From positions 3,249,001 through 3,313,000 of the forward strand of contig NC_089433.1 in the NCBI RefSeq assembly GCF_026210795.1: a stretch of 64,000 nucleotides of DNA. Direction: 5' to 3'. A program made the translations under genes and the position numbers. The notes under the pieces were generated by a model. That model was given only the letters and a program-made list of their open reading frames with translations, did no database searches and was not told the origin of the DNA. Positions 1 through 64,000 of this stretch are shown here, piece after piece. How positions within the stretch are numbered: the stretch's first letter is position 1; each line of letters begins with the position of its first letter. This stretch comes from Rhizophagus irregularis (Eukaryota > Glomeromycota > Glomeromycetes > Glomerales > Glomeraceae).

Positions 1-2636
1 TATCAAATAACTTCAATTGATACAAGATCCGTTTCAGATCATAGTGTTCCTCAATTTCCTGATACTGCTTATGCTGAATTTATGAAACTTGTATCAACAC
101 ATCACTTTTCTAATTCAGCTGGAAACGATATATTAAAGTGGTTTCGAAGACATTATCTCTGAGAAAATGTAATTTTACCAGCAAATACTACACAAGGACG
201 TGAGTTTGTTAATTCTATGAATATAGAACATTTATTATATCTCAAAACAAAAATATTAGAATATGAAAATGAAGAGTATTATCTTCATCATCGTCCCATT
301 TTTGATGCTGTTAAAGAACTTTTATCCAATGCTGATATTCTGAAACACTGTCAATGGGATTTTTTACCAGAATATATTGTTAATAATGATGATGGTCATC
401 ATGAACGTGTATATGGAGAACAATGGTCTGGGATGTGGTGGGAACGTATCCAAAATTTACTTGGAACGAGTGTGAAAAAGGTTTTATCCATAATTTTATA
501 TTCTGATGCCATCACACTGGACCATCTTGGTAAAAGTTCAGAACATCCTGTTTATTTATCATTGGAAAATATTCCCAATTGGCGTAGAAATAAATGTGAT
601 GCAAAAGCTTTGCTGGGTTTTTTACCTAAATTAAAACAAATTCACAATCGCAAAGATAATAAAAAAAGTTTTGCATCTGCTAAAAGAATGTTATATCAAC
701 ATTGTTTTGATATCATGACAAAACCAATCTATGAAAAGTTAGAAAGTGGCTTGGACATCGTAACTGATAATCAAATAATTTGGGCTTTTCCGTTCCTTTC
801 TGAATTCATAGGTGATCTACCTGAAGATGCTGCATTGACTTTAACTTACAATTCTTCTATATGCAAGCGTCCATGTCATATTTGCACTATCACAATTGAT
901 GAGTTGAATAAACCTGATTTATCACATTCTCAAATAGAATTGCGAACACCCAATAATATGCAATTTATTCTGGATGCTAATATTTGTCATGAATATTCTA
1001 TTCATCCAACAAAAAATATTTTCTGGAAGTTTCGGTAAGCAATGATGCATTTGATTAATTAATATAAATAAATAAACTAAGTTTTTTTTTTTTGATAGTG
1101 AATTAAACATTTATAGTGCTGCGGTACCAGATCGCATGCACCATTGCGATCTGGGTTTATTTAATTATCAAGTTAATTTTACTCTCAAATATATTCAATT
1201 GCATTGTGGTGAAGAAGGAATTGATGAATTTAATAGACGTTTAGCAGAAATACCACATTTTTCCGGACTCAAATCCTTTAAACATGGTCTTGGTAATATT
1301 GCACGTTTCACAGCAGCAGAATTTCGAAATATGATGAAGCAATTAATTTTCGTTATTGACGGCTTAATTATTGCAAAATATAAGTCAAATTTAAACCAAA
1401 ATCAAGTGAAACAATGTGATAAAAAACTTGTTGATTTATTTTTATCATGGAATAAGATGTATATTTTTAGTCGTAAAGATACCTTTACAGACTCAGAACT
1501 TAATAATTTTCAGGTAAATTTATAATTTTTTAAAGTAATTTTTGAACATGAATATATTATATATGTCTAACTTTAATTTATTATAGGAAATGATTACTGA
1601 CTGGGCAAAAAAATTTCTTGCCTTATTTGCACCAATTGTAGATACTGAAATGAGATATCCAAAATTACACAATTGGTGTTACCATATTGTTACTTCTGTA
1701 CGAGAATATGGAGCAATAAATGGTTTCTCAACTGATACTTATGAATCTTTGCACAAATATTGTGTCAAAATTCCTTACAGAATGAGTAATCGTCGGGATG
1801 CAATTTCACAAATAGTCAAAATGGTATAGTTAATTTTTTAATAGTACATTATGAATTATTATAAATTATTATTATTAATAATTATTTTAAATAATATTAG
1901 GTACGACATGATAGTATTCTTAAATATCTTCAAAGGATAACATCACCTTCACCTTTTATTAAACATCGTCATCGTAGTAGTTCTGTATTAGGAGGATTTG
2001 AAGATAGTTTCGTATTATCTGATTTTAACAAGTTTGTTAATGAATATAAGACTAAACATTTTTTGGCATTTGAAGCTGAGAAGGCATTTGATGTATTAAT
2101 TGATTCTTTAAATCAATATTTCGATATGATTCAAGATATTACTGAAGATGATGTTGAAGCAACCATTATAAAATGGTATACTAATGCATTTATTGGAGGA
2201 ACTGATACTATACGAGCTAAAAGCAACTATTATAATTTACCTGCTTTTAGTAGTATTGCAATTAATATGGATGAAAGAGAAGCTGAAACATATAATACAT
2301 TTAATGGATTATGTTTCGCTAAAGTAAGTTCAAGCTTTATTATTTTGTTTGTTTATTTCTTATTATCAAAAAACTAAATTAATTTTATATAAAATAAAGC
2401 TTTTAATGCTATTTAGCTTAAAAATTCCCGGTCATGAAGAGTAAGAATTAGCACTTATTCAATGGTACGATTTTAAAAATAATAATTCACATAAACTGCT
2501 TAAATATGATTGCCCGTATATGAAGAGTATTTCAACATTTACCGTTATAGCAGTAGATTCTATTGTTGAACAAGTTCATATTATTCCTCAGTTTGGTAAA
2601 TCTAATGAGTATTTTATAAATTTATTTATGTTTTAA
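1..2636 (+). pseudogene. Plavaka-type DNA transposase, 5' truncated by window edge, nonsense-mutated
   Basis: Five exons can be followed (1-1034, 1099-1513, 1587-1823, 1901-2323, 2400-2636). The introns have GT-AG ends and the reading phase is kept across them. The translation has hallmarks of Plavaka transposases of the CMC superfamily: VYGEQWSGMWWERI, then ILYSDAITLDHLGKSSEHPV with LSLENIPNWRR, a CHICTI segment, the strongly diagnostic PDRMHHCDLGLFNYQV, and ELALIQWYDF near the end. The frame is broken twice, by TGA at 160-162 and TAA at 2442-2444, so no full enzyme can be made. The N-terminus lies outside the window. Family assignment is by motif recognition; other CMC relatives are the main alternative. 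Confidence 0.75.
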
Positions 2637-2809
2637 AAGTATAACGTAATTAGGTATAAAGAATAAGCAATTTATAAATGTAAACGGTAAATTTGTAAAA
2701 AAAAAATATTTCCTTGAACTAATATTTTCTTAATATTCATATTAAAAATATATTTACAAAATAAATAAGTAAAATAACAGAAAATTTTTTATGAAATATA
2801 AAATTCGCT

Positions 2810-2935
2810 AAAACAAGACGTTGAACAATATCTAAATAATCAATGAGTTGTTCGATCCAATAAACAAGACATTAAACAATGCTTAAATGATCAACAGGTT
2901 GTTCAATATTTAAATAGTAATGATTATCACATTGT
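2810..2935. repeat. Degenerate tandem repeat, about 55 bp period
   Basis: Two imperfect copies carry the shared words ACAAGAC(G/A)TT(G/A)AACAAT and TAAATGATCAAC(A)GGTTGTTC. They lie just downstream of the Plavaka pseudogene and could be part of its subterminal region. No coding potential is seen. Confidence 0.4.
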
Positions 2936-2999
2936 TTAATACATTAAAATTTCCGTCTTTTATCAATGGATTTATTTACGTTTTCTTAATATCCTGATG

Positions 3000-3100
3000 T
3001 AGGCGAATATGGCAGGGGTCTTTATAATATTCCACTGGTAATAAAAAAAAATATATTAATATATTATTAAAATCAAAAAGTATAAATCTAAAAATCTTAC
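3000..3100 (-). repeat. Partial duplicate of the zinc-knuckle coding segment
   Basis: On the minus strand, 3000-3045 reads CCAGTGGAATATTATAAAG and onward. This closely matches the segment of the neighbouring zinc-knuckle gene around 3325-3362 that encodes PVEFYRDPCHIC. It follows a plausible acceptor (TTACCAG), so it looks like a duplicated and decayed 3' exon. A second small duplication, of about 38 bp, occupies 3104-3179. Confidence 0.5.
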
Positions 3101-3793
3101 CTAAAAAAAAATTTTTGAATTAATTGTGTTGGTTGTATATAAAAAAAATTTTTGAATTAATTGTGTTGGTTGTATATAATCTTCTTTAAACGGAGGTGTG
3201 ACCCGATCATTAGTACAATTTGTCGATGTTCCATGGATTGGTCCCCAACACTTTATACAAATATTCTGAAGTTCTTGTGCTGTAAAAATTATATTCGGAC
3301 AATTTCTGAATCCATGTCCGTAATATAGGCAAATATGGCAGGGATCTCTATAAAATTCCACTGGTAAAATCCAGTTGGTTGTCGGTCAAATTTTTATATC
3401 TTTCGCCGAATAAAGTTGTACTGGTGGTGGAGATGATGATGGCGGAGGCGGAGATGATGATGATGATGACGGAGATGAAGATGGTGGAGATGATGATGAG
3501 GGCAACGATGATAATGATGATGATAATATTGAAGGTGGTGGTGACGATGACGTAAATGATGTCGGTGGTGATGATGATGATATTGACGTTTTTACCATGC
3601 ATAATAACTCATGTATTGTTTTATCCTGATTACAAGTTAATTCATTTATCGTGTCATTTTGAGTGCGTGTTAATTCAACTAAAAAATTTGATAGATTAGT
3701 GATGACTCCAAAGCTTTTATCGATATTATTGAGTATATCTTTTGTAGTAACGTTATTTTCTATGACTGAAAAACTTTCGTTATCTTCAGTCAT
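3101..3793 (-). pseudogene. CCHC zinc-knuckle protein with Ser/Pro-rich middle, one in-frame stop
   Basis: The two open stretches on the minus strand (3793-3386 and 3361-3101) are in the same frame and separated by one TGA at 3386-3388. The N-terminal part (about 70 residues, MTEDNESF onward) is followed by about 55 residues that are almost only Ser and Pro. Past the stop come two zinc-knuckle-like motifs: CHICLYYGHGFRNC (exact CX2CX4HX4C) and CIKCWGPIHGTSTNC (CX2CX4HX5C). Such knuckles bind nucleic acid in Gag-like and many fungal proteins. No protease, reverse transcriptase or transposase domain is adjacent. The TGA could derive from CGA, from an unrecognised intron, or be read through. Function is not recognised. 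Confidence 0.55.
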
Positions 3794-5160
3794 TTTTGTA
3801 AAAAAGCTTGGTGAATAAAAGAGTACTTAGTGTGAGTAAAAAAAAATTTGCGTGAAAAAAAGTATTTAAAAAAAAAAATTTGCGTATTTAAATAATGTGT
3901 GAAAATTTACTTGGTTCTAATACTTAAATAGAAGTTGATCTGCTTATCTTAAGGCTTTTTACTCATTCTGGTATTTAAGCTTTTTGGTAGTAGTTTTTTT
4001 AATACTTAATTAGAAATCAACCAGCTTATCTTGAGGCTTTTTACTTGTTCTGGTATTTAGATGTTTATTTTTGACTGTAAAACTACCATTCTAATAGGAA
4101 AAATTTTTTTACTGCATTTCTTACGTTAAATGCTAAATATTTAATAATCTTCATTGCTTAAAAATGGTTTGTAATACCAAAATTACCCAATAAATTGATA
4201 TTTAAGTTATTTAAGTCTACATTTGTTTTACTTTATTAATTTCTCATTCACATAGTAATTTTTAATATTAAATAAGGTAAAACAAAAGTTAATTTACTGG
4301 ACACCATGTTAAAATCGTCATACGATTTGCATAATATCGACCATAAACAGTCTAAAATTTAAAAATCACAAGCCATAAATCAAATAAATTGCGTAAAATT
4401 GCGTAATATAGCATAGCCTATCTAAGAAATCAGTAGCACATAAATCAAATAAAGTCATATAGGAAAATTAATTGCGTAATATAGCATAGGCTATCTAAGA
4501 AATCAGTAACACAATATTTATGATCAAATGTTAGTATTTATGGATATTATTAATTTTTATGTAGTCATTCTCTTCAAAATGAATTAGAAGAAATTATGAT
4601 TGAACTAGAATTAATTATTTGATGGTATGTACTGTAAATAGTTTGATAAAAATATATGTATTTTTGGCTTATGCATATATCTAATTATCCATTAGTTAAA
4701 GAAGATAATATAAGACTTTTGTCATTTTTGGGAAATGAATCTCATGAGTTTATTGATGTATGTGCTATTGACCATTGTGTAGGATTTATTAAAATTAATT
4801 AAACTTACTATATAATAGATAAAGAAGAACTAAATAATGATTTAGATGAATGGAAAAATTTTTTTTTTAAAATACATAATATATGAAATAATGATCTAAT
4901 ATAAAATAAAAATTAAATAGAATTCAATACTAAATGATTGCTTGAATTAAAAAAAAGAGCGAAAAAAAATATTTATTTATAATATGATCTGACCCTATAT
5001 CACTATTTTCAAAATAGTGTGAGACTAAAATCGGGTGAAAAACTGGATGAAAACTGGTATTTAAATATACAGATGATCAAGTATTTTTTTTTAATATGTC
5101 AGAGTGGCACAAAGCCAACCAATTCGTATAATTACTAGAAAAAACGGGAAACTGATTAAG

Positions 5161-5272
5161 CCCATCATAAAAAAATTTTTATCTGAATATTTCCATTATT
5201 CCTCTGTAATTCCATAAAAATTCTGTGATAACATGAAACGATAAAACACGGATCAACATTTTTTTTTACATG
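5161..5272. mobile_element. Decayed, internally deleted copy of the CCCTRTAAAAA MITE
   Basis: Its left end (CCCATCATAAAAAAATTTTT then ATCTGAATATTTCCATTATT) matches the left end of the element at 33814, and its right end (AAACACGGATCAACATTTTT) matches that element's right end. The middle is about 90 bp shorter. It lies 5' of the Tnp2 pseudogene. No target duplication is recognised. Confidence 0.55.
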
Positions 5273-5370
5273 GGGCTTCTTTAATGAGATTAGATAGATT
5301 GGTTTATATAAATTTATATAATTCTGTGATACTGCTTTAGCTAATTTAGTATTAATTAAGGTTTTAATTT

Positions 5371-5600
5371 AAAAATTAAGCAGTATCAAGGAAAATTCTC
5401 GCAAATTTTTCTTGATACTGCCTATTTTTAAAGTTTAAAGACCGATTAGTAACGAATTTAAGAAAAATTCTCACGAATTTTTCTTGATACCGCTTATTTT
5501 TAAAGTTTAAATAAATTGAAATTACGATTTTTTAAGAAAAATTCTCGCGAATTTTTCTTGATACCGCTTATTTTTAAAGTTTAAAGACCGTAAAAAACTA
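5371..5600 (+). repeat. Palindromic repeat array, left cluster (about 72 bp period)
   Basis: Three units each contain the near-perfect palindrome GAAAAATTCTCGCGAATTTTTC followed by TTGATACCGCTTATTTTTAA and AGTTTAAAGACCG. The same repeat recurs in the opposite orientation at 10870-11560 and 20170-20660. With the Tnp2 pseudogene between the left and right clusters, these could be subterminal repeats of a CACTA-like element; this role is inference. Confidence 0.75.
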
Positions 5601-6634
5601 AATATAGTGCATGTGATATTTAACCTCATTCCTTTTTTACATCAGCTCATGATTTAAACTTATTATAAATAGCAAAGCGTGATACTGTTAAGAATTTGGT
5701 CGATTTATTATTATACGATTGAGGTTGTGAACGGGATCTCAGCCATCTTTTATGAGTCAATTAAATTCAAATCTTTTGACGCCACCAGTTCATTTGATTA
5801 GATTTTATAAAAAATTTGTTTATTATTATTTATTGTATATTTTATGCTGTACATATCCGGATGTAAACTAAAAATATTTGTTTTAATATTTTAAAATAAT
5901 AACGGATTAATTAATTAACAATAATAAAAAATTTAATCAAATTATTTAATTTAATGATCAAGGCTTTTAATAATCAAGGCTTTTTAATGATCAAGGCTTT
6001 TTAACGGTCAAAGCTTTTAATAAACACGGCTTAATTTTAATTAAACATCCTTATTAGATTACAGATTTCTTCTTTTCGATGATACATATGGTACCTTCAG
6101 ATATTGTTTTTCGAATGTTAAAGCTAAGAAATCCGGATCTCAGCCCATCATCTATCTATCTATCTAATTAAAAAAATTTTGTCATATTTAGATTACCCGG
6201 TATAAATAATTTGAATTGTGTAATATTGAAAAGTGTGATATTCTTGCGTTCAATCTATTTCGTAATTATCATATCATAATTAACTAACTACGATAGCCAA
6301 TCTTTAAACTAATACATTTATAGTTAATTAAAATTTTAACTGGATTTTAATACTAACAAAAAAAAAGTATAATTTCTCTTATGCATTTATTTGCGGTCAT
6401 TTCCACTCTTTTAGTTACCACGAACCATTTCTATAATAATAATTTTTACTAAAAAACCGAAACTACCTTTTTAGTCTTTTTTTTATTAATTTTTTATCCC
6501 TCTTTTTATCATTATTGTTTCTTTTGGTTAACTTAACCAAAATTTTTTTATTCTTATTGGATTTTTTTTTAGGGGTTTTTTTTTAATCGGAATTTATCAA
6601 AATTTTGGATTTTTTTTTTAACCCAAAAAATATA

Positions 6635-6834
6635 CCCTGTAAAAAATCTGATCCGTGTTTTATCTTTCCATATTTTTTTCCGTGAATACATCATTTTAAT
6701 GGAATTTATAGCCTTAAATCATGGAAATTTTCATCTCGCTAACACGGATATCCGTGAATGTATCATTTTCACAGAATTTTTACGGAAGACATGAAGAAAT
6801 AATGGAAATATTCGGATAAAAATTTTTTATAGGG
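6635..6834. mobile_element. 200-bp MITE with CCCTRTAAAAA terminal inverted repeats
   Basis: It begins CCCTGTAAAAAATCTGATCC and ends ATTTTTTATAGGG. It is the near-complete reverse complement of the 200-bp element at 33814-34013, sharing the internal palindrome ACACGGATATCCGTG. ATA flanks it on both sides (6632-6634, 6835-6837), consistent with a 3-bp target duplication. No coding capacity. The superfamily cannot be assigned from this alone. Confidence 0.8.
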
Positions 6835-7327
6835 ATAGTTTATTCTTTTTTTTGGTTTAGGTTAAGACTATAGAACTATGTCCTACGGCTTTTTGTGAGA
6901 TTTTTTTTAGTCAATGATATTGTTCTGACTAATAAATTCGTGTGAAAATTTTTTTTTTAGTGAGAATTTTTGATTTAGTGAGAACTTTTTCTGTTTATTG
7001 AGATTTTTTTTTCGATTTAATGAGAATTTTTTTTATGAGATTGATTTTTTCAATATTATTTCTGACTAATAAATTTGTGAAAAATTTTTTTGATATTAAC
7101 GAATTTTTTTTGTGAGATTGTTTATAATTATATAGATATTTTGTATTAAATCAATAATAAATTTTTTGATAAATCTATATAACTAAAAAAACTATATAAC
7201 TAAAAAAATTTGTCTGACGTTTGGACTAGTTTTATTTGATTATATATAGATTGAAATTCGAAGAAAATAGTACCAACAAAACTTTTTTATTAAAAGTCCA
7301 AAATACATATATATTTTATTAATAAGT

Positions 7328-10300
7328 ATGCCTTTGTGTACGTGTACTCACTGTAAAGCTTTAACAAATGGTATTGGAAAAGAAATTCATAGAACAACAG
7401 TAATTCGTCATATGAAAAAAGAACAAGAGGAGCAAGAACTAGAAAATGCATACCAAAGTCTTCATTCTGAAGAAAATTATTTTGAAGAAAATGAAGAAAA
7501 TGAAGAAGAAAACTCATATGAAGAACGCTCATCTCCTATGGAAATATCGGAAATATCTGACAATGAAGAAATTCTTATAGAGGAAGAAAATCTTACTACC
7601 TTACATAATGATGAGGCTTCTATAGAAATTCTCTCCAATTTTCAAGATGAGGATGAGGAAATTGATGATTACTATCATGAAAGCGATGACTTAAACCATT
7701 ATGATTCTCAAAGTGAATTAGAGTTTAATACCTCTGATGATAAAGAAGGTGAATTTCGAAATAATTATAATAATATTTTAAATTAGTAATTTACCAACTT
7801 TTTTTAGATAATACGACTTTTTCTAATGAATTGTTCGAAGGATTAAGGCTTTTATATGTGAAATCGAATTTTAATTTTTCTGAAGCAGCATTTAATAATA
7901 TATATAAAGCCTTCAATAGAAATAAAATAAGTTTTAATAAAGTAAAAAGAAAGCTTGGTTCAATAGTAGGAATTGAACCAAAAATATACGATATGTGCGT
8001 TAATTCATGTTGTGCATTCGTAGGAGTTTTAGAAAATGAAACAAAATGTAAATTTTGTAAGGAGGATCGATATTATAGTAATGGTAAAGCGAGAAAAAAT
8101 CTACCTTTTATTTCTATAATTGAGCGTTTAAAGCTTCAATTTAAAAACCCTGAAAGATCAAAAGAACTATTATATAGGCACAATTATACTTGTAATAAAG
8201 GAGAATTTGCTCATAATAACATAGGTGACATCTTTGATGGACAGATTTATCAAGAATTATTAAATGACGAATATTTTCCTGATCCAAGAGACATCGCATT
8301 TACTGCATCTTGCGACGGCTACCAAATATTTCGTCAAAAGACTGATGATTGTTGGGTGTTCCTGTTTCTAAATAATAATTTACCTCAAGAATTAAGAGTA
8401 AAGAAAGAAAATTTAATGGTAACTTTAATAATCCCGGGGCCAAAACAACCTCAAGATTTTAATTCATTTCTCTATCCATTAATTCAAGAAATGAAATCCT
8501 TACAAGGTATATTTTAAATAAATGGTACATAATAAATGTAATATTTATTAATAATATTTTTAATATTTACAGATGGAATCTCTTGTTACGATGGTAACAA
8601 AGAGGAACAGTTTACTCTACGTGCTCACATTCTGGCTTGGACCGGCGATATCCCTGCCCTTTCAAAGGTTCTATGTTTAACAGGACATAATTCATAGTAC
8701 TCAGGTTGCAGATTTTGTAATCTTCGAGGGACTTTAAATGAAACGAATAGACATGTGTATTATCCATTGCAACAAAATATTGATCCTAAACGATTACCAA
8801 TTCGAACACATGATGAAATACTGAATAGCACAAATCAAATAGAACGTCTGGAGGGAGATCGTAGAGAAACTTATATACGTGACTGCGGTTGGTCCAATAT
8901 TTTAAAATAAAAATAAATTCTTAGTAATTAATTTTCTCAATTTTAAAAATTTTTTGTTTATTAAAAAAAATTAGGAATTAAAGGAAAGAGTATTTTATTT
9001 GTTTTATCTTCTATAAATTTTCCACGTTCATTTCCAGTAGATATAATGCACCTTTTTTTCGAAAATGTTGCACCCCATATGTTTCGACATTGGATAGGAA
9101 AATTCTATCCAAAAAATAATGAATGGAACTCAAATGAATATACAATAAGTTCTAAAACATGGGTTGAAATTGGTGAAATCATGGAACAAAGTAGATCTCA
9201 TATGCCACCTGATATTGGACGTCCTCCACGCAATATCGTTAAACATTCAGCTGGGTTTAAAGCTGTAGAGTGGGCTAATTGGATCATTTTATTCTTTTTA
9301 CCATTACCTAAAAGGGCGATTGCCGCAAAGGTAATAAAAAAAATCAAATTGTTGGCAGATAAAATAATAAAAAGTCTGCTGATAACATTATTTAACTTAA
9401 AATAATAGTAACCTCTTAGGATGGTCAAGATTTGTTGAAGCTGTCAAGTTATGCATTCAACCTCTAATAGAATTTGAAGAGCTAGATTTAATTCGAAATT
9501 TATTAATAGAATTTTACAATCATTATGCAAAGTAATTTTCTTATGAAATTTATATATGCCTTTTTCTTTAAACGATATTTTAATTGATCACGTGAATTTT
9601 TTTGTGCAATAGTTCATATGGCGTTGGAGGAGAAAGATTACCAGCATTTTTAATTTCTTTTCATTATTTATTACATGTAATAGATTCGATTGAAGACTTT
9701 GGCCCTTGTCGTGGATTTTGGCAGTTTCCGATGGAGAGGTTTTGTGGAATGTTAATTCCACTTGTTAGCTCTCGAAAACTACCATATGTGAATTTGTTTA
9801 ATAATGTGTTGATGCAAGAAAGATTTAAGTATCTGCAACTTTTACCAATATATAATGAAAAAGTTTTTTCCAATTTTAAAGAAAAAGAAAAAAAACATGG
9901 CCGGTGCATAGAGTATATTCTAATGAATTATATGTTCACGAATACGAATTTTATTCACCATTTGTTAATTGTGTATTAACAAAAAATGAAGTCATAAAGT
10001 TAAAGCAATGTTATGCAGCTATATTTCAAAAGAATACTAGCGAAATTACGGTGATTTTATATTATAACTCACATAATAATATGTATAAGAATATTCTTTT
10101 TTAAAAAAAATAATATATAATTTTTTTTATATAGGACATTAAAGAAAACTATGCTAAGTATGGAAAACTTCGTACAAAGGATGGTAATATTATATCATCT
10201 AAGTGGTGGAAAAAAGAAAATGATAGTAGTCGAAATGATTTTTGCGTCGCTGTAAGAAATAAATACCGTATTCATCCGAAAATAAGCAACAACTTTTTCA

Positions 10301-10763
10301 TGTAATGCAGGCCAAGATTTTGTAATGCAGGCCAAAAAATGCCATAATTCCGCCCATGTTGCTTATTTTTGGGGGTTGCTTATTTTCCGATGTATACGGT
10401 ATATTAATTATTATTATTGTTTCATTATATATTCAAAATTCAAAATATTAATAAGATAATTTTATTATATAGATTAATTTAACTGTTGATTTACAAGAAA
10501 GAAATTACCGTGCTCCTCTAAATTTGAGAGAAGAACAAATTTTTGGACAAATTGAATATTTTATGGTTCATGAATTTCAAAATCAAGAGCGAATGTTTGC
10601 ATATATTTGAAAAATCAAAAAATTAGAGAAAAATAGTAGTGTGAATTTAAAATTTTTTGATAGTTTTGGTCCTTTACAATATGTGGAAGTAATTGGTATT
10701 GATAGAAATATCGGATTTTTTGAAGTACTCCTTGAAAAAAAAATATTATTATATAATAGATAA
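7328..10763 (+). pseudogene. Tnp2-type (CACTA/EnSpm) transposase pseudogene 1
   Basis: The 5' exon encodes a Cys/His segment (CTCTHCKAL...RHMK) and a very acidic stretch. Exon two (about 7810-8506) carries the Transposase_21-like core (KRKLGSIVGIEPKIYDMCVN, later LIIPGPKQPQDFNSFLYPLI). The core continues at 8573 (DGISCYDG, GCRFCNLRG), 8973 (SFPVDIMHLFFENVAPHMF) and 9602 (GVGGERLPAFLISFHYLLHV, GPCRGFWQFPMERFCGML; a DUF4218-like region). Further exons run to about 10763. It is dead: TAG at 8695-8697, TGA at 10608-10610, and a one-base frame change near 9897-9905. A small inverted-repeat element sits just after a donor site at 10252. The junction near 7785 is not resolved. Confidence 0.75.
10264..10401. 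mobile_element. TA-flanked MITE (TACCGTATT family), copy 1
   Basis: Terminal inverted repeats of about 27 bp: the left end TACCGTATTCATCCGAAAAT continues with AAGCAAC, and the right end is its inverse with one or two mismatches. TA at each end fits a Tc1/mariner-type target duplication. It shares ends and interior words (GGCCAAGAT, CCATAATTC) with the element at 42791-42930. It lies within an intron of the Tnp2 pseudogene. Confidence 0.8.
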
Positions 10764-10869
10764 ATATGAAAATTGGTAATAAAAACCTTTACCTTGAAAA
10801 TTCATATTATTAATTCTCTAATAAATAAGAAATATTTGCTTAAATTTTTTTTTCTTTGAATTTACATAA

Positions 10870-11560
10870 ATAAGAAATTCTCGCGAATTTTTCTTAGTGA
10901 TCGCGATTAGTAAATTCGCGAATTTTTCTTAGTGATCGTGATTTAAATTTACTAATCGGTCTTTAAACTTTAAAATAAGCAGTATCAAGAAAAATTCGCA
11001 AGAATTTTTCTTAAAAAATCGTGATTTCAATTTATTTAAACTTTAAAATAAGCGGTATCAAGAAAAATTCGCAAGAATTTTTCTTAAAATCGTGATTTTA
11101 GTTTACTAATTGGTCTTTAAACTTTAAAAATAAGCAGTATCAAGAAAAATTCGCAAGAATTTTTCTTGAAATCGTGATTTTTAGTTTACCGTATACGGAA
11201 TTTATTTTTATTTTTTTTTTTTACCGTATACGGAATTTAATATGGAATTTATTTATTTTTTTTTTTAATACGGAATTTATAAAAACGTATATCAAATATA
11301 TATAAAACGTATCATTTCCATATACAGATTTCTTATAGTTTGAACTTAAAATAATCAGACCTAAAAATTCAACGATATTAAGGAAAATACTCGTGAATTT
11401 TCTTAACAATAGAACTTTAAAGATTAATAATCATGACTTTAATTTACCAATCAGATTTTGAACTTTAAAATTAAGCAGTATTAAGAAAAATTCTTGTGAA
11501 TTTTCCTTACTAATCAGGGTTTGAAGTTTAAATTAAAAATTCTTTTGTAAATTTGACGAT
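10870..11560 (-). repeat. Palindromic repeat array, right cluster (inverted relative to 5371-5600)
   Basis: Repeats carry GAAAAATTCGCAAGAATTTTTC flanked by AATAAGCAGTATCAA on one side and AAATCGTGATTT on the other, with period about 70-80 bp. The last copies, past 11330, are more diverged. Two short TACCGTATACGGAATTTA words lie at 11187-11240. The orientation is opposite to the left cluster. Confidence 0.7.
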
Positions 11561-11746
11561 TTTCAAATATCGATTATTAGAGGAGCGTCTTTATATTAGT
11601 TTAATCAAAAATCAATTTATCATAGATGGAATTGAAATTATTATATTTATATTAAAATTTATGGTTAAAATTTAATAGAATAAAGAAATAAAAGATAAAA
11701 CGAATGAAAAAACGAATATAAAAATTTATTATTAGTTTAATTAAAA
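11560..11746 (+). repeat. Tandem 125-bp unit serving as E1 insertion target (left part)
   Basis: One unit (about 11600-11725, with TTAGTTTAATCAAAAATCAA and TAGATGGAATTGAAATTATT) is followed by the start of a second unit (TTAGTTTAATTAAAAATCAA) that is interrupted at 11747 by element E1. The remainder of the second unit continues at 15413 with TAGATGGAATTGAAATTATT, directly after the right end of E1. Confidence 0.7.
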
Positions 11747-12414
11747 ATCAATCATCAGCAAGTTTTAAACAGGCATATAAAGTGTTGAAAAACACCATGT
11801 GTTGCTCAACGCCAAAAAACGTAGGGAAACGAACCCTTTGTCAATCAACACCACTTAAAAATGTTTAAAAACGTGTAAAACAACACCCATTTAAGTGTAA
11901 AGCTACACATAGTAAAACAACGATAGTTTAAAAACGCGTATACAATGTATAAAAACGCGTATATTGATATTAAAAACACGTATAGCAACGGTAGCAATGG
12001 TATTTTTTAGTCATCGTACGATAGTTAACTTTAATTGTAGTATTAGTAATTTATTAACATATATATTATTGTATATTATTAACGTGTATATTTTAAAATT
12101 TTTAAATTGTAAAACATTGTAAATTTATTTATAGAATACAGTACAATACAAATACAATATCTAATCATGTAAAATTGTAAAAATTCATCCTCTTGTTATA
12201 ATTGGATTGCCGCGGATTTTTAAGCGATCAACGTACTAAAATTCCGTTGACATAGCGCCCCTGGTGACACAACCATAACAAGGTGGAAATATGAACTTTC
12301 CCTCGATAATTATATTAATATTATGCTCCTTCATGATAAAAATCAAAACCAAATCTCGTCGTATGTGTCTTAACAACATCAAGTGGTTTAATATTCACAT
12401 TGAGGATTGAGGAA

Positions 12415-14622
12415 TTATCTTCCATTATTCATTCGCTCAAGGGTCGAAATAACCATCAAGCTGACCTACAAAAGAAAAATCCAGAGCGCCGAAAAGAAAA
12501 TCTAGGCCTACAAAAAAAAGAGAAACGTTCAGTTAGAACGTTTCTTAAAGAATAAAATTAAAAAAAATAATTAAAAAAATGTAAGTTTCGAATATCGAAA
12601 CTTACCATATCAGCATATCCAAGTCCCAAAGCCAAAAGAATCGATACCTACAAAAAGAAAAGAGAAAATTAAAAAAAAATAAAAAAAATAAAAATAAAAA
12701 ACGTGTTTTATTCAAAACTTACTGATTCTTTAGGTTTTCCGTTCTTCGGAAGCCCACCCGAACCTATAAAAAAAAATACAAGAACGGTTAGTTAACCGTT
12801 CTTAATAATAAAAAAATAAAAAAAAGTTAAGATTCGTACCATACCTTACGAATCTTTGGGTTTTCCGTTCTTGGGAAGCCCACCCGAACCTATAAAAGAA
12901 AAAAGAAAGAACGGTTAGTAAACCGTTCATAATAATAAACAAAGAAAGAAAAAAATAAAGATTCTTACGAATCTTTGGGTTTTTCCGTTCTTGGGAAGCC
13001 CACCCGAACCTATAAAAGAAAAGAAAGGAACGGTTAGTAAACCGTTCCAAAATATTAAAAAAAACAAAAACCAAAATTCGTACTTGTACTTACGAATCTT
13101 GGTTCTCCCGTTTGTCCGAAGTCCACCCGAACCTAAAAAAGAAAGGAACGGTTATTAGTAACCGTTCATAATATTAAAAAAAAAAAATAAAAAAAACAAA
13201 ACCAAGATTTGTATATACTTACGAATCTTGGTTCTTTTCCGTTCTTCGGAACCAGGAAGCCGCCCGAAACCTAAAAAATAGAAGTAAAGAACGGTTATTA
13301 GTAACCGTTCATAATATTTTTTTAAAAAAAAAACAAAAAAAAAACAAAACCAAGATTTGTATATACTTACGAATCTTGGTTCTTTTCCGTTCTTCGGAAC
13401 CAGGAAGCCGCCCGAAACCTAAAAAAAGAAAAGAACGGTTATTAGTAACCGTTCATTAATAATATTAAAAAAAAAAGAAAAAAAAAATTAAACCAAGATT
13501 CGTACTTATCTTACGAATCTTGGTTTTCCGTTCTTCAGAACTCAGAAGCCCACCCGCTGACCTAAAGAAGAAAGGAAAAAAAAATGAAAAAAAATTACGA
13601 AACGTTAATAAGCCGTTTCGTTAAAAAATGTAATAAAAAAAAATCGAACGCTTAGCCAACGTTTCGATTAAAGAAAAAAATCAAAAAAGTTTCGAAACGT
13701 TAAAAACGTTTCGTTAAAAATGAAATACAAAAAAATTGGAACGTTAGCCAACGTTCCGATTAAGAAAAATAAAAAAAAAATGTATTTTGAAACGTTAAAA
13801 AGCGTTTCGTTAAAAAAAATGAAAAATAAAAAAATCGGAACGTTAGACAACGTACTGATTAAAGAAGTTAAAAAAAAAAGAATAAATGAAACGTTTTTCA
13901 ACGTTTCGTTAAAAAAGTAAAATAAAAAAATAATCAGAACGCCAATGTTCTGATTAAAAAAATTAAAAAAATTGTTTCGAACGTTAAAAACGTTCCGATT
14001 AAAAAAAAAGAAAAAAAATATTTTCAAACGCTAAAAAACGCTTCGCTAAAAATGAAAAATCGAACGCTTAACCAACGTTCCGATTAAAAAAATAAAACAA
14101 ATATTTCAAACGCTAAAAAACGCTTTCAAAATAATTTTAATGAAAAATCGGAACGCTTAGCCAACGCTCCGATTAAAAAAATGAAAAAACAAATATTTCG
14201 AACGTTGACAACGCTCCGATTAAAAAATAAAACAAATATTTCAAACGTTAAAAAATGTTTCAAAATATTTTAATGAAAAATCGGAACGTTAGCCAACGTT
14301 CGATTAAAGAATTTTTTAAAAAACAATATTTCGAACGCTTTTCAACGTTCCGATTAAAAATGAAGTAAAAAAATTAATCAGAAGCGTTAGCCAGCGTTCC
14401 GATTAAAAGAATTTAAAAAAAAATAATATTTGAACGTTTTTCAACGTTCCGATTAAAAATGAAATAAAAAAAATAATCAGAACGTTAGCCAACGTTCCGA
14501 TTAAAAGAATTTTTAAAAAAAATATTTTGAAACGTTAAAAAACGTTTCGTTAAAAAATGAATAAATAGTTTCGCAACGTTTTGTTGCGAAACTCACCAAA
14601 CTTTTTTCCGTAAAAGGCTCAT
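12415..14622 (-). CDS. Ten-exon micro-exon gene encoding a basic repeat protein (140 aa)
   Basis: Exons (complement): 14597-14622, 13515-13561, 13371-13418, 13223-13270, 13094-13132, 12969-13009, 12850-12889, 12723-12763, 12606-12647, 12415-12465. Together they total 423 nt and form one open frame from ATG to TAA. Exon lengths of 47, 41 and 40 nt change phase yet the frame stays open, which supports coding. Each internal exon gives one repeat, for example SAGGLLSSEERKTKI, RFGRLPGSEERKRTKI (twice), RSGGLRTNGRTKI and RSGGLPKNGKPKES; the end is VSILLALGLGYADM then VSLMVISTLERMNNGR. The product is Lys/Arg-rich with no clear signal peptide. Donors are GTAAG (GTGAG for exon 1); acceptors are TATAG/TTTAG/TGTAG. 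Micro-exon repeat genes are known among mycorrhizal effectors, but no homology is claimed. Exon 1 is the least certain part. Confidence 0.6.
12480..13560 (-). repeat. Tandem array of exon-plus-structured-intron units
   Basis: About 8 units of 110-150 bp alternate a GC-richer micro-exon with an AT-rich intron. On the minus strand many introns contain an inverted repeat across the 5' splice site (e.g. CCAAGATTC|GTAAG...GAATCTTGG) and a second one such as GAACGGTTTACTAACCGTTC about 15-30 nt before the acceptor. The latter places a TACTAAC-like branch-point motif in the stem-loop. Confidence 0.7.
13562..14596 (-). repeat. Intron 1 of the micro-exon gene: array of about 20 short inverted repeats
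   Basis: The 1-kb intron consists almost wholly of units such as GGAACGTTAGCCAACGTTCC, GAAACGTTAAAAAGCGTTTC and CGAACGTTAAAAACGTTCCG, spaced by A-rich spacers of about 20-40 bp. No internal micro-exon with donor and acceptor is seen. The stems resemble the branch-point hairpins of the downstream introns, suggesting expansion from one of them. Confidence 0.65.
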
Positions 14623-14699
14623 ATCTCTGGAATTAATGACCTTATATTACGGAATTTATCCACTTATTACATTTTCTGTGAATGGATCTGTGAAGGCTC

Positions 14700-15001
14700 A
14701 TTTTTACGGAGTTTTTATAGAAATAACGGATAAAACTTTTATAAAGGAAAGGGGAGAAAGGGGAGAACGAAAGGGAAAAGAACGAAACGAAAGGGAAGGG
14801 GAGAAATAAAGGGTAATGGGAAAATAAAAGGGAAGGGGAGAACGAAGGGGAGAACGAAGGGGTAATGGGAAAACGAAAGGGAAGGGGAGAACGAAGAAAA
14901 GCAAAAAAAATTAAGCTTTGCTAAAAAAAGCTTAATTTCTTTTTTTGCTATACCGCAGTCCGCAGCGGTAATCCAGTATCACGTGATACATGTGATATAG
15001 A
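14700..15001 (-). promoter_or_regulatory. Promoter-like block of the E1 micro-exon gene
   Basis: Read on the minus strand: the palindrome GTATCACGTGATAC (14976-14989, with a CACGTG E-box core), a CCGCTGCGG palindromic word, a hairpin with AAGCTTAATT arms (14910-14937), then a CT-rich tract of about 150 nt (14745-14900), then exon 1. The same parts in the same order occur in E2 (24925-25203). Conservation between two otherwise diverged copies suggests function. The promoter role is inferred from position. Confidence 0.5.
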
Positions 15002-15081
15002 GTACGGCCATTATAGTATTGCCGAAATGATTTTTTTTTTAAATACTAATTTTAATAAATGTATATTATACTTAAATTAAA

Positions 15082-15150
15082 TAGTACAGTGGTTAGATCG
15101 TGAGATATGATATTGTAAGTTGAGGTAACCGGTTCGGTTCCTAAGGTGAG
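15082..15150 (+). other. tRNA-like relic inside E1
   Basis: The segment contains TACAGTGGTTAGATCGTGAG, resembling a tRNA D-arm/A-box, and about 30 nt later GGTTCGGTTCC, resembling a T-arm/B-box. Pairing of a complete cloverleaf is not convincing, so this is a pseudo-tRNA or SINE head rather than a tRNA gene. It is absent from the matching place in E2. Confidence 0.4.
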
Positions 15151-15412
15151 TAAAAATAAATAAATAAATATAATTTAATTAAAATATACACATGTAATCA
15201 TATATATGCGTTAATATACAGTGCGTTGAACAACAATGCATAATGTGTTGCACTACAAATTAGAGTTGAACGACGCGTATATTAACATTATGCGCTGATA
15301 TACTCCAATATATGGGTGTTGATTAATATTGTTAATCATGTTGAACAACTAGCTGGTGTTGATCAACGCGTATACTGGTGTGAATCAACGCTTTTCAAAC
15401 TTGCTGATGATA

Positions 15413-15510
15413 GATGGAATTGAAATTATTATATTTATATTAAAATTTATGGTTAAAATTTAATAGAATAAAAAAATAAAAGATAAAACGAATGAAAAAA
15501 AATGAATAAA
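15413..15510 (+). repeat. Right half of the 125-bp target unit
   Basis: TAGATGGAATTGAAATTATT and about 75 following bases repeat 11624-11720 almost identically. This shows that E1 separates two halves of a tandem duplication. Confidence 0.7.
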
Positions 15511-15557
15511 ATTTTAAAAAGAAAAAATTTTAAAAAGAAAAAGAATTTAAATTCATT

Positions 15558-17448
15558 TTATGTATTATAAATTTTATTTAACTTTTCAATTCTTTTTCTT
15601 TTGGCTTCATTCTTAAAGGCTTTGTATAACCGTTTCCCGTCAAAACGGGAAACCAGTTGGTTCGTTCTTACTAATTCCAGCCACCTTTCAAAATTTACCA
15701 CTCCTATTTTTTTTGCGGTAAATAGGTAAGGATCTAAATCTGAAAAGGCATAAACAATATTATAATTATCTGATGCCATTTCCAGTAATCTTTTAGCTCT
15801 CACCGCCTTGTTTAAAATTGTAGATATAGTGGTAGCCTTTAACCGTGGTGCTATTTGATCTGGTAATTTTGATGATTTTTCGATCATCGTAATAACTTGA
15901 GATTTAATAGTTTCCCCTTTGTTTCGCTCATAATTTATACTGCAATAAATTTCGAGCCTTTCATAATATTCTAAGAATAAAATGAGATGCTGAAATTGCC
16001 GGCATCTTAGAATTTCAGTGGATACTTGATCTTTTAATGATAGATCGTATATGTTTAATATAATATTTGTTATTGCCGTACAGGCCAATTTTTTCTTATT
16101 TTCAAATTCTCGTGAGTCAGATAAATTGACCAATAAACTAGGATCATTTATTTCGGCAATAATATCCTGATTTATTATAGGATCATCCGGGCTTATGATT
16201 TGGTGATCCAAACTTCCTTCGCCAGTCTCTTCTTTTTCATCATTTAAAATATAGCTTATGGAAGCTCTTTTAGAAGAAACTTCAATGAGCACGAATTTGT
16301 CAATGTTAGTTGAAAAAAATTCATCCACACTGGCGATTTTGGATAAATGGTCAATAAGAAAATAATGATATTCTTCTTTATTTGGAATATCGTTATTATT
16401 CGTTGGAGGGGGGGTTGGAAGTTTATGGATATTATTGAGGAGGATGTGTAAATGACGTCCCATATTAATTGTCGATTCCGGAATACTATGGTTCTCTTCC
16501 TCATTCACTTCCTCGTCTTCTTTCTTGCCTATTTCCTCGCCTATTTCCTCGCCAAAGATTAACTGATCTTCCTTTCTTTTCTCTTCCTCGTCTTCTTTCT
16601 CATCTTTTTCTTCGCCCAGGATTAACTGCTGATCTTCCTCTCCTTTCTCATCCTCGTCTTCTTCCTCGTCTTTTTCTTCGCCCAGGATTAACTGCTGATC
16701 TTCCTCTCCTTTCTCATCCTCGTCTTCTTCCTCGCCTTTTTTTTCACCCAGGATTAACTGCTGATCTTCCTCTCCTTTCTCATCCTCGTCTTCTTCCTCG
16801 TCTTTTTCCTCGCCTAGAAATAACTGATCTTCCTCTCCTTTCTCATTCTCTTCGTTTTCCTCTATATCCATTTTTTCGTCAGGAGCTATCTTTTCTCCGC
16901 CATCGTCATGGATTATCTTATCCTCTTCGTTTTCCTCTATATCCATTTTCTCACCATCCTCGTCAGGAACTACCTTTTCTCCACCATAGTCATGAATTAA
17001 CTGATCTTGCATTTCCTCATCCTCCTCACCCTCCTCATCCTCAATAATATCAATTGTTTTATCACTTTCATAACCGTAGTGATAAACATCATCTTCTGTT
17101 ACTTCACCATCATTATCATTAATATTATCTTTATTGTGATCTATATCAACGACTGGTACCTGAAATTTATGACCGTTTGGCAATTCTAATAATATGCTAG
17201 ATTCGTCGATAATTGCTTTTTTATAACCACATTCTTTTAAAAATCTTTGTGTCTTTAGTATTGACGACAATAATTCTATTATATATACAATAAAATATTT
17301 AATTATTTACTATATATAATAAATAAATTAATAAATGCAATAAAAATACTTTTATACTTGCTTTATTATTATCGCCTTTTTCTGCTATGAATGTAGAAAT
17401 ATCAGACGTCGCTGCTGCACTTGTTCCTGCAAGTGAAGAATCAGACAT
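15558..17448 (-). CDS. Hypothetical protein with acidic tandem repeats and a conserved-looking C-terminal domain
   Basis: Two exons are supported: 17358-17448 (MSDSSLAGTSAAATSDISTF onward) and 15558-17275. They are joined by an 82-bp GT-AG intron that keeps frame (GCA A|AA TTA). The product is about 602 residues. Part one has a short segment (FLKECGYKKAIIDESSILLE). The middle is extremely acidic, with five copies of a roughly 21-residue Glu/Asp repeat around QLILGEEKDEEEDEDEKGEE (16545-16815). The C-terminal 230 residues are mixed and look globular (LFLEYYERLEIYCSINYERN, SDNYNIVYAFSDLDPYLFTA, VVNFERWLELVRTNQ) and end in a Lys/Arg-rich tail. I do not recognise the family. It starts just right of E1. 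An upstream in-frame Met at 17478 is an alternative start. Confidence 0.65.
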
Positions 17449-18106
17449 TTTTGATGGAATGAATGGAATGAAAGACATTTTTGATGGAATGAAAAAAGCA
17501 GTATATAAGAAAATAATAAGCGATAGCGATAATATAAAATAATTTTTTGGAATTAATATGATGAAATAAAAAAGGCAGTATATAAGAAAATAATAAGCGA
17601 TAGTGATAATATAAAATAATTTTTTGAAATTAGTATGAAAGATGCTGGATGATGAGATAGGGGAAGATAGGCTATTTATATTCAATTTGAGATGACTCGA
17701 ATCAACATTTAGAAAATAAAAACAAAGGAGATTTAGAAAATAAAACAAAGGAGGTAGATATTAGCATCATTGTTTAAAATTTTGTTCTTCCGTTATTATT
17801 AAAAATTTTATTACAACGTATTGTTAAAATTTTATTCTTCCGTTATTATTAAAAATTATATTACAACGTATTGTTTATTCCGTTATTATTAAAAATCATT
17901 TGAGTTTCTTTATTATTGTTCAAAATCTACCGTTTTGTTCACATTTTCTATTTATATATATCTATATTCAGACTCGGATTCTGATTCTGAGGAGGTCAGT
18001 AATTTTTTTTACGAATCAATATTGTTTAAATATTAAAAAAAAACTAATGTAATAAAATAGCCGATCTCCCGCTGTGGCAAAAAATTGGCTGATCCATATA
18101 TTTATT

Positions 18107-18410
18107 GCTGACTAATTATTTTTTTTAAATTTATTTATTACAATTTTAGACTATAAATAGTATTAAGTATCCATATTTAATAAATCATATAAATAAATAA
18201 TAATAAATCATATAATTTAATAAATTATATAAATAAATAATTGTAAAAAATATAGCTAATTATTTTTTTTAAATTTATTTATTACAATTTTAGACTATAA
18301 ATAGTATTAAGTATCCATTATTTTATTATATTTAATAAATCATATAAATAAATAATAATAAATCATATAATTTAATAAATTATATAAATAAATAATTGTA
18401 AAAAATATAG
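18107..18410 (+). repeat. 150-bp tandem duplication
   Basis: Two copies begin CTAATTATTTTTTTTAAATT and end TTGTAAAAAATATAGCT. The second has an insertion of about 11 bp (TATTTTATTAT). Near-identity suggests a recent duplication of AT-rich DNA. Confidence 0.8.
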
Positions 18411-20169
18411 CTTTAAACAGTCTAGCGCGACAAAGTTGTTACGTATAAACCTAATCTAGTTATTAAATACTAAGTTTTTTCTGTAAGTTCTTTCTGTTTT
18501 TGTCATTTTTGTACAAAATTCTGTTCATATATGCCGATTTTTGGAATTAGTCTAAATTAAGATTTTTATAAAAATTTAATATTTTAGTAAGATTAACATT
18601 ACACAAATCTAAATTAAATATGTGTTACATATTTACGTAACTCAGATTTAATAAAAAATAAAAAAATTTTTTTAATCAATATTCAAAAATAACGGTAATA
18701 ACCACTTCTTTTTCCCCATCACCCCCATCACTTTTCCATCATTTTTCTATTCACTTTTATTAAATATGACAAAAAAGTTTATAAGCAAATATAGCAGTTA
18801 TTTTTAAGTGGTAAGTAAAAGAAAAAACTTAATATTTTATATACATAGATAAGACATATTTTTTCATAATTTTTAGCTTTAATTTATTGTATTTTCTTTG
18901 TAAAAAATACATGCAAATAAAAAATAATTATGATGTAAAATAGTTGTAAAATGAATAATAAGATATTCTTTTTTTTAAAATAACTAATTATATATTTGTT
19001 TTTTATCTTTTAAAATTATTTCATTAGATTTATTCTACTAAAATCCTTAAATGGCAAATAAAATCTTTTAAATAAAGTAAAAGAATTTGGGATTCTCTTA
19101 TGAAAGCATTTTTTGGTAAGAAATAAAATTTTCAGATCGGACTTTATGCAGGTGACAAAATCGTGCATTATTATTCCTGGAGATATGCTAACGTCATCAT
19201 TTTACATTCATTTGAAAGCTGAGAATTTGCTCTATCGTAAGAATCAAAGATCAGGAAAATTGGATCACTGGATGAGGCGTAATTAACGATCAAAGTCAAA
19301 TCAAATTTAAAAATTAAAAATAAATATATTAGACGTAATTATTCACAATCCAGTGATTCAATTCATTCGATTTTAGGCTTATTAGATAGACCTCAATTTT
19401 CTCTTTCAAATGAATATAATTTCATTCGTGTAGCTTGCATCTACAGGTATTTAATAAATTTTTTTATATCAGATTTTATCAAACTTACAAAATTTTATAT
19501 TAATAATATAATTGATGATTCCTAAACATCTACATATATTAAACGAATTATTTTAAATTTATTTTAAAGATAAAAGTTGGCATCACCTCAGGGAGCAAAG
19601 ATCATTCAAATTGAATCACTATATGTGAAGTAATTAATGATCAAATTTAGATAAAATTCAATAATATACTGAATGTGATTACTGAACAACTAGTGATTCA
19701 ATTCACTTGATTTTAGATTCATTAGATAGATCTCGATTTTCTCTTTCAAATGAATGTAAATTTATTTGTATAGCTTATTTCTACGAAGAATTATCAATGA
19801 TTTTGTCATGAGAGTTATATTTGATCTTTTAAATTTTAATGATATCTTATATTAAAAAAAAATTAAAAATTATATAATTAATTAGTTTTTTTTGCATTAT
19901 CTGGTATAAATTTATTATTCTTATATAAATGATAATTTATATTTGCTTTAATAAAATTATTTTTGTGTAAAAAAATTAGATTCCAAGGATCGGCCCATAT
20001 GTTATAGTAGTAGTGTGAAGTTCTTCTATAATTATTAGTTACTATTTGCCATTATTATTATGTATTATGAAACTCCCTTTCTGTCGTATTGTTATGATTT
20101 TTGATTACAGAATTCCGTCTGACTGTCAGTCAGACTGTCAGTCATCTTCTTGAACATCATTCATTTTGA

Positions 20170-20660
20170 ATGTCACAATTACAGCTTAAATTTAAAGTTC
20201 AAAGTCCGAATAATCAAATTCTTGCGAATTTTCTTAAATTAAACAGTAGATCGGACTTTAAACATTAAAAAATAAGCAGTATTAAGAAAAATTCTCGCGA
20301 ATTTTTCTTAAATTAAGCAGTAGATCGGACTTTGAACATTAAAATTAAGCGGTATTAAGGAAAATTCTCGCGAATTTTTCTTAAATTAAGCAGTAGATTG
20401 GACTTTGAACATTAAAATTAAGCAGTATTAAGGAAAATTCTCGCGAATTTTTCTTAAATTAAGCAGTAGATCGGACTTTAAACATTAAAATTAAGCAGTA
20501 TTTTGCGCTTTAAAAATTAAATACTATTAAGAAAATTTTGCGCGAATTTTTATTGATGATCGTAATTTAAATTGGACGTTAGTAATAAGAAAATTTTACT
20601 GATCAGGGTTTGTACTTTAAAAAAATTTATTAAGGAAATTATCCCGAATTTTTATTAATG
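20170..20660 (-). repeat. Palindromic repeat array, third cluster
   Basis: At least four clear units carry GGAAAATTCTCGCGAATTTT, then CTTAAATTAAGCAGTAGATC and GGACTTTGAACATTAAAATT, with a period of about 65-70 bp. Decayed units follow to 20660. It is the same family as the clusters at 5371 and 10870 and matches the latter in orientation. Confidence 0.75.
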
Positions 20661-21109
20661 AATGCGATGGATGTGGTATATGATGAAAGATCGCATTCAT
20701 GCCTTCTGAGCATGTTTTTTCTTTAAAATATTTTTTGGTGACGTATTGTATCTGTTTAAATAGAATTTTTTACCATTTTTATATTGCGTCCATGTAACAA
20801 GAAGGGTTTAGGTTGATTCGAAAAATCTTCCTGATTTAAAATACTATGCGATAGTCTATTCTATCGTTTCACTTGATTTGGCGTTCGTTCGATATCAAAC
20901 CGCAATTTGGAATATTCTTTATAATATACCCGTTTTGGTGAGTGTCACTGAGTGATCGTAAGCAATATTAGCAGGATTTTCCATAACCTTCATTTTTCCT
21001 GTATGGTATTTTCGTAGTGTGACTTATAACTGGCATCTAACCTACTGGAGTGTATTCTTTTAAGTTGGGCGTGGGGTCTACCGTATGTAGGGTTGACAAC
21101 GCCGTATCT

Positions 21110-21800
21110 AGTATAAAGTTGTAAAGTTAATAAAAACAATAAAAACAAATACAATATCCAGTACAACTATAGAAAATACGTTATAAACGTATGAATTTAA
21201 TATAGTATACACAGTCTATAGAATAATACATTATATACGTATGGATTAAATATACCGTATCCTTCATTTATAATATTTTTTGCGAACAGTATACAAAATA
21301 CTGATATACAGTAGAAATAGTATACGTTTCAAACGTATGAATTTAGATACCGTATCACACAGTATGTTTACCGTATACTTTATTGTATTTTTTGCTAAAC
21401 ACATTTTGCGAACAGTATACATTATACTGTTATACAGTATATAAAAATATGAACCGTATCAAAGATACATGTATACAGTGTAAAAACCGTATGCATATTT
21501 TTTATAGGGCAGTATAAAATATACGATTTATCCTGGAAAAGTATACTCGCAATATAAAATATAAAACAATATACTGTTTATTAGTATAAAACATACGGTT
21601 TTTCTACTGTTTACAAGTATAAAACATATGGGTGAAACTGGAAAAATATACTGTATGCAAACCGTATATATGATACAGTGTGCAGAATACTGAATATATA
21701 CAGTATGTAAAAATACTGTAATTATACGGTAATAATACTATAAATATACTGTTCGCAAAATACGAAAATACAGTATACTAACTGTATATATTTTTTTTAT
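21110..21800. repeat. Island of interspersed CAGTATAC / CCGTATAC words
   Basis: About 690 bp contain dozens of near-copies of CAGTATAC, ACCGTATAC, TATACGGT and ATACTGTTT on both strands at irregular spacing. The island is bracketed at its right end by TTTTTTTTATAGGG, like the CCCTATAAAA element ends. It is not a simple tandem repeat and has no coding potential. Confidence 0.6.
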
Positions 21801-22235
21801 AGGGAATAAGATTTTAATACGTGTGCATATCCATTAAATCGCAATGCAATTTTAAAAATTAATTATTTTTTGATTTATAAATCTAGCAATAGCAAATCCA
21901 TTTACGTTAATAAAAAATGCGAATTTTACAATTCTCATTAAGTCTTACTACTCTTAAAATAAAATAACAATATTAACGTTAATAATAAAATAAATTCAAT
22001 AATCATAATTAATTTGTAGTGATAAACTACATGTTCTTTTCTCTTCTCTAGAATAATGTAAAACTGTAATTTCATTATTAGATAAAATTGATATATATAA
22101 CACGACATGATATAATATAAAACGCGTTAAATTAATCCATCCTCAATTCTTTAATAGTAAAAATGCATTCTCTAAATAAATAATATAAAATTCCCACATT
22201 CTATACATATAATCGAAATATAAAGCAAATATATT

Positions 22236-22935
22236 CTATTTAAATTCTTTTTCAAACATAGGATTAACAGTGATTTGTTTTTCAATAGGTAAAGAAGGAT
22301 TTTTAGTATATCGTATAACTTCCTTAATAATGTCGTACGATAGACCTATATTATTGATAAATCTATTTTCAAATAATTCAAACAATTGCAAAGTATCAGA
22401 TTGATCAAAATAATTTTTATAATCTCCATTACTATTTAATATTTTTCTTATTTCGCCAACAAAATTTTCAAACATTGCGTCATTATTAAACTTTAATAAT
22501 TTACTTGCAGTAACTTTTTTTGCACAAACAATCATAACAGAGGGCATTGAAAAATCCCTATAAACCAAATATGTCCTTTTAGATTTAAGATAAAAATTTC
22601 TCGCCTTCTTACAATCATAAACGAACTTTCGATTTTTTTTAAAAGAAAATAAATGTGCAATTCCAGTTCCTTTTATTAATCCAGTAACTACATTTCTTGG
22701 ATGAATACCCGAGATTTCATCATCAATTGCTAATTCTATTTGATTCAAATATAGCCCAATTCTATAATAATACAACAAATCAATACCATTTTCCGTAATG
22801 GATTTTAAATTGAAATTAAATGGCAAAGAATCAGGTATAGTTATTAATTCGTTTTTTAGTTCTAACAAGTCACTTGCTTCTTCGGTTAAAATTAAACTTT
22901 TATCAATAAGAGATTTTAACGATATTAAATTCAGT
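22236..22935 (-). CDS. Hypothetical protein, 5' truncated
   Basis: The minus-strand frame is open from about 22935 (LNLISLKSLIDKSLILTEEA) to the stop at 22236-22238, giving about 230 residues. The first Met of the 210-residue core is a non-ATG position near 22868, so the true start is missing. Recognisable only by a LLYYYRIGLYLNQIELAIDD segment. That segment resembles LLNYYRTGAYLNKVLEDLKN at the end of the repeat protein at 30580-31818, so both may contain the same lineage-specific domain. The upstream side is cut by a CACTA-like element at 22936. Function is unknown; a decayed gene is possible. Confidence 0.5.
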
Positions 22936-23155
22936 CACTAGTCGAAATAAGAAATTTCGGACATGTGACTTTCGGCTAAGTTTCGGAATAAATTTCAGCC
23001 AAAATTCGTCTGAATTTAATTTCAGCTTAATTTCGACTCACATGATTTCTGAAGTTTTATTCTGAAGTTCTTCTGAAGTTCTTCTAATGTTCTGATTTTT
23101 CAAAGTTCTGATCATTATATAAAACTCGGTTTCCGAAATTTATTATGAACAAGTG
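22936..23155. mobile_element. 220-bp element with CACTA-like terminal inverted repeats
   Basis: The left end is CACTAGTCGAAATAAGAAAT then TTCGG. The right end (CCGAAATTTATTATGAACAA then GTG) is its imperfect inverse. Repeated CTGAAGTTCTT words lie in the middle. CACTA-type ends fit a non-autonomous EnSpm relative, which the neighbouring Tnp2 could once have served. No clear target duplication is seen. Confidence 0.5.
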
Positions 23156-23829
23156 ACACTTATGTAAAACTCAAAAAAAAAGAATTTATGTAAAATCCAA
23201 TAAAAAGCAACAACTTCCGTCAAATTTCAACTAACAAAAATGAAGATTTATTATTATTATTTTTAACAAATGTTAAATTTTCTATTAACAGGATTTACGG
23301 CCAAATATTCTCTCGCATTTTTCCTATCCAAAATTTTATATTTTATTGGCACCATCAGTAAGATTTTGGGTGGTGTATACTAGCGTTAATTAACGCCAAT
23401 TGACACTAGTGTAGTTTAATGCTTTAAAATGTAGAAAAACTAACCCTATAATGACTGATACTATCAAAATACGTGTATAAAAATGCAGTTTAGTGTTAAA
23501 CAACACGTATCATGTGTTAGTTGATTTGTATTGTACAATACACACATAGTATTGAAAAATACATTTATTTACATGTATATTTTAGTTGAAAAATGCATAA
23601 AAAAGTGTTGATTTACACATTTATTTACATGAAAATATGCATTTTTTATCTAATTATTTAACTAATGTAAATATCTAATATAGATCTATATATATGAAAT
23701 AAGTTTTCAAAAGTAAACTCAAAAACAATTGTGCTTACAAAAAATAACCTCCAGTTTCCAGGTACCGATTTAAAGCCCTTTTGCCGGGTAATCTAATATC
23801 TTGCTTTGAAATCATAAAAATTCTATTTA

Positions 23830-24917
23830 AACCTACAAAAAAAAGAAAAAAAAACATTAAAAATAATAATAAAAAAAATAAAATAAAACAATCTCATAAA
23901 GAAACTTACTGTTTAGTTCCAATACAGTGAATACACTTTGAAACTTCAGGACCTATATAATAAAAAAAAAAGAAACATTGAATAAGTTTTTTATGAAGAA
24001 AAATAAATAAGTTTCGTTTCAAAATTCGAAACTTACCATCCAAAACCAATTGAAGGCGGAACTAACTAAATAATAATAAAATAATTCGTTTCGCAACAGA
24101 ATGTTGCGAAACTTACAGTCCGAAAATTCCCAACACGTTCCGGTTACAAAAAAAAGTAAAATAGAAATGTTAACTAACGTTTCTAAAATAAAATGAAAAA
24201 AAATTTATTTCACAGCGGGACGTTGTAAAACTTACAATTCAAACGTTTTTAGCGCGTTCCTGATCCGAGGTAACACTTTGATCCTACAAAAAGGATAAAG
24301 GAGACGTTAGCAAACGTTTCCTAATAAAAATAAAAAAATATATTTTAAAGTTTCGAAGTGAAACTCTTCGAAACTTACCTTCAATCTGAAACCAAAACTT
24401 TCTCGAATCTTGGATTTGAAACTGTATACCTAAATAAATAAAAGAAAAAGGAAATGTTAGTAAACATTTCCTAATTTAAAAAAAAATCAAAAAATTAACA
24501 GAAGTTTCATAACGAAATGTACGAAACTTACCGTTTCAGAACCCATATCCAATACTGAATATTTAACTCTATAAAAAATAAAGGAGACGTTTAGTTAGAA
24601 CGTTTCCTAATAAAAAAATTTTTTTAAAAAAGTTTCGAGATAAATGGCTCGAAACTTACCATTCCGTTTCCTCTAAAATTGAATATGCCAAAAGTACTAC
24701 AAAAAAAAAATTATGGAAACATTAGTAACGTTTCCTAATAGAAATTAAAAAAAAAATTATTTAAAAAAAGTTTTGAGGTGAATGCCTCAAAACTTACCAT
24801 TTCGCCCGAAGTACAACAATGGTCCTACAAAAAAAAACCAAAGGAACGTTCCCTCATAAAATTAAGAAAAAAATAACTTTAAAAAAAAGTTTCGAAGCTT
24901 TCGCTTTGAAACTTACT
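23830..24917 (-). pseudogene. Micro-exon gene of E2, frame apparently not maintained
   Basis: On the minus strand, eight or nine blocks of 27-50 nt are each preceded by TTTGTAG/TATAG/TTTAG and followed by GTAAGTTT, for example GACCATTGTTGTACTTCGGG through GCGAAATG, and the 50-nt block starting GTATACAGTTTC. Introns again hold a 5' hairpin (GTTTCGAAG...CTTCGAAAC) and a branch-point hairpin (GGAAATGTTTACTAACATTTCC). Exon sequences differ from E1. One acceptor near 24155 reads GTAAC instead of GTAG. In the joins I tried, stops appear within about 30 codons. It is either decayed or spliced differently from my reading. Confidence 0.45.
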
Positions 24918-24924
24918 ATTTTGG

Positions 24925-25203
24925 AAATGGGAAAACGAATAAGAAAAGGGGAAAAAGGGAAGGGAATAACGAAAGAGGAGAAGGGGAGAACGAAAACAAA
25001 AAGGGAAAGGAGATAACGAAAGAGAAGGAGAAGGGGAGAACAAAAAGGGAAAGGGGAGAACGAAAGAGAAAAAAGGAAAGTCGTGAGAAAAAAATTAAGC
25101 TTTTGCTAAAAAAAAAGCTTAATTTTTTTTTTCGCAATACCGCAGCACTGCAGCAGGCGCAGCGGTAATTATTAATCCAGTATCACGTGATACATGTGAT
25201 ATG
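24925..25203 (-). promoter_or_regulatory. Promoter-like block of E2, conserved with E1
   Basis: CT-rich tract on the minus strand (24925-25085), AAGCTTAATT-armed hairpin (25089-25128), CCGCTGCGCC words and the palindrome GTATCACGTGATAC (25180-25193). Same order and spacing style as 14700-15001. Confidence 0.5.
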
Positions 25204-25925
25204 TAGATTTATATAAATAAGGGGCTTTTTCCTGAAATTTTTTTTTATATTTTTTTTAATAGATGTATATATGTGCTTATATATACATATATATATATCT
25301 ATTAACTTTAATACTTTACGAAAAGCCCCTCCTCTATAAATAGGTAGAGGTCATAAAGTACCTATAGGGGGAGAACTATTGCTGCTCCCTCTGCCTGTTT
25401 TATAGTGATAAAAAGAGGGAGTCTTCAGTAGTAAGGTTTGATGTGTATTTATACACATTAATTAGTAATATTAAACAACACAATAAACTACACCTAGTAT
25501 TAAAAAGTATGTATAATGTTAAAAAACACTAATAAAAATGGTTGTATTTCTATACTAAATTGCAGTATAACAAACTTCGTATTTATATATATTGCTTATT
25601 GGCATTTAACAATATGTTAAACTACATTTGTGTTGAAAAATATGTATAGTATTAATAAATGGTAATAACAACTAGTGTATTTTTATACTAAATTTTAATA
25701 AAACAACATTTTGTATTTGTTTACATTGATTGATGGCATTAAACTACATTGCATATCATATTGAACTATACTTGACATCAAACAACATAAAAAAACTTGT
25801 ATAATTATATGTATATAACAGCATTCAGTATTAATCATTACAGTATACAGTATTAAACAATAGGATATATCATATTAAACAACTTCTTAATGTTAATTAA
25901 CACTAAAATTATATAAAGCAACACT
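25204..25925. other. Right subterminal part of E2
   Basis: No gene. A T-rich stretch is followed by AAAGCCCCTCCTCTATAAAT and GGTAGAGGTCATAAAGTACC, then by AT-rich DNA with many TTAAACAACA and ACATTGTATT words resembling the subterminal motifs of E1. Confidence 0.5.
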
Positions 25926-28900
25926 TTTAAAACTTGCTGATGACAAATCTACTGAGAATATTATGCACTGGAATTATGCAATCTCGACCTTCAGGGTAAA
26001 ATTCAGTACCCCAAAGTTCGACATTGCAAATTTCATCGTCTTCAATACTGAAATAATAACGAGAATTCGCTGGTTGATACCATTGAATGAATGCCAAATT
26101 ATGTTCCAATTCTCCATCCGGTAAGTCAACCTTGTGAGAAAAAAAGAATTGAACTTGTCCGGGATAACAATCAACGCTACCGTCTTGTGTTATAAATTTG
26201 GCTAAAATATACGAGTTCTTTACGTGTCGAGCAAACATATTTGACCCAAATGTCTCTGAACTGATTCTACATCTACCGAACTGTTTCATTTTGACGGAAA
26301 TGATCTTTGAATTCTCATGGCCTTCTCTGAATGGCTTTTGAAACTCAAGTGTTTCATAAGTCGCCAAATAGTATTCGACCAGTAAATCAAGCATTGAATT
26401 TGATATCACTACATTTTCAGAGGCGGGACCCAACATTTCACCTGGAAATGACTCGCTTCCAGTGACTATTGATTGTTGAATATTTCGCGAATTCAACCAA
26501 AATCGTTTTATTTCATCGGCTGAAAATTCGTCAACCTCTGCCAAGGATCCAACAAAAGTTCGGTTATTGAGAAGTTCTAGTCCCCTTACATTTTCTCCAG
26601 AATTTATAATACTATCAATGTGGATATCAGCCATCATTCGTCGCATAATTTCCAGTTCTATTTTCCTATGGCTATTTGGTAAGACGCCTAAAATTTAAAA
26701 TTACGATTACGCATAAATTAAGAATAAGAATATTAAACCTAAATAAATAGTTATAGTTTACCTAATATACCATTCATGCGTTCGAAGGAGAAACACCAGA
26801 ATGCGTATAAAGGTCCAAAATCATACGTACATTCACTCAAATGAAATGAAAGATGGAAATTAGGAGTAATTTTATTTCGTCCATAATGTTCCTCAATGAA
26901 CTTCACAATTTCAATCAATTTCTCATGCGATTCTCTCATAGCATCAAGTTCTAAAATTTGACTTACGAAAGCTGTACAAACTCTCACAAAATGATGGAGA
27001 ATTTTCTGATCATGTACCGAAAGGTGACTCCATAGCGATACTGTAGCATAAATTGTGAAAAAGATTTGCCATTGATCTGCTGTAAAATTTGAAAATCCTT
27101 CTCTGCAATGGATTTTCCCAGGGATTCGTCCCAAATCGGATGGAATCTGAAACTCATCCATTTTTTTTTGAATTTTTATAAACGATTGTTGGTTTAAAAT
27201 TCCTTCATCAACCCAAATTCTTTTCACTATCCATCTCACAATGCCTAGAAATAAGCAGTACATTGGATTGACAACAATGAACCTTATAGGGTCGAAGTAT
27301 AACAACCACAATAATTCTGACCATCTAACTCCAGTATCTTTCGTAAAATGTTTTCGTGAAGCATTAGAGTTACAACGTCGCCATTCATGTGCATTTTCAC
27401 GAAACTCGGCCAAATCTCAAGTAACAAACCATTCGTCTATATTGTCTATCCTGGCGAAATTATTTTGTCGATTCTCATAATTTGCTCGTTTTTTGCACCA
27501 GTGACATAATGCAAGCGCTAAAATATGTCCGCATATCTTCCTTACCACGGGAACATCACACAAAACTAGTACTAAAACTGCACGAATATTTTTTCCGTTT
27601 TGGCATTCAAATGTTCGATTTAGAGTTATTCCACTCTATAGTAATTCTAAATCATTGACAATTGGTGCTAAATAGTGATTGATTTGGTGTAAGCTCACTT
27701 CGTTAGGACCTGGTAATATTCTGAGAATTAATAAATTTTCTCTTTTAAATCAAATGTCTCGAGGCAAGTTTCAAATGGCGACATATATCACACCGGTGCT
27801 GTGAATTGTCCCTTCATAGGGTTGGAACCAATCCACATTCAGCATTAGACCGAGGTGTGAATCTGCAACTTTAGGCCGGAAAAAATTAGGCGAATCATGA
27901 TAAGAAGTATCCTTAAATGTTTACTACACTTGACCATCGTAAATGTCAGTCAATATATTTTCAGAATGTAATCGATCGGACCAATGTCTGAGTGACCTTT
28001 CGAATTCTGATCGAAGATATAGGGTTGCTAATTGTTGACGAATTGTAGAAAATGGATAAATCATCTCAATTCAATTTGACATTCTATTTAATAATCTTAT
28101 TTGATGAGATAAAGGAGTTTGGCACTTCTGGCGTCTTGATGAATTTGGAAATTCGATATGTTGACATTTCATAATGGCAAGAATTTCATCTTGACGAAAC
28201 TCCTCTACTTCTTGTTTGTTGTATAATTTGTGACACTTCGTACATGCTGCAAAGCAATGAAATCGATCTTCTATGTTGAGAATATTTCTCGCTTTATATA
28301 AAGTGACGGGAAAATTTTCAAATGCAGTATCGCCAATTTCATCCAATAACAGTTTTATGAACTTTATTAGTGATTCAGTTGCTGTTTCTGGAATGTTAAA
28401 TCTCATTCGAAATTTCATAATCCATATTAAAATCCATAAAAACTTATTATCATCGCTAGTTGGAGTTGGAGTGACATCTGGGTCTTGATATGGTTCGAAA
28501 GAAGGGCATGAATAATCTTCAAAAGTTTCAGATTTGTTATTTTCCGATTCGTCATCTCCATTCAATTCGTTATCATTAGTGTCTTCGCTTTGATCTTTGG
28601 CCATACTTTCTCTCAGTAATAAATCTTGTTCGATGTTACTGATGTTACCAATGGAAACTCTAGTCAAATATACCTTGATCTACGTCTTTGAGGCAATCGG
28701 TCAACTCTTTGCTCATTTAAAATAGTCAATTGAGATGATTCATCATTAATATTTTCAGTATTTTCCAAAACTTCAGATGGTTCATTATCCCAAATTTCAG
28801 TATTTTCCAAAACTTCGATAGTTCGTTATCCCGAATTTCAGTATTTTCGATAATTACTTCTGAAACATCTGACGAAAGTTGGCTTGATAATTTATGTCAA

Positions 28901-29179
28901 TTCTTTGTGCGAGGAGCAACTAATATTCCTTCGCAATCGCTACAGAAACAGGGTACTTTATGAATTCTTGGCTGAATGATTGATCGAGTAGTAACTCGAG
29001 GTGATCTGGTAGTAATAGGATTTTCATCAAGTACACTAGATATCGTTCTTTTTCGTCCCATTTTGTCAAAAATTTCAGATAATTTTGATAATTATGGAAT
29101 TGTATCGAAATTTGTTTCGATTCAATAATTATCATATAATTGTTACTAGTGAAGTTTCGACTAATGAATTTTCAACTTG

Positions 29180-29296
29180 AGCGATCAACTTAAAAGTGAT
29201 TTATCGAATTCTCATCAAACTTTATGAATTTTCCATTAACTTTAAGTGATGTATTGAATTCTCATCAAACTTTACGAATTTTCCATCAACTTTAAG
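29180..29296 (+). repeat. Two-copy 55-bp tandem repeat
   Basis: GAATTCTCATCAAACTTTAC or TAT followed by GAATTTTCCATYAACTTTAA occurs twice, directly between the Tnp2 pseudogene and the next inverted-repeat element. Confidence 0.7.
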
Positions 29297-29298
29297 TA

Positions 29299-30615
29299 GG
29301 ACCCCGGAAAATGCTTATATATGTAAGGTACCAAGGTGCTTAGCCAACATAGTAAAGTTTTATGATGTAAGAATTTTATAATGCTTAATTTTAAGAAAAT
29401 TTTATACTATGTAAGATAATTAAATTGCATATTTTTGGTATTATTTTAAAATACTAAGAGTTTTTAGTTGCTTATTTTTCATATTTATATAACTTTTTAA
29501 AATATTATATATTGAATTTATAATTAATTTTTATTTTATTTTCACTAACGGTGAGTGTTAATTTTGTACTACATTTCACAATTTTATATAAATACATAAA
29601 CAAAAATTTTTTTTTGATGAAATTTCATTTTTTTTTTCAATGTTTTATTAATTATCTGTCAATAGTATCTTTTTAATTTTTATTAAACTCAGTGTATTAT
29701 TTTTAATATAAAATTACTGTATTATACATGTTTATTTTGTTAAATAAAATTACTATAAATATGTTTTACTTTAAAATATAATTTCACTACTCACCACTTT
29801 GGTTATATCAAATTATCTTTTATGCTTAAGTAAGTTTGTTCAGCAAGTTAAATCTACTTGTATTTTAATTTTCATAAGGCTAAGTATGATATTTATATAG
29901 AAAAGCATATTTTTTTTAACGGTAATAACTTTTAAATTTTTCACTTTTTCGTTTATAACTTCAGAGCGTAATTACACCACTTCAGTCAAATGAAATTGAC
30001 TTTCTAAATTAATTGAAAGTTGTTCAGCAAGGTCGAAACTACTTATATATTAATTTTCATGAGTGTGGGTATAATACTTATGGAGAAAAGTGCATTTTTC
30101 ATAACGGTACTAACTTCCGAATTTTTCATTTCTCCGTTTACAACTTCAGAGCGTAATTACACCTCTTTGGTCAAATGAAATCGACTTTCTAAATTAATTG
30201 AAAATTGTTCAGAAAGGTTGAAACTACCTACATATTAATTTTTATGGGTGTAAGTATAATACTTATGGAGAAACTTACATTTTTTGTAATAGTATTAATT
30301 TCGAATTTTTCTTTTACTGTTTATTAACTTTATTAATTGAATATTGTTAATCTACTTGTATATTATGTTTAGTTTAGCTTCACAACATATTTAAAATTGG
30401 ATTTAATAAAATATATTAATTAATAAATATATTTTATAAATTATATGTGTTATAATAAAAATTTAATTAGGTTAGAAGATTGATTTGCTTATTTTTATAT
30501 AATTTTTAAGGTTAGATATCAACAATGCTTAGCGATCATAGTAAAAACCTATGCTTAGAGCTACTAATAAAAAATATTTTTGGGATCTTACCTATATAAG
30601 TATTTTCCGGGGTCC
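29299..30615. mobile_element. 1.3-kb inverted-repeat element with TA flanks (E3)
   Basis: The left end is GGACCCCGGAAAATGCTTAT and the right end is its inverse (ATAAGTATTTTCCGGGGTCC), with about 33 bp of TIR and 3-4 mismatches. TA lies on both sides (29297-29298, 30616-30617), suggesting a Tc1/mariner-like target duplication. The interior is non-coding and contains a 183-bp tandem repeat (about 29770-30330; shared word TTCAGAGCGTAATTACACC). Confidence 0.75.
29770..30330 (+). repeat. 183-bp tandem repeat inside E3
   Basis: Roughly three units are marked by TTCAGAGCGTAATTACACC (29962 and 30145), GACTTTCTAAATTAATTGAA and ATAATACTTATGGAGAAA. The first copy is the most diverged. Confidence 0.75.
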
Positions 30616-31818
30616 TATGGAAGTGGTGAGAGAGAAGTCAATGTGGTTGTTGAAGTTGCTAAAACTAGTGATGAAGACGGAGATAATAGCGAACAATTGA
30701 TAAATAAAAACTCATTAAGTAATCAAGATGTTGATATGATAGAAGTCCCTGGGAACGCTGAAGAATGTGTCCAGGAAGCAGGTTATGAGGTTATTGAAGT
30801 TGCTAAAAAAACTAGTGATGAAGATGGAGATAATAGCGAACAATTGATAAATAAAAACTTATTAAGTAATCAAGATGTTGATATGATAGAAGTCCCTGAG
30901 AACGCTGAAGAATGTGTCCAGGAAGGAGGTTATGAGGTTATTGAGGTTGCTAAAAAAACTAGTGATGAAGATGGAGATAATAGCGAACAATTGATAAATA
31001 AAAACTCATTAAGTAATCAAGATGTCGATATGATAGAGTTCCCTGGGAACGCTGATGTATGTGTCCAGGAAGCAGGTGATGAGGTTGGTAAAATGACCAA
31101 AACTAGTTATTTGTGTCCAGTATACAATAATAGAGGTACCGATGAAGAAAACATGTTTGGCGAACAAATGGTAAACAATAACTCTGAAAGTAATGAAGAA
31201 GATGTAATTTTATTCAAAAATGCTTTCATTAGCGAATACTATGATGACGTAGAAAGTAGTTTTAATGCATTAAATATTACAAATGATTATAATATTTGGC
31301 CTCAATATACATCGTTAAATGCTGTTGAATTGTCACAAAGTCACGAGCTTTCTCATTTTGAACATCAAGTTCATTCGTCTACTTATTTACAACTATCTGA
31401 AATGTACGATTACGGTGATAATTATTCACAAAATATTGATTTATCGTTACGTGATGAAAGAAAATCATTAGATATAAACAAATCTTTAAAATTGTCTAAA
31501 AAACTATTGAAAGAAACAGAATTAAAAGATTCGATTATTTCTGTTGCTTATCCTAAATATAGAAATTCTGAAAATTTAAATTATTTAGAGAATAATAATT
31601 TTTTAAACATACTTGAAAATTGTTTAATTGCAGAAATCAAATCAGAATCACAAAAATGCGAATTATTATTAAATTATTATAGGACTGGGGCATATTTAAA
31701 TAAAGTATTAGAAGACTTAAAGAACGAGTTATCTGATATATCTGAAATTATTGAACGAAATATATGTACTGCTATAGTCGACAATTTTAAGTTCCGTAAA
31801 ATGATTTCCGAAAAATAA
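30580..31818 (+). CDS. Hypothetical protein with three 49-residue repeats (5' end uncertain)
   Basis: The frame is open from 30580 to the stop at 31816-31818, but the first in-frame ATG is at 30736. Bases before 30616 belong to the right TIR of E3, so the original 5' end was probably displaced by that insertion. Three repeats of 49 residues (VAKKTSDEDGDNSEQLINKN, then SLSNQDVDMIEVPGNAEECV) are followed by an acidic, Asn-rich middle. The C-terminal domain contains ENCLIAEIKSESQKCELLLN and YYRTGAYLNKVLEDLKNELS, resembling the protein at 22236. The repeats are about 95% identical in DNA, so their expansion is recent. No known domain is recognised. An upstream exon, not seen, could supply the start. 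Confidence 0.55.
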   Translation: MGSYLYKYFPGSYGSGEREVNVVVEVAKTSDEDGDNSEQLINKNSLSNQDVDMIEVPGNAEECVQEAGYEVIEVAKKTSDEDGDNSEQLINKNLLSNQDVDMIEVPENAEECVQEGGYEVIEVAKKTSDEDGDNSEQLINKNSLSNQDVDMIEFPGNADVCVQEAGDEVGKMTKTSYLCPVYNNRGTDEENMFGEQMVNNNSESNEEDVILFKNAFISEYYDDVESSFNALNITNDYNIWPQYTSLNAVELSQSHELSHFEHQVHSSTYLQLSEMYDYGDNYSQNIDLSLRDERKSLDINKSLKLSKKLLKETELKDSIISVAYPKYRNSENLNYLENNNFLNILENCLIAEIKSESQKCELLLNYYRTGAYLNKVLEDLKNELSDISEIIERNICTAIVDNFKFRKMISEK

Positions 31819-32814
31819 GTTTTTAATATATGCAGGGTTATACGTAATTAAAAGACGCATATTAAAAAAGAAAATTTTGGAATTATTTAGAATATTATTT
31901 TAAATTATTAATACGGACATTCAATAATTCCTCTTATATTTTGATCAAAGTACTTTCTTAAATAAGATTTATTGAAAGTGTTAGAAAAATTATTCACACT
32001 GATATTTTTCGAATTATTGATTTAGTAAATAGTACAAAAAAAAAAACAATCTAATCTAAATTTGTTGTTTTATGTATCACAAAGTATCATTGTACTGACA
32101 TTTATGGCTGTAAATGAAGTCTTTTTTCTTTATATGAAAGGTTGGAGTGTCCTTTTCATTATTTAAATTTAGTTGCATGACATCCATATTTTTACGAAAT
32201 AGAATTTAATTATATTAGGAGTACGGTTATTTGAAAAAATATTCCTGGATACCCTTTTAGTATTGTACATCCGCGGATACCTGTCGCAATTCCGAATATG
32301 TTTTGAAAGCTGTTGTGATTGTTTACATGAATAAGGGTTAACGTTACAATGTTTATTTGTCCAACTTTATCTAACCAAATTGCTTTTTTCAAAATTTAAA
32401 ATCTCATGTGTTAGATGCTGTCGTGTTTTAAACTCGCAGATCTACCTCGGTTGCCATTATTAACTTATTATTAACTGATTTTGCTCGTACGAGCATACAG
32501 GGCTGAGCTGTGCGACAATTAATTTGCAGCATTACTTTATAAGTCGAATAGACCCTCTGAATACGTAATAGAATCTTCCGCGGACAGAGGCTATTAATCT
32601 GTACTTGGGAATACGGTAAATCTGTACACGGAAGCAATAATTCGTACGTACAAAGTAAATGCTTTTAAAACTTTTTACATTACACTTCGGCCGATTTTTA
32701 TACAATAAGAACGACGAACTCCGACCTAAAATTCTTCAAATTCGTGAAATTCGTGCAACTATGTTCCTCAGTGTATTCAGGAGCCCCTGTCTAGGAGTTT
32801 TATTTCTGATTTAC

Positions 32815-33009
32815 CCCAGCATCGCCCCAAGATTTCTAAGTAAAATTCCACCCCACGTGACCGGTGATGTTTAATGGGGAGTGAAAAATATTTTTTTCAC
32901 CACTAAAAATTTCCAGAATACTTATGAAAAAATGAAAACGGTGAGGTGTGACGCGGGGTGACATTTTATGCAGGTCACGTGGGGTGAAAAATCTTGGGGC
33001 GACGCTGGG
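32815..33009. mobile_element. 195-bp MITE with GC-rich terminal inverted repeats
   Basis: CCAGCATCGCCCCAAGATTT at the left pairs with AAATCTTGGGGCGACGCTGG at the right. A second inner pair, CACCCCACGTGACC / GGTCACGTGGGGTG, extends the hairpin. No coding sequence. Confidence 0.75.
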
Positions 33010-33461
33010 TTCTGTACATCGTCACGTGCCTGACAGCGATCACTGATCAATAACCAATCACCCGTTTTGTTTTGAATTATCAGTCCCGATCAAAAATCCG
33101 AGCGATCAGGTTATTGTGTCACCTCTACGTATAATTTTGGTACACTTTGGACTAAAAAAACGTATAAATATGTTAGCTATATTCACTTCTAACAAAACGG
33201 TTCTCTTCAGTATTTTTAATATCAAATTTTTTTAATAAGTGAATAATAAAATGAAGAAATTTTTTTATGCTACAATCACTTTACGACAGGCCACTTCGTG
33301 ACATTTTTTTTAATGAGCCATGTTTATATGACCCAACATTATTATAAACATGAGAAGAATCAATTATTCAATTTAGTAAGGTACAGTATGTAAGTTTAAA
33401 TTTGGTAATCCTTCCATTTTTTTTTATACAGTCCATTATATATAAATGGTATTAACCCAGA

Positions 33462-33622
33462 TACAGTCAAACTGATATGTTAGGATCCATATGAAAATCT
33501 TTGAAAATATCTTTATACCTTATGTTCTCTCATATAGAAGGAAAGTAAAATTTTTATCGTTATATCGATATATCGAGTTTTCAATATATTATCAGTATAT
33601 CGAATATCGAGGTCAAACTGTA
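33462..33622. mobile_element. Possible pogo-type MITE
   Basis: It starts TACAGTCAAACTGATAT and ends GAGGTCAAACTGTA. The ends are only partly inverse of each other but both match the CAGT..AACT style of pogo/Tigger termini with TA. ATATCGATATATCGA palindromes fill the middle. Confidence 0.4.
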
Positions 33623-33813
33623 TGATGTTTTTAAATTGCATTGAAAAATTCCAAAGCATTGTAAATACTTTTGTTTAGTTTTAGTTGGCATGTATTAATA
33701 AAAGTAAAACTTTAAAGTATGAAAAGACTAGCGTCCAATTGAAAAATACAATAATGTTACATATTTTATAAATTTGAACTTTTTAATGATAGGTAAATCT
33801 AAGCAACAACAAG

Positions 33814-34013
33814 CCCTATAAAAAATTTTTATCCGAATATTTCCATTATTTCTCCGTGTCTTCCGTAAAAATTCCGTGAAAATGATACATTCACGGATAT
33901 CCGTGTTAGCGAGATGAAAATTTCCATGATTTAAGGCTATAAATTCCATGAAAATGATACATTCACGGAAAAAACATGGAAAGATAAAACACGGATCAGA
34001 TTTTTTTACAGGG
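33814..34013. mobile_element. 200-bp MITE with CCCTRTAAAAA ends, reverse-oriented copy
   Basis: It begins CCCTATAAAAAATTTTTATC and ends GATTTTTTTACAGGG, and is the reverse complement of 6635-6834. AAG on both sides (33811-33813, 34014-34016) suggests a 3-bp target duplication. Confidence 0.8.
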
Positions 34014-37000
34014 AAGGATGTAAACAAATCTACTGCACGTAAGAGAAAAAATCCACTGTATCTTATAAACCAGACGAAGATATTGTTAATGAGTCAATTC
34101 ATCTACTTTAATACGTTGATGGCTAATCCAGAAACAATTAGATGTAGTAAAAGGATGCGAATTGGAAATCTTTCACGTCCTCAAAATGCGTTTATGTTAA
34201 TAAAATTGATAGTTTTATTATCTAAAATCTTTGACTAATATACTGTAGATTTGATAAAAAATAAGAAAACTAATAAAGACAATTGAACATAAATTCATAA
34301 ATTGAATGAGGTAGAGATATATCTATACAAATTACTAAACTAGTAATAGTTTTGTATATTAGATAAATCACGGACAGATACATTTGGATTGTAATAGAAA
34401 TTTATAGAATAATAAACTTTAAATTTTAGCATGAAATAATTATATAAAGAGTATCGTTAAATCTTTTCTTGACTTAATAAAGAAGAAAAAAAAAAAGGTT
34501 TTAATATTATCATATTATTAACCATGTTTTTATCGAATGTAAATTTATGAGTAGAATTAGGTCAAAAAGGCTGTTATTGAAGCGGAGTTTGTAAAATGTA
34601 ATTGAAAATCATGTGATTAGATATTACTCTGGCCAAATTATAATTTTTGGCCGAAATTAAATAGTGACCCATCACCATTGGTCAAGGTCACCACACTGTA
34701 ATGCCATTTGAACATTTGAAGTAAAATACTCCTTAATTTTGCATTATAATTAGAAATATATAATAAATTCATATATTTTAACGGGAATATAATCAAAAAA
34801 AGCAAAAAGATTATCCGAGAATCATTCTAACTAAAATTTAAATCTGCCAAGCAATAAGGAGAAAAAAAAAATGTTTTTTTTTTGTTTTTATTTCACAGAT
34901 GAATGAAAATGAATAATTAGATCAGATAATATGTTTCTTGTTTGACACTTTTACTTTTTGTATAACAACTCTTTTTTTTTAAAAAAAAAAAAAAAATTCT
35001 TTTCCTTCAATTCCATTTTTAAAAAAAAGAAACTGAATTATATAACCACAATACGAAAAAATAATATAAAAAAAGATAATTTATAAATTATAAAATGAAG
35101 AATATTTTCTTTTTTTGTATATTTGTTTGTTTCATCTTATTTATGAACTTAAAAATAAACAAATATTGATTAAAAATTCAATTTATCTACGAACTTTTCT
35201 TCTCAAAAAAGCCGCGAAATTCTGTGAATGTTTATTTTATGCAATTGGAATTTCGAACAAACACTCTTCATTAAAATATGACACATACCTGGCGTAAAAA
35301 TCGTTCGATAAGTAAAACAAAGTAAACATATAAAATAATTATTTCCATAAATTGTAGCATTCATACAATATGCAAAAAGAAAAAAAGAAATTTATTATTG
35401 TAGTTACCCGTTCCAATTTTTTGATACAATGGCCTTAAAAAAAAAAAAATTTTTTTTTTTTTGATTATGTAAAAGCCCACATTTATTTATTTATTTATTA
35501 TTTATTTATTTATTTATAAATTTTATAATGAAAATTCCCAACTTTAAAAACAAATTATACATTTATCACGTGCAGGGCAGTAAATTGCTGAAAGAATCTC
35601 GGTAATTCATTGGTAACCTAATTTCAACTAATTCTGGCAGTTGTATAATTCAGAGTTCATTCTAGGATATTTTTTTCATTTAGAACTTGGAATTAGTTAG
35701 TAATAGTTAATAATTATCCAATTAATTAACCGATTTGAATGCAATATTCTCGATATTTATTGTTAACCTATAATAAGACACTATATTATGATAATTCAAC
35801 CAACCTTCCTTTAATGTTCATACATATACATATATATGTATTTTTTGTTCAATTATGGATTAGCTACTGCAATTTCACAAATAAAAAAAAATGTCCATTG
35901 TTTGATTTTATCTTAACAAAAATTACATTAATTTTGAAATATATATGCATTTATATTCGGAAATCAATTCGTTTTCGTTATTAAGAAAAAAGAAAATAAT
36001 AAAAGAAAATAATAATAATTTAAGAAAATTTTGTGTATTTAACATATGTACATATGTTAAAGTAGAAATATATAAATAAATATCGATGAATGTTCATTAT
36101 TTTTGTTTTTATTTTGAGAATATTTAAAAAATTTATTTTTATTAATCAAATATTTAAATATTTTATATATATGTTTATATAAATAAAATAATACAAGTAT
36201 GATGGGCATCACCTTTCTATTCTAAATATTAAATTATATATTTTTTCTACATTATTTCAAAATTTAATCATAATTTTTTAAATGTGGTATCATCCAAGCT
36301 TCTAGATTACAACTTGGATAGTCCAGCAACATATTTGTCTCCTCAGGCTTATACATTTTCTAATTTTAAAAGCAAAAAATCATGAGATAAAAGACGAGCC
36401 AATAATGTTGACAATTCAGAAAAACTGAATAAAAACAAAACAGTAATTTGAGTAAACTATTATAATAAATATAAAATAACAAACCTGTTTATGGAACAAT
36501 GCAAATTAGAGGGTAGTGATGACAAGGAAGACGGTGAAATGAGAACGAGGATATAGAACAAGTTTTTTAATAATCCATTAGCATTTTAATATTATAAGAA
36601 AATTTATAATTGCTATCGAGTGGAAGCATAACATTAGGATATGATCAATTGGTGGAAGGAATGACTAGCAAGCAAAGAGAAATGCCGTGAAAGTGGTCAC
36701 TTTAAACAGATGGATTTTGAATAAAGAAAGTTGTCACATTCCGCAGCCAAAGCAATGGAAAAGAAGCTTTATAATTAACACAAATTGTTAAACTGAAGGA
36801 TTTTTATATTTATATGGCAAATAGAATGGTATCATACAACTTCAACCTGAATACGGATAGAATAATTATAATTTAGTAATCTAACCATCAATTATTTTTT
36901 AAATTAAGTATAAAGTATACTCAATTTAATAATATAGTAATTTCTTGGTCCTTTTTTTTAAAAAAAAATAAATAAAATAAAATAAAAATTACATAAAATA

Positions 37001-40000
37001 AAATTTTTCTAGAAATTACAATAGCCATTAAATACTGTTAGGCCAATTTTAGGCCTTATTATTTTAACACAAGTTTTTATTTGTTCAAAATTTTATTAAC
37101 TTAGTTTTAATTCTTTGTCTTCTTACATGAAGTGTACTACTAGTATGTTCAGTATGTTCTTGCCTAACTTTGGAAATTAAAACCAAATTGAAATTCGTTG
37201 TAACGCAAATGTACGTATGGAAGGAACGATCAACATGAAGTTGATCCCCGAATTTATTGTTATATTTTTAATCACTCAACTGCCCGATTAGCTTTGTATT
37301 TTTCAGACGAGATCTACTTTAAAAGGATAATGAACTTTACAAATTTGTCGTAATAACTGGATTCTATAGAGATAACATTTGTAGTAATACAAAATTGTAT
37401 AGATTTGCGGACTGACTTTTAGCAAATGTATTTAATAAGTATCTCATGAACGAATAAAATGTTGTGTTCTTGTGTTATTCTCTCTTACGCGCAGTTTCTT
37501 TAAAACAATAACTAAAATACAGAGATTTGGAATATTATCAACTTGATACGAATAGTAACGCATTATTAGGTTCATTTCCATATATATATATTCATGTATC
37601 TTTTTAGGAGAAATGACACCTTAGATTCAATAATAGATAATGGTTTGATTGGTAATTTGGTACTATGTTAGTTCTGATATAAATTAATAGTATAGTACGT
37701 TATCAAGAAAAAAAAAATATTTAAGCCAAACTTCCTTTTTTTTTTATTCATAAGATATATTGAGTTGTGCCCTCTTTCGATAATAATAAAGATAATCGCA
37801 ATAAGTTCTATTTTAATAAGACTAAAAATATATATGTATTAATTATGTATATTGGGCTGACACATACATTCTTGGCGCTTATTTTTTGGTAATACAAATA
37901 CGTATGGGGGATCTTTCGATTCATCACGTTAACATTTATAGAAATATTAGTTGCAATTAAAGAAAAATTAACCCCTTGCCAATCAGGAATTGACCACAGA
38001 AATGACCTAATGAAAATGCAATTTAATTAAATACGCATGAACTTATCTATATTATTATACTCCTATATTTTTTAAATTAAAATATTAAAATTAATTAATT
38101 TATCAATTTTAAAATAATAAAAAAAACCAAACAAAGAAAAAAAGAAAAACAATAATATGTTATCCTGATCATTTGGTCATTTCTATAAATTATAATTGGT
38201 AAATTATTTGAATTTTATTATAAAGTTATAATTTCAATATTATTCCTAATTTTTTTCTTAATGATATTTTATTGGTAGAAAATTTCTTCATAAAAAATTT
38301 AAATATTTAAAATATTCAGCCTCTCAGGGGAAGAAGGAATAAACGCGATTACAACAACGTTAACAACAACTAATAGCTGCAGCTGTAAATCATGGTATAA
38401 TCATAGTCGGGAATCATCCCATCCATATAAATGCTCTATAATATACTGTGTAAGAAAAGGGTGAGTTTAAGTGAAATAATTCAAATAATTCATATAATTA
38501 TTCGTATTCATAATAGAAATACTTATGACAAATTGCATGATTTTTTTTGAACAACCCATTCGCATTTACTTGGCAATGATTTGTTGGTATTTTACTGCGG
38601 AATTATGCCAAAATTCAAACAATACTAAAACTACCAGATCAAAACAATATCAACATAATAAAAAAAAAACGAACAATATTTCGAAAACTTATAATTATTT
38701 TATTGTTTGAATCACAAATATTATTCAAGAAAATCTTTCCAGAATAAATTGATTATATTATTTATTTATTATTATCATTAATTTACATATTTTTATTCCT
38801 AAAAAAAAATGCCACGTAAAAATGTGAAAATATTAATACATATAATATGATAGGATGCTAAGTAGATCAAAATTTACCATATAAGAGCACAATCATAGAT
38901 TTTTAACGGCAAATTATTTCTAAGTTTATTTTCCAAACCTAGTTAAAATACAATATATGTTTTTTTTTCAGGAGAAGTTGATTATGTTTCAAGTTACAGA
39001 AGAAATTTATTATGGGTACATTCGACAGGGTAAATTTACTCAATTAGGAAAAATTTAAAGCGATTTTCTATTTGCAGATATTTTACTTTAATTTTTCATT
39101 ATCCATTAAAAAATCGAAGTTTCTGTTTTTTTTGGAAAAATTTAGAACTTTTTTTTTCATTTTATAATCTAAATTATATCAGAAATGATTTTTTGACGCC
39201 TAAAGTTGCTGTCGTGTCACCTTTTATTTATTGTAGCGGGAAAATTCTTTACTAAATATTCAATTAATTGAATTATAGAATATCTGAATTGGATCGATCC
39301 TTAAAAACTATCTCAATGTGATACTCTTTATGGAAATCCGAACTTGCCGCGCCATATTAATCTAATCGGTCAATCTTAAGATTATTTGTTTTTTCCATAA
39401 AAAAAAAAACCTAATAGAAACTGTAAAAAATGGATAAGTAATACATAAAATTTTTTGTGAAATGATAACGAACATCATTAATAATAATAATCTCCTTTAT
39501 CTCCCCGAAATATGCATATCACCGAACATGTTAACTTAATAATATTTTTAATGGTTACAAAAAAACACGGGACCTTGATCAAAACTTAAATTAACAAGTT
39601 TGTTACATTTCCTATTTGTTTATTTGCATATAGACTTTATAGAAATGATCTTTGAAACACAACAAGGGGGGATTATTTTTACAAGTTAAAAAAGAACAAA
39701 TCAAATAACTAGAAAAATCAATTATTTTAATTTGGCAATTTTTATTATTACAGTTATAAATCCTTATGAAATTTGATTGATTCTCATTGATTCGGAAAAA
39801 TAACTTTCGGCTTTCTCATTGTTTGGTCGTTTGACCTATTCATTGAATAGAACTTTATTATGTGTGACGAGCAAAATAATTGATCTATTTAAATGTTACC
39901 TGTTTATTACACTAAGTAAGCGTTTATTACACTAAGTAAGCTAACTTTAGAAGTTCGTCCATAAAACATTTTATTATACGCGTCTATTCATGTATGCATA

Positions 40001-41140
40001 TAAAAGATGCAGGCGCAAAAAAAAATTTTTTCGTCTTTTCTGTGTAATCCATTTTTCTAACTATTGTTATGAAAGAACAATATTTTCGTACTTATTTTTT
40101 TTTCTTTTTTATTTTAATTAAAATTTTAATTTCAATAAAAGTTACACAATTTTTATTATAGATTGTCACAGAACAACTTCTCGCAAAGAATGGATATCCC
40201 GAACAAATTACTTTTTTTTATTTTAAGAATTGTATCATAAATTCAAATGAATGCAATTATTTTTTTATATGATTGAATAAATTAATTGACTTAAAAGATT
40301 AGAACTTATATTTTTTTTTTTTTTTTTTTTTTAAGCCGCCATTTTCCATATGTGTGTTCTTTTTACGTGGGTTGGTTGTATTTATTTAAAATTTTTAATT
40401 TTAAATATATTAAGGTTATGACGTTTTTTTTCAACATATTCAAACAAAGATTTTCTTTCTGGGTTTCATTGGGTTCATTAGGAAGCATAACCTTCTTCTT
40501 TTTTTTTTTTTTTGAGTTCTTATAAAGAAAGTTTCATTTTCTTTGTTTATTAACTGTTATCTATCAAAGTTTACTCAAGAAGGTTGTAGATTATGCATAT
40601 TGAAATTTTAAAGATTACGTTTAAAGAAAAAATTTAACTATTTTCATGAGAATTTTACGTAAATTTATTCTTTTTAAGAAAAAAAGGTTGTTGGCTTAGC
40701 TCGAGAAAGTCTTTATGAAATTATTTATAAATTTCAATATAACCAAAGTAAACGAAACGTTTGAACCGAATAGAAAAATCGAATATTATTATCTCTTGAT
40801 TCTCAAAAGGTAAAGATTTTCTTATTTAAAGTTCTAGTATTTTAAGATTCTGGTCATCTTTTTTTTTTTTCTTTTACATAAAAAACAAAGCCAAGCATGA
40901 AGCTAATACATATTTATATTTGATAATGATTATCGATCGCTCACGGATAAATTGAAAAAATTTGAAAAATCTCGTAATAATTGGAATAGCTGAAATGGTT
41001 ATTACTAACTGCGCATGCACTTCGTATCTCCCCGATTAAAAATGGTTTTTTCTTTGCCCTATTTGAAAAAAAAAAAAGTATAACCAATAATAGGGTAATA
41101 TATATATATATATGTATGTAATAAGAATAGATAAAATATA

Positions 41141-41536
41141 TACAGTCAACTCTTAATATAACGAAGTTGGCGTCCGGGTTGATCAGGCCTTCGTTATAGG
41201 AATATTCGTTAATATGATGGGAAAATCTGGTATAACCCGGAAAATTTTTGTATATTATGGTATATTGTCGTATAATAATTGTATCAAAACGCAAGTTACA
41301 CAAAATATCTTCGTTATATTGAAAAAAAATTCGTTATAAAAGAAAATTCGTTGTTAAAAGGGGCATTTTTCATATACGGTTTATAAAATTTACTTCGTTA
41401 AACGGTATACGGCATTTAATTAGTAAAATTCGGTATAATGAGATTTTTTTCATATGTTAAAATCTGTACCATACTGAAGATCCGTTATATTGTAAAATTC
41501 GTTATATCAAAATTCGTTATAAGAAGAGTTGACTGT
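41141..41536. mobile_element. 396-bp pogo-like MITE
   Basis: TIR TACAGTCAACTCTTAATATA then ACGAA at the left; the right end TTCGTTATAAGAAGAGTTGA then CTGTA is its inverse. Many internal TTCGTTATA words occur. TA ends and CAGTCAACTC termini fit the pogo branch of Tc1/mariner. It encodes nothing and lies 0.6 kb upstream of the receptor gene. Confidence 0.8.
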
Positions 41537-42114
41537 AAATTTATTATATAGTATATAGTATACATATATTTAGCTGCATGTCTATGCATACGAAGATTTT
41601 TTTTCTTCGACCTGTGATCCTTTTTTTGGTACAATTTTTTTTTTTTTTGATTCATATATAAATACTATGAAAATTTCTTTTGTAACTTTCTTATCCCTCC
41701 ACTACTTTCTTTGGGAAAGACATAAGACAAATTCGATCGCGCATTTCCTCTTTTGTGCGTAATTCCTATTTTATTCTCCTTAGATCCCTATATTTTCTCT
41801 TTTTTCCTTCTCTCCTTAAGTACTAATTTGTCTTCTTGTGACGTCTTGAATCGCAAAATTCAGACATTATTTTTTCATTATTTTTAAAATATTCATTCTT
41901 TTATCCAGTTTGTATTTTTATTTTATTTTATTTACTATTTCTCGTTTATTTCGTCTTTTTCATCCTAATATATGATTATGCAATGTATAACTTTTTATCG
42001 ATAATAAGAAATTTTTTTTTAATTCTAACGATAATATTATTGAATTTTTCCTTAGTAAAGACACAAAGTACAGATGTAAGAGAAAAAATGAATTTTATAA
42101 TAAAACCGATTTGA

Positions 42115-44089
42115 ATGTTACAAATTTTAATCTCATGTTTTTTGTCTGATCAACAGAATGTCGGTATAAAGCCTGAAATGCTTGATGACCATTCTATTAT
42201 TAATATTACTGCTATCGTTTTAGGTCATGTCAATTTAATAGCTTGCGCTTTTGTTGTATGTATTAAATCATCGTTTATTTCCGAAATTATGAACGAAAAC
42301 TTAATATTGATTATTATTTTGATTTTGAATAGATTTATTCAGCATTTATGAAATGGCGCGCAAGTTCTTTATCAATATCAAGTCGAGTTCCTTTATATCT
42401 CAGCATTTCAGACATATGCCAATGTTAGTAAAACAAAAATTTTAATATTATAAAAAACCAATTAATTATATATTTATTTCCTTCTTTCATTTCTTATTTA
42501 TATAGATCCTATTTTCATACCGAATTTTTTTCATTCACTAATTTATCACGATATAATTCCCGAAATAACCTGTAAAGTACTCGCCTATCTATTATTCCTT
42601 CAAATAAATTTTAATATGGTCTTAATGAGTAGTATTGCATTCGTCACTTATTTGGTAAGTTTCTATACATAATTAATTTGTAATGACCCTGAGTAAAATT
42701 TATAACATTCGATCGTTTTATATTTAGAGAGTTGTAAAAAGCAAAGCAACAGATCTTGGAAAATATGATTGGTAAGTAAAAAATCCATATTACCGTATTT
42801 TGCGGTATATAAGCACCCCATTTTTGCACTTGATGCCGGCCAAGATCCTCATAATTTTGGCCAAAATCGCCATAATTCTGGCCAGGGGTGCTTACTTTCG
42901 GGGGGTGCTTACTTACCGCAAAATACGGTATTTTTTTTATATGACATATTTTACTTTAATTAAAAGGAAATTTTTTTTTTTAGGAAAATTTTTTCGTGGG
43001 TTATCATATTGTCATTAGTATTATCAATTCCATCAATACCTTCTTTAGGGGCATCAAAATTTTGGTGTTTGACCACTACAACAAATTCCACGAGTACATT
43101 AATAATTGGCGTATATGCAGTATTTACTATATCTTTCATCATAGCATGTTATTGTTATTTTAAAACATTACAAACAATATTTAATGTCGATCGAGAAGAA
43201 TTATCAGATTCTGCTGGTAGAATCGATAGACGAAATAGATTGGAAAGACAAGCTACAAGAAAAATCTTACTTTATGTTTTAATATTTATGAAATGGATTC
43301 CTTTATTACTATTTGGTATATGTATTATGCTTGAATATGAGGAAGCTTTGTGGGTAGATCTTTCTACAGTTATTGGTATGTATCGTTCACAAGAATATTT
43401 TTTTTATTTCGATATTAGGCCAAGTAAATAAAATTATTCGTTTCTCATAACCGGGCGGGTCATGTAAATGTTAAAAAAAGATATTTTATTTAGTCATGTG
43501 ATTTTAGTTTTGACCAATCATAATCATAAAAAAATAATTTTTTTTTCCACCCGGTGACCCGGGCAAAAATTTATTAAATCAACCAATCAACTTCTAGGAA
43601 TCGGCTAAATTTTTATTAAAAAATAATTTTTTTTCCGGGCGGCCGGGTCAAATTTAGCAATTTTTTTTCATGAGAAACGAATAATTTTATTTCTTTGGCC
43701 TTATCTAAATATTATCTAATTCTTTTGTTATTTTATTAGCATTTAACCTCGGAGGAATGTGCAATTGTGCTTTATATCTCATGAACGAATATTCACATAA
43801 TAAATTAGTTACATATAACTTAGAAATAGAGGAAGGCCAACAAGAAAGTAATAATCCACCTTCTCAATTCAATCAACCTTTCTTCCAGCATCAACGAGCG
43901 AATTCTAGTACAAATTCTGTAACTCTTGTAACATCCACTTCAACAAATGAAGATACCACTACTGATATAATAGATTTAAAACGATTTGATAGTAATGAAA
44001 GATATAAAATTGATGATGCTGGGAATAAAGGGGACAATAAAGTTTATGAAGTTGATATGAATGGTGGAGAAGAAATTTCGAATTTATAA
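42115..44089 (+). CDS. Seven-transmembrane receptor (fungal GPCR, Git3/cAMP-receptor-like)
   Basis: Six exons (42115-42255, 42333-42423, 42506-42654, 42728-42771, 42984-43375, 43740-44089) join in phase to 388 residues. Hydrophobic helices: IINITAIVLGHVNLIACAFV (TM1), VPLYLSISDICQ (TM2), VLAYLLFLQINFNMVLMSSI (TM3), WVIILSLVLSIPSIPSLG (TM4), LIIGVYAVFTISFIIACYCY (TM5), ILLYVLIFMKWIPLLLFGIC (TM6) and DLSTVIGAFNLGGMCNCALY (TM7). Loop 2 has FWCL, and the third inner loop is basic (RIDRRNRLERQATRK). A Ser/Thr/Asn-rich tail of about 100 residues would face the cytosol. The shape fits a plasma-membrane receptor signalling through a G protein; the ligand is unknown. Two MITEs lie in introns 4 and 5. 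The exact start could differ, since an AG at 42155-42156 may be an acceptor. Confidence 0.7.
42791..42930. mobile_element. TA-flanked MITE (TACCGTATT family), copy 2, in receptor intron 4
   Basis: TACCGTATTTTGCGGTATAT (left) pairs with CTTACCGCAAAATACGGTA (right), about 30 bp of TIR. The interior words GGCCAAGAT and CCATAATTCTGGCC match the copy at 10264-10401. It occupies most of the 212-bp intron without touching its splice sites. Confidence 0.85.
43418..43700. mobile_element. Harbinger-like MITE in receptor intron 5
   Basis: TIR of about 31 bp: GGCCAAGTAAATAAAATTAT then TCGTTTCTCAT, inversely repeated at the right end. TTA flanks both sides, the typical 3-bp duplication of PIF/Harbinger elements. 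Internal GC-rich hairpin words (CCGGGCGG, CACCCGGTGACCCGGG). Confidence 0.8.
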
Positions 44090-46605
44090 AAAATTATAAG
44101 TGTTTTTTTTTATTAATTAATTAATTAATTTTTTATTATTATTATTTTTTTTTTTATTTGTTTTTGGGTTGAGAAATTTTTTTTAAGAGTAAAGAAAAAA
44201 AAATTCTTTTTTTTTCTTTTTTTTTTATTATTTTAAATCGTTTTACATTTTTTTTTTTAAATTTTATTATTATTAATTTTTTTTATAATATTTTTTTCCC
44301 CTTAAGGATTCCATTTTTGTACTTTATATGAAAATTAAGATTTGTAAAAGCAATATTATTAAATTACAGTATATAGCATTAGTAAATTATTGTATTTTAG
44401 TTTTTTTTGTATTTATTTTTTCATTCTTCTTTTTTTTTCTTTTCATAGTTAATTTTTTTCTTTTGTAAATTTTAATGATATTGTATGCGAATCTTTTTTA
44501 TTGTAATTTTATAAGTTAAAAAAAAAAGAAAGAAAAGGAAATTTTTTTGATACTTCTCAATACAAATAAAAAAAAAGCGTTCGGCGTAGTGGTTGAATTT
44601 TTGATAACAAGAAACAACAATTTTTTCAATTTGTAAATTTGTACTCATTACTATAATGAAGTTTCTTCTTTAAAAAAAATACAGTACTTTTCATATTAAT
44701 AGACAAAAAAAATACAATACAAATATAAGTATCTCTGGCAGCGATGAAAAATGACTAGGTTGATATTTGCTACGAGACTGGCAAAGGCGTCAATATTAAA
44801 TAGCTTGACTGAGCCGGCTAAGACGCGGCTTTGGCTACGTAGTGCACGTGACAAATATCATTCGTAATATTGAATAACAAAGTGTCTAATAATGGTTTAC
44901 ATTTCAAATTCGTTTTTAAGATTATAGATCATTATATCGAGATTCGAGAAATATTTGTTGATTAAATGACACGTGTTGGACAAATAAAGCGAGTTCGTTA
45001 ACCTTACATAAATTAGACAATTACATCAATGTTAAGGATTGTTTGATGGATAATTTCACTAATTGCTTCATTTACCTTATTTTTCTTATATCGTTAATTG
45101 TAGTCTCTATGCATATAATATCCGGCAATGAATGATATCAGGCGATAAGACGTGAACATGCCGAATATGAGCAAAATGGTTAGCATCATGATCCTATGCA
45201 TGAGGGCGTAATTATTCCGGATAATTCGGAGTTTAGGCGGCGTAATAGTGAAATCTATTACACCAAATTTTGTTTGTTCAAAGATTCAAAGATTAATATT
45301 ACACCAGTGTTACATCGGTGTAATGCCGAATTGGCCGTAATATTTCGGCATGGCTTGAACATTGTACTGTATATCATGTTCCTATAGGATACCATACTTT
45401 ATTATAAAATTATACTGCAACGACAGCTTCTGCCACTCTGTCGCCACAAGAATTTCATCTCTCTCATAAAGTCATAAAATTTATAATTTAATAAAAGGTT
45501 TATTCTTTATTATGTAAGAATATGTCATTATAACACAGTTATTTATTAAATGTAAAATAATATAGTCATAAAATTTCGTCAGAACATTATAAAATAATTA
45601 TAATAATTAAAATGATAGTTTTTATTAAAAGAATTAAAAGAGATTAAAAGAATCTGAAAGGAACTGCTAAAGAAAAGGAACTGCTAATACTAAGTCAAAA
45701 AGTTGGGGTTTATATAATAATTTACATGTTGATCCTTTGATCAACGTAAATAATAATCAAAATCTTCTTATTTTGTACTTTTTAATTAATTTTTATAACA
45801 ATAAAGATAGATAAAAATAAATAAATAAATAAATTGATAGACAACGTTCTCTTTAAAAAAGAATAATCACATTCATTTTTTTTTTATTCCAAATTTGGGT
45901 GATTTGGATCTGTAAATGTTTTTTTATTTGTTCGAAAAAAAAATTAAAGGTTTGCCCAATAAACCGTTCATCAGATATTATAAAAATGCTGTGACCGAAA
46001 GGAATAATTTCTTGTTTCGTAAACGTTGAAAAATTTCAAAAATGACAAATTTAAGAGATGCAAAGGTATAAAGTATTTCATGGAATGATTTTATGATGAA
46101 ATTGTTGTATTTATCTACATCTATAGATGACGATCGTGCGTGGAATAAATTTATGAAATATAAAATAATAAGTTTATTATCCCGTATCATAATAACAATT
46201 AAAAACTTTATTAATGGCTAATTAATGGACTCTATCATATCATAGAATCATTCATCAATTTTCTTTGCAAAAAAGTATAAATACAATATATGCCATCTTC
46301 AGGTTTAAATCAGAAAGAAATTATACTTAACATTAAACTACTTATCATTAAGAATATTTTCTTCTTAGGTATAACGATATTCAATAAAATTGATAATATC
46401 TACTGTCATAAGTACTGTCATAAGAAAATTAGAAAAAATAATCAATTAATTACGACGCACTAGGCCATTACACTAGGGACGTCAATCCCTTTAAAAAATT
46501 TAAGAGTTAATTAGTATATGGGTCATTTGTCGAAATGACCCAATTGACACGTGAAGACAACTTCGTCAATAAAAATTCATTTAACAAAAAAAAATATTTT
46601 GATCC
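44090..46605. other. Intergenic AT-rich stretch
   Basis: Poly(T)-rich DNA directly follows the receptor gene and may include its 3' end signals. From 44740 to 45400 the composition is less AT-rich (GAGCCGGCTAAGACGCGGCT; TTACACCAGTGTTACATCGG) but no frame is convincing. A short hairpin GGGTCATTTGTCGAAATGACCC lies at 46521-46542. Confidence 0.55.
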
Positions 46606-47345
46606 TTACTTCCAAGTGAAAAAATGATCACAACTTCGAATTCCACACCGAACTTGGTTACACCCTCCATTCTTAATAATTCTTACTCCACAAGAGGGAC
46701 ATGGTTGAGTTTTTTTATCAATATATTTTTGAGTTGCTTTGTCCACTTTGTTCTCATCGATTTTTGTATCAAATTCAGTACAAGTTAAACCCTGATGCCA
46801 AGGGATGTCATGATTATAACATGATTCTTTTCCACAAGCTTCACAAGTAATTTTAGGTTCACATTCTGAATAAATAATAAAAGAACATAAATCAATATAT
46901 GTTATATACAGTATATAATAAAATAAAAAATTTCGTTGTTACCTCCTTCAATAATATAAATTTGACCAAAATTACATCTGGGATTTTTACACCATCTAAA
47001 CTCTGGAATTTCTCTTAATTCTTGATATAACAATATTTTATCATATCTTTCAAATATTTTTTTATTAGCGATTTCTTTCATATCATTATATTGAATTTCT
47101 TGTTGACATTCATTAAATGGACAATTTATTTCAACTCTATAATCCAATTGAACTGTTATATACTTATTAACACATAATTTGCAAATATTTAATTCGTGAT
47201 TACAATTTGTTGTAATTTTACGAAATAAAGATTTTGGTTGTGATTTAAGACAGATAATACATTCAATTTTTTTTGTCGTGGTAAAAGAATTATTATTTGA
47301 AAAGTGAGAAAATCCGTTGAACTTGGGTAATTTAAGTAATCTCAT
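46606..47345 (-). CDS. RBR (RING-IBR-RING) E3 ubiquitin ligase, copy A, degenerate RING2
   Basis: Two exons (46943-47345, 46606-46865) give 220 residues. RING1: CIICLKSQPKSLFRKITTNC, NHELNICKLC and NCPFNEC. The IBR-like part spans FRWCKNPRCNFGQ and ITCEACGKESCYNHDIPWH. RING2: PCPSCGVRIIKNGGCNQVRC then FFTW. RBR ligases accept ubiquitin on the RING2 cysteine before transfer to a substrate. Here the cysteine after GG is kept but the usual HM after it is replaced by QV, and the closing WxC found in copies B and C is lost because the frame stops at TWK. The third exon of the neighbours is not found. It may be a decaying paralogue or have changed activity. Confidence 0.65.
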
Positions 47346-48818
47346 CTTTTTTTTATTATTATTATTTAGATATTTGGATCTGTCAAAAAAAAAAAATTAT
47401 TTTTTTTTTCTTTTACATCAATTGAGTCAATCATATAATAAATACATGGGTAATTCAAGAAATGACCAATATTGGCTAATCTTAACTGACATTGCGAGAC
47501 AGCCGACACTAGTCTAAAAAGTTAAGGATGCTCATCATGCTAATTTGAAGAAATATAAAGTTTCATAACTTCATTTTCGTGCTGCTATGATAATGTTTAT
47601 ATAGGAAGTACTTATAGAAGAAATCAGAACGTTAATAAACATTTCAACTGAAAAATAACAACAATAATAAAGTTCCAAAGTTTCAAAATTTCTTGATATG
47701 CACAAACTATCGTAAAATAAAAGCTAAAACTAACATAAAATACACGTAACACAAAATTTAAATATTGCGAATTCATTGTAATGACTGTGATACGTCATAT
47801 GGAATTGAGAAAATGCTGATAGTATAATGACGTTAAATCATTTAACAAAAGAAGCCTTCTAATTTGTAATTACTCGTGACTTTGATATTCTATCTCAATG
47901 ATAGGTAATAGCTAAAAAAGTAATTCCTTTATCCTGAATTTTATGGTGGAGCGATTTTTGTTAATTTAGTAATTTAAAAACATTTAGATAAATTTCCAAT
48001 TTTTAAAATATTTATACTCTATCTTAGAATATTAAATTTTTAATTTCTTTTTTACGTAATAATTACGGATAGAAGGATTTATATCTAATACAAAAAATTC
48101 TGATGGTGAAAAAAGTGTCAAAAAAGATGTACGAATAGAAAATTACCCGACCAAAAGAAATTTTATAGTATAAGGTCGTAATATTATTATAAAATTTTAA
48201 CAAAGCCTCCTTGAGATGCTCTCAAAAAATGTTTTGTCGTATAATTATTCTTTTTTATAATAAAGCTATTTATGCGTTAAATTTTCTACAGCTTTACTGA
48301 CTATAATATAACGATAGAAATTAAATATAAAGCAAAATTTAATATACAGAAACAAAATAATATATAATAGATCTCATCAACTCATCGGCTTTACATACTT
48401 TACAGTTTAAGCGCTTCGCAATCCGATTTAGTTTGGTCTGACTTGTACTTTCAAGATAATGGCTCAATCCCGTTCAACTTGATTTTTTTAGCAACAGTTT
48501 GGTTTGACTTTAGCGCTTTAGCCTCAAGTCAGACCGAACTGACGTTAGCAATATTACTTAACGAACATTACTTGCATATCACGCGATACCAACATTTTGA
48601 AATAAAGAGAACCCAACTTGATAAATTTTGGATTTTATATATTTAAACTAAGTTAAAAAGAATGTCTGATTAGTGCAAATATAATCCAATAAACTGACAT
48701 TAAAGAACATTAATTTTGTATTAATTATGGTAAAAGGTAATCAATTCATTGTTATTTATGTTTTATGTTTGTGAAATATAAAAAATTCTCATTATCAAAA
48801 TTCAATTAATATTACGTA
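47346..48818. other. Spacer between RBR copies A and B
   Basis: AT-rich, no gene seen. An imperfect inverted repeat GGTCTGACTTG...CAAGTCAGACC spans 48432-48536. Confidence 0.5.
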
Positions 48819-49628
48819 TTACGCATAATATTTACATGTAGTCTTATGAGAAGTATTTCCATGTTTCCTAATATCATTATAATCAGCAAAGCATCTATAC
48901 AAAATAACCAGTATCAAATGAGATTAATTAAAAACAAAATAGTAAAATGTTTAAAAGAAATACTTACAACCAACAAAATTCGTATTTACAAGTCCTAATT
49001 TTGCAAGCCATATGATCACACCCATCTTCCTTCATGATTCTTATTCCACATTTTGGACATGGTTTTGTTTCTTTTTCGAGTAAATCTTGAGTTGCTTTGT
49101 CATTACCTTGTCTGATAATAAGTTCGTAATTAGAACAAGTTGAATCCTCATGCCAAGGAATATCGTGAGTGTAACAAAATTTTTGTTTACAAGCTTGACA
49201 AGTCATTATAGGAGCATCATCTGTATAAAATTAAGATTTATTTAAATTTTTTTTTTTCCTTTCCTAATAAAAAGATAAAATTAAAAATTATCTTTACCTC
49301 CTCCAAAATGAATTTGACCAGAATTACATCCAGAATTTTTACACCATCTAAATTCTGGGATTTTGCTTAACGTTTGATGAAGCAATAAAGTATTATATCT
49401 TTCATATAATTTTTTATTAATCTTTCTTATATCATTAATTTGTATAATTTGATTACATTTATTAAATGGACAATTGATTTTTATATCACTTTGACTATCT
49501 AATTTAATTGTAATATGCTTATTAATGCATAATTTACAAATATTTGATCCATGATTACAATTCACAGTAATTTTAGTGAATAAAGTTTTTGGATGATATT
49601 CAAAACAAATTTGACATTCAATTTTCAT
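48819..49628 (-). CDS. RBR (RING-IBR-RING) E3 ubiquitin ligase, copy B
   Basis: Three exons (49298-49628, 48968-49220, 48819-48894) join to 219 residues. RING1: CQICFEYHPKTLFTKITVNC, NHGSNICKLC, NCPFNKC. IBR: FRWCKNSGCNSGQ and MTCQACKQKFCYTHDIPWHE. RING2: KPCPKCGIRIMKEDGCDHMA, then C...C and FCWLCF; the cysteine in GCDHM is in the position of the catalytic RBR cysteine. The closing WLCF is completed only by the third exon, which supports the splice model. At about 220 residues it is a minimal RBR without accessory domains. It is tandem to copies A and C with the same exon boundaries. Confidence 0.8.
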
Positions 49629-50072
49629 TGTAAAGAATATCTATTATTTAGTTAGCAATTAGAGAAAGGGAGGAAAAAAACTACTTTATAGATTGGCATA
49701 CACAAAAAAAAAAAGATGGTTCGGTTGGTATGAGTCAATTATCATTATCCTTATCCTTTTATATACATAAAATGCCTAATTTATAAATTTGCTACGGGTG
49801 AGTTCGGGAAAAGTTTCATTTTGATTGTTAACGGTTTATTAAACATTGTACTATCACGTGTTTGGAAATTTATTGAAAATACTTTACACAAACATATAGA
49901 ACTGATTTATTTAAGTTTAATTTACAGTATTTAATAAATAATAATTAATTAATTATATACTTTGTTCAGTCGATTAGGAATATGCGGGATTTTAACCAAT
50001 ATTGAAATCGTTATTAGTAGCATTAATTCCTATAAGTCGCCGCAGTATTCCTAATGACCGAACTATAACTCA

Positions 50073-50128
50073 GTTATTGGATGGGGGATATCGTCGAGGA
50101 CCGATATCTCCTTCCCCCATCCAATAAC
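50073..50128. repeat. Long hairpin (56 bp) between RBR copies B and C
   Basis: GTTATTGGATGGGGGATATC is inversely repeated as GATATCTCCTTCCCCCATCC then AATAAC around a loop of about 10 bases. The arm mismatch is about two bases. It starts 24 bp past the stop of copy C, so it could act in 3' end formation or be a tiny inverted-repeat element. Confidence 0.6.
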
Positions 50129-50151
50129 TATTTATTATATACTTTTACATT

Positions 50152-50958
50152 TTAAGCATAAAATTTGCACGTAGGTTCATGAGACGTATTTCCATGTTGT
50201 CTAATCTCTTCATAATCAGCAAAACACCTACAAAATTATGAGACCAATTAAAAACAAAATAGATACTAGTAAAATGTTTATGAGAATACTTACAACCAAC
50301 AAAATTCGTGTTCACAGGTCCTAATACTGCAAGTCATATGATCACACCCTTCGTCCTTAGTGATTCTTATTCCACATTTTGGACATGGTTTGGTTTCTTT
50401 CTCGAGTAAATCTTGAGTTTCTTCGTCATTACCTTGTTTATTTACCTCATAATTAGAACAAGATAAATCTTCATGCCAAGGAATATCATGAGTATAACAT
50501 GATTTTTGACCACAAGCTTGGCACGTCATTATAGGTGCATCATCTGAGTAAATTAAAAACAAAAAATTATTTCTTATAAATATTAATAATTAAGAATTTT
50601 TTTCTTCAATATACATACCTTCTTCAAAGTGAATTTGACCAGATTCACATTTGGGATTTTTACACCATCTAAATTCTGGCATTTTGCTCAATGTTTGACG
50701 AAGAATTAAAATATCAAATCTTTCAAATAACTCTTCGCTAATATTTTTTATATCATCATTATTAAATTTTCGATCACATCTATCAAATGGACAATTAATT
50801 CTTTCTATTTTACTGTCTAATTGAGATGCAATATGCTTGCTAACACATGATTTACAAATATTTAATTTATGATTGCAATTAGAGGTAATTTTAGGGAATG
50901 AAGATTTTGAACAAAATTCAAAACAAACTTGACACTCAATTTTCTTTATAATAGCCAT
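50152..50958 (-). CDS. RBR (RING-IBR-RING) E3 ubiquitin ligase, copy C
   Basis: Three exons (50619-50958, 50294-50543, 50152-50227) join to 221 residues. RING1: CQVCFEFCSKSSFPKITSNC, NHKLNICKSC, NCPFDRC. IBR: FRWCKNPKCESGQ and MTCQACGQKSCYTHDIPWHE. RING2: KPCPKCGIRITKDEGCDHMT then C...C and FCWLCF, with the catalytic-type cysteine in GCDHM. It shares exon structure and most sequence with copy B, indicating local duplication. Differences are concentrated in the linker after RING1. Confidence 0.8.
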
Positions 50959-52481
50959 TTTATTTGTTAATAATTCTGGGTGGGAAAAAAAAGTGCTCTA
51001 ATAGTTTTAATAGTTTTAAATAAATAAAATTTTATGAAATTAATTCCCTAATTTTTTTTTTTTTTTAAAAAAAATCCACATTATTTATAAGAGTCTCAAT
51101 CCCCTCTCAAAATATTAAATCAACAAATCTTAGTAACAATAACCATATCAAAATTATAAAAAAGTTTATTGAATCTAAATTTGTCGTTTAAGAATGAAAT
51201 CCGTAGTTTGTGTTTCTAATAAGGTTAATAATAATTAAATCTGGGAACAAAAACATTAATTCTGAATTTAGTAAATTTTGATTATTGAACAAATTATTAT
51301 GTGAATGTCATTTAATCATATTTGGCTAAAAAAAGATTTTTCTCGTTTCAGCCAACGATGACATACTAAATATGTAAAAAATTTGTGTTAATCATGTTAA
51401 TCATGTTAATCATGTTATTGTTAATATTCAGAATCAGGGGGAACAGAAAAAAAAAAAGTTATTTATAAATCATAAGTGTTATTATTCAATTGTTCAGCCG
51501 AATAGGGATTAAGAAAGAAATTGGCCTTCGAATGTACCAATAGTACGATACCGTCGATACCTTGTATATTACGAACTGTGATTATTTAAAAAAAAAATCA
51601 GGTGACTCAAATTGACAGAGGTCATACCTCTTCCGTACGAATTTGATTTTAACACACTTTTTTATATTATTTTAAGCCTCCAAAAGTGCTTCCAATAGTG
51701 CTTCCAATCTTCAAGAGCACATCACTGGTTTAACGTACTCCGTCCCCCTCTATTTTTTTAAAAAATCTAAACATGAAACAACATATAGTATGTTTAAATA
51801 CCCCCTAATTTAAATTGAATTTTCCCAAAATTTTCAAAGTTTTATAATGTATATTTCATTTAGTTTGTTTAAATGAAGACCCTCAAACTTTTCAGGAAAT
51901 CTGGACGTTAAACAAACGGAACGGCCTTATATTCAATTGAACATTATAGAATTTAATTACGCAAAAATGTAAATTTAATCGATTAAACGTATTTTTATTA
52001 CAAGCATTAACAAATAATATTTTTTTTCTGTGAGAAAGAGGTTAAACCATGAATTACGAATATTACTTTAAGATAATGTGTCAAAACAGTAGGTACAATT
52101 GTATATTACTGGGATATTAGATCTGAAATAAATGCGCAAGAAGCGCTAAAGTATCAATGTGTTAACCTAATGAGACAATAAACCAATCATATTGACTAAT
52201 TGTCAAAGAATTTAGTTCTGAATTGTAAAATAGAAATATAATACTATTCAATTGACCTTTGTAAATTTCAAATTACCTGTCGTGGATGACTAGTAAAGCG
52301 GCCCACATGACCTTTGGCGAAATATTTGCAGCAACCTTCTAATGGTCTAGTGTGTTTATCTAATCATCATCTGTTGTCACAACGAAAATCATGTGATTGT
52401 AAATCATCTGGAGTGTTAAGAAAACAATCCATCATTGATCAACGTAATTTTCTTCTCGGATTACGTATTTTGTACTTTTTG
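50959..52481. other. Intergenic stretch between the RBR cluster and the insulinase gene
   Basis: AT-rich; the word ATCATGTTA is repeated at 51393-51419. No gene is seen. It should hold the divergent promoters of copy C and the insulinase gene. Confidence 0.5.
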
Positions 52482-55400
52482 ATGATTTTTAGATTATTAA
52501 ATAGAAACAGACGTTTTGTTAATTCAATATCTTTCCCTTCTAACCTTGTAGCAACTTTAAACAGTTCATTTGTTTATAATTTATCGTAAGTATATAGATT
52601 TATTATTTATAATTTTTTTTTTCTCTCAACTTTTTTAATAAATTTTTTTTGTAAAATTTGAAATTAAAACTCCTTTAAATTTTAATATAATATTCTTCAT
52701 TTTATTATTTTTTAGGCAACATACTCCAGTTTTTGTTTTCTCAAACAGTTTTCGATTTCAAACAGTCTTCAACAATAAAGCAAGAACAATGGCAACATCA
52801 TCGTTTAATAACCTTCCACCAAATTTTACCATCTCATCAGATGGAAGTCATGCGGTATTATCAGTTCCCGTAGAAAAGTCTGATAATGATGAAAGATCTT
52901 ATAGACTTATTAGATTGAGTAATGAATTAGAAGCTTTACTTATTCACGACGCTAAAACTGATAAATCAAGTGCTGCTTTAGACGTTCATATTGGTAATTT
53001 ATGTGATCCGGTAAGAGATATTCAGAAATAAAAATTTTTCTAATAATGCTTCAAAATTTCTTGTTGAAAAAATTTCTTTTTTATAGGATGAATTATTAGG
53101 ACTTGCCCATTTTTGTGAACATTTGTTATTTATGGGAAGCGAAAAGTATCCAAAAGAAAATGAATACAGTGATTATTTATCAAAGCATAGTGGACATTCT
53201 AATGCTTACACTGCATCTGATTCCACAAATTATTATTTTGAAGTTGGACCTGAATATTTGGAAGGCGCTTTAGATAGATTCGCCCAATTTTTTATTGCGC
53301 CATTATTTGATCCTAGTTGTACTGACAGAGAAATTCGTGCAGTTGATTCTGGTATCTTTTTCATATCCGCTTCTTCATTTTCCTTTAGTTAGATAAAAAA
53401 TATTAACAAAACATTTCTCGACTTTAGAGAATAAGAAAAACCTACAATCAGATGATTGGAGATGTTATCAATTAGAAAAATCACTATCAAACCCCAATCA
53501 TCCTTATTGTCGTTTTGGTACAGGAAATTTAGTGACACTAAAAGAAAATCCAGAGAAACAAGGATTAAACATTAGAGATGAATTATTAAAATTTCATGAT
53601 AAATATTATTCCGCTAATATTATGAAATTAGTCGTACTTGGTAAAGAACCTTTAGATCAGCTTTCTCAATGGGTTATTGAGAAATTTTCTACTGTTAAAA
53701 ACAAAAGTATTCCGGTACCTACTTTTGAAGGTCATCCATTAACTAAAAACGAATTGATGGTAAGTATAAGGTCATAAAATAATTTTTTCTTCTTTTTTAA
53801 TTAATTTAAATAATTATATTTAAATTATAGAGGCAAGTTCTTGTTAAACCTGTGAGGGATATTCGTAGCTTAGAAATGACATTCCCATTTCCAGATCAAA
53901 GTTTACTATATCGCGTTCAGGTATGTAACAATGTTTTTTTTTTGCCACCAAGTAAAGAAATTTATTAATAATATATTGTAGCCTGGAAGATATTTATCTC
54001 ACTTAATTGGACATGAAGGAGTGGGTTCAATATTATCTTTACTGAAAAAGAAAGGTTGGGCAAATTATTTAAGTGCTGGTCCAAGCCATGGAGGAGTTGG
54101 CTTTGAATTTTTCAGAATTTCGATAGATCTTACTGAATCAGGTTTGGGTAAGGTATTTTTCTATTTATGAGGATTGATTTCTCGAGATAATGGTTTTTTT
54201 ACTAATTAATTTACTGGATTTTTATGTAGATAATCGTGAAAATGTAATTTTACATGTGTTTCAATATATTGAAATGTTGAAACAGATCGGAGTGCAAGAG
54301 TGGAGTTTTCGTGAAGTAAATTATATTTATTATGACTTCATTTAGTTTCTTCGAAATATTTTTAATCTGATCCTTAAATGCATTGACAGGTTGAAAAACT
54401 TAATGAAATTTCATTTAGGTTTAAAGAGAAATCATCACCATCACGATATGTTTCAAGGTTATCCAATACGATACAAACACCATATCCAAGAGAATGGGTT
54501 CTTAGTGGACCATATTTGATTAGAGAATATGATCCAAAATTAATTGAAGAATCTCTTGAATGGCTTCGCCCTGATAATTTCTTTCTTGAATTAGTTAGTC
54601 AAACTTTTACTGGATTAGATCAAAAAGAAAAATGGTATGGAACTGAATATAAAGTTGAACCTTTAAGTTATGGATTACTTCAGGTAGATTTAGATGTATA
54701 ATATATATTATAATATGTATAAAAAAAATTCATCTTTTTTATTTATTTATATAGGCTTTGAAGAATATTGAGTTAAACCCCGAATTAAAAATGACTTTAC
54801 CGAATGAATTTATTCCAACCAACTTTGAAACACACAAGACGGAAGTTGCAACGGTATGGTTACTTTAACGATAAATTTACGACATTATATTGATTAAGAA
54901 AATATTTTAATATTTCACCTTTATCAGCCTGCCAAGAGACCGAATTTAATCAATAATACTGTAACTAGCCGATTATGGCATAAAAAAGACGATACCTTTT
55001 GGGTACCAAAAGCTAACGTCTATTTTATATTGAAAAGGTTTTTCTTGTTTTTCTTAAATTTTTTTTTTCTTTTTGTCATATATCCTTTAAAATAGATGAT
55101 TTAATTCTAATCTCTTTCTCTCCTCGTAGCCCATTCTCTTACGTTACACCATTGAATAGTGTTAAGGCTCGATTATATGTAGATTTAATTAAGGATGCTT
55201 TAACAGAATATTCATATAATGCTGAAATTGCAGGGTTAAGTTATGATCTTTATACTCATTTTAATGGATTGTTATTAACAATCGATGGTTATAGTGACAA
55301 AATGCAAGTTTTATTAGAAAAAATATTGATTATAATGAAAAATTTTGAAGTGGATTCTGAAAGATTTTCATTAATCAAAGAATACCTTCAAAGAGATTAT

Positions 55401-56686
55401 AAAAATTCTTTATTAGATTCACCACATCAACATTCATCGTATTACTTTTTATATTTAACTCAAGAAAAAGTGTGGTCACATGAAGAAAAATTAGAAGTAT
55501 TAGATGATATTAAATTTGAAGATATAAAAATGTTTTATCCTGAATTGTTGAGTCAATTACATATAGAATCATTAATTCATGGTAATATATTAAAGGACGA
55601 TGCGATGAAAATGACTCAAAAAGTTGAAGAAATTCTTCAACCAAAAGCTCTTTTGCCATCACAATTAATTGGTTATAGATCTGCTATACTTCCATATGGG
55701 AAAAAATTCATTTATCAAAGAAATGTTTATGATACAGAAAATATTAATTCCGCTATTGATTATCATATTCAAGTTGATGGTTTAATGGAAGTAGAATCGA
55801 GGGCAAGATTAAGTTTATTGGCTCAAATCGCTGATGAGCCTTGTTTTAATCAATTAAGAACGAAGGAACAATTAGGTTAGTTGTCTTTTTTTTTTTCCTT
55901 ATAGAAAAGGATGATATTAATATTATTTGTTTGTTTATTTTAAGGTTATCTGGTCTTTAGCGGGATAAAAAAACAAGCATCAACTATGGGATTCAGAGTT
56001 ATTATACAAAGTGAAAAGGATACTGTTCATTTAGAAAATAGAGTTGAAGCTTTCTTAAATAGTTTACAGGTAATTACCTTTTTACTTTTTGTAAATTTTT
56101 TCTTTAAAATAAATTCGTCATTTTTTTTTTCTTTAAAATAAATTCATTTTTTTTTTAGAAAATAATCGAAGAGATGTCAGAGAAAGAATATCAAAACCAA
56201 GTTCAATCGTTAATTGTCAAGAGATTAGAAACCCCTAAGAATTTAGGTCAAGAAACTCAGAAATATTGGCAACATATTAGTTCCGGATATTATGAATTTG
56301 ATCGAGGTAACTCTCTTTGATTATTTTCCGGTGAATTATGTTTAATAATTTTTTTAAAAAATTGATTTCCCATTCTTCTCATTTCTTTAGATGATACAGA
56401 TGTAGAAGAAATACGTAAAATTACAAAACAAGATTTCTTGGAATTTTACAACAAATTTATTATTCCAAATTCATCAAATTTCAAAAAATTATCAGTACAT
56501 TTAAGATCACAAAAAAATTCACAATCAAAAACATCGGTAAATGATAAAGAAAATGAAACATTGGAATTAGAATTGAAAGAAGGAAATGAAATCATTGATG
56601 ATATAGTATTATGGAAAAGTCATATGAAATTGGGACCCGCACCTACCCCCGTTATAATGTTTAATGATTCAATTAGTAAATTATAG
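52482..56686 (+). CDS. Insulin-degrading enzyme (M16A metallopeptidase, Ste23/IDE type)
   Basis: Fourteen exons (52482-52585, 52716-53010, 53087-53351, 53428-53759, 53831-53920, 53982-54147, 54230-54315, 54390-54683, 54755-54853, 54928-55037, 55130-55875, 55945-56069, 56159-56306, 56391-56686) join in phase to 1051 residues, or 992 from the inner ATG at 52789. The inverted zinc motif HFCEH (residues 82-86 of the short form) is followed by [15 protein letters not shown] and [13 protein letters not shown], as in M16A enzymes. The C-terminal half has the usual second pair of M16 domains ([32 protein letters not shown]). It should cleave small peptides inside a closed two-halved chamber. The extension before MATSS ([20 protein letters not shown]) is basic, with no acidic residue in that stretch, like a mitochondrial presequence. 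In yeast the homologue also matures a pheromone. Confidence 0.9.
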
Positions 56687-56939
56687 AAGTGATATATCAT
56701 GTGAAAATTTTTAGATAAAAGAAAATTAATAAATATATTATATATATATATGTATTAATAATCAATAATCAATTTTAAATTCCAATAAATCACGTGATAA
56801 TTGGCGATATTAACACACTATTAACACGAAAATTTCATGCAATTTAAAGTGTAAAAAAGATCATACGATATATATTTTTTTTTTCACTGCACCATCGCCG
56901 CGACGCCGCCAACCCGCGGGAAAGTTGAAAATAAATATT

Positions 56940-57317
56940 TAGTGCTGAATTCGCCAAATTGGCGCACATAATGTGGCAAAATATTATGTGCGGCTTTACC
57001 GCATTAATGTAATTAATTAATAAGTAATATTATTAATATTGTTAAATATGGGTTCAAAATAATTTGTAGATATATAACAGGTTTCTTTTTTTAAGAAAAA
57101 TCGGAAAATTGAATTAACGAATTTTATTTGGTAAATTAAAAATATAAAAAAAATATTATTTTTCTTAATTTTAGAATTGTTTTTTTTTTGTTTTTTTTTT
57201 GACATGTGGGGTATTATGCGGAAATGCATTAAAAAAATATTTTTTGTGTTGCGCCAAATACTCAAAATGTGCGAAATGTGTGCGGCCGCACGTGCCGTAC
57301 ATTGAAATTCAACACTA
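56940..57317. mobile_element. Possible hAT-like non-autonomous element
   Basis: The left end TAGTGCTGAATTC and the right end GAAATTCAACACTA are inverse with one or two mismatches. The interior has GC-rich words (GTGCGGCCGCACGTGC) on an AT-rich background. TAGTGYTG ends resemble hAT termini, but no 8-bp duplication is found. Confidence 0.4.
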
Positions 57318-58024
57318 GACCTGCAAGGCTGCACCCCGATAATACTTCAATGTAATTTAGTTCACAATGATATTCATGCATTGTAGTTTAGATTTTTTTG
57401 ATCATTCTATAATGATTCTATAATGATAATAATGATATAACAATCAATTTTATGCGGATTTAGTTGAATGAACCTTTTTATTTTATTTTATTTTTTTTTT
57501 GTTCTTCGGGTATATTAGAATAAATATAGTAAGTCATACAAGTAATAAAAAAAAAAAAAAAAATTTTATTACAATGACAATGAAAAAAGGACCAATCAAA
57601 AAAATTTTATATAATTATTTTTGTAGATTAAATAAAGATTAATAATTTTGATTATTTTTACTAATATTAGAAATATCCCTGACCATATAATTAAAGTATT
57701 TTACCCTTTGATAATTTTTTTTTTTTTTTTACCCCAATATATTACGTAAAAAAAAAAAAAAAAAAAATTTTTTTTTTAACCGAAAATAAATTTTTCGAAC
57801 CGGGAATTTCGATAATTATGGGACGTTCCCTACATTTTTTACTGGGTACCCGACTTTATTAAGAAAATGATAATCTCACCTGAAACTAATTTCATTAAGA
57901 TTTTTTTTTTTTTTTTTAAAAAAAGAAAATTAAACTCAAGCATTGCAGGTTTCGGTTTATTTATAATACAAATATTTATATGGCGTCTTCATTATGTATT
58001 GGATTAACTTCTTTTTTTACCTTT

Positions 58025-58320
58025 TTACCCTTTTACCCTTTAAAAAAATAAAAATAAAAAATAAAATAAAAAATAAAAAGGAAAAGAAATAAAATAAGAT
58101 AAAAAAAAAGGAAAAACGAATAGAATAGAAAAAACGAATAGAATAAAATAAAAAAGGAAAACCGAATAGAATAAAATAAAAAATAAAAAAAAATAAAAAA
58201 GAAAAAAAGAAAAAAAGGAAAAGAGAATAAAAAAATAGAATGAAGGAATAAAATAAATAAAAAAGGAAACAAGAATAAAACAAAATAAAATAAAATAAAA
58301 TAAAATAAAAAAGTATTTGG
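58025..58320 (+). repeat. Low-complexity AAAATA/GGAAA tract
   Basis: Almost purely A with T and G in AATAAAATA and AAAAAGGAAAA words. Open frames on the opposite strand here are Phe/Ile/Leu runs and not genes. Confidence 0.8.
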
Positions 58321-61300
58321 TAATAATATTATTAAAAAACATTTAATGAAAAAACATATTTATTTAAATGGAATCCTGCATCTTTTTTTTATTATATAAT
58401 ACATTTCGTAAACAAGAAAAACAATCCCCCCAAAAAAAAATTTTATGTATATATAATCATGACCATATATAATTAACTATTCGGAATTTTAGAATATATA
58501 ATGAAAGTTGGTTACACTTCTTTCTTTTATAATTTATTCGTTTCTTTCATAATATTGTTTTTTTATAAAATTTTTCATCCTTTAAAATCTTGTGATGATC
58601 TCCTCGGATTTTTTGATGGGTATTATATTATGATATTCATTTTGATTTCTGTAAAAAAGTTACCCGTGTGCATCAAAAAAGTCCCTGTCATTTTTCTTTT
58701 AAGACTAGTTTAAAAAAAAAAAAATTTATTTCAAAAAGTTTTTCAATAAAAACAAAATTAGTAAGATTAGAAAAAAATGAACTCTTTAAGAGGAAACAGT
58801 TCAATGAAATCTTACTTTGAACACGGCGTAAAAGAGTTTCATTGTCAAAAAAACAAAAACAAAAAAAAAAAAATATTTGGCTCGCTGACAATGTTTCATA
58901 AAAAAAAAAAAATTTCTTTATTGTCGGAGAGATCCCGGTTTAAAAAAACTTTAAAATATATATATATTTTTTTTTCATTGTACAAAAATATTTGTCATAA
59001 GATTATACGTGGGTTGAAGATTATAATTTTTTTTTCTTTATTTAAATAATTTGATTTTCAACATCAATTAAAAATAGTGAAATTAAAAAAAAAAAAAGAT
59101 TAAATAATTAATAAATTTTAATTTAACCTAAGAGATTAGGTTTTTCAACTTTATTACAAAGTTACGCTTTGTTTGGGAAATTGATCTAACCTTCTTAGGA
59201 CTTATAAAAAGTCTGTGCATTTTTCGATCATCACAACCTTTTTTTCGAAATAATTATTTAGGGAAGATTTTCCTTAAATAATAAAATCAATTTTTTTGGA
59301 TTCGATGTGAAAAAGAGAGAGAGTAAAAAAATAAAAATATAAATCGATAAATCGACATCGATATTACAAATTTACAAATTCTAATCGGAGATCGGAAATC
59401 GGGGATAAGTTTCAGTTAAATATCAATAAAATAATGCATTGTTCTTCATAGCTACACTAAACTACACTAAGAAAAGGTCATTTAACACGTGAAAAGAAAA
59501 TAATTCTTCATCATAGTATGAACAGTAAAGGTATGGTGTTAAATTAGTTTGAACTATATTAACCATATTAACCATGTTAACCAAATATGACTAAAACAAC
59601 TTTTTTGATTACAAAATAATATGCAACACACAATCGTATATTTAAATTTTTGATTTGTTAATCAAATAAATCCCGATAGAATCGATAGAATACAATAGAA
59701 CTTTCTATAGACAATTTAGATTAATAAAAATTCGATTATCTTTAAAAAATTTGCCCATTTTTTTTTTATACAATGAAAAAAAAAAATAAATTATTCCTCA
59801 TATTTTTGATTTATAATATTTTTACCCATTCTGCTCATTCAAGTTAGTTTGATCATGATTAGGTGACTGTAAGTAGCCATGTAACTGTGGTCAAATCTTC
59901 TCTTATTAACCATTTTAAAAATTAAATTACAATTATCGCCGTTTTCAATGGTATAGGCGTGTAGCCGTTTAGCCCCGGTATAATAAATATTACTGGTCGA
60001 TTGCTGGATTAATTGCTGGAAACAACGGATATCAACCCATCAACCGGACCAACGGGATAATATTTGTTAATTATATATATAGTAACATGGTGTTCATATA
60101 TTTGTGGTAATATCATATATATATATATATATATATGTTTATGGTATCAAAATTATAATATGCAATTAGATTTTAATAATAACTTTTTTTTTACGCGTAC
60201 CGCGCCACAAAAATTAAAAATTAACCGCGCCACAAAAGAAAAAAATAATAAAATAAAAAAAAGTGCAAAAAGTGCGGAATAATATGGAATTTTTTACATC
60301 GTGGTAATACCGTAATACAAAACATACCTCTTACTTTTTTTAATTTCATTTTGCATTTGTTTATTAAAAAAAAAAAACCTGTCAAATCTAAAAATTTATC
60401 TGAGATTAAATAATTTATGGGGTTTTGATTGAAACTAGGTCAAAATAAAATATAGTACATTCAATAACATTTCAGTTAAAATTCAAGTAATTGAAAAAAA
60501 AAAAATTGTATCCAATAAATTTCGAAGATTGATTATTTGTTTGATAAAATAATGGTCTTGTTTTGTAACCGGATTTTTTTTGGGTAGGACATGATTAAAA
60601 AAAAAAACAATTTAAAATAAATTAAGGAATTCTTTTAAGGATTTACTCGTGAATTTTACTGAATTAAGTGGAAAATGCAATAAACCTATATTAGGACAAA
60701 CATTATAAATCCAATTTTCGGATTCTGATACTGAAACAAGTAAAGAAAAGCCTCCAAGTACAGCATATCACTTATTTGGAACTAAGGCTTTTATTTATCT
60801 GCAAGTTCTGCAAGTTCAAAAGAATGCACACCTCCTAATATAACAATTGATTTTATCAGTCCTTCTAAATTAAAAATTATGCTATGCAAGTAAATAAATA
60901 AATATTAAGGATTTTTTTTTTTTCTTAAAAAAAAAAAAATTTTTTCTTTATTGATGCGAATTTTTAATATTAAAAAAAAATACCCTGGTTTTTTTGTTGC
61001 ATAATCTCCATTATTATTATTATTATTTTCGCGGTTCATGGTATTTCTTTTTTTTGTTGGTCCTTTAACTTTTTTTTTGGGATCGTCGAAACTAATACAA
61101 AAAAAAAAAAAAAAAAAATTTCGGAATTTTTTTTGGGTACGAAAAATTTTAAATTATGTAATAATAAAAATCTAAAATTAAAAGGCGAATTTTTCAGTTT
61201 TGGATTTTTTTTCTTCTTTTTTCTTTTTTAAATAAAAAAGTTTTATGGAAAAATGGATTCTTATTTTTAAAAAAAAAATTTTTTTTTTTCACATAAAAAA

Positions 61301-61769
61301 AACAAATAAATATAAAATAAATGATTGAATGTATTTTAATTCAAAATAGTTTAGAATATTTTTTTTTTTTTTTTTCTGGTTCTTTAAAAAAATAAACCAA
61401 ATTTTTTTTTTATACACTTTTCTTTTATTTCAATTTATTATATATATATTATATATATAATCTATTATTATTATTTTTTTATTATTAATTAAAAATAATT
61501 TCTTTTTTCTAAATTGGGATTACTGGAAAAATACAGTAAAAAAAAAAAACATTCCTGCATTATAAAAAATTATTTAAGTACAAAAAAAATGTTTTATTTT
61601 TCATTTTTTTTCTTTCCAATTTCGCGTGGTTATATCTTATTTCATCGGAATTTTTTTCATTCCCTCCCCACCTCCATTCCCCTCCTCTAGCCTTTTACCT
61701 TTTATAAATAAAAAAAGGTTCCTTGATATTTTTATTAAAGTCCTTAATTAAAAATAAAAAGAAATCATT

Positions 61770-62865
61770 ATGGAACATTCTGATGTAATCACGAACCACC
61801 AAAATTCAACATCGAAAGACTATAGTTACTTAAATTTACAAAGTGGTTTGTTTCGTTATATATGGACGACAGATTATTCTGCACCTTGCACTGAAATCCT
61901 TCAAAAAGATGGTGCTAAAGTTCTCGATGTTGGGTAAGACTAATACAAATAAATATGTAGAGTATATATATTCTCTCACTTCATTCTTTCTTATTCATTA
62001 AAAAACGTTTAATTTATAAATCTTTTATATTGAATTCAAAAAGATGTGGTACCGGCGTATGGGTAATAGATATGTCGAAAAACTATCCTTTATCTCACTT
62101 TATCGGAATCGACGATTTACTCATATTCCCTCAAGATCCTGAAGATTTAACCCCAAACTCCACATTTCTTCAATGCAGCTTGACTGGTCCTTTACCTTTC
62201 GAAGATAATTACTTTGATTATGTACATTGTAGAAACGCTCTTATGGATTTTAGTGTTACTGAATGGAAAGAAAAAATCATTCCGGAAATTATCAGAGTGA
62301 CAAAACCCAATGGCTTCGTTGAACATTGCGAAGTGGATGAGCATTACGTAAATGAAGGTCAAATTATGAGAGAAATTACGAATTCAAGTTAGTAATTTTT
62401 TATTTTATTATAAATATTATAAAGTAAATTTCAAACATTGTTGATTTATTTTATTATTAGTTACGAATTATAACACTTCTCGCAAAATTGATGGAATGAT
62501 CGGTGAAAAATTGGATGAGATTTTGTTAGAAACTGGAGAGTTATATAATATACATCATCAACAAAAATATAGCCCTATTGGAGGTGGATGGGGAGGTGAA
62601 TTCGGAAAACTGGTAAATTTTCCTTAAAAAAAAATCAATTTTTTTTTTGTAAATCACTTATTACTACTAATCATTTCTTCTTTTTTTTTTTTAGGCAATT
62701 GATATCTTTGCCGGAAAATGTCGTATCATGAGAACAGAGCTTGCTGAAGAAATGAATATTACGCCTCAAGAATTTGATGAGAAAATCCAAGCCTGTCTTA
62801 AAGAGGCAGAAACTACGAGAACCTATTTAAAATCTCATCGTGTATATGCCCAGAAACTAGCTTGA
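61770..62865 (+). CDS. Class I SAM-dependent methyltransferase
   Basis: Four exons (61770-61933, 62044-62387, 62461-62612, 62695-62865) join to 276 residues. Motif I is split by intron 1 and reads LDVGCGTGVWVIDM once spliced; this glycine-rich loop binds S-adenosylmethionine. GIDD ends strand 2, then LTGPLPFEDNYFDYVHCRNA (motif II region) and PEIIRVTKPNGFVEHCE (motif III region), as in the LaeA-like/Methyltransf_25 type of small fungal methyltransferases. The C-terminal half is mostly helical, with YSPIGGGWGGEFGKL and a Lys/Glu-rich end. It is probably cytosolic or nuclear; the substrate cannot be told from sequence. Length fits the family. Confidence 0.8.
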
Positions 62866-64000
62866 ATCTCTATTTTTTTTTATATATTCTTTTTTTTTTC
62901 GAATAATAAAATAAAAATTCCAACTTTCTTTTCGTAGGAAAAAAAAATAATGAAATTATTATTATTATTTTTTTTTTCCTTTTATCGATTTTTTTTATTA
63001 AAGAAAAAAATATATATTTCGATTCGATCTATTTAGATTTTAAACATTTTTTTCTTTAATTGACGTAAATTTTTTTTTTTTCACCAAACACTTTTTAAGA
63101 AATTTACACAATATATAAGATATAAAAAAAAAATTATATGAACAATTTTATGGGAAATTTATCAATTCAACAAAAAAAATTTCGAGGGAGATAAAATGGA
63201 AATAATTACTTAATTATGATAAAAAAAAACACGTGTTTAAGAAAAATAAATGGTTTCTTGGATTAAAAACAATCACGGCTTTAAGACCCTTAAAAAAAAA
63301 ACAAAAAAAAAAAAATAATATTTAATTCACGTAATTATTTATCAATACAAAATTAATTGATCCATATCATGTATTGTAAGTGTCGTTTAACAAAAAGAAT
63401 AAAAGGTAAATAAAACTCGCTTATTTTTTCGAATTATTATAATAATTGTGAAGACAAAATTATAATAATTTGATATTACACGTTTTTAATATCCAATTCG
63501 ATATATGTATACTGTAAATTATATAATATATATATGTTCCATCTAATGATTTATCCGATATCTGATAATCATTTTATTAGATTTTACTATAGCGATCAGG
63601 TATACAAAAGATTCGCTTATGCGCTTATGCGGCTATTAATTTGTGGCTAGTTAAGTTCATAGCTTTTCTGTTTAGGTTATCCATTATTCATTATTGTGGC
63701 TAGTAATTGTAATTTCAAGTTATTTTATCGGATCGATAATTCGATATACTTGTTGTGTATATTTACAAATAACAAATTACAATAAATATACAAGCAATTA
63801 ACAAATAAACAAATAATTTTTAATTAGTGTCACTTTCATTATATATAAATTATAAAATATTTAAAATATGTAAAATATGATAATGAATTTTTTCATCTTT
63901 ATTTATTTAATATCTAATAATATTCTTTTAGCTATAAGATCATTAATGCGTAATACTGTAATGGATTATAATATAGTCCTACCATTCTTAACAAACGATA
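62866..64000. other. AT-rich 3' flank
   Basis: No gene or repeat array is recognised. T-rich runs directly follow the methyltransferase stop. Confidence 0.5.

Follow-up and report, generated by a model that had tools for sequence, protein, structure and literature searches.

Structured, repeated introns are already known, and the closest described systems differ in where the structure lies and in what it does. Fungal introner-like elements and symmetrical sister stwintrons are near-identical, structured and internally symmetrical introns with many copies per genome; their terminal inverted repeats are 45-55 nt long and span the intron, and the copies occupy new gene positions with no short duplications (PMC8469720). 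The introners of Amoebophrya are likewise repeated introns with inverted repeats predicted as hairpins, but their repeats of 8-20 nt pair the 5' end of the intron with its 3' end and the introns are mainly non-canonical (PMC7789003). In yeast, intron stems occur near the donor (the 5' splice site) and the branch point: zipper stems leave both of these free and bring them closer, while downstream stems are located between the branch point and the acceptor (PMC12350175). Perfect stems with compensatory change are also seen where hairpins are maintained by template switching, in which a stem can be made or its pairing restored in a single event; that work concerns RNA genes such as rRNA, where most of the two-step changes observed pass via G-U (PMC8794818).

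The intron-like units that we describe in Rhizophagus irregularis depart from each of these. Unlike introner-like elements and stwintrons, they have two local palindromes per intron, stand in tandem with exons and lie within DNA transposons, and unlike the introners of Amoebophrya they have GT-AG borders and hairpins local to the donor and to the branch site. Each hairpin encloses the donor or the branch motif, and the two are not both left free as they are by a zipper stem. The units are thus structured, repeated introns, a known kind, in an unusual place. A search of the open literature gave, among the results listed, no earlier account of R. irregularis palindromes that lie on donor and branch site; a paper on twin introns names the species once (PMC5639578). 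The Plavaka family is reported to be particularly prevalent in R. irregularis, in this strain and in others, and about two thirds of the transposable elements of the species are said to be still unclassified (PMC11075540); the strings 'intron', 'hairpin', 'splic' and 'non-autonomous' each have 0 occurrences in the main text of the same paper.

The window (the whole stretch of 64,000 nucleotides that we analysed) holds an array at ~12500-13561 that rides in a non-autonomous Plavaka-type transposon of 3.66 kb (Table 1). The 13-bp terminal inverted repeats of the element are at 11753-11765 and 15397-15409, and its 2-bp target duplication is AT. Across the genome (146,748,485 bases in 32 contigs were searched) there are five further copies with sharp ends and ~95-97% identity, two of which align as two pieces; the duplications of the window copy and five others read AT, AT, GG, CA, GA and AA. 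The end motif of the element has 119 matches genome-wide vs 0 in a reversed control. The same ends are found on two elements of 7.84 kb (L074 and L075), with 86% identity over ~390 bp and 92% over 236 bp, identical inverted repeats and again 2-bp duplications. L074, the one of the two that we scanned, codes for a Plavaka transposase (PF18759, E 2.4e-32), and because its ends are shared with the window element we regard the array as cargo of a non-autonomous Plavaka-type element. By the three patterns tried, the array hairpins are absent from L074 and L075, and a search of a plasmid collection gave no match. Both this transposon setting and the lack of convincing coding signs in the exons (see below) had been missed by the sequence-only reading, a first interpretation of the locus made from its letters.

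Table 1. Coordinates of the array-bearing element, its hairpins and a second element, in positions of the window.
Feature	Positions	Strand	Basis
Plavaka-type transposon, non-autonomous, carries the array	11753-15409	minus	terminal inverted repeats and 2-bp target duplication
Long hairpin-rich stretch, from GTGAG donor (with its own hairpin) to first array acceptor	13562-14596	minus	
Mini-exon 1, 47 nt	13515-13561	minus	
Donor hairpin, unit 1; 15-nt arms over exon-intron border, donor GU paired	13490-13526	minus	
Branch hairpin, unit 1; GAACGGTTACTAATAACCGTTC, branch A in loop	13433-13454	minus	
Donor hairpin, unit 2	13343-13386	minus	folding
Branch hairpin, unit 2	13289-13310	minus	
Donor hairpin, unit 3	13195-13238	minus	folding
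Branch hairpin, unit 3	13146-13167	minus	
Donor hairpin, unit 4; 17 pairs in MFE fold	13066-13107	minus	
Branch hairpin, unit 4; TACTAAC form, branch A paired	13027-13048	minus	
Donor hairpin, unit 5; sole GUAA tetraloop of the eight units	12957-12976	minus	
Branch hairpin, unit 5; TACTAAC form	12909-12928	minus	
Donor hairpin, unit 6	12829-12856	minus	folding
Branch hairpin, unit 6	12780-12803	minus	
Intron-like stretch, unit 7; no clear hairpins (z +0.1)	12648-12722	minus	
Class-2 donor hairpin, entirely intronic; GTAAGTTTCGATATTCGAAACTTAC	12581-12605	minus	folding
Branch hairpin of the class-2 unit; AGAAACGTTCTAACTGAACGTTTCT	12521-12545	minus	
Second Plavaka-type element, class-2 introns, target duplication GT	23353-25942	minus	borders partly by eye

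The array reads on the minus strand from 13561 to ~12500: eight intron-like units, each 75-100 nt long and bounded by GT and AG, are interspersed with exons of 39-48 nt. A branch hairpin is found in seven of the eight and a donor hairpin in seven; six of the donor hairpins lie across the exon-intron border, one is wholly intronic, and in the unit with its donor at 12722 none is clear. In seven units a hairpin around CTAAC or CTAAT is followed by a T-rich tract and then by AG, and the order and spacing of GT, branch motif, T-tract and AG fit U2-type spliceosomal introns, whose splicing is here a prediction. The long stretch at 13562-14596 holds tandem hairpins such as AATCGGAACGTTGGCTAACGTTCCGATT and, judging by its sequence, is probably one long intron; its borders are splice-like signals picked out by eye, and a mechanical intron caller split the stretch differently.

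The sequence-only reading held that exon ends pair with intron starts to leave the donor in a GUAA loop, that a second stem near each acceptor contains TACTAAC, and that RNA structure might keep donor and branch point in a fixed geometry. Both hairpins that it quoted are where it placed them on the minus strand, the donor example (AAAGATTC followed across the border by GTAAGAATCTTT) at 12976-12957 and the branch stem AACGGTTTACTAACCGTT within 12928-12909. When each intron is folded, as had been suggested, seven of the eight units form two separate hairpins. Relative to dinucleotide shuffles, the MFEs of the eight units have z-scores of -7.1, -5.6, -6.7, -7.8, -5.2, -4.5, +0.1 and -5.8, and the value of +0.1 belongs to the unit with its donor at 12722, where neither hairpin is clear. 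A control stretch at 17353-17273, containing a host-gene intron (identified by eye) of the gene beside the element, has a z-score of -0.4 and no hairpin excess.

The state of the splice signals within these folds is another matter. The donor G and U are both free only in the unit with its donor at 12968, the one with the GUAA loop. In six other units the probability of being unpaired is 0.00-0.05 for the G and 0.00-0.01 for the U; the corresponding values for the 12722 unit, whose fold is weak, are 0.18 and 0.25. The GUAA loop therefore describes one of the eight units here and 33 of 230 family-wide, and elsewhere the donor GU is usually paired. On the acceptor side the claimed stem is borne out as a hairpin in seven of eight units, but it does not present the branch A in the TACTAAC form: in TTTACTAACC (three of the eight units) that A is paired, with an unpaired probability of 0.01-0.02. 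The branch A is exposed in the TACTAAT form (another three of the eight) and in the last unit. Family-wide, the branch hairpin of the 230 non-redundant units has its long form in 123 and its short form in 106. A fixed geometry is not supported, because each hairpin is local and none joins the donor to the branch point. Masking of splice signals by the hairpins is possible.

Hairpins of these kinds recur across the genome. The branch hairpin GAACGGTTTACTAACCGTTC, allowing at most one mismatch, has 252 matches vs 0 in the reversed control, the class-2 donor hairpin has 688 vs 0, and a third donor class, in which the donor sits between the arms (TTTTGAAG at the end of the exon, then GTAA and further on CTTCAAAA), has 61 vs 0; all three counts include both strands and count perfect palindromes twice. 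A whole-genome search with the unit gave at least 194 matches. For class 1 we built a profile from sequence alone, whose ~900 matches leave 461 units after filtering for overlap and strand; 410 of these span both stems, 387 are distinct and 230 remain at <95% identity, and the units fall into 49 merged regions and are related by descent. The share of candidate branch-acceptor pairs in a stem of at least 6 bp is 170 of 305 for the 49 array regions, 17 of 39 for class-2 loci and 1 of 19 for control DNA, and the same test with shuffled flanks gives 1.9-2.6% (1.9% in array regions). The donor of class-1 units is GTAAGT in 249 of 408, decaying units have AT donors (ATAAG* in 22 of 408), and intron length is 75-99 in 378 of 406. 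In class 1 the repeat unit is an exon and an intron duplicated together. One further unit type, at L046, has a branch hairpin AAGAAACGAACTAACGTTTCTT and no evident donor hairpin, and is joined to class-1 units.

Class-2 introns are carried by the second element of the window. Its donors are at 24797, 24659, 24531 and 24378, its branch hairpins at 24715-24735 and 24449-24472, and the fold z-scores of four of its introns are -3.5, -2.0, -4.9 and -3.1. The donor hairpin lies within the intron (GTAAGTTTCGAG..CTCGAAACTT). The element interrupts a host open reading frame, and the frame is continuous across the empty site; one of its acceptors, by eye, is now GTAA. The introns of this element are alike in sequence and the exons between them are not, and class 2 as a whole is mixed in this respect. 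Eight class-2 matches that seemed to stand alone were fetched: seven lie within further arrays, several of these with repeated exons (by eye), and the eighth, L083, has no branch hairpin and lies in a stretch that, by eye, resembles an ordinary coding gene. At L083 the class-2 donor hairpin has a long loop and sits in an intron of a transporter-like gene (again by eye); it could be a chance occurrence or an escaped intron.

The arms of the stems change together. A genome-wide covariation check, suggested along with the sequence-only reading, finds compensatory changes in excess, and not the lack of excess that would have refuted that reading: double changes that preserve pairing number 120 in the class-1 donor stem vs 35.7 in shuffles (maximum 50), and 22 in the class-1 branch stem vs 6.6 (maximum 13), figures that are inflated, like all covariation figures given here, because units related by descent do not supply independent events. 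In class 2 we scored the inner pairs that the search pattern leaves open: the Watson-Crick fraction is 0.849 vs 0.515 once arms are swapped among the hairpins (38 hairpins), and 0.845 vs 0.533 by the same comparison in a second listing (50 hairpins). The class-2 covariation score over 31 rows is 0.232 vs 0.081 shuffled, a value reached in 0 of 500 shuffles, and slid structures score 0.024-0.074. Two of the five measures of the pair counter on these 31 rows are within the shuffles: pairs changed on both sides show no excess (4 vs 3.3, reached in 167 of 500), nor do further pair types (10 vs 8.8, 122 of 500). At the single class-2 stem position where variants were counted genome-wide, there are 688 CG, 163 UG, 150 CA and 179 UA pairs; the 179 UA compare with ~36 expected if the two sides were independent (odds ratio 5.0).

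Selection on RNA structure should tolerate U.G and remove C.A. We find that the wobble pair is not preferred in the intron stems: UG vs CA at the class-2 position gives p 0.50, the class-1 donor-stem core has G.T 74 vs A.C 66 (p 0.55) and the class-1 branch-stem core has G.T 43 vs A.C 53 (p 0.36). With the outer columns, which are unpaired in the consensus, the class-1 tallies are 85 G.T and 107 A.C for the donor and 58 and 54 for the branch. The exception is a hairpin in the exon, with G.T 162 vs A.C 84, as expected under selection on RNA. Dead-donor units, in which the GT is lost, keep their stems in the set of 230 non-redundant units (donor stem 0.938 vs 0.947, p 0.58; branch stem 0.935 vs 0.943, p 0.62), and in the 387 distinct units the donor stem shows a weak difference (0.914 vs 0.953, p 0.013) and the branch stem stands at 0.932 vs 0.952 (p 0.15). 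Because departures to U.G and to C.A are equal, and because dead-donor units of the non-redundant set retain their stems, the case for selection at the RNA level is weakened. Covariation with no preference for wobble therefore suggests that the palindromes are kept largely at the DNA level, and the single-event making or repair of a stem by template switching (PMC8794818) would fit the data from the arrays.

Comparison of 12 transposon copies points to a modest constraint on the stems. CpG sites of the branch stem changed in 5 of 372 cases vs 52 of 1095 in the flank (p 0.003) and 35 of 584 in exons (p 0.0004), and at the rates of the flank 39.7 changes of all kinds would be expected over both stems, where 25 are seen (Poisson p 0.008). 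Against constraint, CpG change in the donor stem (5 of 137) is not below that of the flank (p 0.67) or the exons (p 0.41). In the branch stem the rate of change at A/T sites exceeds that of the flank (8 of 1224 vs 21 of 9695), and in the long hairpin tract stem sequence varies freely (CpG 50 of 587, in a region where the alignment may be poorer). A hand count of splice dinucleotides in the copies gives GT at 100 of 101 donors and AG at 104 of 105 acceptors.

Do the exons code for protein? We dropped a coding gene as a candidate, antisense chains of joined exons being as open as sense chains. Chains are more open than random-frame joins at p <= 0.05 in 22 of 42 cases in sense and 18 of 42 in antisense, and this openness argument is abandoned because the random-frame-join null shortens the sequence and because antisense nearly equals sense. 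Fully open chains number 22 of 42 in sense and 23 of 42 in antisense, with antisense likewise open for 212 codons in chain C10 and for 206 in chain C15. Exons open in all three frames make up 123 of 252 in sense, 155 of 252 in antisense and 29.5% in shuffles. No protein is claimed, since antisense is as open as sense. A search for a spliced genomic copy (retrocopy) with one junction pattern gave 0 matches.

The idea that the array is a repeat-protein gene, effector-like and with one repeat per exon in the style of the SP7 family, draws on the joined exons of the window element, which are open for 125 codons, on seven of the eight copies with a first exon, which read 123-141 codons (several after frameshifts), and on the sense chains of C10 and C15, which are open for longer than 200 of 200 dinucleotide shuffles. 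Among exon lengths there is also a slight excess of multiples of three (144, 98 and 103 of 345 in the three classes modulo 3; chi-square p 0.004, among units that are related). Against these stand the ~58% of exons that are not multiples of three, the equal openness of the antisense chains and the lack, by eye, of the published motif Y[KR]Rx[AP]x[AP] of the SP7 family in the translation; we rejected an SP7 effector and give this idea hardly any credence. A mobile structured intron that seeds introns in host genes, as introner-like elements do, would account for class-2 introns that share sequence while the exons of the second element do not, and L083, one of the eight fetched matches, has the gene-like context (by eye) that it calls for. 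The other seven matches lie in arrays, several with repeated exons, and class-1 units duplicate together with their exons; we consider this account very unlikely. The array might instead be palindromic satellite cargo that proliferates as DNA and is unspliced today, with GT/AG and TACTAAC as relics. The long hairpin tract at 13562-14596 has no evident exons, some units are decaying to ATAAG* donors and the coding signs are unconvincing, all as a satellite would have it, but nearly all donor and acceptor dinucleotides are intact in the 12 copies, and the frequent GTAAGT and narrow range of intron length in class 1 also speak against relics; we think it improbable.

A further choice is between structure selected in RNA and palindromes kept in DNA. 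The sequence-only reading took the first side, with hairpins that hide or present donor and branch point and control splicing or skipping. In its favour are hairpins placed on both signals (three or more families of donor stem), strong paired change, the reduced change of the branch stems (and of both stems jointly) relative to the flank and the G.T excess of the exon hairpin. The intron stems, with no preference for G.U over A.C, argue against it, as do the dead-donor units, which keep their stems in the non-redundant set and differ weakly in the donor stem among the 387, and in yeast structure is depleted around canonical splice sites (PMC12350175). On balance we regard RNA selection as possible but doubtful. 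A purely DNA-level process, for its part, leaves unexplained why several unrelated families of palindromes sit on donor and branch sites, and hairpins so placed in several families ask for a reason related to splicing. The evidence is mixed, and we therefore suggest that the placement of the palindromes reflects a history related to splicing and that their perfection is kept mostly as DNA. The account that we favour, and believe about as firmly as we doubt it, is of tandem Plavaka-borne cassettes whose palindromes are maintained mainly at the DNA level, with modest constraint on the stems and masking in RNA if the array is transcribed. Non-autonomous Plavaka-type transposons carry tandem exon-intron-like cassettes with one short palindrome around the donor and another around the branch site, and the units would multiply by tandem duplication and along with the transposons. 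Template switching in quasi-palindromes, by copying one arm onto the other, together with amplification of units, would be mainly what keeps the palindromes near-perfect, and the stems of mobile copies would be under modest extra constraint. If the array is transcribed, hairpins in the RNA would hide the donor, and in units of the TACTAAC form the branch A as well, and each unit might then be spliced slowly or conditionally; the hairpins do not bridge donor and branch point.

Hundreds of intron-like units with several stem families in one genome offer a ready comparison of the effects of donor and branch hairpins. They also allow one to ask, on a large natural sample, whether compensatory change in a stem proves RNA function, because covariation here is strong and the wobble preference expected of RNA selection is missing. 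A more speculative thought, which we consider rather improbable, is that such transposons act as an intron nursery, in which splice signals, thanks to the palindromes around donor and branch site, are copied, repaired and multiplied by replication as DNA hairpins. If it were true, spliceable units would arise and stay intact with no selection on each unit, some would escape into host genes, and palindrome dynamics, transposition and intron birth would be joined in one system. For R. irregularis itself, one group of non-autonomous transposons is now characterised.

Some further features of the window are recorded here. In the terminal region of the array-bearing element, at 15040-15170 on the plus strand, is a tRNA-like stretch GTACAGTGGTTAGATC..GGTTCGGTTCC; ARAGORN in its bacterial setting reports no tRNA in it, and searches for tRNAs and known RNA families returned none at the settings used. 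Adjoining the element on the minus strand (15580-17500) is a gene, identified by eye, with five 66-bp repeats that code for acidic residues. Outside both elements, a plus-strand tract at 21400-21800 has many ATACTGT/ACAGTAT palindromic motifs and terminates in ATACAGTATACTAACTGTAT, a hairpin resembling those at the branch sites, after which come a T-tract and AG. Three tandem arrays with a unit of 73-82 bp, at 5388-5590, 10912-11180 and 20216-20502 and apparently in both orientations, share a palindromic core of the TTCTCGCGAATTTTTC type and a AAGCAGTA-like motif.
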